DNA from: Clostridia bacterium | GTDB taxonomy: Bacteria; Bacillota; Clostridia; Oscillospirales; Acutalibacteraceae | Length of the DNA: 39,963 nt | Reading direction: 5' to 3' | Assembly (NCBI GenBank): GCA_017935325.1 | Contig: JAGBHV010000057.1 | Coordinates: 1-39,963 of the forward strand | Shown: one piece after another, positions 1 through 39,963 of the stretch | Position numbering within the stretch: the first letter of the stretch is position 1 | How the letters are laid out: every line of letters begins with the position of its first letter | Translations under genes and position numbers: made by a program | Notes under the pieces: generated by a model | The model's database searches: none | The model's input: the letters and a program-made list of their open reading frames with translations, nothing else | Told to the model about the DNA's origin: nothing

Positions 1-7
1 ACTAACC

Positions 8-59
8 TTGCCATTTTGCTGTCATCCTTGAGCGAAAGCGAAGGATCTCAAAATGGCAA
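8..59. repeat. Hairpin repeat element, copy 1
   Basis: A perfect 11-bp inverted repeat (TTGCCATTTTG at 8-18, its complement at 49-59) encloses a 29-nt core at 20-48 that begins TGTCATCC and ends AGGATCT. Inside the core ATCCTT pairs with AAGGAT, and GC/GC closes a GAAA loop, so the whole unit can form one long hairpin. No ORF crosses it convincingly. The core resembles intergenic repeats I recall from gut Firmicutes; that comparison is from memory. Confidence 0.7.
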
Positions 60-69
60 CACATAAAGC

Positions 70-120
70 ATTTCCAAACGAGATTCTTCGCTGTCGCTCG
101 AGAATGACACGTTTGGAAAT
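70..120. repeat. Hairpin repeat element, copy 2, inverted
   Basis: A second unit is flanked by a different perfect 11-bp inverted repeat (ATTTCCAAACG at 70-80, complement at 110-120). Its 29-nt core, on the opposite strand, matches copy 1 at 25 of 29 positions. One C-G stem pair of copy 1 is T-A here, which keeps the fold. The two copies therefore share the core but not the flanks. Confidence 0.7.
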
Positions 121-123
121 ATC

Positions 124-178
124 AACGATAAATTATAATTTATTGTTAACAATCAGGTGTGGACGAAGTCCACCCACA
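124..178. repeat. Dispersed intergenic repeat, copy A
   Basis: It contains a perfect 16-bp AT palindrome (ATAAATTATAATTTAT, 128-143) followed by the hairpin GTGGAC/GTCCAC. A near-identical copy lies at 6292-6347. The following 179-209 stretch has ATTCTGCATT twice with TTTGCA units between, a simple internal repeat. Confidence 0.75.
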
Positions 179-210
179 ATTCTGCATTTTGCACTTTGCA
201 TTCTGCATTA

Positions 211-239
211 AAAAAGGACGTCCATCTGACGTCCTTTTT
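211..239 (-). terminator. Rho-independent terminator for the metallophosphoesterase
   Basis: A perfect 12-bp stem (AAAAAGGACGTC at 211-222 with 228-239, loop CATCT) has a T run on either strand. It lies 1 bp past the stop codon of the minus-strand gene ending at 241. Confidence 0.85.
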
Positions 240-240
240 G

Positions 241-1365
241 TTATATCTTCGTTGTTGTTATTCTTTCAACTTCCAGCGATTCGGTATAGATGTTTTCGGG
301 CTCGTTTTCGTCAAGGACAATCAGTCTTCCGCCGTGTTCCATACCGTATGTGAAATATCCTGCACCAAGAGTCTGATAAAGGTGGATTCCGTCAACTTTG
401 ATATGGAAATCGTTTACGTGGTCGTGGCCGAAGAAGGCGGCAATAATATCGCCTGTTTTCTTCCAGCTTTCAAACTGTCTTCTGTGGTCATTTTCCGTAT
501 ATGGCGGACAGGGACATTCCCTGATTCTGCCTTCAAGGATTTCGTGACCGAATTTATAATATTTTCCGTCACGGCTGAAAGTGTAATCATCATTTTCCGT
601 AACGTCCCTGAATCCGTCAAGCTCCTGCTGAACAGGGATATGCTGGAAAAGAATTGCAGGAAGTGGCTTTCCTCCGTTCCGGTTTCTGAGTTCTTCTGCG
701 CGTTTTTCATACCAGTCTATCTGGTCATCATGCACACAGTCGTAAGATAAACCGCCTTCACGGTTTCTCTGATAATCGTTAGAGTCTATAAGCCATATTG
801 CAAAAGCGTCTTTATCACTTTTACTGCTTTTTATTGTAACGCAACAGTTTCCGCAACCGTAAACATCGGCATCGTTAAGTCTCGAACGGCAGTTTGCATA
901 TTCCATATACTGCATCATCTGGAATTCTGTGTGGAAACCTTCTTCGCCGTCATGATTGCCGAAAACAACACAGAGCGGAATGTTCAGTTCCCTGATTTTT
1001 GCAGTGATTTTCTGAATTGTACTTTGTACATAATCGTAAGTAAATTCTTCCCAGTAACCGCTTATGTTGTCACCGCCGAAAACAACAAGGTCAGGCTTTG
1101 TTTTCTCAACAAGTTTTTCAATAACATTGATTGTTTCCTTGTCGCGGCTTTCGGGGATTTCCCTGTTTTCGTCATCGTCCATAACAGGCTCAACATCGTG
1201 GATATCGGTAAGATGTAAAATTCTGAATTTTCCGTCTGAACCGAATTTAAGGGGAGCAGGTTTTTCTCTCCTGAACTTTCCTGAATTCCATTTGTGAGGC
1301 TCTCCCATAGCACCGAGGCAGGGGAGCGTAAACCCTGCGATAAATGATTTTAAAATTTTATTCAT
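241..1365 (-). CDS. Calcineurin-like metallophosphoesterase
   Basis: This 374-residue protein carries the metallophosphoesterase metal motifs in order: D54-x-H56 in HLTDIHD, GGDN at 97-100, GNHDGE at 136-141 and GHDH at 313-316. The family uses a two-metal centre to hydrolyse phosphomonoesters or diesters; the spacing resembles purple-acid/Dcr2-type phosphatases, but the substrate is unknown. The N-terminus (residues 1-20) is mildly hydrophobic without a clear cleavage site, so location is uncertain. The reading frame extends upstream to 1668, but that would cross the divergent promoter of the next operon. ATG at 1365 is preceded by AGAGGTG at a good distance and is chosen. It is monocistronic, with a terminator just downstream. 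Confidence 0.85.
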   Translation of the reverse strand: MNKILKSFIAGFTLPCLGAMGEPHKWNSGKFRREKPAPLKFGSDGKFRILHLTDIHDVEPVMDDDENREIPESRDKETINVIEKLVEKTKPDLVVFGGDNISGYWEEFTYDYVQSTIQKITAKIRELNIPLCVVFGNHDGEEGFHTEFQMMQYMEYANCRSRLNDADVYGCGNCCVTIKSSKSDKDAFAIWLIDSNDYQRNREGGLSYDCVHDDQIDWYEKRAEELRNRNGGKPLPAILFQHIPVQQELDGFRDVTENDDYTFSRDGKYYKFGHEILEGRIRECPCPPYTENDHRRQFESWKKTGDIIAAFFGHDHVNDFHIKVDGIHLYQTLGAGYFTYGMEHGGRLIVLDENEPENIYTESLEVERITTTKI

Positions 1366-1436
1366 AAGTAACACCTCTTTGCAATTTAGAATATCACAAA
1401 GGCAAAGAAAAATCAATATTACAGTTCTTGATTCAC

Positions 1437-1464
1437 TTGACATTTTTTGTAATTGTGATATAGT
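1437..1464 (+). promoter_or_regulatory. Promoter of the yhcH-rhamnosidase operon
   Basis: TTGACA at 1437-1442 and TATAGT at 1459-1464 are 16 bp apart, with an upstream TG giving an extended -10. It lies 30 bp before the start at 1495. A ribosome site, GGAGGTG, follows at about 1481-1487. Confidence 0.75.
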
Positions 1465-1494
1465 TAAATCAAGCAATTTTGGAGGTGCTTTTTT

Positions 1495-1953
1495 ATGATA
1501 TTTGATACTTTGACAAACATGAAAAACTACGTAAAACTTATGCCCGAATTGGTGGAAATTGAAAAATTTATCCGCGAATTTATGAAGGGCGATATGGAAA
1601 TCAAACGTTATGACCTTGACGGAGATAATCTTTTTGTTTCTCCTGCAACATATGTGCCGAAAGACCACGAAGGCGCTGAATACGAATCACACGCAGTATA
1701 CGCTGATGTTCAGGTGGTAATCAAGGGCAGAGAATACATAGGCTTCGCTCCACTTGAAGATTGCACAGTTACAAAACCCTTTGAAGAAGGCGGAGATATT
1801 GCTTTCTATACAAGCGAAAAAGGCTCTCTTTGCCTTATTGAAGAAGGTTATTTCCTTATCCTTTATCCTCAGGATGCACATATGCCTTCACTTAAAGTTA
1901 AAGACGGCGAAGAGGTAACAAAACTTGTGTTCAAAGTTAAATTAGGAGAATAA
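1495..1953 (+). CDS. YhcH/YjgK/YiaL family protein (DUF386)
   Basis: The 152-residue length and a cupin-like beta-rich sequence with the pattern ESHAVYADVQVVIKG, then YFLILYPQDAHMPSL, match the YhcH/YjgK/YiaL/TabA family, which also includes EbgC. Members bind a divalent metal through histidine and acidic residues. They accompany sugar catabolic genes and are thought to act on sugar anomers or as accessory subunits, although the reaction is rarely proven. It is first in an operon with an alpha-L-rhamnosidase that starts 4 bp after its stop, which points to a role in rhamnose-containing sugar use. Start chosen from the GGAGGTG ribosome site. Confidence 0.85.
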   Translation: MIFDTLTNMKNYVKLMPELVEIEKFIREFMKGDMEIKRYDLDGDNLFVSPATYVPKDHEGAEYESHAVYADVQVVIKGREYIGFAPLEDCTVTKPFEEGGDIAFYTSEKGSLCLIEEGYFLILYPQDAHMPSLKVKDGEEVTKLVFKVKLGE

Positions 1954-1957
1954 GTCT

Positions 1958-4114
1958 ATGAGCATTCTGAATTCAAATTGGATTAAAGCAGGGGAAAGTA
2001 TGGGCGATGTTGTGCCTGTATTTTCGAAAGTAATTGAAGTAGCAGACCCGAAAAAAGCAGAAATCTCTGTTACATCAAAGGGCGTTTACTGCCTTTACAT
2101 AAACGGCAAAAGGGTAAGTGACTATGTGCTTGCTCCCGGCTGGACTGTTTACAAAAAACGTTTGCAGTATCAGACCTATGACGTTACAAATATGCTTAAA
2201 AACGGCGAGAACAAAATCGAAATCGGTGTTGGCCTCGGTTGGATGATGCGTGACGAAACTTTCAAGGATGTGAAAATGATTGCATCTGTTGAAATTGAAA
2301 AAGAAAACGGCGAAAAAGAAGTTATCGTAACTGACGAAAGCTGGGATTACGCATCATCACAGACTCTCTATTCAAATATATACAACGGCGAAACCTTTGA
2401 TACAACAAAGGAAATCACTGTTCTCGGCAAAGCGGTAATTGACGCAGAAGAATCAAAGGATGTTCTTATTCCCCAGGAAGGCGAAATTATTAAAGAACAC
2501 GAACGTATTTCTGCAAAGGAAATCATCATCACTCCTTCAGGTGATACAGTTATCGATTTTGGTCAGAATCTTACAGGCTATGTTGAATTTAAATTCAAAG
2601 GCAACGCAGGTGACGAGTTTGTTATCACTCACGCAGAAGTGCTCGATAAAGACGGTGAATTCTACATCGAAAATATGCGTTCTGCAAAGAACGAAATCAG
2701 AGTTATCTGCGATGGTAACGAGCATACATTCAAACCTCACTACACATTCCAGGGCTTCAGATATATCAAACTTGTGGGCTTTACTGATGAAATCAACCTT
2801 GAAAACTTCACAGCTATCGCAGTTTATTCAGATATGAAGAGAACAGGTTATTTTAACTGCTCAAGCGAAATGCTCAATAAGCTTTATCACAACATTATCT
2901 GGGGTCAGATGGGTAACTTCCTTGATGTTCCCACAGACTGCCCTCAGAGAGACGAGCGTAACGGCTGGACAGGTGACGCAGAAGTTTTCGTTAAAACCGC
3001 AAGTTATAACTTTGATGTTTATAAATTCTTTACAAAATGGCTTAAAGACCTTGCTGCAGACCAATGTGCCGACGGACGTGTTCCTCACGTTATTCCTGAC
3101 CTTGGTTGGTTTGATGAAGGAAAAGATGCACAATCAAGTGCTGCATGGGCAGATGCAGCTACAATCTGTCCCTGGCAGATTTACCTTACTTACGGCAAAA
3201 AAGAAATCCTTGAAACACAGTTTGATTCAATGAAAAAATGGGTTGATTATCTTGATTCAATCGCAACAGGCAACCTGTGGATTCAGGAGGACCATTTCGG
3301 CGACTGGCTTGGCCTTGATGCAGAAGAAGGAAGCTACAAAGGCTCAACAGATATGAACCTTATCGCTTCTGCTTATTACTATTACTCAACAACACTTCTT
3401 GTAAAAGCGGGTAAGGTGCTTGGGGAAGACGTTGAAAAATACGAGCAGAATCTTGAAAATATCAAGAAGGCATATATGGCAGAGTACCTTCCTGAAGGCA
3501 CTCTTCTCTGCAATACACAGACAGCCTGTGTTCTTACTCTTTTCTTCGGCCTTTGCGATGATAAAGAAAAAATTACAGAACAGCTTCTTTCTATCATCAA
3601 CGAATACGGCCATATGACAACAGGCTTTGTAGGCACACCTTATCTTCTCCACGCATTAAGTGAAAACGGACAGACAAAAGTGGCTTACGATTTGCTTCTT
3701 CGTGAAGAATATCCTTCATGGCTTTACTCTGTTACAAAGGGTGCTACAACAATCTGGGAGCATTGGGACGGAATTAAACCTGACGGCTCAATGTGGTCAG
3801 CAGATATGAACTCATTCAACCACTATGCTTACGGTGCAGTAGGTGACTGGATGTACGGCAATATGGCAGGTATAAACACAGATGAAAATGCTCCCGGCTT
3901 CAAGCACATCATTTTTAAACCTGAAACAGACGAGAGAATTGACTTTGTTGAAGCATCAATTGAAACTGCATACGGCACAGTCAAATCTGAATGGAAGAAA
4001 GCTGACGGTAAAATAAAATACACATTCACAGTACCTACAGGTGCAGTTGCAACAGCTTACGTCGGTGAAGAAAAATATGCTTTAGGCGCAGGAGTGCATC
4101 ATTTTGAGTGCTAA
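1958..4114 (+). CDS. Alpha-L-rhamnosidase, glycoside hydrolase family 78
   Basis: This 718-residue enzyme should release terminal L-rhamnose from glycosides. The N-terminal beta domains include APGWTVYKKRLQYQTYDV, typical of GH78. They are followed by the (alpha/alpha)6 barrel with its signature at 327-340, DCPQRDERNGWTGD, where E333 fits the general acid. TTIWEHWDG around 600-604 supplies E601, the likely base. A C-terminal beta domain ends the protein. It is shorter than many family members of 850-1000 residues and has no signal peptide, so it probably acts in the cytoplasm on imported rhamnosides. The ribosome site AGGAG lies 8 bp upstream. It is co-transcribed with the YhcH gene, and its last codons overlap the next gene by 11 bp. 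Confidence 0.93.
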   Translation: MSILNSNWIKAGESMGDVVPVFSKVIEVADPKKAEISVTSKGVYCLYINGKRVSDYVLAPGWTVYKKRLQYQTYDVTNMLKNGENKIEIGVGLGWMMRDETFKDVKMIASVEIEKENGEKEVIVTDESWDYASSQTLYSNIYNGETFDTTKEITVLGKAVIDAEESKDVLIPQEGEIIKEHERISAKEIIITPSGDTVIDFGQNLTGYVEFKFKGNAGDEFVITHAEVLDKDGEFYIENMRSAKNEIRVICDGNEHTFKPHYTFQGFRYIKLVGFTDEINLENFTAIAVYSDMKRTGYFNCSSEMLNKLYHNIIWGQMGNFLDVPTDCPQRDERNGWTGDAEVFVKTASYNFDVYKFFTKWLKDLAADQCADGRVPHVIPDLGWFDEGKDAQSSAAWADAATICPWQIYLTYGKKEILETQFDSMKKWVDYLDSIATGNLWIQEDHFGDWLGLDAEEGSYKGSTDMNLIASAYYYYSTTLLVKAGKVLGEDVEKYEQNLENIKKAYMAEYLPEGTLLCNTQTACVLTLFFGLCDDKEKITEQLLSIINEYGHMTTGFVGTPYLLHALSENGQTKVAYDLLLREEYPSWLYSVTKGATTIWEHWDGIKPDGSMWSADMNSFNHYAYGAVGDWMYGNMAGINTDENAPGFKHIIFKPETDERIDFVEASIETAYGTVKSEWKKADGKIKYTFTVPTGAVATAYVGEEKYALGAGVHHFEC

Positions 4115-4574
4115 AACAAATGCAATAAGAATTGTTGAAACTGCGAAAATAGACTATGTTCTTCATTCATACCCCTGCAAGGAAGCACTTGATGCTGTAA
4201 CCGTTGCAGGCAAAATCGGCGCAGATATCGAAAGAGTTTTCAAAACACTTGTCACTCAGGGCAAAGGCGGAGATTACTATGTTTTTGTTGTGCCGGGCAA
4301 AGAAGAACTTGATTTGAAAAAAGCCGCAGCTGCTGTGGGTGAAAAATCAGTTTCTATGATTCACGTTAAAGATATAAATAAAATCACAGGCTACATCCGC
4401 GGAGGATGCAGCCCTGTGGGTATGAAAAAGAATTATGTAACGGTGTTTGATTCATCTGCTGAAAAATTTGAGAAAATTTATGTCAGCGCAGGAAAGCTGG
4501 GCTTCCAGATGGAATTGTCACCTTATGATTTATGCAGTCTTGTAAACGGAAAATTCTGCGAAATTACATTATGA
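4104..4574 (+). CDS. ybaK: YbaK/EbsC-type Cys-tRNA(Pro) deacylase
   Basis: A 156-residue single-domain protein of the YbaK family, which hydrolyses cysteine mischarged on tRNA-Pro. The family's essential lysine is present as K47 in VFKTLV, and the motif GYIRGGCSPVGMKK near residue 100 is diagnostic. The start is a TTG at 4104 with GGAG 9 bp upstream, inside the 3' end of the rhamnosidase gene, so translation is probably coupled. The pairing with a rhamnosidase looks positional, not functional. Its 3' end overlaps the convergent gene on the other strand by 11 bp (4564-4574), with no terminator between. Confidence 0.9.
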   Translation: MSAKTNAIRIVETAKIDYVLHSYPCKEALDAVTVAGKIGADIERVFKTLVTQGKGGDYYVFVVPGKEELDLKKAAAAVGEKSVSMIHVKDINKITGYIRGGCSPVGMKKNYVTVFDSSAEKFEKIYVSAGKLGFQMELSPYDLCSLVNGKFCEITL

Positions 4575-4848
4575 GATAAAAAAGTGCAATCAGAAGTAAC
4601 TTATCGTCAGAATTTTTTGAAAGAATGAGGATGAGTGCCAGAATCAGCAACTTGTCTTCATCAGACTGATTCTTATTACAACATAACTTATTGCCGTTTT
4701 GGAAAGCGGGGGATTTTTCTTCTTCTTTTTCAAAACGGCAGTTGCATTTGTATTTGTCGTAATCATCATCGTGAAACCGAGAGTTTTCACGCATTCTGAA
4801 AGCTTCTTCAGAAGCTTCTCTGATATCATTGTAAGAAAAATCTTGCAA
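4564..4848 (-). CDS. Small protein with duplicated leucine-rich tail, unknown function
   Basis: I do not recognise a named family. The 94-residue product has a charged, Cys-containing N-terminal part (residues 1-60, with Cys pairs in KCNCRF and KLCCNK) and a C-terminal part. That tail is two tandem copies of a unit of the form S-D-x-DKLL-x-x-AL followed by leucine/isoleucine. The tail could be a membrane anchor or an amphipathic assembly helix. The start is TTG at 4848 with AGGTGA upstream; no ATG in frame fits better. It is third in a minus-strand trio with the genes at 4857 and 5183. I recall similar tails in small clostridial proteins, but cannot name them. Confidence 0.65.
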   Translation of the reverse strand: MQDFSYNDIREASEEAFRMRENSRFHDDDYDKYKCNCRFEKEEEKSPAFQNGNKLCCNKNQSDEDKLLILALILILSKNSDDKLLLIALFYLIM

Positions 4849-4856
4849 AAAATCAC

Positions 4857-5186
4857 CTACTTCAATTCTTCAATAATCGGCAGAATTTCAAACATCTTCA
4901 TCATATTTATAAGTTGGTCCGCTTTATACTTTCTGTCGTCTTTAAGAAGAGGTTTAAGGGCCTTTATAAGCTCACAACGGGGATTTTGAGTTGAGGAATT
5001 CATGCTCGCCATTACTTTTGAGATTTTTCCTATAACAGCGGGGTCAATGCCCTGAAAACTGAAATAGTTTTCTTCTTCTTTTTTCTCCTGCGTATCGCCG
5101 AAAAGGGATTGAGCTGTCTGCTTCAGCGATTCAATATCTTTCTCGCTCAAAGAAGAAAGGATATCACCGATGTTATCCATATTCAT
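4857..5186 (-). CDS. Conserved hypothetical helical protein
   Basis: This 109-residue acidic helical protein has a C-terminal stretch NPRCELIKALKPLLKDDR followed by QLINMMKMFEILPII. I recall that pattern from clostridial small proteins encoded beside leucine-tailed partners, without a known function. There is no signal peptide or membrane segment. The start ATG overlaps the stop of the upstream gene as ATGA (5183-5186), so translation is very likely coupled; no separate strong ribosome site is visible. The next gene in the trio begins 8 bp after its stop. Confidence 0.7.
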   Translation of the reverse strand: MNMDNIGDILSSLSEKDIESLKQTAQSLFGDTQEKKEEENYFSFQGIDPAVIGKISKVMASMNSSTQNPRCELIKALKPLLKDDRKYKADQLINMMKMFEILPIIEELK

Positions 5187-5365
5187 TTTTCGTTTCTGAA
5201 TTTTTTCATAAGTTCAATGGCGAAGGGGCTTGATAAAATTTCTTTCAGTTTGTTTTCATCGCCCAATACATCATTCAGTTTTTTCTTCTGCTCAGCAGAT
5301 AAATCATTCTTTATAAAAGAATTCACGTCTTTGTTGTTTAAAAGTTTGTCAAATTTATCGTTCAT
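5183..5365 (-). CDS. Small hypothetical protein, first gene of the trio
   Basis: A 60-residue, highly charged, Lys/Asp/Asn-rich helical protein. The sequence SAEQKKKLNDVLGDENKLKEILSSP suggests short repeated helices of about 20 residues. The frame opens at a GTG at 5374, but ATG at 5365 with GGAG 8 bp upstream is the better start. Only 31 bp separate it from the divergent yfcE-like start at 5397, so any promoter must overlap one of the two coding regions or their ribosome sites. Function unknown. Confidence 0.65.
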   Translation of the reverse strand: MNDKFDKLLNNKDVNSFIKNDLSAEQKKKLNDVLGDENKLKEILSSPFAIELMKKFRNEK

Positions 5366-5396
5366 TTGAATCACTCCATGATGAAAGGATTTAGTT

Positions 5397-5855
5397 ATGA
5401 GAATTTTAGTTTTGTCAGATTCACATTCTGATGTTTATTCCTTGCGTACTGCAATAAAAAATCACACTTCTGCTGAGGTTGTTGTTTTTCTCGGAGACGG
5501 TGAAAAAGATTTGTACGAAGTAAGCGATTTGCTTGCAGGTAAGCACGTTATTGCCGTAAAAGGCAATTGTGATTTTTATTCATCTTTCGAAGAAAACATA
5601 GTGCAGACTATTGAAGGAAAGAAGATTTTTATCACGCACGGATATCTTGAAAATGTGAAATTCGGTGATGACCGCCTGATTTATAAGGGACAGTCACTTG
5701 ACTCCGATATTATATTATATGGCCATACCCACGTCCCTGTGAGTAAATATATCGACGGAGTTTATGTTTTTAACCCCGGCAGTATCCGCGACGGAAACTA
5801 CGGATTTATTGATATAACAGAAAAAGGCGTTATATGCGTGAACGCGAAATTATAA
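5397..5855 (+). CDS. YfcE/MJ0936-type metallophosphodiesterase
   Basis: This 152-residue protein has the compact YfcE fold motifs: D-S-H at 8-10 (LSDSHSD), GDGEKD near 34, GNCD near 58, THG near 80 and GHTHVP near 105. It should coordinate two metals, typically manganese, and hydrolyse phosphodiesters; the physiological substrate of the family is unsettled. GAAAGGA precedes the ATG. Its last codons and TAA stop lie inside the first AAATTATAATTTAT repeat unit of the downstream array. It is divergent from the small-protein trio. Confidence 0.9.
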   Translation: MRILVLSDSHSDVYSLRTAIKNHTSAEVVVFLGDGEKDLYEVSDLLAGKHVIAVKGNCDFYSSFEENIVQTIEGKKIFITHGYLENVKFGDDRLIYKGQSLDSDIILYGHTHVPVSKYIDGVYVFNPGSIRDGNYGFIDITEKGVICVNAKL

Positions 5856-6348
5856 TTTATATGGTTGTTTAAAATTAATATCGTAGGGAACGGCGGTTTC
5901 CGACGTTCCGCAAAAATAAATGTGAATTGGCGGTTTGTCGACAAGCGCCAAACCCTACAATGCTAAAATTAATTGCACGATAAATTATAATTCATCTGTA
6001 TATTTTAATATTATTCCGTAGGGGTCGATGCCTACATCGACCCGTCAGGTTTCATGTGAATTTATTCGGGCGGATGTGGGCATCCGCCCCTACGATGCTG
6101 ATTTTAATACCGCGGTAAATTATAATTTATCAGGTGATTGGGATTTTTAAATAGCCTTCTCCTGTGGGAGAAGGGAGACCGCGTAAGCGGTGGATGAGGA
6201 GAAAAACAAAAAAATTCAAGCCTTACGCCTCATCAGTCACCTTTTGATGACAGCTTCCCCCACCGGGGAAGCCTAATGTTAAAATTAATTAAACGATAAA
6301 TTATAATTTGTTGTTATATAATCAGGTGTGGACAGAGTCCACCCACAC
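5847..6348. repeat. Gene-free mosaic of intergenic repeat modules
   Basis: The unit AAATTATAATTYRT occurs at 5847, 5982, 6117 and 6298, with spacings of 135, 135 and 181 bp. Three units are preceded by a TTTTAATA- or TTAAAATTAAT-like edge. Module 1 has CGTAGGG/CCCTAC ends and the palindrome TTGTCGACAA. Module 2 has CGTAGGGG/CCCCTACG ends around two perfect 9-bp hairpins (GGGTCGATG/CATCGACCC and GGGCGGATG/CATCCGCCC). Module 3 has the hairpins CCTTCTCC/GGAGAAGG and GCTTCCCC/GGGGAAGC. The last part is the second copy of the 124-178 repeat. I see no protein-coding gene here. Confidence 0.75.
6292..6347. repeat. Dispersed intergenic repeat, copy B
   Basis: It matches the repeat at 124-178 almost base for base: the AAATTATAATTT palindrome, an AT spacer, ATCAGGTGTGGAC and GTCCACCCACA. 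It ends 1 bp before the stop codon of spoIID on the other strand, as copy A sits just before a minus-strand gene end. The GTGGAC/GTCCAC hairpin could act as a weak transcript end, but it lacks a U tract. Confidence 0.75.
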
Positions 6349-7293
6349 TTACTTATTGCCTATTTCTTCAATTTCCACACCTGTATAATAATGCTTTAAA
6401 ATTTCCTCGTAATCCGAGCCCTGACGTGCCATGAAATCTGCTCCGTACTGGCTCATTCCGACACCGTGGCCGTTACCCGTAACTGTAAAGATAAATGTGT
6501 TATCGCTGTATTTTACCGTGAAATTGTTTGATTTTAAATTGAATGCATTCTGTATGTCGTTGCCGCTGAAATCTTTTGAAAGAACGGTCATTGTTCTGAC
6601 ACCGCCTGACGGTGTGCAGTCAAGCGAAATTACAGGTGCCTGCTCAAATTTTAACCCTGAAAATTTTTCAAATTCTTCTTCTGATACCTGAACTTCGCTT
6701 ATCAGGTCTGCAGCAAGCTTATCTCCGGGGCTTGCGACGCTCACAAGATACGGCTTTTCTCCGCCCCAGACATCTTCGCAGCTTTCTGTTTTGCCGGAAC
6801 ACATTGCAAAGTATGCCGGCAGAATAATTTCACCGTCATATGTTATAACTTTGTTTATCACTTCATCTGTAAGAGAAGTGATTTTTTTTGAATATATTTC
6901 GTAATTATCTCCCCATTTTTCTTTCGCTTCATCGGCAGAAATATATCCCTGATGTTTTCTGTAATCATCTGTTAAAGTAACGCCTGCATTTATCTGATAC
7001 AGAGCATAAGTATGTGCGGCAATTATCTGCGCTTTGATTGCTTCATCATTGTAAAGAGGGGAAATTTCCGCGCTTACCACGCCCGTAAGATAATCGCGCA
7101 TGGTGAGCGTTTCTTTCTTGTTTGTTCTGCTTCTTAAAATGGTGATTTTACTGTTGTCTTTTTTGGAAATGTTTTTGAAAACAGATACAGTCTTTTGCGG
7201 GTTTTTGTTTTCGGAATCTGTTTTTATTGATATCAAAGGTGTGAAAATCATTGAAAGTGCCAAACAGAGGCTTAAAAATACAGTAAATCTCAT
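6349..7293 (-). CDS. spoIID: SpoIID-family peptidoglycan lytic transglycosylase
   Basis: SpoIID cleaves glycan strands during engulfment of the forespore, working with SpoIIM and SpoIIP. The 314-residue product has an N-terminal hydrophobic segment (residues 3-23) serving as anchor or signal. The SpoIID core follows, with TMRDYLTGVVSAEISP, where E76 matches the catalytic glutamate, CSGKTESCEDVWGG with C165 and C172, and GHGVGMSQYGA at 275-285. The frame also offers an ATG at 7305, but AAAGGATGG overlaps that codon; ATG at 7293 lies about 10 bp after it and is preferred. It is divergent from citrate synthase. No other sporulation gene is adjacent, so it could be a paralogue with a vegetative wall role. 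Confidence 0.88.
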   Translation of the reverse strand: MRFTVFLSLCLALSMIFTPLISIKTDSENKNPQKTVSVFKNISKKDNSKITILRSRTNKKETLTMRDYLTGVVSAEISPLYNDEAIKAQIIAAHTYALYQINAGVTLTDDYRKHQGYISADEAKEKWGDNYEIYSKKITSLTDEVINKVITYDGEIILPAYFAMCSGKTESCEDVWGGEKPYLVSVASPGDKLAADLISEVQVSEEEFEKFSGLKFEQAPVISLDCTPSGGVRTMTVLSKDFSGNDIQNAFNLKSNNFTVKYSDNTFIFTVTGNGHGVGMSQYGADFMARQGSDYEEILKHYYTGVEIEEIGNK

Positions 7294-7314
7294 ATAAATG
7301 ACCATCCTTTTTTC

Positions 7315-7344
7315 TTGACTTTTAATGCTTAAATATTGTACAAT
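7315..7344 (+). promoter_or_regulatory. Promoter of citrate synthase
   Basis: TTGACT (7315-7320) and TACAAT (7339-7344) are 18 bp apart. The -10 sits in a 14-bp perfect palindrome, ATATTGTACAATAT (7333-7346). That palindrome also puts a TACAAT on the other strand facing spoIID, although no matching -35 is clear there. The ribosome site AGGGGG follows at about 7372. Confidence 0.7.
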
Positions 7345-7384
7345 ATAAAGAAATATTTTTATATAAATGATAGGGGGCAGAAAG

Positions 7385-8794
7385 ATGTCAACTTATATTA
7401 AATATATCGATGACAGTTCTATGGAAAGTTTATGCAGGGAGCTTGATAAAAATAACCGCATAGACCCTAATGATTTTAACCGCTACAATGTAAAACGCGG
7501 CCTGAGAAATTCTGACGGTACAGGTGTTATGGCCGGCCTTACACGCATATGCAGTGTTGAAGGCTACTATATCAATGACGGCGAAAGAATTCCGAAAGAG
7601 GGTAAACTTACTTACCGCGGATATGATATGGCGGAATTAGTAAGAAATTGTCAGAAAGAAAACCGCTTCGGCTTTGAAGAAATTGTATGGCTTCTTATTT
7701 TCGGTTCACTTCCCACTAAAGAACAGCTCGAAACGTTCAGAACTACAATAGCTCAGTGCCGTGAGCTTCCTGATGATTTCATTGAAGATATGATTATGAA
7801 AGCTCCGTCACCTGATATTATGAACAAAATGGCAAGAAGTGTTCTTGCACTTTATTCATATGATTCAAACCCTGATGAAACAAGCGTTAAAAATATGCTC
7901 AGGCAGTGTATTCATCTTATTGCACAGTTGCCTGCAATTATGACTTATGCTTATCAGGTAAAAAGAAGAACCTATTATAAAAAAAGCATGTATATTCATC
8001 AGCCCAAGGCTGAACACGCGACTGCAGAATCAATTCTCCGCTTTACAAGAGCCGACAGACATTTTACTGACGAAGAAGCAAAGCTTCTTGATTTGTGCCT
8101 CTGCATTCATGCAGAGCACGGCGGCGGTAATAACTCATCTTTCGCAACAAGAGTTATTTCTTCATCAGGCACAGACACTTATTCTGCAATCAGTGCAGCT
8201 ATCGGCTCACTTAAAGGTCCCCGTCACGGCGGTGCTAATATAAAAGCACACAATATGATAGGTGAAATTTATGATAATGTAAAAAATCATAATTCAGACG
8301 GCGAAATTTACGATTATCTCAAAAAGATTATCAACAAAGAAGCAGGCGACGGCTCAGGTCTGATTTACGGTATGGGTCATGCGATTTATACTCTTTCCGA
8401 CCCGAGAGCAGTTCTTCTTCGTGAAAAAGCAGGCGAATTTGCAAAAGGCACAGAATATGAAGAAAGATTTAATCTTATCAACCGTATAGAGGCACTTTCT
8501 CCGCAGGTTTTCGCAGACGTAAAAGGTGTGAAAAAACCGCTTTGTGCAAATGTTGATATGTATTCAGGTCTTATTTACGAAATGCTTAAAATCCCCGTGG
8601 ATTTGTTTACACCTATGTTTGCTGTTGCACGTGTTGCAGGTTGGTCAGCTCACAGAATTGAAGAAATGACAACTGCAGGCAGAATTATCCGCCCGGCTTA
8701 CAAGAGTGTTGCCCTTTCAAGAGAGTATGTTCCCATTGATGAAAGAACAGAAACTGAAGGTCAGGGTATTTACATTCCCAGTGAACAGAGATGA
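7385..8794 (+). CDS. gltA: Citrate synthase
   Basis: This enzyme condenses acetyl-CoA and oxaloacetate to citrate, in clostridia mostly for 2-oxoglutarate and glutamate synthesis. The 469-residue product has the substrate-binding HAEHGGG (H242, H245) and the catalytic triad as H281 in GPRHGGAN, H332 in GMGHAIY and D391 in ANVDMYSG. GHA replaces the GHR seen in Escherichia coli GltA, as in eukaryotic enzymes. It is longer at the N-terminus than the 430-residue E. coli protein. The ORF opens at 7367, but ATG at 7385 with AGGGGG about 7 bp upstream is preferred. A 2-methylcitrate synthase activity cannot be excluded. No aconitase or isocitrate dehydrogenase is in the window. Confidence 0.92.
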   Translation: MSTYIKYIDDSSMESLCRELDKNNRIDPNDFNRYNVKRGLRNSDGTGVMAGLTRICSVEGYYINDGERIPKEGKLTYRGYDMAELVRNCQKENRFGFEEIVWLLIFGSLPTKEQLETFRTTIAQCRELPDDFIEDMIMKAPSPDIMNKMARSVLALYSYDSNPDETSVKNMLRQCIHLIAQLPAIMTYAYQVKRRTYYKKSMYIHQPKAEHATAESILRFTRADRHFTDEEAKLLDLCLCIHAEHGGGNNSSFATRVISSSGTDTYSAISAAIGSLKGPRHGGANIKAHNMIGEIYDNVKNHNSDGEIYDYLKKIINKEAGDGSGLIYGMGHAIYTLSDPRAVLLREKAGEFAKGTEYEERFNLINRIEALSPQVFADVKGVKKPLCANVDMYSGLIYEMLKIPVDLFTPMFAVARVAGWSAHRIEEMTTAGRIIRPAYKSVALSREYVPIDERTETEGQGIYIPSEQR

Positions 8795-8810
8795 ATAAGA
8801 GGTAATACAG

Positions 8811-9776
8811 ATGAAAATTAAAGGCAGTATAAAAAATCTTAAAATAGATACAGCGTTTATTGTAGCATTGGCAGGTACGCTTGCAGCACTCGGTATCAGA
8901 ATTTATCAGGCTTTCAGCGGACTTATTGATTTTGAAACAGGCTTTTTTACATCGGAAAATGCATCTGTTTATGTGTTGTATGCAATTCTTGCAGCTACGG
9001 CTGTTGCGGTTTTCGGAATATCTTTTTTAGCAGGTGAAATTCCGCAGGAAAAGATGCCTGCGAAAAAAAGTCCTGTTGTAACATTGTTTGCAGGTGTTTT
9101 TGCAATTGCACTTGTAATAAGTGCAGTTGAGCAGTTCTCGCTTTTCAGTCAGGCGTATGCTTCATTCAATCCTTTTTTAGAAGAACAGACGGTGATGTCT
9201 TATCTGATGAAGTCAGGTGCATTGCCCAGACTGGGAGAAGCAGTTTGTGCAGCTCTTAGTGCCGTTTATTTCATCGTTGTTTTAATTAACTACAGCGGCA
9301 TCAAAGATTTTGATATGTCACGTTTAAAGGCATTATCACTCTGCCCGCTTTTCTGGGCAACCTTCAGAGTGGTTCAGCGTTTTACAAGAACAATAAGCTT
9401 CATGAATGTTTCATCTCTTTTTCTTGAACTTTTCATGATTGCGTTTATGATGATGTTTTTTATGTACCTGGCACAGATGTCATCAAATGTAAACGCTAAA
9501 GCGATTTCTTTCAAGATTTTTTCTTACGGGCTTATCGGTTCTATGTTTGCAGCAGTAGTTTCAGTTCCAAAAGTGCTTCTGATTGTTTTCAATTCATCTT
9601 ACAGAGAACTGATGAGCAACGACCTTCTTGAATGTGCTTTTGAACCTGCAGACCTGGCTTTCTGTCTGTTTACAGCAACATTTCTTATGTTGTGCTTATC
9701 TTCACCGAGAATAAAGAATATGACATTGAAGGAAACAGAGAAACTTATAGCAGTATCTTCAGAGGAGGAAAAATAA
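8811..9776 (+). CDS. Polytopic membrane protein, unknown function
   Basis: I do not recognise the family. The 321-residue protein has about eight hydrophobic segments (near residues 14-32, 50-72, 88-106, 138-160, 172-188, 198-222, 235-258 and 280-300). The short cytoplasmic tail is rich in Glu and Lys. No transporter signature or catalytic motif is visible. It begins 16 bp after citrate synthase with GAGGT upstream, and its stop lies 1 bp before the start of the AEC transporter, so the three genes look co-transcribed. A transport or sensing role is possible but not shown. Confidence 0.75.
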   Translation: MKIKGSIKNLKIDTAFIVALAGTLAALGIRIYQAFSGLIDFETGFFTSENASVYVLYAILAATAVAVFGISFLAGEIPQEKMPAKKSPVVTLFAGVFAIALVISAVEQFSLFSQAYASFNPFLEEQTVMSYLMKSGALPRLGEAVCAALSAVYFIVVLINYSGIKDFDMSRLKALSLCPLFWATFRVVQRFTRTISFMNVSSLFLELFMIAFMMMFFMYLAQMSSNVNAKAISFKIFSYGLIGSMFAAVVSVPKVLLIVFNSSYRELMSNDLLECAFEPADLAFCLFTATFLMLCLSSPRIKNMTLKETEKLIAVSSEEEK

Positions 9777-9777
9777 G

Positions 9778-10704
9778 GTGTTTTTGCAGAATCTTGCAAT
9801 AGCCGCCAAGCAGGTTGGTATTCTTTACATAATTGTCGCAGTAGGCTTTATTTGCGACAAAACCGGTCTTTTTAAAGAAAAAACAGCAAGACTTTCAAAT
9901 GACCTTCTCTTCTATGTAATTACCCCTGCGGTTATTGTTACGGCTTTTATGTCGATGGATAATACACCTGAAAATTATAAAAAACTCCTTTTAGCTTTTG
10001 TTTTTGCAGTTGTGTTGCAGGTGGTAGGTGCTTTGCTGGCAATGCCGTTTTTCAGAGATAAAACGAAAAAAGACAACAGCATTTATAAATTTGCATCAAA
10101 CTACGGAAATGTGGGTTATATGGCGCTTCCGCTTGCGAATGCGGTTTTAGGTGCAGAGGGCGTTTTTTACTGCTCAGTTGTTGTAATGGTATTTAATGTT
10201 TTCTCATTTACACACGGCATAAAAATCATGACGGGAGAGAAAAGCTTTGACCCTAAAAAGCTCTTTCTTAACCCCGGTACTATTGCTGTTTTAATAGGTC
10301 TGCCGTTGTTTATCTTCGGTGTGAAGCTGCCTGAAATTATTCAGACTCCCGTTGATTATCTTGCGTCGCTTAACACTCCGCTTGCTATGATTTTCTTCGG
10401 AACATACCTTGCTAACACAGACCTGAAAACAATGTTCAAAGATAAGAGGATTTATCTTACAGCTTTAATCAAGCTTATTCTTCTTCCTCTTTGTATGTTA
10501 GGTCTTTTTAAGGTTTTCGGTATAACAGGGGCTTTGGTGCCGTCAATTATTCTTTCAAGTTCAGCACCGAGTGCAAACAACACAGTTATGTTTGCTGCGA
10601 AATATGATAAAGATGCACCTTGTGCGTCAAAAGTGGTGGCACTTGTAAGCTTTATCAGCATTATCACGATGCCTGTTATGATTGCTCTGGCACAGCAGAT
10701 GTAG
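9778..10704 (+). CDS. AEC-family transporter (auxin efflux carrier type)
   Basis: This 308-residue protein has about ten hydrophobic helices in two halves, with the family's helix-breaking NYGNVGYMALPLANA near residues 107-121 and SSSAPSANNT near 263-272. Bacterial AEC members export or take up organic acids such as malate; the substrate here is not visible. The start is GTG at 9778 with AGGAGG (9763-9768) 9 bp upstream, inside the end of the preceding gene. Position after citrate synthase makes an organic-acid substrate attractive, but this is inference. The queG-like gene starts 2 bp after its stop. Confidence 0.88.
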   Translation: MFLQNLAIAAKQVGILYIIVAVGFICDKTGLFKEKTARLSNDLLFYVITPAVIVTAFMSMDNTPENYKKLLLAFVFAVVLQVVGALLAMPFFRDKTKKDNSIYKFASNYGNVGYMALPLANAVLGAEGVFYCSVVVMVFNVFSFTHGIKIMTGEKSFDPKKLFLNPGTIAVLIGLPLFIFGVKLPEIIQTPVDYLASLNTPLAMIFFGTYLANTDLKTMFKDKRIYLTALIKLILLPLCMLGLFKVFGITGALVPSIILSSSAPSANNTVMFAAKYDKDAPCASKVVALVSFISIITMPVMIALAQQM

Positions 10705-10706
10705 TT

Positions 10707-11507
10707 ATGGAAGATATAAAAAATATACTTGGTAAATACTGCGAGGTTTACGGCTTCTGCAGTTTTGAAGAAATAAAGGAGCATCTGATAGATTGCAGGG
10801 CAAAATCCCGCATTCCTCAGAATGCAAAAACTGTTATCACAATTCTTTTTCCCTATTATCTGGGAGAAGAAGCATACGAAAACCTGAATGTTTCACGTTA
10901 TGCGGCAGTAAGAGATTATCATGATGTATCATCAGAATACCTTTTGCGTATTTCCGATGCATTGAAAGAAAAATATCCTGAGAACGAGTTTGTATTTTTT
11001 GCTGATAATTCTCCAATTCCTGAAGTTTATGCGGCAGCTAAAAGCGGCGTAGGAATGAAAGGCAAAAACGGACTGCTCATAAATGAAAAATACGGTTCAT
11101 GGATTTTTATAGGCGAAATCGTTACTGATTTGTATATACCTTGTGAAAATTCCGAGGTAAGAGAATGCCCCGATTGCGGTAAATGCAAAGAAGCATGTCC
11201 TACGGGTGTTCTTAAAGAAGAAAAATTTGACCCTGACAAATGTCTGTCTCACATCACGCAGAAAAAAGGTGAAATTCCTGAAGAATACAAAACGATGATG
11301 AAAAACCTCGGCTGCGCGTGGGGCTGTGACGAATGTCAGAAGGCGTGTCCTTATAATATAAATGCTGAAAAAACAACGCTTGAAGAATTTATTATGAGTG
11401 CAAATCCTGAAATTAGCGATGACACCGGAATTGAAGGCAGAGCTTTTGCCTGGCGCGGTGAAAAAGTAATAAAAAGAAACTTGAAGGTAGTAAGCGATGA
11501 ATTTTGA
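10707..11507 (+). CDS. QueG-like iron-sulfur protein, short form
   Basis: QueG reduces epoxyqueuosine to queuosine in tRNA using cobalamin and two [4Fe-4S] clusters. The 266-residue product keeps the QueG landmarks: FADNSPIPEVYAAAKSG near 98-114, GKNGLLI near 119, and Cys motifs C154-x2-C157-x2-C160-x3-C164 and C207-x2-C210-x3-C214. It lacks the C-terminal HEAT-like extension of full QueG (about 380 residues), as many clostridial homologues do, so it may be a related reductase. The frame continues upstream to 10620 within the AEC gene; ATG at 10707 is chosen because it precedes the conserved region directly. Its end overlaps holB by 11 bp. Confidence 0.75.
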   Translation: MEDIKNILGKYCEVYGFCSFEEIKEHLIDCRAKSRIPQNAKTVITILFPYYLGEEAYENLNVSRYAAVRDYHDVSSEYLLRISDALKEKYPENEFVFFADNSPIPEVYAAAKSGVGMKGKNGLLINEKYGSWIFIGEIVTDLYIPCENSEVRECPDCGKCKEACPTGVLKEEKFDPDKCLSHITQKKGEIPEEYKTMMKNLGCAWGCDECQKACPYNINAEKTTLEEFIMSANPEISDDTGIEGRAFAWRGEKVIKRNLKVVSDEF

Positions 11508-12378
11508 AAACAAAGAATATGATGCAAAATTTAAAGAGCTTATTTCTTCTGCTTTTGATAGCGGAAGGCTTCCTCATGCGATAATTTTAGAAGGTGCAAA
11601 TGCAACAAAAAGGCTTGAGTTTGCATCTCTTCTTGCAAAGGCGCTTGTATGTTCAGAGGATGAAAAACGGTTTCGTCCATGCGGAAAATGTGCAAACTGT
11701 CTTAAAGCAGAATCAGGTTCTCATGTTGATATAAAAACGGTAATGGGAACCAACAAATCAAAAACCGTATCGGTTGAAGATATAAGACGCGTCAGAAGTG
11801 ATGCTTACGTAGTTCCCAATGAAGCAGAAAGGAAAGTCTACATAATAACTTCTGCTCATAAAATGAACGAGACAGCAATGAACGCGTTTTTAAAGGTTCT
11901 GGAAGAGCCTCCGTCATACGTTAATTTTATTCTCGAGTGCGAAGATAAAGCGATGTTGTTGCAGACGGTGAAATCAAGATGTGCTTCTTTCAGGTTGGGT
12001 GAGCTGGCTGATGACAGTGTAACAAAAAAGAAGCTTGAAGCATCCTTCGAAAATGCCGTAAAAATAGCAGAAGCCATTTCTTCTGACAGCGAATTCGAAA
12101 TGATGAAAACGCTGGGAATTTTTGAAAAAGACAAAGATGGCTTGAAATTAGCTTTAGAAGAAGTTATACTGATTCTGAGGGACAGTCTTGCTCTGAAAAA
12201 TGCATCGGCAAACTGTCTTTCGCAAAATATCGAATGTGCAAAGAAGCTTGCATCAGGTATGACTGCAGAAAAAATTATGAAAGCAATGGATGTAGTCAAT
12301 GAAGCCTTGCAGAATATGCAGTTTTATGCAAATCATAATTTGCTTTTGGCGCGGCTTTCAAGTCGGCTGAAAGATTGA
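11497..12378 (+). CDS. holB: DNA polymerase III delta-prime subunit
   Basis: HolB is part of the clamp loader that places the beta clamp on DNA. The 293-residue protein has LPHAIILEGAN in place of a working P-loop (no GKT), as expected of a non-hydrolysing subunit. It also has the zinc module CGKCANCLKAESGSHVDI near residues 63-80, NAFLKVLEEPP near 128 and the SRC sensor motif SRCASFRL near 159-166. AAGGT lies before the ATG, within the end of the QueG-like gene. The order holB-ricT is conserved in Firmicutes, which supports the assignment. Confidence 0.93.
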   Translation: MNFENKEYDAKFKELISSAFDSGRLPHAIILEGANATKRLEFASLLAKALVCSEDEKRFRPCGKCANCLKAESGSHVDIKTVMGTNKSKTVSVEDIRRVRSDAYVVPNEAERKVYIITSAHKMNETAMNAFLKVLEEPPSYVNFILECEDKAMLLQTVKSRCASFRLGELADDSVTKKKLEASFENAVKIAEAISSDSEFEMMKTLGIFEKDKDGLKLALEEVILILRDSLALKNASANCLSQNIECAKKLASGMTAEKIMKAMDVVNEALQNMQFYANHNLLLARLSSRLKD

Positions 12379-12402
12379 TATATATGAAAGAGAGGAAAAA
12401 TT

Positions 12403-13269
12403 ATGGCTGAAGTAATCGGTGTCAGATTTAAAGACGTAGGCAAAGTATACTTTTTTGATCCTGACGGAAAACAGCTTAAAAAATTTGATAAAGTAATTGT
12501 TGAAACAGCACGCGGAGTGGAATGCGGTGAAGTTGCAACAGAAAACCGTGAGGTAGAGGATGAAAAAATCATCCATCCGCTTAAAAAGCTTATAAGAATT
12601 GCAACTGAAGAAGATTTGAAAATTGTCAGTCAGAACAAAGAAAAAGAGAAAAAAGCTTTTGAAATCTGCCTTGATAAAATCGAAAAACACGGTCTTGACA
12701 TGAAACTTGTTGAAGCAGAATATACTTTTGATAACAGCAAAATTCTGTTCTATTTCACATCGGACGGCAGAGTTGATTTCAGGGAGCTTGTAAAAGACCT
12801 TGCTTCTGTTTTCAGAACAAGAATCGAACTTCGTCAGATTGGTGTAAGAGATGAATCAAAGATGATAGGCGGTCTCGGCATGTGCGGCAGACCTCTTTGC
12901 TGTTCAAGCTTTCTCGGTGATTTTCAGCCTGTGTCAATCAAAATGGCAAAAGAGCAGGGCTTATCTCTTAATCCCACGAAAATCAGCGGTACTTGCGGCA
13001 GACTTATGTGTTGCCTGAAATATGAGCAGGAGGCATATGAGCATCTTCTCAGAGTAACTCCGAAAGTAGGAGCTATCGTTGAAACAGATGAGGGCAGGGG
13101 TGTTGTTGTTGAAACAAACCTTCTTAAAGGAAAGCTTAAAGTAAACCTTGATCGCCGTCCCGGAGCAGCTCCGCAGACTTTTGACCGACACGATGTAAAG
13201 GTTATTAAAGACGGCCATATCAAGATTGAGAAGGCAGAGCTTGAAGCTCTTAAAGGAATAGAATCATAA
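12403..13269 (+). CDS. ricT: RicT (YaaT), PSP1-domain Fe-S regulatory subunit
   Basis: RicT forms the Ric (Y) complex with RicA and RicF, which binds Fe-S clusters and steers RNase Y mRNA processing, affecting biofilm, competence and sporulation in Bacillus. This 288-residue homologue has cysteines C161, C166 and C167 in CGRPLCC and C198, C203 and C204 in CGRLMCC, the positions expected of the cluster ligands. A PSP1 domain spans roughly 60-150. GAGAGGA precedes the ATG. It lies 24 bp after holB as in other Firmicutes. Confidence 0.92.
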   Translation: MAEVIGVRFKDVGKVYFFDPDGKQLKKFDKVIVETARGVECGEVATENREVEDEKIIHPLKKLIRIATEEDLKIVSQNKEKEKKAFEICLDKIEKHGLDMKLVEAEYTFDNSKILFYFTSDGRVDFRELVKDLASVFRTRIELRQIGVRDESKMIGGLGMCGRPLCCSSFLGDFQPVSIKMAKEQGLSLNPTKISGTCGRLMCCLKYEQEAYEHLLRVTPKVGAIVETDEGRGVVVETNLLKGKLKVNLDRRPGAAPQTFDRHDVKVIKDGHIKIEKAELEALKGIES

Positions 13270-13333
13270 TTTTGACTTAAATATTAAATTTAAGTAAATT
13301 GTTAAAGAAATTTCTGTCTTTATAAAAAAACAC

Positions 13334-13361
13334 TTGATTTTTATAAAATATGTGATAGAAT
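13334..13361 (+). promoter_or_regulatory. Promoter of ferredoxin
   Basis: TTGATT (13334-13339) and TAGAAT (13356-13361) are 16 bp apart, with TG one base before the -10 as an extended -10 element. A GGGAGGT ribosome site follows just before the ATG at 13393. Confidence 0.7.
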
Positions 13362-13392
13362 AGATTCATAAATGAAAAGGGAGGTACGAACA

Positions 13393-13563
13393 ATGGCTTA
13401 TATCATCAACGACGAATGCATTTCTTGTGGTGCATGCGCAGGCGAATGCCCCGTTGAGGCAATTTCTGAAGGCGCAGATAAATACGTTATCGATGCAGAT
13501 GCTTGTATTGATTGCGGTAGCTGTGCAGACGCTTGCCCCGTAGGAGCTCCTGAACAGGCATAA
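13393..13563 (+). CDS. Clostridial 2[4Fe-4S] ferredoxin
   Basis: This 56-residue electron carrier has two complete cluster motifs, CISCGACAGECP and CIDCGSCADACP, separated by the usual spacer, and the typical clostridial ferredoxin length. It would shuttle low-potential electrons, for example between pyruvate:ferredoxin oxidoreductase and hydrogenase. The ORF opens at 13372, but ATG at 13393 after GGGAGGT gives the canonical N-terminus MAYIINDECISC. It has its own promoter and a strong terminator, as suits a highly expressed single gene. Confidence 0.96.
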   Translation: MAYIINDECISCGACAGECPVEAISEGADKYVIDADACIDCGSCADACPVGAPEQA

Positions 13564-13580
13564 TTGTAAAAAGTAAAACG

Positions 13581-13614
13581 AAACCGGATTACCTTTGGTA
13601 ATCCGGTTTTTGCT
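13581..13614. terminator. Bidirectional terminator between ferredoxin and the phage block
   Basis: A perfect 13-bp stem, AAACCGGATTACC with GGTAATCCGGTTT, and a TTT loop are followed by TTTT. On the minus strand the same hairpin lies 1 bp past the stop of the last phage gene, so it can end both transcripts. Confidence 0.88.
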
Positions 13615-14463
13615 TTATTTAACTGCGAAATAAAAGTATGTATAGCCTGTTGAATTAAGCAAAGGTGTAACATTGTCGACCTCATATGTGGAACCGTTGT
13701 GTGCTTTAAAACCGGTTGAAGTACATACTATACCGTTTGAACCGTGTGAATCTGAAACGGAATAACCGAAATAAAGCGAGCCCGTTCCTTTATCAGCATC
13801 AATACCGAACGGTGAAGAACCCATTGCAAATGCAAATACAAATTTAGGTGCAAATCCCAGGTTTATGCTTCTTGCTGAAGTTCCGCTTCCGATATATGAG
13901 CCGACTACGCACGGTGCATCCCATTTTCCGCGGTCTTCTTCGGAAACGTGAATAGATGTATCATCCATATGCTGTTTGCAGAAAAAAGTTTTGCTTGCAA
14001 AGGATTCAAAGTTGATTCCTGTTTCATCAGCGGGGCAGAATTCTGCTCCGATATGAATGTCAGCATTCATAACGAGGGATTCTGTGTTTCTGTCTGATGT
14101 GATGTGTCCGCAGGTGGAAGTGATAATGTTAAGGTCTGACGAGAAAGTCAGATAATCCACAACTTTTGAAAAAACTTCGTGGCATGTGCTGCCGCCGAGG
14201 GAATCAGGCACATGGATACCGAGAACTATGTGAATATCTGCCTGACGGCAATATTCATCACGCACTAATTCACCGTTTTCATTTTCATGGAAAAGGTCGA
14301 TGATGTTTACTTCAGCCAGACCTACCGAAACGATAGAGTTTCTCAACGGAACGGCTTTTGCCTGCGGAGGATATTCTGTCATGAATGTAATATCCCTGAG
14401 GTCCGGAATTCCGTTTAACCAATCAACGATTGATTGTGGCATTCCGCTTATTGTACTGCTCAT
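13615..14463 (-). CDS. Phage neck/tail-terminator-like protein with fibre-like C-terminus
   Basis: This 282-residue protein appears to have two parts. Residues 1-165 (with ADIHIVLGIHVPDS and a Cys/His-containing middle) resemble tail-terminator or completion proteins in position and pattern; that link is tentative. A linker, HMDDTSIHVSEEDRGKWD, matches the H-x-x-IHV-x-x-x-DR-x-x-W motif common before phage fibre domains. The Gly/Ser-rich C-terminal part, with INLGFAPKFVFAFAMG and ending YTYFYFAVK, looks like a receptor-binding beta domain. It is the last gene of the block, after a GGAGGATTT ribosome site, and is followed at once by the bidirectional terminator. Confidence 0.6.
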   Translation of the reverse strand: MSSTISGMPQSIVDWLNGIPDLRDITFMTEYPPQAKAVPLRNSIVSVGLAEVNIIDLFHENENGELVRDEYCRQADIHIVLGIHVPDSLGGSTCHEVFSKVVDYLTFSSDLNIITSTCGHITSDRNTESLVMNADIHIGAEFCPADETGINFESFASKTFFCKQHMDDTSIHVSEEDRGKWDAPCVVGSYIGSGTSARSINLGFAPKFVFAFAMGSSPFGIDADKGTGSLYFGYSVSDSHGSNGIVCTSTGFKAHNGSTYEVDNVTPLLNSTGYTYFYFAVK

Positions 14464-14477
14464 TATGAAATCCTCCT

Positions 14478-14813
14478 CTAAACTTCAACAATTGTTTTTA
14501 TGATAGCCCAGATATAAAGAACTTTGTTGCCGAAATAAACTTTTTCACTTCTGTCAACCTTGTATTTTACGCCGTCAGAAGATATCCATGTGCTTGAGTC
14601 GGTAATACCCGTCAGGTCGTGATTGGCAGGGCCTATATACAGATAATGTCCCTGGCTGTTGTAACCGATGGGGGTGTTTATTCCGTCAAGATACATTTTA
14701 TTTTTGTATCTCAAAGGCTGAATAAAGCAATGGTAAATTTCGCTGTTCCAGCCATCCTCATTGTGCATCTGGGCTTCTCTGCCGTATGAGGAAAATAATT
14801 TGTCAAGTGTCAT
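14478..14813 (-). CDS. Putative phage head-closure or minor structural protein
   Basis: A 111-residue, beta-rich protein with no motif I can name with certainty. The sequence GINTPIGYNSQGHYLYIGPANHDLTG followed by a C-terminal KVLYIWAIIK is typical of small neck proteins encoded between capsid and tail genes. It starts at ATG 14813 with GGAGACACC upstream, 10 bp after the previous gene. Role assigned from position only. Confidence 0.5.
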   Translation of the reverse strand: MTLDKLFSSYGREAQMHNEDGWNSEIYHCFIQPLRYKNKMYLDGINTPIGYNSQGHYLYIGPANHDLTGITDSSTWISSDGVKYKVDRSEKVYFGNKVLYIWAIIKTIVEV

Positions 14814-14823
14814 AAGGTGTCTC

Positions 14824-15186
14824 CTAAATATTTATGAAAAGAAACCGTGTGTCTTTCATCAGGGGAGCAAGTTCTATAAGTGCATCAGTTTTTATTTTCT
14901 GCGCGGCATCTGATAAAGATGAGGCAGTTTTGCTGACGGTAATGTCGCCTGCTTTAAAGCTTGTAACGGCATCTGCCTGCGCGGAAGATCTCAATACATA
15001 GTCATAGTATGTCAATGCTGCAGCGGCTTCTGTTATCCTGATATCGTTTTTGTTTGCATCTTCTCTTAATTGTGCAAGTATGCGTTCAAGGTTTACTACG
15101 CACAGAGGCAGAATTTCTTCTGCCTCCGCATCATCAACGGGAGCTAATTGCTTGAACCTTGCAAGTACTGTCCATTGACTTGTCAT
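14824..15186 (-). CDS. Putative head-tail connector (adaptor) protein
   Basis: This 120-residue helical protein contains ITEAAAALTYYDYVLRS and a long helix before DAAQKIKTDALIELAPLM, which fits the gp6/gp15-like adaptor proteins that dock beneath the portal. It lies directly after the major capsid gene, the usual place for the connector. AAGGAGATC precedes the ATG. Sequence similarity to a named family is not obvious by eye. Confidence 0.5.
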   Translation of the reverse strand: MTSQWTVLARFKQLAPVDDAEAEEILPLCVVNLERILAQLREDANKNDIRITEAAAALTYYDYVLRSSAQADAVTSFKAGDITVSKTASSLSDAAQKIKTDALIELAPLMKDTRFLFINI

Positions 15187-15201
15187 GCCTGATCTCCTTA
15201 A

Positions 15202-16209
15202 TTAAACTTCAAGAACTTTAGATGCATCTGTGAAGATTTTTGAGAAACCTGCAATTGAAGTAATTGCTGCACGTTCAAGCTGTCTGTCAATAAGCTTGTC
15301 GTATTCAGTCATAACATCACCTGCAGTTACCATTTCAAGAGCGCATGTTTTGTCAAGACCGATAAGCACACCTGAATCAACTGCGTTTGATTTAATAAGG
15401 TCAGCACCTACAGGTGTAATCATTTTGCCTGTTGCGTGGAAATCAAGTGAAGCGGTAGCATCCCTGAATTCAGGAAGCTTGAGCATCTGTGCAGTAACAT
15501 CTGCGCTTGCAACAATTGTATTCATTTCATAGGGAGAAAATGCATTCCAGAAATCAACAAGGTCAGAATATGTAAGTGTGCCTGCAGTTTCCACATTATA
15601 TACTTCAGCTGCATTGTCATTTCCGTCACCGCCGATAAGTGTTGCGATAGCGTCTTTGAGCTGTGCACGTGCAATGTAAGCACCTATCTGCTTGAGTGTA
15701 ACTGTAAAAACATCAAGGTGCTGGAATCTGATTGCTTCATATGAAGCCACAAGCATTCTGCCGCGTTTTTTGAGTGACACAAGGTTGTCCTGCGTTTTGA
15801 TAGTTGTTTCGGGAATATATGCACCTTCGCCTACACGTACAAGTTCTTTGTCCTCATCAGTAAGTGAAGAAGTGATTGCACGGTAGTCAAGAGCGTTGAT
15901 GTTTGTGGTAGAAGCAATAATTCTCGGAAGAACATCAGCTTCCTGCATGCCCTGTCTTACTGCACGGGATACATATTCGGGGAAAAGTGCAGATGAATCG
16001 GAAGTTCTGAAAAATTTCTCGATTGTATCGCTTTTAGGACCGCTTACTTTAATGTCGAAACGTTTAAGCTGTCTCTGGAATGCATCAAGACCTTCAAGCT
16101 GTGTACCTTTGTAGTTTTCTGAAGGGTCAAGCTTTTCAAGCTCCTGTGAGAAGGATGATGAAGTGTTATAAAGTCCTTTTTCAAGTCTTAAAGTGTCAAA
16201 TGTTGCCAT
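15202..16209 (-). CDS. Phage major capsid protein (HK97 fold)
   Basis: The 335-residue protein would build the icosahedral head. Recognisable parts are a short helical N-terminal arm (1-80), then FRTSDSSALFPEYVSRAVRQG and the DVLPRIIAST region of the A/P domains. VSLKKRGRMLVASYEAIRFQ is the E-loop/spine-helix part, and a C-terminal substrate-like ERAAITSIAGFSKIF follows. The long cleaved scaffold domain of HK97 is absent or very short. Order after protease and decoration-like genes is standard. GAAAGGAG lies before the ATG. Encapsulins share the fold, but TerL and portal neighbours argue for a true phage capsid. Confidence 0.82.
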   Translation of the reverse strand: MATFDTLRLEKGLYNTSSSFSQELEKLDPSENYKGTQLEGLDAFQRQLKRFDIKVSGPKSDTIEKFFRTSDSSALFPEYVSRAVRQGMQEADVLPRIIASTTNINALDYRAITSSLTDEDKELVRVGEGAYIPETTIKTQDNLVSLKKRGRMLVASYEAIRFQHLDVFTVTLKQIGAYIARAQLKDAIATLIGGDGNDNAAEVYNVETAGTLTYSDLVDFWNAFSPYEMNTIVASADVTAQMLKLPEFRDATASLDFHATGKMITPVGADLIKSNAVDSGVLIGLDKTCALEMVTAGDVMTEYDKLIDRQLERAAITSIAGFSKIFTDASKVLEV

Positions 16210-16228
16210 AGTAAAACTCCTTTCTTAA

Positions 16229-16570
16229 TTAAAACAAAAATTCAACAGTTGTGTCTGTGCTGTTTACAGCAAGAACAGTAACCGGTGTGCCTGAAGAGTT
16301 TTCCTGAACTGTGCCGTCAGCAGCACATACGAAATAATTTCTGCCGAGTGCGGGAGCACCGTCGGAGTAATTCATTTTTACGTAACCTGAAACCTGTACT
16401 GTTGCGTTTTCACTGTCTGAATCAAGGCAGATGCCGATGAATTCATCAGCGTTGGCTGCTTTTGCAACTGTGTAGTCTGATGAAATTTTTACAGGGTAAC
16501 CTTTTGTGATTTCTTCCTCACACATAAAAGTGAGGGCTTTGTCGTTAAAACCGTTAAATGATACTTTCAT
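16229..16570 (-). CDS. Putative capsid decoration protein
   Basis: This 113-residue beta-rich protein contains EEITKGYPVKISSDYTVAKA followed by FIGICLDSDSENATVQVSGYVKM. That is the pattern of DUF2190-like and other head-decoration proteins that bind the outside of mature capsids and stabilise them. It sits between the protease and major capsid genes, the usual place. AAAGGAATT lies upstream of the ATG. Confidence 0.65.
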   Translation of the reverse strand: MKVSFNGFNDKALTFMCEEEITKGYPVKISSDYTVAKAANADEFIGICLDSDSENATVQVSGYVKMNYSDGAPALGRNYFVCAADGTVQENSSGTPVTVLAVNSTDTTVEFLF

Positions 16571-16588
16571 TTTAAAATTCCTTTCTTT

Positions 16589-17443
16589 TTAAATCTTGAA
16601 TCCGTCAATTGAACTTTCGTTTTCTTTGGGCGAAAGCTGAGGCCTGAATTTTGTTTTTTCAGCCTGCAGATAGTCTTTTCTCAGAATTTCAAGAGCGTCA
16701 ACATCAAGCGATGAGCAAATGTTTTCAACGCTTTTTGCACTGATTTCGGGAGAAATTACCGCAGAAAGTTTAACAATTTCCTGCCTGAGGAAACTTTTAT
16801 ATTTTTCTGCAATTTCAATATACCTGGCGTTGTCTGCTTCTGCAGTTTCTTCGTTGAAATTCTTTACCGTTCCTGCTTTTTTCTGTGCAGGAACAGCAAC
16901 AAAAGACCATTCGTATGCATCAGTCGGATTTCTGAGAATGTGGTAACACGTTTTACCTTTTGTGTGTTCACATCTTTCTTTTTTTACATTTATTCCGCAG
17001 ATACTGCACACGATTTCGCTGACAGCACAGTTGATGCTTACTTCTTTTTTGATGCCTGCACAGATTTCGTCAATCAAAGGCATGTTCTTGTCGTTCTTAA
17101 GCATGTATGCTTTGGCTTTAAGTCGTGCATAAGCTTCGCCTGCGGAATTTTTTTCTGTTCCGCTTACTTCAATTTCAGCAGAATAAATTCTTGCAACCTG
17201 ATTTTCAGCTTTCATTTCGTGGTTTAAAATGCCTGTTTTTCCGATGTAAAGCTCTGATAAAGTTTTTAAAGAAGCCATATCAAAGCACTCGAAATCTCTG
17301 TCTATTTCATTATCGCACAATACCACGTTGAAAGCGAAAATGTCTTCCGCTTTGAGTTCTGTCAAAGAATATTTGTTGATAAGTTCAAGTTCTTCTTCCG
17401 TTACAGAACAAAGGGAAATTGCGTTATCAAAGTTTTTCTTCAT
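16589..17443 (-). CDS. Putative prohead protease with Cys/His cluster
   Basis: By position between portal and capsid, this 284-residue protein should be the prohead maturation protease. The pattern FAFNVVLCDNEIDRD, then GILNHEM with H75 and IKKEVSINC with S136, fits the His/Ser arrangement of HK97-type (U35-like) proteases. EWSFVAVPAQ near 178-187 is a conserved strand of that family. Residues C146, C149, C158, H160, C166 and H168 form a compact Cys/His cluster that could bind zinc, which is not typical of gp4. The C-terminal 90 residues are helical and may scaffold. Its start lies 17 bp inside the portal gene with AGGAGG upstream. Confidence 0.68.
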   Translation of the reverse strand: MKKNFDNAISLCSVTEEELELINKYSLTELKAEDIFAFNVVLCDNEIDRDFECFDMASLKTLSELYIGKTGILNHEMKAENQVARIYSAEIEVSGTEKNSAGEAYARLKAKAYMLKNDKNMPLIDEICAGIKKEVSINCAVSEIVCSICGINVKKERCEHTKGKTCYHILRNPTDAYEWSFVAVPAQKKAGTVKNFNEETAEADNARYIEIAEKYKSFLRQEIVKLSAVISPEISAKSVENICSSLDVDALEILRKDYLQAEKTKFRPQLSPKENESSIDGFKI

Positions 17444-18584
17444 TCAATACATCCTCCTTTTCTAGTTTTTGCGCCTGTGCAGAATAAAGCTGTGCTTTTG
17501 CAGTTTCAACAGCATCCTGCAGGCAGATGTCATCCCATTCAACACGAGCCTCTGCCGTGTATCCGTTCATGCGCAGATATGCGTTGCCGATTTTCAAAAG
17601 AACGGGTTCGAGGATCTTTCTGTAATGCTCAAGTTCGCTTGTAAGTATATCTGCCTGTTGCGCCGACATTCTTTCTGTTGAAGACCATGTAAGACCAAGC
17701 ATAAACGGCGGAAGCCCCGTTTTTGAAATGATTTGTTCAAGCATCTGCCTTACGGGAACTTCACTGTCAAGAATCTGGTTATCAGCGCCTATTGCTTTAA
17801 TCTGAACATCGCCTACTGCCACAAAGTCATGCACTGAGCCTGATGAATTCATAGCTTTGCTCCATTCAGATGCAATCTGCAAGGCTCTGTCTTTTGCATA
17901 TGCTTTGTCAAGAGCATCGTTCTGCGGCTTGTAAGTTACGGCATACCGTACATTGCCCACACGTTCGAAATTAGTTCCGATAGTGTTATAAATTTTCATC
18001 AGTATTGAACTTACAAACGGCATCCCTTTAAGAAGAGAGTTTCCTTCAAGGTGACCCGGTGTAGGGTTGAGAACAGACATCATCAATAATTCAGGGTGAG
18101 ACGGTTTTGTTTCGCCTACACCGCACAGGCAGATGTCAACATCAAACCCGTTTTCATTTCTTTTGAGCTGAATGTCGTCAAGGCACGTGTTGTAAAGCGC
18201 ACCGAATGAGCCTGAAACAGTGGGGATAATTTCACCGATAGCCGTGCCGCAGGTGAGAAGCTCATCAAAGTATGTGGAGATGAAAGCTTCAATTCCTCTT
18301 GTGTTACCGCCGACAGGCACTTTTTTAAAAAAGTTCTGCATTTCTCTTTCTGCGATTTTGTCATTACATGTAAGTGTAAAAGCACATACAAGGCGCACTA
18401 ATTTGTCGATGGCGGCATCAATTATCGGCACAGAGTTTCTTAAATCACGGTAAAGCCTTATCTGAGCTGATGACATCGGTGAAAAGTTTTCAAAGTTGTT
18501 TAAGAAACCTCGGTTTGCAGATGTCTGTACAGCCGCCACAGGGGATGAGGAGCTTTTTTTTGCAAAAAAATCTTTAATGCCCAA
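17427..18584 (-). CDS. Phage portal protein
   Basis: The portal is the dodecameric ring through which DNA enters the head. The 385-residue protein shows portal features: SAQIRLYRDLRNSVPIIDAA near residues 38-57, TPGHLEGNSLLKG, and the C-terminal ISKTGLPPFMLGLTWS with an AQQADILTSELEHYRK helix. The start is a TTG at 18584 with AAGGAGG 6 bp upstream; no ATG fits better. It lies 21 bp after TerL, and its 3' end overlaps the protease gene by 17 bp. It is shorter than many portals of 450-500 residues, mainly at the C-terminus. Confidence 0.85.
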   Translation of the reverse strand: MGIKDFFAKKSSSSPVAAVQTSANRGFLNNFENFSPMSSAQIRLYRDLRNSVPIIDAAIDKLVRLVCAFTLTCNDKIAEREMQNFFKKVPVGGNTRGIEAFISTYFDELLTCGTAIGEIIPTVSGSFGALYNTCLDDIQLKRNENGFDVDICLCGVGETKPSHPELLMMSVLNPTPGHLEGNSLLKGMPFVSSILMKIYNTIGTNFERVGNVRYAVTYKPQNDALDKAYAKDRALQIASEWSKAMNSSGSVHDFVAVGDVQIKAIGADNQILDSEVPVRQMLEQIISKTGLPPFMLGLTWSSTERMSAQQADILTSELEHYRKILEPVLLKIGNAYLRMNGYTAEARVEWDDICLQDAVETAKAQLYSAQAQKLEKEDVLNEEKL

Positions 18585-18605
18585 TATTTTCCTCCTTATA
18601 TATCG

Positions 18606-19865
18606 CTATCTTTCGGTTGAGAGAACAAAAAATTCAGTCTGTGTATTTTCAAGAACGGTAGAAACAAAATAACGTATATCGTCCATAGCGTGGTCGTTTT
18701 CTTTTTTGACGGAATCTTTTGCGGAGTTTGAATCCCATCTGTAAATTGAAAACTCGCGTATGGTATCCTTACATTCAGGTGAAAACAGAATTTTTTTAGC
18801 TTGGAGACAGTCAGATACAAGACGGATTCCGTCAAGAACCTGGTTCTTTGCAGGTATTGCCCGGAAATGTCCGTGACGGTGAATGCATTGAATGAAACTT
18901 GCCGCTGATGGATCTACTATAACACCTTCAATTTCTCTGCCTGAGGCAAGTTCTTCCAGAGATTTGTAGTGTTCTTCGTCGGTTTTCTGAAAACCTTCAC
19001 GGCGGGAATCATGATAGTATTCACGCAAACGGTACCATTTTCCGTCTTTTCTGCCCCACAGTCCGAAGGATGCAGGGTTAACTGTTCCGTAGTCGCAGGA
19101 AATATAGTATTTTTCCAAAGGCTCTTCAGGCGGTAAAACAATGTGGTCCTTTTCGTTGAATTGCGGATACACAACGCCTTCTGCTGCTACCCATTTACCT
19201 TCCACAAATCTTTCGTAGAATGCACCGGAATAAAGAGAATGGTATCTTTCAATAACTTTCTTCGACAGAGAGGGATTGTCCTGCATTAAAAAATGAAGAT
19301 GAAGCGAGTTTTTCGAATGAGCTTTTTCAATCCATTCTTTTTTAAACCAATGCTGCGGATTTTCGGGGTTGCAGTTAAACCAGAATTTTGCGCCTTCCAA
19401 TGAGCAACGTGCAAGAGCCTGCTCAACGAAAGAACGGGGCATTAAGGCTACTTCATCAAAAAGGACTCCGCCCAGCGTCATACCCTGAATGAGTGAAGCT
19501 GATGCTTCGTCTTTGCCACCGAAAAGGAAAAATCTGTTTGTTCTTTTGCCGTATGTAATTGTAATTTCGTTACGTGAAAGCTTTTCTTCGCAGGAAAAAC
19601 CGAGTTGCCTTAAAATCGGAATAATCGGCGTTACAATATTTCTCCTGATAGAGGCTACTGTTTTTCCGCATATTGCAAAGCTTGTTTCGTTGAATGCAAA
19701 AAATGACCATGCAACAAATGAAATTGACATGCAAAGCGTTTTGCCGCTTCTTACTGCTCCGTCGCAGATGAGTGCGTCGTATGAACTGTAAGAGGAGTCA
19801 GGGTGCCACCATGAAAGAACGGTAAGCTGTTTTTGAGAGAAAGGAGAAAATTTCAGCTTACTCAT
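18606..19865 (-). CDS. terL: Terminase large subunit
   Basis: TerL is the packaging motor and nuclease. The 419-residue protein has the ATPase Walker A GAVRSGKT at 36-43 and Walker B VLFDEVALM with D138/E139. The RNase H-like nuclease carries acidic residues D259 in SCDYGTVNP, D319 in VIVDPSA and D396/D397 in HAMDDIRYF. Both active sites look intact, which argues against long decay. Its ATG overlaps the terS stop by 8 bp. Confidence 0.94.
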   Translation of the reverse strand: MSKLKFSPFSQKQLTVLSWWHPDSSYSSYDALICDGAVRSGKTLCMSISFVAWSFFAFNETSFAICGKTVASIRRNIVTPIIPILRQLGFSCEEKLSRNEITITYGKRTNRFFLFGGKDEASASLIQGMTLGGVLFDEVALMPRSFVEQALARCSLEGAKFWFNCNPENPQHWFKKEWIEKAHSKNSLHLHFLMQDNPSLSKKVIERYHSLYSGAFYERFVEGKWVAAEGVVYPQFNEKDHIVLPPEEPLEKYYISCDYGTVNPASFGLWGRKDGKWYRLREYYHDSRREGFQKTDEEHYKSLEELASGREIEGVIVDPSAASFIQCIHRHGHFRAIPAKNQVLDGIRLVSDCLQAKKILFSPECKDTIREFSIYRWDSNSAKDSVKKENDHAMDDIRYFVSTVLENTQTEFFVLSTER

Positions 19866-20337
19866 TGCGTTTCCCTTCCAACGCTTTTGCAGATTTTCTT
19901 ATTGCTTCATAAAACGGCATTGATGAATCGTCGTCGTTGCTTTCACAAATCTGTGAAAGTTTTTCAAGTGCCTTAAGACGGTCGAAAAATTTAATTTCAA
20001 GTCCGCCGCCTTTAGGCTTTTTGATTTCCGCAATGTTGAAAAAATCCATTTTCTCTGTGTCGAAATTTTCCTGCGTGTCACATAAAATCAATTTCAGGCA
20101 GTCGGCAACTGAACCGAAAGCAAGACGTTTTAAGCCGCAGATAATTTCTTCATTTCCTGTTTTGAGTGAACGTATACGCGATATTTCATCACGTATTTCT
20201 TTTCTTGCCATCAGCTTCATCCCCGCCCTTTCGGGGCTTGCATATCCGCTTTTTGACGCTGCTTCACGAGCGTTTGCATACAATGCGAAGCTGTGACAGA
20301 AAAGCTGTTCCTTTGTTGTAAGTTTTTTCGTTTTCAT
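19858..20337 (-). CDS. terS: Terminase small subunit
   Basis: TerS recognises the phage DNA to be packaged and regulates TerL. The 159-residue protein starts KTKKLTTKEQLFCHSFALY, then NAREAASKSGYASPERAGMKL, the helix-turn-helix pattern of Terminase_2-type small subunits. The C-terminal part is helical and charged. The frame is open to 20385, but ATG at 20337 after GGAAAGGAAG is the natural start. It is the first gene of the block. No consensus promoter is evident on this strand between it and the mgtE leader, so how the block is transcribed is unclear. Confidence 0.85.
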   Translation of the reverse strand: MKTKKLTTKEQLFCHSFALYANAREAASKSGYASPERAGMKLMARKEIRDEISRIRSLKTGNEEIICGLKRLAFGSVADCLKLILCDTQENFDTEKMDFFNIAEIKKPKGGGLEIKFFDRLKALEKLSQICESNDDDSSMPFYEAIRKSAKALEGKRNE

Positions 20338-20413
20338 TTCTTCTTCCTTTCCTGATTTTTTGTTTTGAAAAATTTGTCCTCCCATATATAGAGGGTACAG
20401 CCCGTTTTTTCTA

Positions 20414-20436
20414 CCGAAAATGGTGTAATTTTTCGG
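20414..20436. repeat. Inverted repeat between terS and mgtE
   Basis: A perfect 7-bp inverted repeat, CCGAAAA (20414-20420) with TTTTCGG (20430-20436), has a 9-nt loop. It lies in the divergent region between the phage block and the mgtE leader. It could be an operator or a weak hairpin; there is no further support. Confidence 0.4.
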
Positions 20437-20450
20437 AAAAATTGAAAATG

Positions 20451-20467
20451 TTCACAAAAAGTTCACA
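20451..20467 (+). promoter_or_regulatory. Direct repeat TTCACA-N5-TTCACA, possible response-regulator site
   Basis: TTCACA occurs at 20451-20456 and 20462-20467, 11 bp apart, that is one helical turn, just upstream of the leader promoter. This spacing and sequence fit the TT(A/T/C)ACA direct repeats bound by PhoP/OmpR-type regulators in Bacillus. No regulator gene is in the window. Confidence 0.45.
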
Positions 20468-20469
20468 TT

Positions 20470-20498
20470 TATACATTCTTATAGGCGTAAAATATAAT
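20470..20498 (+). promoter_or_regulatory. Promoter of the mgtE leader
   Basis: TATACA (20470-20475, four of six consensus bases) and a perfect TATAAT (20493-20498) are 17 bp apart. Transcription would start near 20505, only a few bases before the leader ribosome site, which gives a leader of about 140 nt ahead of mgtE. Confidence 0.65.
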
Positions 20499-20513
20499 CA
20501 TAAATGAAAAAAG

Positions 20514-20640
20514 GAGGTATTCCTCATGGAACCTGATGGGTGTTGTTTTAGGTTAAAATTCAATAGCAAGAGGAATACTTCTTACACTTTATTAAATGCA
20601 TAAAATGTATTTGATAAATATCCTCTTGCGGAAAAGAGGA
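20514..20640 (+). promoter_or_regulatory. Alternative-hairpin attenuator controlling mgtE translation
   Basis: Four segments can pair in exclusive ways. A (20514-20525, GAGGTATTCCTC, holding the leader ribosome site) pairs with B (20570-20581) over 12 bp with one G-U. The strand GCAAGAGGA (20566-20574), overlapping B, pairs perfectly over 9 bp with C (20621-20629). C (TCCTCTT, 20621-20627) also pairs perfectly with D (AAGAGGA, 20634-20640), the mgtE ribosome site. If B is covered by a ribosome, or paired with A, C can hide the mgtE site; if B is free it pairs with C and exposes it. Confidence 0.6.
20526..20603 (+). CDS. Putative MgtL-like leader peptide upstream of mgtE
   Basis: A 25-codon ORF starts with ATG at 20526, 8 bp after a perfect AGGAGG (20512-20517), and ends TAA at 20601-20603. 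Its product begins MEPDGCCFRLKF and ends TLLNA. Enterobacterial MgtL, the leader of the Mg2+ transporter gene mgtA, also begins MEPD; its acidic/proline start destabilises ribosomes at low magnesium. Downstream of this ORF is mgtE, another magnesium transporter gene. The ribosome site and codons 15-19 take part in the alternative hairpins listed next. A coding role is inferred from the ribosome site and this context; it is too short to judge by composition. Confidence 0.6.
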   Translation: MEPDGCCFRLKFNSKRNTSYTLLNA

Positions 20641-20644
20641 GCTT

Positions 20645-21997
20645 ATGGAAGAAAAAGATTTTGAAGAACTGCATGAATTGCTTGAAAATAATAAATTCAG
20701 CGTTCTTCATTCAAAACTCAAAGAAATGAACCCGGTTGATATAGCGGAATTTTTAGATGAAATTGACGATAAATTTCTTGTGGTTGTTTTCCGTATTCTG
20801 CCAAAAGATATTTCCGCGGATGTTTTCTCTTATATGGATTCCGACAGTCAGGAAAATATCGTCCGTTCAATTACTGACAGCGAGCTGCACAGACTTGTTG
20901 ATGATATGTATATTGACGATACTGTGGATTTCCTCGAAGACGTTCCTGCAAATGTTGTAACAAGGGTTTTAAAGGCAACTGATTCCAAAACACGTGATAC
21001 AATCAACCGTTTCCTTAATTATTCTGAGGATACGGCAGGAAGCATAATGACCACGGAAATGGTTCAGCTGCATACGTATCTGAATGCTGCGCAGGCAATA
21101 GAACAAATCAGAAAAACAGGCGTTGATAAAGAAACAATTTATACATGCTACTGTATTGATGAAAAACGTCACCTTGTAGGTATTCTTGATCTGAAAGACC
21201 TGCTTTTGTGCGAGCCGGAAACTCTGATAACTGAAATTATGGATGATAACAAGCAGATAATTTCAGTCGTGACTTCAGATGACCAGGAAACGGTTGCAGA
21301 TTTAGCAAGAAAATACGACCTTTTGAGTGTGCCTGTAACAGACAGTGAAAACCGTCTTGTAGGTATTATCACAATCGACGATATCGTTGATATCATCGAA
21401 GAAGAAAATACAGAAGACTTTGAGAAGATGGCACTTCTTAATCCTTCTGATGATACCTATCTGAAAACGGGCGTTTTCAAAATGTCAAAAAACAGAATTA
21501 TATGGCTTGTGGTTCTTATGGTATCAGCCACACTCACAGGTCAGATTATCAGTCAGAAAGAAGCTTTGCTTGCAGATTTTGCGTTTCTTATTTCAGCAAT
21601 GCCCATGCTTATGGGTACAGGCGGTAATGCAGGCAGTCAGGTTTCAACACTTGTTATCCGCGGTCTGGCTCTGGGTGAAATAAAAATCCGCGATTACTTT
21701 AAAGTAGTTTTCAAAGAAATCAGAGTTGCTTTCTGTTGTGCAACAGTCCTTGCTGTGCTTAATTTCTTAAGACTTCTCATCGTCGGTGGCGGAGATATTC
21801 CGCAGTATCTTATTGTAAGTGCTGCAATGTTTGCAACGGTAGTAATTGCAAACGTAATCGGTTGTACGCTTCCTATTCTTGCGCGTATAGTGAAGTTGGA
21901 CCCTGCACTTATGGCAGGACCGCTTTTGTCAACAATTGTTGATGCAGCAACACTTTCAATTTATTTTGCAATAGCACAATTTGTATTAATGAGATAA
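20645..21997 (+). CDS. mgtE: Magnesium transporter MgtE
   Basis: MgtE is a dimeric Mg2+ channel gated by intracellular magnesium. The 450-residue protein has the cytoplasmic superhelical N domain (about 1-130), two CBS domains (about 130-255, with VGILDLKDLL and VGIITIDDIVDIIEEE), a plug helix and five membrane segments from about 285. The pore motif PMLMGTGGNAGSQ, near residue 320, is complete. The ATG follows GAGGAG very closely, in a segment that can be sequestered by the upstream RNA fold. A terminator begins right after the stop. Confidence 0.95.
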   Translation: MEEKDFEELHELLENNKFSVLHSKLKEMNPVDIAEFLDEIDDKFLVVVFRILPKDISADVFSYMDSDSQENIVRSITDSELHRLVDDMYIDDTVDFLEDVPANVVTRVLKATDSKTRDTINRFLNYSEDTAGSIMTTEMVQLHTYLNAAQAIEQIRKTGVDKETIYTCYCIDEKRHLVGILDLKDLLLCEPETLITEIMDDNKQIISVVTSDDQETVADLARKYDLLSVPVTDSENRLVGIITIDDIVDIIEEENTEDFEKMALLNPSDDTYLKTGVFKMSKNRIIWLVVLMVSATLTGQIISQKEALLADFAFLISAMPMLMGTGGNAGSQVSTLVIRGLALGEIKIRDYFKVVFKEIRVAFCCATVLAVLNFLRLLIVGGGDIPQYLIVSAAMFATVVIANVIGCTLPILARIVKLDPALMAGPLLSTIVDAATLSIYFAIAQFVLMR

Positions 21998-22030
21998 TTA
22001 AAAGCCTCCTTTCACAGGGGGCTTTTAAAG
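21998..22030 (+). terminator. Terminator of mgtE
   Basis: TTAAAAGCCTCCT (21998-22010) pairs with 22016-22028 over 13 bp with one G-U and a 5-nt loop. It starts directly after the TAA. The T-rich 3' arm ends TTTTAA instead of a long U run, so termination may be partial. Confidence 0.65.
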
Positions 22031-22042
22031 AAAGAGGATATT

Positions 22043-23242
22043 ATGAGTGAAAAAATATATCCTGCCATAGCAATAGCAGGGGTAGGGCAGTCAAGAGTTA
22101 TCAATACCGAAAACAATAAACGTGTATGGCCTATTGATTTTGACGCAAAAGCACTTGTAAAGAAAATAGTTTTTCCCTTTATTTTTTCTGTGATTTCAAG
22201 AAAAGACAGCGGCATTTCAGACGCGGTTTACAAAGAGTTTTCAAGGCAGATTGAAGGACTCCGTCTTGACGAAGACGGCAACGAAATGCATAAGCTTAAA
22301 GTTGAACGTTATGAAAACAGTTTCAAGGAATGTACACAAGAAGAAAGAAAATACATAAAACGTATGCTTCCTGTTGATAAAATTGCAGCTGAAATCGGCG
22401 AAGAAAATTTCTACTTTTTCACATATAATTCTTTCGGCAACATAGAAAAAGTTATTGATGAGCTTGATGAGTTTATTGATAACGTAATGAAAAAAAGAAA
22501 TGTTGACAAAGTAAACCTTGTGCCTGTCAGTCTCGGCGGTACGGTTTCAACGGCTTACCTTGACAAATATGCAGATAAAAACAACATAAACAAAGTTGTG
22601 GGTGTTGTACCGGCTTACGATGGTTCAAGCCTTGTGATTGGTCTTATTGAAGGGGATTTTTCGAAATATGAAGAAGATATTATCCCGAAAGAGCTTGCAA
22701 AACTCACTTCACTTTTAACTGAGCAAACACGTAAAAATATAATCGACAGCGTTTTCAGAGCACTCCGCGATGTGGTGATTTACCGCACATCTGTAGGTTG
22801 GGGTGCAGTGCCTCACGAAGAATACGAAAGGCTTTCTTCGGCATATAAAATGAGCGAAAAGCTGAGGAAAATCTGTGACGGAAATTTTAAAATCAGAAAT
22901 GATTTCCCTGCATTTATTGAGAAAAATCAGCAAAAGGGAGTTGAATTTTTCTCTCTCTGCGGATACGGTCTTCCCATGGAAAAAGTTTTCAGACGTGACA
23001 ACAGACATTCTGACGGTATTGTTGATACGGCATCCTGCACAATGGGTGCAACATGCCCCGACCTTGAAAAGAAAGTTGATGTTTCAACAAGTGCAATAAA
23101 GGACCGTGTGTGGCTTTATAAAGGCATGGAACACGAGGGTGCAGCAAAAACAGACCACCTTCTCAGACTGTGCGGTCTGCTTCTGAAAAACGATGACATC
23201 AAATCAGTTCATGACGATGAAAACTTTAAACAGTTTAATTGA
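22043..23242 (+). CDS. Alpha/beta-hydrolase fold protein, probable esterase/acyltransferase type
   Basis: This 399-residue protein lacks a signal peptide. VNLVPVSLGGTVSTAYLDKYAD near residues 158-179 is a nucleophile elbow of the LCAT/PGAP1-like lipase type, with Ser in V-S-L-G-G. PAIAIAGVGQS at the start resembles the oxyanion region of these enzymes. A late His in KGMEHEGAAKTDHLL could complete the triad, though this is a guess. No substrate can be named. AAGAGGA precedes the ATG, 12 bp after the mgtE hairpin. The stop codon overlaps the -35 of the ileS promoter. Confidence 0.65.
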   Translation: MSEKIYPAIAIAGVGQSRVINTENNKRVWPIDFDAKALVKKIVFPFIFSVISRKDSGISDAVYKEFSRQIEGLRLDEDGNEMHKLKVERYENSFKECTQEERKYIKRMLPVDKIAAEIGEENFYFFTYNSFGNIEKVIDELDEFIDNVMKKRNVDKVNLVPVSLGGTVSTAYLDKYADKNNINKVVGVVPAYDGSSLVIGLIEGDFSKYEEDIIPKELAKLTSLLTEQTRKNIIDSVFRALRDVVIYRTSVGWGAVPHEEYERLSSAYKMSEKLRKICDGNFKIRNDFPAFIEKNQQKGVEFFSLCGYGLPMEKVFRRDNRHSDGIVDTASCTMGATCPDLEKKVDVSTSAIKDRVWLYKGMEHEGAAKTDHLLRLCGLLLKNDDIKSVHDDENFKQFN

Positions 23243-23267
23243 CATTTGCTGAATCTTGTGATATGAT
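23239..23267 (+). promoter_or_regulatory. Promoter of the ileS T-box transcript
   Basis: TTGACA (23239-23244) and TATGAT (23262-23267) are 17 bp apart, with TG before the -10. The -35 overlaps the TGA stop of the preceding gene (23240-23242). Confidence 0.85.
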
Positions 23268-23273
23268 ATAAAA

Positions 23274-23508
23274 AATATGATTAAAAACTGTGACGGAGAG
23301 AGTAGCCTTTTATTGAAAATGCAAGCGAGTCGGGGATGGTGTAAGCCCGATGATGAGTAAGAAAAGGTGAAAATCACTCCTGAGTTGCAAGCTGAAATCA
23401 GAGTAAGCGTAGCCGGTATCCGCCGTTATCGGATAACATATGTCAGTATGTAAATAGGTGGTAAAACGAAAATATGCTTTCGTCCTGTTTCAGGGCGGAA
23501 GCTTTTTT
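23274..23508 (+). promoter_or_regulatory. T-box riboswitch (tRNA-Ile sensing) with terminator
   Basis: The leader has T-box features: a stem I region with GAGAGAGTAGCC, a specifier region GTGAAAATCACTCC in which ATC (23373-23375) is a candidate Ile codon, and the T-box bulge TAGGTGGTAAAACG at 23455-23468. A terminator (23476-23487 with 23491-23502, then a T run) competes with an antiterminator ACGAAA/TTTCGT (23466-23471 with 23478-23483). Uncharged tRNA-Ile would favour readthrough into ileS. The T-box lacks the usual ACCGCG, so it is divergent. Confidence 0.85.
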
Positions 23509-23527
23509 ATTGAAAGGAAGATTTTAA

Positions 23528-26500
23528 ATGTATAAGAAAGTTCCTGCAAACCTCGGCTTCGTTGAGCGTGAAAAAGAAGTTGAGAAATTTTGGAAAGAAA
23601 ACAAAATCTTTGAAAAATCATCAGCACGTCAGGGTGAACCTTACGTTTTCTACGATGGTCCTCCCACTGCTAACGGCAGACCTCACATCGGTCACGTTTT
23701 AACACGTGTTATTAAAGATATGATTCCCCGTTACCGCACAATGAAAGGCTATCAGGTGCCGAGAAAAGCGGGTTGGGATACTCACGGCCTTCCCGTTGAG
23801 CTTGAAGTTGAAAAACTTTTAGGCCTTGATGGAAAAGAGCAGATTGAAGAATACGGCATTGCTCCTTTCATTGATAAATGTAAGGAAAGCGTGTGGAAAT
23901 ATAAGGGAATGTGGGAAGATTTCTCATCAACTGTCGGCTTCTGGGCTGATATGAACGACCCTTATGTAACATATCATAACGAATTTATCGAGTCTGAATG
24001 GTGGGCACTCAAACAGATTTTTGACAAAGGTCTTCTTTACAAAGGCTTCAAAATTGTTCCCTATTGCCCCCGTTGCGGAACTCCTCTTTCATCTCACGAA
24101 GTTGCACAGGGCTACAAGGATGTTAAAGAACGCTCAGCCATTGCAAGATTTAAAATCAAAGGCGAAGACGCTTTCTTCCTTGCATGGACAACAACTCCCT
24201 GGACTCTGCCTTCAAACCTTGCACTTTGCGTAAACCCCGTAGAAAATTATGTTAAAGTCAAAACTGCAGACGGATACACTTATATCCTTGCAGAAGCACT
24301 CTGCGAAAAAATTCTCGGCGGTGAAAAAGCAACTGCACCCTATGAAGTTCTTGAAACTTATGTTGGTAAAGACCTTGAATATAAAGAATATGAACCTCTT
24401 TTTGACTGCTGTGGCGAAATTATCGAGAAACAGCACAAAAAGGCTTATTTTGTAACATGCGACAGTTATGTTACACTTACAGACGGTACAGGTATCGTTC
24501 ATATTGCTCCTGCATTCGGTGAAGACGACGCAAACGTAGGCAGAAAATATGACCTTCCCTTTGTTCAGCTCGTTGACAGTAAGGGTAATATGACAGAGGA
24601 AACTCCCTTTGCAGGCATGTTCTGTAAAGATGCAGACAAGGAAGTGCTTATCGACCTTGATAAGAGAGGACTTCTCTTTGATGCACCTAAATTTGAACAC
24701 AGCTATCCTCACTGCTGGAGATGTGACACTCCTCTCATCTATTATGCAAGAGAATCATGGTTCATCAGAATGACAGAAGTCCGCGATGATCTTATTAAAA
24801 ATAACAATACAATTAACTGGATTCCCGAAAGCATCGGTAAAGGTAGATTCGGCGACTGGCTTGAAAATGTTCAGGACTGGGGCATCAGCCGTAACCGTTA
24901 TTGGGGTACTCCTCTTAATATCTGGGAATGCGATTGCGGTCACAGACACGCTATCGGCAGCATTGAAGAACTTAAATCAATGTCAGATAATTGTCCCGAT
25001 GATGTAGAACTTCACAGACCTTACATCGATGAAGTCAACGTTAAATGTCCCGTTTGCGGTAAGAATATGACACGTGTTCCCGAAGTTATCGACTGTTGGT
25101 TCGACTCAGGTGCAATGCCCTTTGCACAGCACCACTATCCCTTCGAAAACAAAGATTTATTCGAAGTACAGTTCCCTGCAGACTTTATCTCCGAGGCAGT
25201 TGATCAGACAAGAGGTTGGTTCTATTCACTTCTTGCAATTTCAACACTTATCTTCAACAAGGCACCCTTCAAGAATGTTATTGTTCTCGGTCATGTTCAG
25301 GATGAAAACGGTCAGAAGATGTCTAAATCAAAGGGTAACGCAGTAGACCCATTTGACGCTCTTAATGCACATGGTGCAGACGCTATCCGTTGGTATTTCT
25401 ACACCAACTCTGCTCCCTGGCTTCCCAACCGTTTCCACGCAAAGGCAGTAACAGAAGGTCAGCGTAAATTTATGGGTACATTGTGGAACACATATGCTTT
25501 CTATGTGCTTTATGCAGATATCGATTCATTCGACCCCACAAAGTATTCACTTGAAGTTGATAAACTTTCAGTTATGGATAAATGGCTTCTCTCACGTCTT
25601 AACTCAATGGTGAAAGAAGTTGACGATTGCCTTGCAAATTACAAAATTCCTGAAGCAGCAAAAGCACTTCAGAGCTTTGTGGATGAAATGAGTAACTGGT
25701 ATGTCCGTCGCGGACGTGAACGTTACTGGGCACAGGAAATGACTCAGGATAAGATTAACGCTTATATGACTCTTTACACAGCCCTTGTAACAACTGCAAA
25801 AACTGCAGCACCTATGGTTCCCTTTATTTCAGAAGAAATTTATCAGAATCTTGTGCGTTCAGTTGATGAAAATGCAGAAGAAAGTATCCACCTTTGCTCA
25901 TTCCCTGAAATTCAGGAAGACCTTATCGATAAAGAGCTTGAAGAAAATATGGACGAGGTTCTCAAGATTGTTACTCTCGGACGTGCAACAAGAAACGGTT
26001 CAAATATCAAAAACCGTCAGCCTCTTGGTAAAATGTTCGTAAAAGGCGAAAGAGAACTTAACGATTTCTACAAGACGATTATCGAAGATGAACTTAACAT
26101 CAAAGAAGTTTCATTCATCGACGATGTTGACGGTATGCTTTCTTACAATTTCAAACCGCAGATGAAAACTCTCGGCCCGAAATACGGCAAACGTCTTAAC
26201 GATATCAGAACAAAACTTTCTGAAATCGACGGCAGTGCTGCAAAGAAAGAACTTGACACTACAGGTGTTCTTAAACTTGACCTCGGCGATATGGTTATTG
26301 ATTTGGAAGAATCAGATCTTCTTATTGAAGCAACACAGAAAACAGGCTTCTTCTCACTTGCAGAAGGCGGTGTAACAGTTGCTATTGACACAACTCTCAC
26401 ACCTGAACTCATTGAAGAAGGCTTTGTACGTGAAATGGTATCAAAAATCCAGACAATGAGAAAAGATGCTGATTTCGATGTGCCTGACCATATTACAGTT

Positions 26501-26665
26501 TACATCGACGGTAACGAAAAACTTGCAGATATCTTCACAAAGAATAAAGAAGAAATTATGACAGACGTTCTTGCAGATGAGTTTGTAATCGGTTCAACAA
26601 ACGGCCACGTTGCAGAATGGGATATCAACGGCGAAAAAGTAACATTCGGCGTTAAGAAAATGTAA
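23528..26665 (+). CDS. ileS: Isoleucyl-tRNA synthetase, type 2 (IleS2-like)
   Basis: It charges tRNA-Ile with isoleucine. The 1045-residue enzyme has the class I motifs PHIGH at 52-56 and KMSKS at 597-601 followed by KGN, a CP1 editing domain with GWDTHGLPVE before it, and WTTTPWTLPSN at about 220-230. It also has zinc-type Cys pairs (CWRCDTP and CPVCGKNM) and an anticodon-binding C-terminus. The KMSKSKGN form, the length and the C-terminal extension suit type 2 enzymes, which in other bacteria are often less sensitive to mupirocin; that is known of the family and untested here. Expression is set by the T-box. The ATG follows GAAAGGAAG. Confidence 0.96.
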   Translation: MYKKVPANLGFVEREKEVEKFWKENKIFEKSSARQGEPYVFYDGPPTANGRPHIGHVLTRVIKDMIPRYRTMKGYQVPRKAGWDTHGLPVELEVEKLLGLDGKEQIEEYGIAPFIDKCKESVWKYKGMWEDFSSTVGFWADMNDPYVTYHNEFIESEWWALKQIFDKGLLYKGFKIVPYCPRCGTPLSSHEVAQGYKDVKERSAIARFKIKGEDAFFLAWTTTPWTLPSNLALCVNPVENYVKVKTADGYTYILAEALCEKILGGEKATAPYEVLETYVGKDLEYKEYEPLFDCCGEIIEKQHKKAYFVTCDSYVTLTDGTGIVHIAPAFGEDDANVGRKYDLPFVQLVDSKGNMTEETPFAGMFCKDADKEVLIDLDKRGLLFDAPKFEHSYPHCWRCDTPLIYYARESWFIRMTEVRDDLIKNNNTINWIPESIGKGRFGDWLENVQDWGISRNRYWGTPLNIWECDCGHRHAIGSIEELKSMSDNCPDDVELHRPYIDEVNVKCPVCGKNMTRVPEVIDCWFDSGAMPFAQHHYPFENKDLFEVQFPADFISEAVDQTRGWFYSLLAISTLIFNKAPFKNVIVLGHVQDENGQKMSKSKGNAVDPFDALNAHGADAIRWYFYTNSAPWLPNRFHAKAVTEGQRKFMGTLWNTYAFYVLYADIDSFDPTKYSLEVDKLSVMDKWLLSRLNSMVKEVDDCLANYKIPEAAKALQSFVDEMSNWYVRRGRERYWAQEMTQDKINAYMTLYTALVTTAKTAAPMVPFISEEIYQNLVRSVDENAEESIHLCSFPEIQEDLIDKELEENMDEVLKIVTLGRATRNGSNIKNRQPLGKMFVKGERELNDFYKTIIEDELNIKEVSFIDDVDGMLSYNFKPQMKTLGPKYGKRLNDIRTKLSEIDGSAAKKELDTTGVLKLDLGDMVIDLEESDLLIEATQKTGFFSLAEGGVTVAIDTTLTPELIEEGFVREMVSKIQTMRKDADFDVPDHITVYIDGNEKLADIFTKNKEEIMTDVLADEFVIGSTNGHVAEWDINGEKVTFGVKKM

Positions 26666-26674
26666 AATATTTTT

Positions 26675-26709
26675 AAATGCCGGCAGATATTTCCTGTCGG
26701 CATTTTTTT
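26675..26709 (+). terminator. Terminator of ileS
   Basis: AAATGCCGGCAG (26675-26686) pairs with CTGTCGGCATTT (26694-26705) with one G-U, followed by TTTT. It ends 12 bp before the next gene's start. Confidence 0.85.
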
Positions 26710-26720
26710 CAGGTGATAAA

Positions 26721-28244
26721 ATGAAGAAAAGACAGATAATAAATATTGTAAATTTCATTCGTGCAGTTGAACCGCGTGAAGAAGTTGACCTTATGAAACC
26801 TGTTACAGAACAGATAAAGCTGATGAAAAAGCATAATTTAAAAGGCACTTTTCTTCTGCAGTATGATGCGCTGATTCTTCCTCGATACACCGAACTTCTG
26901 AAAACACTTGACCCTGAACAGTTTGAAATCGGTGTATGGCATGAGATTGTTCAGCCTATGGCGGAAAAAGCAGGGATTACCTGGCGGGGCAGATTCCCGT
27001 GGGACTGGCACGCTCATTGCGGTTTTTCTGTAGGCTATACAAAAGATGAAAGAGAAAAACTCATTGATGTTCTGTTTGAAGATTTCAGAGATATTATGGG
27101 GTATTATCCCCGTGTGTTCGGTTCGTGGTTTTTTGATTCGCACACCGTAAGATACACTTATGACAAATACGGCCTTGATGCTGTGTGCAACTGCAAAGAA
27201 CAGTACGGCACAGACGGATATACTCTCTGGGGAGCTTATTACGGACAAGGCTATTATCCGAGCAGAAACAGTGTTTTTATGCCTGCACAAACGGCGGAAA
27301 ATCAGCTTGATGTTCCTCTTTTCAGAATGTTGGGCAGTGACCAGGTGTATCAGTTTGACTCAGGTATAGATGTGGATTCTTCTGAACAGAAAAATCAGGG
27401 AGCAATAACTCTTGAACCGGTCTATAAAATTATGGGCGGCGGTCTTTCTGAATGGGTAGATTGGTATATGAAAGAAAATTTCAATGGCGAATGTCTTACT
27501 TTCGGCTATGCACAGGCGGGGCAGGAAAACAGCTTCGGTTGGAATAAGATGAAAGATGGTCTTGAATACCAATTTTCGTTATTTGAAAAACTGCAGAATG
27601 AAGGCAGAATTGAAGTAGAGCATTTAGGCGATACAGGTAGATGGTACAAGCAAAAATATAGCATTACTCCCGCATCTGCAATTACTGCACACACCGCTTA
27701 TGATGATGAAAACAAAAATTCCGTATGGTATTCATCACGTTTTTATCGTATAAATCTTTATGGCGATAACGGAAAACTCCGTATACGCGATTTGCATATT
27801 TTCAATGAGAATTTCCCTGACCCGTATGAAGATAAGGTATGCACTCGTAACGAGGCTTATTATGAAACACTTCCCGTAGCAGACGGCAACAGATTCAGCG
27901 GAAACGGTGTGCTGGCAGGTATTTTTTTCGATAACGGTGGTATTCACGAAAAAATGGTGTTTGAAGAAAAAGGTGAAAACACTGCACAAGTCACATACGG
28001 GAAAATAAAAATAACACTTTGCGAAAACAGCGTAAAAATTGAAAATGATGAAGATTTTGTTCTGCATAACAAAGTCGGCAAGAAAAGCAATCATCTGCCC
28101 GATGTAAAGGCAGTTGAAGAAAAAGAAATCAGACTTTCTTACGGGAAATCCGATTATTCAGTAAAGCTTATTAATGGCATTTTTATTAATAATAAAACAA
28201 TAAAATCTGAAAACTGCAAGATTGAAGTTGAGTTTTCAGTGTGA
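26721..28244 (+). CDS. NodB/GH57-like barrel protein, probable carbohydrate-active enzyme
   Basis: A 507-residue cytoplasmic protein with no signal peptide. The N-terminal 300 residues resemble the glycoside hydrolase/deacetylase (beta/alpha)7 superfamily. HNLKGTFLLQYDAL and EIGVWHEIVQ fit the metal or substrate strands, and WDWHAHCGFSVGYTKDE and YPRVFGSWFFDSHTVRY follow. CNCKEQYGTDGYTLWGAYYG is a strongly patterned stretch that I recall from gut-bacterial proteins of unknown specificity. A beta-rich C-terminal part (about 330-507) may bind substrate. Its start is ATG 26721, after CAGGTG that forms part of the ileS terminator tail. A deacetylase or hydrolase role is inferred from fold only. 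Confidence 0.6.
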   Translation: MKKRQIINIVNFIRAVEPREEVDLMKPVTEQIKLMKKHNLKGTFLLQYDALILPRYTELLKTLDPEQFEIGVWHEIVQPMAEKAGITWRGRFPWDWHAHCGFSVGYTKDEREKLIDVLFEDFRDIMGYYPRVFGSWFFDSHTVRYTYDKYGLDAVCNCKEQYGTDGYTLWGAYYGQGYYPSRNSVFMPAQTAENQLDVPLFRMLGSDQVYQFDSGIDVDSSEQKNQGAITLEPVYKIMGGGLSEWVDWYMKENFNGECLTFGYAQAGQENSFGWNKMKDGLEYQFSLFEKLQNEGRIEVEHLGDTGRWYKQKYSITPASAITAHTAYDDENKNSVWYSSRFYRINLYGDNGKLRIRDLHIFNENFPDPYEDKVCTRNEAYYETLPVADGNRFSGNGVLAGIFFDNGGIHEKMVFEEKGENTAQVTYGKIKITLCENSVKIENDEDFVLHNKVGKKSNHLPDVKAVEEKEIRLSYGKSDYSVKLINGIFINNKTIKSENCKIEVEFSV

Positions 28245-28253
28245 TAAAACAAA

Positions 28254-28293
28254 GCCGTGATGAAACGCAATCATCACGGCATAATTTTTTTTG
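28254..28293 (+). terminator. Terminator after the NodB-like gene
   Basis: GCCGTGATGA (28254-28263) pairs perfectly with TCATCACGGC (28271-28280), followed by ATAATTTTTTTT. It lies 26 bp before the convergent yfbR stop and mainly serves the plus strand. Confidence 0.85.
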
Positions 28294-28318
28294 TATAAAT
28301 TTTAAAAAATGTCACAAA

Positions 28319-28900
28319 TTAATTCTGTTCATCAAGTGTGAGCATGAAGCTTTCAATAAATGTATCAAGGAAGTAATCTGCTTCCTCCATCTTCATTTCA
28401 CGTATGGCTTTTTCCGTTGAAGCGAGTGCACTGTCAAATTCGCGGTTGCCTGCTTTCTTTTCTTCAAGGCATTTTGTCATTGCACTTATTTTGTCGGCAG
28501 CTTTCACGATTTTCCATAAATATTCATCTTCTTCCTTTTTGAAGAAAAACGGTGAATATTCTTCTTTAAGCTCTTCGGGGAGCATTGAAAGAAGCTTTTC
28601 GCAAGCGTTTTCTTCAACCTTTGCGTAAATTTCTTTCATATCGGCGTTGAAATATTTTACGGGTGTGGGCAAATCGCCTGTAATGATTTCGGGCATATCG
28701 TGGTAAAGAGCTAAAACCGCGGCTCTGTCAGCGTTTAAGTTTCCACCGAAATATTTGTTTTTTATAACTGCCAACGCATGGGCAAAACACGCTGTTTCCA
28801 TTGAATGCTGGCAGATGCTTTCTTCCTGAATATTTCTCATCAGCGCCCAACGGTTGATGTATTTCATGCGTGCGAGCATTGCAAAAAAGTGATTGTTCAT
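28319..28900 (-). CDS. yfbR: YfbR-type 5'-deoxynucleotidase (HD domain)
   Basis: YfbR removes phosphate from deoxynucleoside 5'-monophosphates. The 193-residue protein keeps every key residue of the E. coli enzyme, each shifted by one: R17, W18, H32, H67-D68, E71, D76 and D136, in NRWALMRN, QHSMETA, LYHDMPEIITGDLPTPVK and KAADKISA. It begins 5 bp after mtnN, so the two are co-transcribed. Both act on nucleosides or nucleotides, a plausible salvage pairing. A ribosome site GGAGAG lies somewhat far from the ATG. Confidence 0.92.
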   Translation of the reverse strand: MNNHFFAMLARMKYINRWALMRNIQEESICQHSMETACFAHALAVIKNKYFGGNLNADRAAVLALYHDMPEIITGDLPTPVKYFNADMKEIYAKVEENACEKLLSMLPEELKEEYSPFFFKKEEDEYLWKIVKAADKISAMTKCLEEKKAGNREFDSALASTEKAIREMKMEEADYFLDTFIESFMLTLDEQN

Positions 28901-28905
28901 ATGTT

Positions 28906-29595
28906 TTACACACTCTCCGAGATTCTTTCTATAATTTCCCTTGCAACTTCGCTTAAATGAATTTCTTTTTTGTCATTGAGTTCTGTGTAGCTTTCAACTG
29001 CATTTTCGTCACAGTCATCAGAAATTTTCCTGATAGCAAGGAAGGGGATATCTGCTTTGTGGCAGATTGCAGCAATTGCGCCTGTTTCCATATCAAAAGA
29101 ACAGATATCAAATGCGTCGCGGTATTTCTTTTTAAGGTCTGAATCGGCAAGGAATATGTCACCTGTGCCAAGACGTCCGAAAAAGTCAACGCTGCATTCC
29201 TTTGCTTTTTCGATTAATTTTTCGTCTGCTTTATATAAGTATACGTCCTGCGGTTTAACACCGAGATCATATCCGATTGCAGTCAGGTCAAAGTCGCATT
29301 CAATATATTCTTCACCTGCAACAATGAATCCTTTCTGCACGTGCTGAATTGCTCCTGACAGACCGATGTTGAGTATTATGTCAACCTTTTCCTCGTTTAT
29401 AAGGTACATTGCAGCGAGGGCAGCGTTTACTTTGCCTATTCCGCATTCGCATGCTGTAATTTCTGTCTTTTCGTTAAAATTGAACTTAATGCAGTTATTT
29501 TTCAATGCTTTGAATTCTGTAGGGTTGAATTCATTTGCAAATTTTCTGAAAGGGTCATATTCGTAATTGTCTGCAATAACAAAACCAATTTTCAT
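28906..29595 (-). CDS. mtnN: 5'-methylthioadenosine/S-adenosylhomocysteine nucleosidase
   Basis: MtnN splits adenine from methylthioadenosine and S-adenosylhomocysteine, removing by-products of methylation and polyamine synthesis. The 229-residue product shows the active-site residues: E12, M169-E170 in FDMETGAIA and D193 in RKISDDCDE, with the nucleoside-binding GIGKVNAALAA at 52-62. The usual AMEEE start is changed to IADNYEYDP, but E12 stays in register. AGGTGG precedes the ATG. Confidence 0.9.
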   Translation of the reverse strand: MKIGFVIADNYEYDPFRKFANEFNPTEFKALKNNCIKFNFNEKTEITACECGIGKVNAALAAMYLINEEKVDIILNIGLSGAIQHVQKGFIVAGEEYIECDFDLTAIGYDLGVKPQDVYLYKADEKLIEKAKECSVDFFGRLGTGDIFLADSDLKKKYRDAFDICSFDMETGAIAAICHKADIPFLAIRKISDDCDENAVESYTELNDKKEIHLSEVAREIIERISESV

Positions 29596-29624
29596 GTTTC
29601 CACCTGCTTAGAATGTTTTTATAA

Positions 29625-29653
29625 ATTATACACTACAAGTAAACTAAAGTCAA
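29625..29653 (-). promoter_or_regulatory. Promoter of mtnN-yfbR
   Basis: On the minus strand TTGACT (29648-29653) and a perfect TATAAT (29625-29630) are exactly 17 bp apart, about 30 bp before the mtnN ATG. Confidence 0.85.
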
Positions 29654-29681
29654 ACCTGTCCTTTTTGCATATAATGTATTG

Positions 29682-29822
29682 TACACTTTCTTGTACTCTT
29701 TCTCGCGACAAATGAATATACGGTGGCAGAATTGTGGTGATTCTGTCCTGTGGGGAGCCGTAAATTCTGCCGCTTGATATACTGCCGATATGCCGAAAAA
29801 AGGGGTATCGGCAAATTTTTTA
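29682..29822 (+). ncRNA. Candidate small structured RNA upstream of the tRNA operon
   Basis: No coding gene is convincing here. A TATAAT at 29670-29675 could be a -10 without a clear -35. GGCAGAATT (29725-29733) pairs perfectly with AATTCTGCC (29763-29771), while CAGAAT within it (29727-29732) can instead pair with ATTCTG (29740-29745). TGCCGATA (29783-29790) pairs with TATCGGCA (29806-29813), followed by AATTTTT, as in a terminator. This could be a small RNA or an old attenuator. I match it to no known RNA family. Confidence 0.35.
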
Positions 29823-29851
29823 AAATTTTTAAAATTTTTTTGAAAAAAGTA

Positions 29852-29880
29852 TTGACAAACGGAGATTTCTCGATTATAAT
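29852..29880 (+). promoter_or_regulatory. Consensus promoter of the tRNA operon, with AT-rich upstream element
   Basis: TTGACA (29852-29857) and TATAAT (29875-29880) both match consensus perfectly at 17 bp spacing. Upstream, 29811-29850 is nearly pure A and T in runs, as in an UP element of stable-RNA promoters. Confidence 0.92.
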
Positions 29881-29901
29881 GTACAAGTGCTTTGAGGTTA
29901 T

Positions 29902-29978
29902 GGCTGCATAGCTCAGTTGGCTAGAGCATACGGTTCATACCCGTAGTGTCATTGGTTCAAATCCAATTGCAGCCACCA
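29902..29978 (+). tRNA. tRNA-Met (CAT), elongator
   Basis: The acceptor stem GGCTGCA/TGCAGCC is perfect and ACCA is encoded. The anticodon stem TACGG/CCGTA encloses loop TTCATAC with anticodon CAT. The G1-C72 pair and the lack of three G-C anticodon pairs exclude the initiator. The loop matches elongator Met, not the Ile2 type (CTCATAA). Confidence 0.94.
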
Positions 29979-29986
29979 CATTATAT

Positions 29987-30061
29987 GGCCCGGTGGTCAA
30001 GCGGTTAAGACACCGCCCTTTCACGGCGGTAACACGAGTTCGATTCTCGTCCGGGTCACCA
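29987..30061 (+). tRNA. tRNA-Glu (TTC)
   Basis: The acceptor GGCCCGG pairs with CCGGGTC (one G-U). The anticodon stem CCGCC/GGCGG encloses CTTTCAC with anticodon TTC. CGAGTTCGATTCTCG is the T arm, and ACCA is encoded. It follows tRNA-Met by 8 bp in the same transcript. Confidence 0.95.
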
Positions 30062-30093
30062 AACTCCAAGATGTTCAATCTTGGAGTTTTTTT
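30061..30093 (+). terminator. Terminator of the tRNA operon
   Basis: AAACTCCAAGAT pairs with ATCTTGGAGTTT (12 bp, 5-nt loop), followed by TTTT. The first stem base is the last A of the tRNA-Glu CCA end, so processing and termination are closely packed. Confidence 0.88.
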
Positions 30094-30136
30094 CTTGATA
30101 AAGTTTTTTGATACAAAACTTAGGAGGCGACTGTTA

Positions 30137-31408
30137 ATGTTTGTAGACGTTGCGAAAATTAAAATCAAAGCAGGTAACGGCGGTGACGGTGCCGTTATGT
30201 TCCACAGGGAAAAATATGTCGCTTCCGGCGGACCTGACGGCGGTGACGGCGGTAAAGGCGGCGACATCGTTTTTCAGGTTGATACAAATATGTCAACCCT
30301 TGCCGATTTCAGATACAAAAGAAAGTATACTGCAGAAAACGGCGAAAAAGGTCAGGGCGGCAGAAGAAACGGCAAAAAAGGTAAAGATTTAATAATCCGC
30401 GTTCCCAAGGGCACAATAATCCGTGAAGTTGAAAGCGGCGCAATTATGGCAGATATGGGCGCGATGGATACTTTTATTGCTGCGAAAGGCGGCAGAGGCG
30501 GTTGGGGTAATAACCACTTTGCAACCCCCACAAGGCAGACTCCGCGTTTTGCTAAAAGCGGAACACCGGGCGAAAGCTGGGAAGTGACCCTTGAGCTCAA
30601 GCTTCTTGCAGACGTTGGTCTTTTAGGCTATCCCAATGTTGGTAAATCAACTTTCATTTCCGTTGTCAGCGAAGCAAAGCCCATAATCGCAAACTATCAT
30701 TTCACAACAATTACTCCTGTGTTGGGCGTTATTGATATGGGTGATGAAAACTCATTTGTAATGGCTGATATTCCGGGTCTTATCGAGGGTGCAGGTGATG
30801 GTGTAGGCCTTGGTCATGAATTTCTGCGTCATGTTGAAAGATGCCGTATGCTTGTTCATATTCTCGATGTTGCAGGTAGTGAAGGCAGAGACCCTATTGA
30901 AGATTTTGAAACAATCAACAATGAACTTGCAAAGTTCAATAAAGATTTGTCAGAAAGACCGCAGATTGTCGTTGCAAACAAGGTTGACCTTGCAACTGAT
31001 GAACAGCTTGAAACACTCCGCGAATATATTACTTCCAAAGGCTATGAATTTATGACAATGTGCGCTCCGATTGCGGAAGGTACAAAGGAAGTTATAAATA
31101 CTGTATGGAACAAGCTTCAGACTTTACCGCCCATAAAGCAGTATGAGGCAGAAGAAATTCCCACAGAAATTATCGTTGAAAAGGCTGATAATAAATTCAC
31201 CATTGATGTTCAGGATGATGTTTATTTTGTTGAGGCTGAATGGCTTCTTAAAATTCTTCAGAGAACAGACCTTGATGATTATGAATCTCTGCAATATTTT
31301 CAGAGAGTTCTTCGCTCATCAGGCATTATTGATGCACTTCTTGAAAAAGGAATTCAGGAAGGTGATACGGTGTGCATTTATGACCTTGAATTTGATTTTG
31401 TTCTGTAA
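30137..31408 (+). CDS. obgE: GTPase ObgE/CgtA
   Basis: Obg is an essential GTPase acting in 50S ribosome assembly and stress signalling. The 423-residue protein has the glycine-rich Obg fold (1-155, with GGPDGGDGGKGGD) and a G domain with G1 GYPNVGKS at 164-171, D211-x-x-G214 in DIPGLIEG and N281-KVD. The C-terminal OCT domain spans about 345-423. The frame runs upstream through tRNA-Glu, but the only supported start is ATG at 30137 after AGGAGG. mrnC follows within 12 bp. Confidence 0.96.
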   Translation: MFVDVAKIKIKAGNGGDGAVMFHREKYVASGGPDGGDGGKGGDIVFQVDTNMSTLADFRYKRKYTAENGEKGQGGRRNGKKGKDLIIRVPKGTIIREVESGAIMADMGAMDTFIAAKGGRGGWGNNHFATPTRQTPRFAKSGTPGESWEVTLELKLLADVGLLGYPNVGKSTFISVVSEAKPIIANYHFTTITPVLGVIDMGDENSFVMADIPGLIEGAGDGVGLGHEFLRHVERCRMLVHILDVAGSEGRDPIEDFETINNELAKFNKDLSERPQIVVANKVDLATDEQLETLREYITSKGYEFMTMCAPIAEGTKEVINTVWNKLQTLPPIKQYEAEEIPTEIIVEKADNKFTIDVQDDVYFVEAEWLLKILQRTDLDDYESLQYFQRVLRSSGIIDALLEKGIQEGDTVCIYDLEFDFVL

Positions 31409-31420
31409 TGGAGTTTGGTT

Positions 31421-31810
31421 ATGAGATTTACTGATAATAAATGCGACCCCAATAATTTAAGCCCCCTGATGCTTGCTTTTATAGGTGACACGGTTTATGA
31501 ATTGTTCGTGCGTGAAACTCTTCTTACGGAATGCCCGAGGCCTGTTAAAAAACTGCACGCTCTGGCGGTAGAGGAGGTTTCCGCATCTGCACAGGCAAGG
31601 AAAATCAAAGCAATTCAGGATATGCTCACAGAAGAAGAAACCGATATTTTCAAACGTGGCAGAAATGCACACACAGGTCACGTGCCTAAAAGTGCAGATG
31701 TTTTAACTTACCATTATGCAACGGGGCTTGAAGCTCTGTTCGGATATCTTTATTTAAGAGGCGAAAGTGAAAGACTTCGCGAACTTTTTACGGCTTTACA
31801 TAATTCATAA
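31421..31810 (+). CDS. mrnC: Mini-ribonuclease III
   Basis: Mini-III matures 23S rRNA ends in Firmicutes. It is an RNase III catalytic domain without the RNA-binding domain. The 129-residue protein has LAFIGDTVYELFVRE with D23, the position of the Bacillus catalytic aspartate, and the family signature RGRNAHTGHVPKSADV. The frame opens at a TTG (31415), but that is too close to GGAG at 31410-31413; ATG at 31421 is 7 bp from it and fits. It is co-transcribed with obgE. Confidence 0.92.
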   Translation: MRFTDNKCDPNNLSPLMLAFIGDTVYELFVRETLLTECPRPVKKLHALAVEEVSASAQARKIKAIQDMLTEEETDIFKRGRNAHTGHVPKSADVLTYHYATGLEALFGYLYLRGESERLRELFTALHNS

Positions 31811-31823
31811 GGAATGATGCACC

Positions 31824-32675
31824 GTGAAAAATAAAATCAGAGAAGCTTTTCTTGATATAATATTTTGTGGCGGCGGCTGTATTCTGTACAGTGCCGCCAT
31901 TCGTGTTTTTGCAGAAGATAACGGCATCGCCCAGGGCGGTGTTACAGGTGTTGCAATGCTCATAAATTATCTGTTTGAAGAAATTCCCATAGGCATGGCA
32001 TCGCTGATTCTTAATCTGCCTTTGTTTGTTTTAGCTTGGAAAAAGATTGGCGGAAAGTTTATTGCAAAATCCTTTCTGATTAACGTTTTTCTGTCTGTCT
32101 CAATTGATGCACTGTCTTTTCTGCCTTCTTATACGGGTGATAAAATGCTTTCTTCAATTTTCTGCGGTGTTTTGTCGGGAGGGGCTATGGCGCTTATTTT
32201 TGTGCGCGGTCTGTCATCAGGAGGAACAGATATTCTGGCAAAGTTGATTCAGCTTAAAAAACCCCATTTTTCAATGGGCAGGCTTATTCTTTTTGCTGAT
32301 TTTCTGGTTGTGATTTCAGCAGGCATTGTTTATCGCAATGCTGAAAGTGCAATGTATTCTCTTGTTCTGATTTTCGTATCGTCATATGTGATTGATAAAA
32401 TACTTTTCGGCCTTACAGATTCCAGAACTCTGATGATAATTACAGACGAGTATCAGAAAATTTCTCTCGGTATAATGAGCGAAATGGGCAGGGGAGTGAG
32501 CATAATTAATGTTGAGGGTGCTTACACGGGAAAAAGCAAAAGAATGCTCATGTGCGCGGTGAAAAGAAACGAAGTCAGCAAAATTGCAAAAATGATTCCC
32601 GAATTTGATGAAAATGCATTTACCATAGTTCTGCCCTCAAGCGAAATAATCGGCGAAGGCTTTAATAAAAAGTAG
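31824..32675 (+). CDS. YitT-family membrane protein (DUF161 plus DUF2179)
   Basis: A 283-residue protein with five or six hydrophobic helices in the first 200 residues. ALIFVRGLSSGGTDILA near 124-140 is the YitT hallmark. A soluble DUF2179 domain of about 80 residues follows, with MGRGVSIINVEGAYTGKSKRML. The family is common in Firmicutes and its substrate or role is unknown. The start is GTG at 31824 with AAGGA 10 bp upstream. It follows mrnC by 13 bp and is probably in the obgE operon. Confidence 0.88.
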   Translation: MKNKIREAFLDIIFCGGGCILYSAAIRVFAEDNGIAQGGVTGVAMLINYLFEEIPIGMASLILNLPLFVLAWKKIGGKFIAKSFLINVFLSVSIDALSFLPSYTGDKMLSSIFCGVLSGGAMALIFVRGLSSGGTDILAKLIQLKKPHFSMGRLILFADFLVVISAGIVYRNAESAMYSLVLIFVSSYVIDKILFGLTDSRTLMIITDEYQKISLGIMSEMGRGVSIINVEGAYTGKSKRMLMCAVKRNEVSKIAKMIPEFDENAFTIVLPSSEIIGEGFNKK

Positions 32676-32714
32676 GGTGAATGTGAAAAGTGAATTGCAG
32701 ATTAACTGTATGTT

Positions 32715-32745
32715 TCCACCGATGTCGGCTCGCAGGTGAAATATA
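32715..32745. repeat. Possible remnant of a dispersed hairpin repeat
   Basis: GTTTCCACCGATGTCGG...CGCAGGTGAAATA looks like an imperfect palindrome (TTCCACC against GGTGAAA) of the intergenic-repeat kind seen at 5847-6348. No second copy is in the window. The rest of 32676-32753 shows nothing recognisable. Confidence 0.3.
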
Positions 32746-32753
32746 ATTGGTAA

Positions 32754-32783
32754 TTGACAAGACAAGCGTCTCTGTGATAGAAT
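32754..32783 (+). promoter_or_regulatory. Promoter of mntP
   Basis: TTGACA (32754-32759) and TAGAAT (32778-32783) are 18 bp apart, with TG before the -10. Only about 20 nt separate the start point from the ATG, which leaves no room for a manganese riboswitch. Confidence 0.78.
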
Positions 32784-32810
32784 GTTTTTTACGCAGAAAG
32801 GGTGTTTTCA

Positions 32811-33395
32811 ATGTCTTTATCAGAACTTTTTTTGGCTGCGGTAGGTCTTGCAATGGATGCTTTTGCAGTTGCAATCTGCAAAGGTCTTTCAGTTAAAAAA
32901 GCCAGAATTAAACATATGACTATTACCGGCCTTTATTTCGGGGTTTTTCAGGCTGCGATGCCTTTAATCGGTTATTTGATAGGAAAGCAATTCAAGCATT
33001 ATGTTGAAACCTTTGACCATTGGATAGCTTTTGTTCTTCTTGCTTTAATAGGCGCTAACATGATAAGAGAAGCCCTTTCAAAAGATGATGAGGAAGAATG
33101 CTGCAATGACAAAAATGCTTCTTTCGGATTTAAAGCAATGCTTCCTATGGCAATAGCCACAAGTATTGATGCTCTGGCGGTAGGTGTTACATATGCGTTT
33201 CTTCCTGATGTCAGAATCGTGCCTGCCGTGTCTTTTATCGGAATTATAACATTTATCCTTTCATTTATCGGTGTTAAAATAGGTAACGTTTTCGGCACAA
33301 AATTCAAATCAAAAGCAGAACTTGCCGGCGGTGTGATTTTAATCCTTATCGGACTTAAAATCCTGCTGGAACATCTTAATATAATCAGTTTTTAA
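32811..33395 (+). CDS. mntP: Manganese efflux pump MntP
   Basis: MntP exports Mn2+. The 194-residue protein has six membrane segments in two repeated halves, each with its aspartate motif: [14 protein letters not shown] with D16, and [13 protein letters not shown] with D120. A short acidic cytoplasmic loop ([11 protein letters not shown]) links the halves and could bind metal. The frame opens at a GTG at 32802 that lies inside the ribosome site AAAGGGTG; ATG at 32811 is preferred. Confidence 0.93.
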
Positions 33396-33401
33396 ACGTA
33401 A

Positions 33402-33442
33402 AAAATGGCTTAAGGAAATTCGGTGTTTCCTTAAGCCATTTT
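33402..33442. terminator. Bidirectional terminator between mntP and the RluA-type gene
   Basis: A perfect 17-bp stem (AAAATGGCTTAAGGAAA, 33402-33418, with 33426-33442) has a 7-nt loop. A/T runs at both ends let it serve both convergent transcripts; the last base overlaps the stop codon of the minus-strand gene. Confidence 0.9.
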
Positions 33443-34065
33443 CATTTCCACGGATAAACATTTTCCGGCTCTGCTGAAAAAGTCATATTTTCTTTTGTCG
33501 CAGGGTTTTTAAATGAGATTTCTCTGCAGAAAAGCCCTATGCTTTTTATATTATCCTTTGCTCCGTATTTGCCGTCACCTACAAGGGGCATTTTACGTGA
33601 AGAAAACTGCACTCTTATCTGATGAGTTCTGCCGGTGTGAAGGTGGATTTTCACAATAGAAATATTATCTCTTTTTTCGATAACTTCATATTCAAGGCTT
33701 GCTTTCTTCACGCCTTTACGCTCTTTTTTTACAACGAAAGATTTGTTTTTTCTTGAATCTTTAAAAAGTAAATCCTGAAAAACGCCTTTATCTTCTTCGG
33801 GACAACCGTAAACTGCGGCAATATATTCTTTGCTGAATTCACCTGACTGCATCTGACGTGTTAAATCTGCAGCAGCTTTCTGATTTTTGGCAAATACCAT
33901 CACTCCGCCTACATTTCTGTCAAGACGGCTGATAACAAAAATTTCGCTGCCTGTCATTTCTTTCAGAATCGATACGGCATTTGCTTCAGTTTCGGAAAAC
34001 TGCGAAAGTATTTCGGGCGGTTTTACCACAACCGCCACATTCTTATCTTCGTACAGAATTTTCAT
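33442..34065 (-). CDS. RluA-family RNA pseudouridine synthase, without S4 domain
   Basis: This enzyme isomerises uridine to pseudouridine in rRNA or tRNA. The 207-residue protein is only the catalytic domain: VISRLDRNVGGVMVFAK with catalytic D49, then HLHTGRTHQIRVQFS near 140-155. The N-terminal S4 RNA-binding domain of RluD-type enzymes is absent, so it resembles the short RluA/TruC class; the target site is unknown. It begins 1 bp after the conserved hypothetical gene upstream and shares its promoter. Confidence 0.88.
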   Translation of the reverse strand: MKILYEDKNVAVVVKPPEILSQFSETEANAVSILKEMTGSEIFVISRLDRNVGGVMVFAKNQKAAADLTRQMQSGEFSKEYIAAVYGCPEEDKGVFQDLLFKDSRKNKSFVVKKERKGVKKASLEYEVIEKRDNISIVKIHLHTGRTHQIRVQFSSRKMPLVGDGKYGAKDNIKSIGLFCREISFKNPATKENMTFSAEPENVYPWK

Positions 34066-34066
34066 A

Positions 34067-34381
34067 TTATGCGTTTACCTTTGCGTATTCTTCTTCAAGC
34101 CATTTCTGTGCTTCGTCTTTGCCTTCAGGTGAAAAATCAAAATCTTTAGACACAATCTTATCTTTCTCAACTTCGCCGATTGCTTTATAAGTGATTGCAT
34201 ATTCTGCACGTACAACATTGTCTTCCTCATGCTTTGCGATTTTCACGCAATAACGGAAGCTGTCATCTGTAATATTTGTTTTATTTCCGATGGGTGCAGA
34301 ACCATAAAAAGGGTTTACTCCACCGCCGATATCCATTGCACCTTTCAGATAATCAAAACGCTGAACAATTATTTTACTCAT
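34067..34381 (-). CDS. Conserved hypothetical protein, about 104 residues
   Basis: I do not recognise a family. The sequence GGGVNPFYGSAPIGNKTNITDDSFRYCVKIAKHEEDNVV and a charged helical C-terminus suggest a small soluble alpha/beta protein. AAAGGA lies before ATG 34381; the frame runs further up to 34441 but without a better start. It is the first gene of a two-gene operon with the pseudouridine synthase. Confidence 0.72.
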   Translation of the reverse strand: MSKIIVQRFDYLKGAMDIGGGVNPFYGSAPIGNKTNITDDSFRYCVKIAKHEEDNVVRAEYAITYKAIGEVEKDKIVSKDFDFSPEGKDEAQKWLEEEYAKVNA

Positions 34382-34412
34382 AACAAAATTCCTTTGCATT
34401 TTTATTAATAAA

Positions 34413-34441
34413 ATTATAACTAATACTTTTAAAAAAGTCAA
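34413..34441 (-). promoter_or_regulatory. Promoter of the hypothetical-pseudouridine synthase operon
   Basis: On the minus strand TTGACT (34436-34441) and TATAAT (34413-34418) are 17 bp apart, 32 bp before the ATG at 34381. It is nearly back to back with the polA promoter. Confidence 0.85.
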
Positions 34442-34446
34442 TTTTA

Positions 34447-34455
34447 TGTTATAAT
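34447..34455 (+). promoter_or_regulatory. Extended -10 promoter of polA
   Basis: TG (34447-34448) one base before a perfect TATAAT (34450-34455) gives an extended -10; no good -35 is seen. The start of transcription would lie near the ribosome site GGGAGG (34473-34478). Confidence 0.65.
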
Positions 34456-34485
34456 ATTTTGATTAATGTTTCGGGAGGTAATCTC

Positions 34486-37053
34486 ATGATTCTTTTAGCT
34501 ATAGACGGCAACAGCCTTTTAAACCGTGCTTTTTACGGAATCAAACTTTTAAACAATAAAAAAGGCCAGTTTACAAATGCGATTTACGGATTTATGAAAA
34601 TGCTGATTAATCTGCGTGAAGAAGTAAATCCTGATGCTGTTGTTGTGGCTTTTGACAGAAAAGCTCCCACTTTCAGGCACGAGATGTATTCCGGATACAA
34701 GGCAGGCAGAAAACCAATGCCGGAAGAACTTTTTTCTCAGATGCCTATTGTAAAAGAACTCATATCCCTTTTAGGGTACAAGATAATTGAACTTGACGGT
34801 TGGGAAGCTGATGACATTCTCGGCACTCTGGCTGCAGGTGCGGCTGAAAACGATTTCTGCTTTATTGCTACAGGCGACCGCGACAGTCTGCAGTTAATTG
34901 ACAAAAATGTAAACGTGCTTCTTGCCACAACAAAAATGGGCAACATCCGTTATGACAGTTGTGCACTTATGGAAGAATACGGCGTGACTCCTCCCCAGAT
35001 GATAGAAATTAAAGCTTTACAGGGCGACACTTCCGACAACATTCCCGGTGTTGCGGGAATCGGTCCGAAAACTGCAGGAGATTTAATTAAAGAATACGGC
35101 TCTGTTGACGGAGTTTATGAAGCGTTGCCCACTATGAAAGTTACTCCCAAAATGCGTGAAAAACTTGAAAACGGCAAGGAAAGTGCTTACTTAAGCCGTG
35201 AGCTGGGCAGAATCAGCCGCGATGTGCCGATTTCAAAAAAATATGAAGATTATACTCCCGGTGAATGTCAGAAAGGTGAAGCGGCAAAATTGCTCAACCA
35301 CCTTGAAATTTTCTCGCTTAATGAAAAATTAGGTCTTGACGGTGCCGAAATCACTCCTGACGAAGAAATGGATGCACTTGAAATAAATTACAAAGATTCT
35401 TATATTGACGAAGTGCAGAAGTTGATTGAAAAAGAAAAGGATATTTATTTCATCTGCGAATTTTCAGGAATAAACGTTGCAGAGGTGTATTTCCTTTTTG
35501 ATAATACTGTTTACTGCGTTTCATCAATGCAACTTGCATTTGATAATTTTATGCTTGATTTCTTAAGCGACGAAAGCAAGAAGAAGTTTACAACCGATAC
35601 AAAGCTTATACACACCTATTGCAAACAGAATGACAAAGAATTCAGAAATATAGGCTTTGACATTTCTCTTGCAGGGTATATTTTAAATCCTTCATCAAAT
35701 GACTACACACTCTTACGTCTTGCTAAGGAATACGGTGTTGAAGTAAAGGCAGATACGGAAGATGAAATGATTATTTCTGTAGGTGCAATAAAAGCTCTTA
35801 CGGAAAAAATGAATTCAGAAATTACCAAAAATGAACAGACCCGCCTTTTATTTGATATTGAAATTCCTTTGAGTGAAGTTTTGTCTTCAATGGAACGCGA
35901 AGGCTTTGAAGTTGACAAAGCGGGTATTATCGCATTCGGCAATAAACTTGAAGATGATATAAGAGTGCTTCAGGAAAATATTTATGAAGAAGTAGGCTAT
36001 GAATTCAATATAAATTCACCTAAACAGTTAGGTGTGGCTTTGTTTGAAGATTTGGGTCTGCCTGCAAAAAAGAAAACAAAAAGCGGATATTCAACGAATG
36101 CAGAAGTGCTTGAAAGTCTCCAATATGCTCACCCCGTTATTCAGATGATACTTGATTACAGAACTTTCTCAAAGCTCAAATCAACTTATTGCGACGGTCT
36201 TGTGAAAGTTATCGGCGATGACGGCAGAATTCATTCAACACTTAACCAGACAGAAACAAGAACGGGAAGGATTTCTTCCGCTGAACCTAATCTGCAGAAT
36301 ATTCCCGTGCGTTCTGCTCTCGGCAGAGAAATGAGAAAATTCTTTACTGCAAGTGAGGGGAAGGTTCTTGTGGATGCCGACTATTCGCAGATTGAACTGC
36401 GTGTTCTTGCTGATATTGCAAACGATAAGGCTATGATTGAATCTTTTAACTCTGACCGCGATATTCACACAGAAACAGCCTCTCAGGTTTTCAATATGCC
36501 TGAAAATATGGTAACACCCCTGATGAGAAGCCGTGCTAAAGCCGTGAATTTCGGTATTGTTTACGGAATAGGTGCGTTTTCACTTGCGAAAGATATCGGC
36601 GTTACAAGAAAAGAAGCAGACAGTTACATCAAGGGCTATCTTAACCATTATAGCGGCGTTGACAGATACATGAAAGAAGTAATAAACGATTCAAAAGAAA
36701 GAGGATATGCAGAAACTCTCTTTGCAAGAAGACGTTATCTGCCTGAACTTTCTGCATCAAACGCTATTACACGCGGTTTTGGTGAAAGGGTTGCAAGAAA
36801 TATGCCGATTCAGGGCACGGCAGCAGATATCATTAAAATCGCAATGATTAAAGTATATAACAGATTGAAAGACGAAAAGCTTTCTTCAAAGCTTATTCTT
36901 CAGGTGCACGACGAACTTATAGTTGAAGCTCTCGAAAGCGAAGCAGAAAAAGTTCAGAAAATTCTCGCTGAAGAAATGGAAAACGCTTGTAATATGAAGG
37001 TCAGACTGAAAGCTGACGTTCAGAGCGGAAAGACATGGTACGATTGCAAATGA
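34486..37053 (+). CDS. polA: DNA polymerase I
   Basis: Pol I fills gaps and removes RNA primers. The 855-residue protein has the 5'-3' exonuclease (1-290, with AIDGNSLLNRAF, GWEADDILGT and GDRDSLQL). The 3'-5' exonuclease-like region (about 300-460) lacks the DxE motif (ICEFSGIN stands in its place), so proofreading is probably absent as in Bacillus Pol I. The polymerase domain has DADYSQIELR (D632), RAKAVNFGIVYG and HDE (D809, E810). The frame opens at a TTG at 34459; ATG 34486 after GGGAGG is chosen. The next gene overlaps its stop as ATGA. Confidence 0.96.
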   Translation: MILLAIDGNSLLNRAFYGIKLLNNKKGQFTNAIYGFMKMLINLREEVNPDAVVVAFDRKAPTFRHEMYSGYKAGRKPMPEELFSQMPIVKELISLLGYKIIELDGWEADDILGTLAAGAAENDFCFIATGDRDSLQLIDKNVNVLLATTKMGNIRYDSCALMEEYGVTPPQMIEIKALQGDTSDNIPGVAGIGPKTAGDLIKEYGSVDGVYEALPTMKVTPKMREKLENGKESAYLSRELGRISRDVPISKKYEDYTPGECQKGEAAKLLNHLEIFSLNEKLGLDGAEITPDEEMDALEINYKDSYIDEVQKLIEKEKDIYFICEFSGINVAEVYFLFDNTVYCVSSMQLAFDNFMLDFLSDESKKKFTTDTKLIHTYCKQNDKEFRNIGFDISLAGYILNPSSNDYTLLRLAKEYGVEVKADTEDEMIISVGAIKALTEKMNSEITKNEQTRLLFDIEIPLSEVLSSMEREGFEVDKAGIIAFGNKLEDDIRVLQENIYEEVGYEFNINSPKQLGVALFEDLGLPAKKKTKSGYSTNAEVLESLQYAHPVIQMILDYRTFSKLKSTYCDGLVKVIGDDGRIHSTLNQTETRTGRISSAEPNLQNIPVRSALGREMRKFFTASEGKVLVDADYSQIELRVLADIANDKAMIESFNSDRDIHTETASQVFNMPENMVTPLMRSRAKAVNFGIVYGIGAFSLAKDIGVTRKEADSYIKGYLNHYSGVDRYMKEVINDSKERGYAETLFARRRYLPELSASNAITRGFGERVARNMPIQGTAADIIKIAMIKVYNRLKDEKLSSKLILQVHDELIVEALESEAEKVQKILAEEMENACNMKVRLKADVQSGKTWYDCK

Positions 37054-37907
37054 TAATAACCTTTTTATGCACAGGCAACACCTGCCGGAGTCCGCTGGCA
37101 GAAGGTCTGTTTAAAAAAATAAATCCTGAAATTGAAGTTTACAGCGCAGGTCTCAGTGCGGTTTTCGGAATGAATGTAAGTGAAAATTCTGTTCTTGCCG
37201 CCCGTGATTATGGTGTTGACATTTCAGAACACGTTTCGCGTCCGCTTTCAGGAGAATTATTAATGGAAACTGATTTATTTGTGTGCTTAAGCCACAGCCA
37301 TGCTATTAATCTTATTCCGATTGTAGGTAAGGGCAGGGTTTACGTATTAGGAAACGGTATTTCTGACCCTTACGGCGGAAGTCTTGAAGTCTACAAGAAC
37401 TGCGCAAAGGAAATTTATGACGGACTTCTGAAACTGAATGAAGATTTAAAAACTCTGCCGATTATCAGATTCATGAAAGAAGAAGATATACAAGGTGTGG
37501 CAGAAGTTGAAAAAGAGTGTTTTTCTTCTCCCTGGAGTGAAAAATCGTTAAGAGAGGAGCTTGAAAATCCTCAGGCTTATTTCTTTGTTGCTGATGTTGG
37601 CGGAGAAATTGCAGGTTATATGGGCACAATCTCTGCTTTCGGCGAATGCTCCGTAACGAACATTGCAGTTAAGGAAAAATGGAGAAATAAAGGCATTGCT
37701 TCTTCTGTCCTTCACAGGGCAATACTGAATTCTGTTTATCTTGGTGATGAATTTATTACTCTTGAAGTGAGAAAAAGCAACACATCTGCTATAGCATTAT
37801 ATGAAAAATTCGGTTTCGTAAAAATGGGTGAAAGGAAGAATTTTTACCGTCAGCCCACAGAAGATGCCTTTATCTATAACAAATACCTGAAAGGAGAAAA
37901 ACAATGA
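37050..37907 (+). CDS. Fusion: YwlE-like protein-arginine phosphatase plus RimI acetyltransferase
   Basis: A 285-residue two-domain protein. Residues 1-140 are a low-molecular-weight phosphatase with P-loop C7-TGNTC-R13 and acid D106 in DPYGGSLEVYKN. Thr11 in the loop is the residue that gives Bacillus YwlE its specificity for phosphoarginine, where tyrosine phosphatases have Ile. Residues 140-285 are a GNAT domain with the RimI pattern: acetyl-CoA loop RNKGIAS at 212-218, TLEVRKSNTSAIALYEKFGF and G-x-RKNFYR. RimI acetylates the N-terminus of ribosomal protein S18. ATG at 37050 overlaps the polA stop; an upstream ATG at 37035 is also possible. It overlaps tsaD as ATGA. Confidence 0.85.
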   Translation: MIITFLCTGNTCRSPLAEGLFKKINPEIEVYSAGLSAVFGMNVSENSVLAARDYGVDISEHVSRPLSGELLMETDLFVCLSHSHAINLIPIVGKGRVYVLGNGISDPYGGSLEVYKNCAKEIYDGLLKLNEDLKTLPIIRFMKEEDIQGVAEVEKECFSSPWSEKSLREELENPQAYFFVADVGGEIAGYMGTISAFGECSVTNIAVKEKWRNKGIASSVLHRAILNSVYLGDEFITLEVRKSNTSAIALYEKFGFVKMGERKNFYRQPTEDAFIYNKYLKGEKQ

Positions 37908-38920
37908 AAATCCTTGCAATAGAATCATCCTGTGACGAAACAGCCGCAGCAGTTGTTGAAGACGGCAGAAAAGTGCTTTCAAATGTTGTTGCATCACAGG
38001 TTAAAGAACATATAGTTTTCGGCGGAGTTGTGCCTGAAATTGCGTCACGTATGCACGCAGAGGCAATTTCACACGTTGTGTCAGATGCTTTAAAGCAGGC
38101 AGAATGCACAATAAAAGATATTGATGCCATTGCCGTAACATATGCCCCCGGTCTTATCGGCGCGTTACTCGTAGGTGTGAATTTTGCAAAGGGGCTTTCT
38201 CTTTCATCAGGTTTACCTCTTATTCCCGTGCATCATCTGCGTTCTCATATTGCGGCAAATTACCTTACATTTTCTGAGCTTGAGCCGCCTTTCTTCTGCC
38301 TTGTTGTTTCAGGCGGTCACACACATATGATTAATGTAAAAAGCTATACCGAATTTGAAATTGTGGGCAGAACACGTGACGATGCCGCAGGCGAAGCACT
38401 TGACAAAGCCGCAAGAACAATGGGACTTAATTATCCGGGCGGACTTAATCTTGATAAAATTGCAAAAGACGGCGACAGATTTGCCTACAAATTCCCCCGT
38501 CCCAGAGTTGACGGAAGTGAACTTGATTTCAGCTTTTCGGGACTCAAGACATCAGTTATCAACCTGATTCACAATGCAAAACAAAAAGGGGAGGAGCTTC
38601 CTCTGCCTGATTTAGGTGCAAGCTTTTTGAACGCTGTTGTTACATGCCTTACAACAAATGTTGAAAAGGCCGTTTTGCAGACAGGGCATAATAAAGTTGT
38701 GCTTGCAGGCGGTGTAAGTGCTAACTCAATGCTCAGGGAAGATATGAAAAAGCTTTGCGAAAAACACAGCTGGACTCTTTACTGTCCCGAGCTTAAATAC
38801 TGCGGTGATAATGCGGCTATGGTGGGTGCACAAGGCTACTATGAAGCACAGAATAAAACTTTTGCAGACCTTAACCTGAATGCGTATGCTACGATGCCCA
38901 TAGATAATTGTCAATATTAA
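37904..38920 (+). CDS. tsaD: tRNA threonylcarbamoyladenosine synthase subunit TsaD
   Basis: TsaD, with TsaB and TsaE, transfers the threonylcarbamoyl group to A37 of ANN-decoding tRNAs. The 338-residue protein has the metal ligands H111 and H115 in VHHLRSHIA, the nucleotide motif SGGHTHM near 137, the GEALDKAARTMGL helix and CGDNAAM with the third ligand near the C-terminus. Family members usually read HHLEGH; RS in place of EG is a mild departure. AAAGGAG precedes the ATG. RimI and TsaD often sit together; TsaB is not in this window. Confidence 0.95.
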   Translation: MKILAIESSCDETAAAVVEDGRKVLSNVVASQVKEHIVFGGVVPEIASRMHAEAISHVVSDALKQAECTIKDIDAIAVTYAPGLIGALLVGVNFAKGLSLSSGLPLIPVHHLRSHIAANYLTFSELEPPFFCLVVSGGHTHMINVKSYTEFEIVGRTRDDAAGEALDKAARTMGLNYPGGLNLDKIAKDGDRFAYKFPRPRVDGSELDFSFSGLKTSVINLIHNAKQKGEELPLPDLGASFLNAVVTCLTTNVEKAVLQTGHNKVVLAGGVSANSMLREDMKKLCEKHSWTLYCPELKYCGDNAAMVGAQGYYEAQNKTFADLNLNAYATMPIDNCQY

Positions 38921-38964
38921 CGGAAAATTTGTAAAAATTTGTCAGGAAATTAACAAATTAGTAA

Positions 38965-38993
38965 TTGAAATTTTCTGAAGTTTTAGGTATACT
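38965..38993 (+). promoter_or_regulatory. Promoter of pckG
   Basis: TTGAAA (38965-38970) and TATACT (38988-38993) are 17 bp apart. The leader is about 75 nt, with a small hairpin GCCCT/AGGGC (39044-39048 with 39057-39061) abutting the ribosome site GAAAGGAG. Confidence 0.75.
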
Positions 38994-39077
38994 ATCATTG
39001 TACAATGGAGTACCTTGTAAATGTAGTAAATTATTTATTTTTAGCCCTCAGATTACAGGGCGAAAGGAGTACACATA

Positions 39078-39963
39078 ATGGCAGCACTGACTCAAAACAA
39101 AAGTATCCTCTCATGGATCGACGAGAAAATTGAACTCGTAAAACCCGACAATGTTGTTTGGATTGATGGTTCAGAGGAACAGATCGAAGCACTCCGTGCA
39201 GAAGCTTGCGCAACAGGCGAAATGATTAAACTCAATCAGGAAAAACTTCCCGATTGTTATCTTCATCGTACAGCTGTAAACGACGTTGCTCGTGTTGAAG
39301 GCCGTACTTTCATCTGCGCTCCCACAAAGGAAGAAGCAGGTCCCACAAACAACTGGATGGATCCCGCTGAAGCTTATGAAATGCTTTACGATATCGCTCG
39401 TGACAGCTACAAAGGCAGAACAATGTATGTTATCCCTTATTCAATGGGCCCCATCGGTTCTGAATTCTCAAAAGTAGGTATCGAACTTACAGACTCTATC
39501 TATGTTGTTCTTAACATGGTTATCATGACTCGCGTAGGTAAAGCAGTTCTTGACACATACGGCGATGGCGAAGATTGGGTTAGAGGTCTTCACTGCCGTT
39601 GTGACATCGACGAAGAAAAGAGATACATCTGCCAGTTCCCCCAGGACAACACAATTATTTCTGTTAACTCAGGTTACGGCGGAAACGTTCTTCTCGGTAA
39701 AAAATGTTTTGCTCTTCGTATTGCTTCTTACCTCGGTAAGAACGAAGGCTGGATGGCAGAACACATGCTCATCCTCGGTATCGAAAATCCCGAAGGCGAA
39801 GTTAAATATGTTTGCGCTGCATTCCCCTCAGCTTGCGGTAAAACAAACCTCGCTATGATGATTCCCCCTGAAAAATACCTCAAAAAAGGTTACAAAGTAT
39901 GGTGTGTAGGCGACGATATTTCATGGATCCGTAAAGGCGAAGACGGCAGACTCTATGCTATCA
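39078..39963 (+). CDS. pckG: Phosphoenolpyruvate carboxykinase (GTP), 5' part
   Basis: The enzyme interconverts oxaloacetate and phosphoenolpyruvate with GTP/GDP, linking C4 acids to glycolysis; in anaerobes it can run toward oxaloacetate to supply citrate synthase. The window holds 295 codons of an expected 600 or so, open to the edge. Diagnostic of the GTP class are the reactive cysteine in the P-loop FPSACGKTN (249-257, C253), VGDDISWIRK near 275-285 and the PYSMGPIGS substrate motif near 120. GAAAGGAG lies before the ATG. Confidence 0.95.
   Translation, partial: MAALTQNKSILSWIDEKIELVKPDNVVWIDGSEEQIEALRAEACATGEMIKLNQEKLPDCYLHRTAVNDVARVEGRTFICAPTKEEAGPTNNWMDPAEAYEMLYDIARDSYKGRTMYVIPYSMGPIGSEFSKVGIELTDSIYVVLNMVIMTRVGKAVLDTYGDGEDWVRGLHCRCDIDEEKRYICQFPQDNTIISVNSGYGGNVLLGKKCFALRIASYLGKNEGWMAEHMLILGIENPEGEVKYVCAAFPSACGKTNLAMMIPPEKYLKKGYKVWCVGDDISWIRKGEDGRLYAI

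Follow-up and report, generated by a model that had tools for sequence, protein, structure and literature searches.

Reading of Mg2+ by the acidic start of a leader peptide has been described for enterobacteria, in MgtL, in mgtQ and, less clearly, in corL. In Salmonella, mgtQ is reported as an ORF of 8 codons between mgtC and mgtB that uses Asp2 and Glu5, and its RNA forms exclusive stem-loops, either 1:2 together with 3:4, or 2:3, which frees the Shine-Dalgarno (SD) sequence of mgtB; the same report also notes mgtQ in other enterobacteria and a mgtQ-like ORF in Brucella (PMC8092293). For MgtL, ribosomes are reported to be lost at an EPDP motif in low Mg2+ (PMC11282234). The leader ORF of corA in E. 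coli and Salmonella, corL, is reported as Rho-dependent and as poorer than mgtL in acidic or Pro residues (PMC11552253). A riboswitch candidate from the Breaker laboratory, the mgtE motif, is reported only in Thioalkalivibrio (PMC11109978). In Mycobacterium, uORFs lie downstream of an M-box before pe20, and the idea of an acidic start is not seen in the accessible part of that report (PMC12810186). Judged by titles and the first lines of abstracts, with subscription papers mostly outside the scope, we find no leaders of this kind described in Bacillota.

We studied the region upstream of mgtE in a stretch of 39,963 nucleotides from a Clostridia-class genome (the window). A first-pass annotation had proposed there a leader ORF resembling MgtL and a switch made of exclusive RNA pairings. 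The features of the locus are the following:

20450-20456 and 20461-20467, + strand: direct repeat GTTCACA, two copies, upstream of the leader (from the genus alignment)
20470..20498, + strand: promoter-like TATACA-17-TATAAT, from which a transcript would begin just 5' of the leader SD
20512..20517, + strand: leader SD AGGAGG (read from the sequence; SD-like sites also precede the leaders of relatives)
20514..20525, + strand: segment A, GAGGTATTCCTC, which covers the leader SD and pairs with B
20526..20603, + strand: leader ORF of 25 codons, MEPDGCCFRLKFNSKRNTSYTLLNA, with ATG at 20526 and stop TAA at 20601-20603
20566..20581, + strand: segment B, within the leader ORF (codons 14-19), which pairs with A or C (read from the sequence and by folding)
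20588..20618, + strand: hairpin X, 14 bp, between B and C, which sets B beside C (folding against shuffles)
20621..20629, + strand: segment C, a putative anti-SD that pairs with D (off) or with B (on) (predicted folds)
20634..20640, + strand: segment D, the mgtE SD, AAGAGGA (read from the sequence)
20645..21997, + strand: mgtE, a Mg2+ transporter of 450 aa and the gene proposed to be controlled (TIGR00400, 455.7 bits; PF01769; PF03448; CBS)

The ORF, its AGGAGG site and its MEPD start are found by direct reading exactly where the first-pass annotation had placed them. The peptide begins MEPDGCC, with acidic residues at positions 2 and 4. The claim that MEPD is common to MgtL is borne out by the E. 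coli K-12 genome, where the first four residues of MgtL are identical; beyond residue 4 the peptides diverge, with GCC in the window leader against PTPLP in MgtL. The leader lies directly 5' of mgtE, and the genes upstream of it are divergent. The annotation was also right that the target belongs to a different transporter family from mgtA, namely MgtE, and that no M-box precedes it: the M-box (RF00380) has no match in the window, nor in its own genome (about 81% complete). We considered the M-box and other known RNA families at the leader locus and rejected them, as Rfam models matched nothing at the leader, either in the window or among the 39 scanned of the 80 nearest mgtE loci described below; the single match, in L065, is rRNA.

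Among described systems, the window leader is most like Salmonella mgtQ and next most like E. coli MgtL. With mgtQ it shares early acidic residues, a strong AGGAGG, four segments of which 3:4 hides the transporter SD, and translational control, which here is predicted. The mgtQ arrangement of 1:2 plus 3:4 against 2:3, with 3:4 hiding the SD, has its counterpart in the predicted folds of the window, A-B plus C-D against B-C. The differences from the described mgtQ are that mgtQ sits within an operon before the P-type ATPase gene mgtB and has 8 codons, whereas here the gene is mgtE and the leader has 25 codons in a Clostridia-class genome; the window also adds the bridging hairpin X and has B inside the ORF. 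With MgtL it shares, besides the identical MEPD, a short SD-led ORF before a Mg2+ transporter gene and the proposed sign, by which poor translation of the leader would turn the gene on. MgtL acts by a Rho-dependent terminator on the P-type ATPase gene mgtA, whereas here we predict SD sequestration on mgtE. The first-pass annotation had taken MgtL as its model; the shared MEPD stands, but the nearest mechanism is the translational one reported for mgtQ (PMC8092293), not the Rho-dependent one of MgtL. Like corL, the window leader is an ORF before a Mg2+ transporter gene, with leader translation proposed to be inverse to expression as reported for corL (PMC11552253); corL, by the same report, differs in being Rho-dependent and less rich in acidic and Pro residues, while most of our corA leaders begin with MDxDP or a like sequence. 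The M-box resembles the window RNA in preceding mgtE (and also corA), and differs in being an RNA aptamer and in its absence from this locus. The mgtE motif from the Breaker laboratory likewise is a structured RNA before mgtE but not a leader ORF.

In the window, A-B joins 20514-20525 (GAGGTATTCCTC) to 20570-20581 (GAGGAATACTTC) by 12 pairs including one G-U, B-C joins 20566-20574 (GCAAGAGGA) to 20621-20629 (TCCTCTTGC) by a perfect 9 bp, and C-D joins 20621-20627 to 20634-20640 by 7 bp. All three are exact at the coordinates of the first-pass annotation. The complementarity is confirmed in the sequence; what the annotation overlooked is hairpin X, whose stretch has z -5.6 and is equalled in stability by 0 of 200 shuffles. 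The stop codon of the leader lies in its loop region. Among 200 dinucleotide shuffles of the leader, 1 matches the B-C duplex, and among 100 plain shuffles 0 do. For the region 20495-20665 as a whole the folding energy is -45.6 kcal/mol, where shuffles average -28.8 (z -4.7; 0 of 200 shuffles equal it). Our scan finds no intrinsic terminator on the + strand, and in predicted folds the mgtE SD can be sequestered.

We compared seven genomes of the genus, the window included (WIN, L003, L004, L005, L006, L007 and L060; the upstream region of L334 is the same as that of L060). mgtE is present in all seven genomes examined, in each case preceded by an acidic-start leader. The starts are MEPDGCC, MEPEGCC, MEPDGCY, MEPDGCC, EPEGCY (from a GTG start) and MDADGNGRS twice, the second of these being the leader of L334, identical upstream to L060, where the leader was assigned by hand. 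An acidic start is common to the seven, but MEPD itself is not, with EPE, EPD or DAD following the start codon. Leaders have 15-25 codons and bodies that differ between members, and segment B lies 33-48 nt past the first base of the leader in 7/7. The C-D pairing can be drawn in all seven, and so can the alternative B-C. Conservation of all three pairings had been expected, and it holds in part: A-B is found only in WIN, L003 and L004 and is absent in the other four, so we reject it as a general feature, and B-C clearly beats dinucleotide shuffles in four members (WIN, L003, L004, L006), being matched by 1, 2, 8, 74, 6, 81 and 30 of 200 in WIN, L003, L004, L005, L006, L007 and L060, respectively. 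Against plain shuffles, B-C is matched by 5 of 100 in L007 and 8 of 100 in L060. Hairpin X is present in 7/7; for the six relatives z ranges from -2.8 to -8.7, no more than 2 of 200 shuffles reach its stability, and both its sequence and its length vary widely from species to species. Further upstream, both copies of the GTTCACA repeat are recognisable in 7/7 members, the second copy with its first base changed in L003 and L005; the repeat is possibly an operator or part of a promoter. A TAAAAT-like stretch is conserved in the genus alignment at the promoter-like site, which alone is no evidence of a promoter, since one such site is found against 1.6 expected in shuffles.

For the on (B-X-C) against the off (X plus C-D) fold we chose the B, X and C segments by eye; an automatic search gave overlapping B segments in all seven. 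The differences are +1.9, -0.3, +4.3, +5.6, -1.3, -0.5 and +0.2 kcal/mol in WIN, L003, L004, L005, L006, L007 and L060, so that the two folds lie at most 2 kcal/mol apart in five members, and on is worse than off by 4.3 in L004 and 5.6 in L005. The unconstrained minimum fold is off in five members and on in two, L006 and L007. Blocking the region of the leader stop closes the mgtE SD in 7/7, which is a change only for L006 and L007. The first-pass annotation had held that early abortion of translation flips the fold, and this fails in the thermodynamic model: blocking the early codons switches the state of none of the seven members (the SD stays open in L006 and L007 and closed in the other five), and we reject switching by such a block. 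With the minimum fold off in five species and the early-codon block without effect, the on state there would have to rest on timing during transcription.

We think it probable that the locus is a translational attenuator, in which passage of ribosomes through the acidic, Pro/Gly-containing start of the leader sets the translation of mgtE. In ample Mg2+, ribosomes would reach the leader stop, cover B and open hairpin X, and C would close on the mgtE SD. In low Mg2+, they would drop off or be held at the acidic start, by intrinsic destabilization of the ribosome as for MgtL and mgtQ; with B and X freed, B-X-C would form once C is transcribed and before D, leaving the mgtE SD exposed. In the species of the window, a leader on which translation does not initiate would fold A-B, which is also off. 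Translation of the leader, the drop-off event, the Mg2+ signal, the co-transcriptional timing and the direction of on and off we infer; for the direction, A, B, C and D follow the logic of 1, 2, 3 and 4 in mgtQ, so by analogy low Mg2+ would halt ribosomes early and turn mgtE on. Of the switch as first proposed, the leader, C-D and B-C recur, and in wider samples such leaders are again seen upstream of mgtE, of some corA genes and of one or more mgtA genes, but A-B is confined to three of the seven members and hairpin X had been left out.

These wider recurrences were counted by two rules, fixed after inspection of the leaders of the nearest set and the class. Rule D2 takes an SD-led ORF of 10-55 codons whose residue 2 is acidic and whose residues 2-6 include four or more from SGPTDEAN; the strict rule takes an acid in residues 2-4, the residue composition of D2, and Lys/Arg in residues 5-18. 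The nearest set has 80 mgtE loci, 76 with a leader assigned (those of L036, L051, L060 and L081 by hand); L026, L033 and L075 have too little upstream sequence and L054 has no leader. Its starts include LDVSDGSRW, MDTIDSSRS, LSSDSSHGRLC, MDEGGRCLTTEGVPRSC and MDADPYPAE. The class sample has 103 places above the cut-off, 101 of them used (the partial G115:C14 and G120:C145 are left out), the family sample takes 29 of the 38 places above the cut-off besides the window, and the phylum sample takes the 30 best-scoring mgtE loci, one of which, L378, is a member of the class. Related leaders are counted separately and are not independent, and the samples partly overlap (G013 with L013 and L322 with L035, for example).

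D2 finds leaders before 50/101 class mgtE genes and at 40/76 nearest loci, against 3/241 other genes in the same loci, 0/153 of those lying 150 nt or more from the preceding gene on their strand, and 1-3 of 101 when the sample was shuffled ten times. By the strict rule the figures are 50/101 and 63/76, against 3/241 (1/153 with the long gap) and 2-9 of 101. By each rule, then, about half of the class mgtE genes lack such a leader. The family sample gives 19/29 by D2 and 17/29 by the strict rule, and the best-scoring phylum mgtE loci 14/30 by each, matches that include L377 and L386, which look like chance; phylum leaders of the VDPLPRW type are caught by a loose rule only. That rule we reject as evidence, as it is met too often elsewhere, by 22/241 other genes, 13-23 of 101 shuffles and 6/21 Nramp genes. 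For other transporters, D2 or the strict rule finds leaders before 18/86 corA genes (87 places, 86 with enough upstream sequence; the match L231 is probably chance), 1/7 mgtA genes, 0/20 other P-type ATPase genes and 0/21 Nramp genes (22 loci, one too short). With the demand for Lys/Arg dropped, mgtA gives 3/7, in two genera, and the other P-type ATPases 1/19; one further mgtA genus, with two genomes, has the leader MSDESSSGMEPDG. Nramp is not a pure control without Mg2+, because Mg2+ transport is reported for an Nramp relative (PMC4072509).

How these leaders act on their genes was followed in a set of 130 non-redundant leaders, of which G010 (LPVEGND) is probably spurious. Where an SD is recognisable, it is locally sequestered in 85/115, against 62-76 in shuffles, modestly above chance. 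B-C ranks in the best 5% of plain shuffles for 30/85 leaders, with about 4 expected, and against foreign leaders of like composition the own leader is in the best tenth for 32/84, with 8 expected. Hairpins resembling terminators lie between leader and gene in 29/130, whereas plain shuffles give 0-5; in some lineages, then, the output is probably termination. The leaders also occur together with the M-box, which lies upstream of 16/101 class mgtE genes. Our set of 23 M-box genes joins these 16 to 7 corA genes (from 57 of 87 corA examined), and 15/23 have an acidic leader, some of them between the M-box and the gene. For mgtE with an M-box, leaders start 44-153 nt past the end of the M-box; leaders are present in 0/5 cases with the mgtE match at most 143 nt past the M-box, and in 10/11 with the match at 159 nt or more.

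Whether the peptide itself matters bears on two rival explanations. From the nearest set we took 35 independent pairs by MgtE identity and counted their single-base codon differences; the same test on pairs picked by leader similarity was rejected, since that choice biases the result. Over codons 2-8, 22 of 53 differences are synonymous where 10.8 are expected, and in the other two frames 18/54 (15.0 expected) and 12/41 (11.2 expected). Codons 9-14 give 17/46 (10.3 expected) and codons 15-24 give 20/63 (15.6 expected), and amino-acid identity is 67, 43 and 30% over the three parts. Synonymous excess and identity are both strongest early; selection thus constrains the peptide sequence at the start and hardly at all in the tail, where B lies. 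This pattern fits a start that destabilizes the ribosome followed by a tail that pairs as RNA; the opposite pattern would be expected of a peptide that arrests ribosomes close to its end. It also speaks against the RNA itself sensing Mg2+, as an aptamer or by Mg2+-dependent folding, with the ORF passive or auxiliary, given that the excess at codons 2-8 hardly appears in the other two frames. The strong fold of the region, hairpin X in every genus member and the M-box before some class mgtE genes would suit such a sensor, but the leader has no Rfam match in the loci scanned and hairpin X diverges widely in sequence and length, and we regard this explanation as improbable. It is far less probable still that the leader is a short ORF that arose by chance within an unremarkable structured 5' UTR and that its MEPD is a coincidence. 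SD-led short ORFs are indeed common, as the counts of the loose rule among other genes, shuffles and Nramp attest, but the leaders in all seven genus genomes examined and the enrichment of D2 and strict matches above the controls speak against chance. In comparisons of sequence and predicted folds, the conserved ORF, its early synonymous excess, the competing folds and the tie to Mg2+ transporters all hold.

A third rival keeps the RNA switch and changes the signal: the leader would sense stalling at slow codons, CGA for Arg and AGT for Ser, and so report decoding capacity or the supply of charged tRNA, Mg2+ being indirect or uninvolved. Codon use was taken over 77 leaders (the nearest set and the window), with expectations from the genes of each locus. 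In codons 2-16, CGA makes up 64 of 111 Arg codons, where 6.9 would be expected, and AGT accounts for 80 of the 184 Ser codons, where 13.1 would be expected; CCT and GAC show a milder excess. CGA, a slowly decoded codon, occurs in codons 2-16 of 60/77 leaders, chiefly at codon 9 or 15. The leaders are related and counted separately, however, so the CGA and AGT excess does not represent that many independent events. The window leader has AGG at both of its Arg codons and no CGA, and the class leaders of the DPLP/GPLP type are mostly without CGA. The association we see is with Mg2+ transporters, and slow codons could simply reinforce drop-off. We consider this rival unlikely, though less so than the two above, and prefer the translational attenuator governed by the acidic leader start.

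So read, the system in the window works like mgtQ and MgtL but is a member of neither: target, phylum and length differ, and its output probably differs from that of MgtL as well. We tentatively suggest, as a possibility on which we would not yet insist, a Bacillota class of nascent-peptide Mg2+ gauges with acidic starts containing Pro, Gly and Ser, lying upstream of mgtE and of some corA and mgtA genes, often behind an M-box in series, and acting through an anti-SD or a terminator; in many lineages CGA and AGT codons may form a second part of the sensor, difficulty of decoding and drop-off jointly reporting ribosomal Mg2+. Our comparisons of genomic sequence indicate that a similar candidate device is widespread in a phylum distant from enterobacteria, where it is linked to other families of transporter and its outputs differ. 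Two questions become testable, whether sensing lies in the acidic start, in the CGA/AGT codons or in both, and why M-box and leader stand in series. If the proposal is true, destabilization of the ribosome would be a candidate general signal of Mg2+.

The rare codons CGA and AGT are strongly in excess in codons 2-16 of the acidic-start leaders. Amongst 77 leaders, namely those of the nearest mgtE loci (L003-L082 set) plus the window, CGA accounts for 64 of the 111 arginine codons in that stretch, versus 6.9 expected, and AGT for 80 of the 184 serine codons (13.1 expected).

Among the 23 examined class-sample loci with an M-box, the RF00380 Mg2+ riboswitch (16 mgtE and 7 corA), 15 have the acidic leader stacked with it in series. 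For the mgtE loci with an M-box, a leader is found only if the gene match starts at least 159 nt past the riboswitch. Some corA loci, L239, L242, L250, L252 and L262 among them, present a narrower leader type, MDxDP, with examples such as MDTDPYPN, MDSDPGG and VDADPR. This start is close to the EPDP of MgtL, the mgtA leader peptide. One mgtE locus labelled Treponema, L081, bears a leader-like ORF, LGSCKSGDTDSDPYGS; either the DNA comes from Clostridia and was mis-binned, or this is a leader beyond Bacillota.

Three other features lie around the leader and mgtE in the window:

16589-20385, minus strand: phage-like genes, adjoining the putative mgtE promoter on its upstream side
20450-20456 and 20461-20467, plus strand: direct repeat GTTCACA, 5' of the leader, 11 bases between the starts of the copies
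23281-23490: T-box leader (RF00230, 98.7 bits), before a 1045-codon ORF (23528-26665)

Judged by eye, the ORF behind the T-box resembles an isoleucyl-tRNA synthetase. The phage-like genes include a small (PF03592) and a large (PF03237) terminase by Pfam, and two further proteins of the block have no Pfam match; the block may be a prophage, or a prophage remnant, ending just upstream of the putative mgtE promoter. The GTTCACA repeat is recognisable in all seven genus members in the genus alignment, and it is a candidate operator at which a regulator of mgtE may bind.
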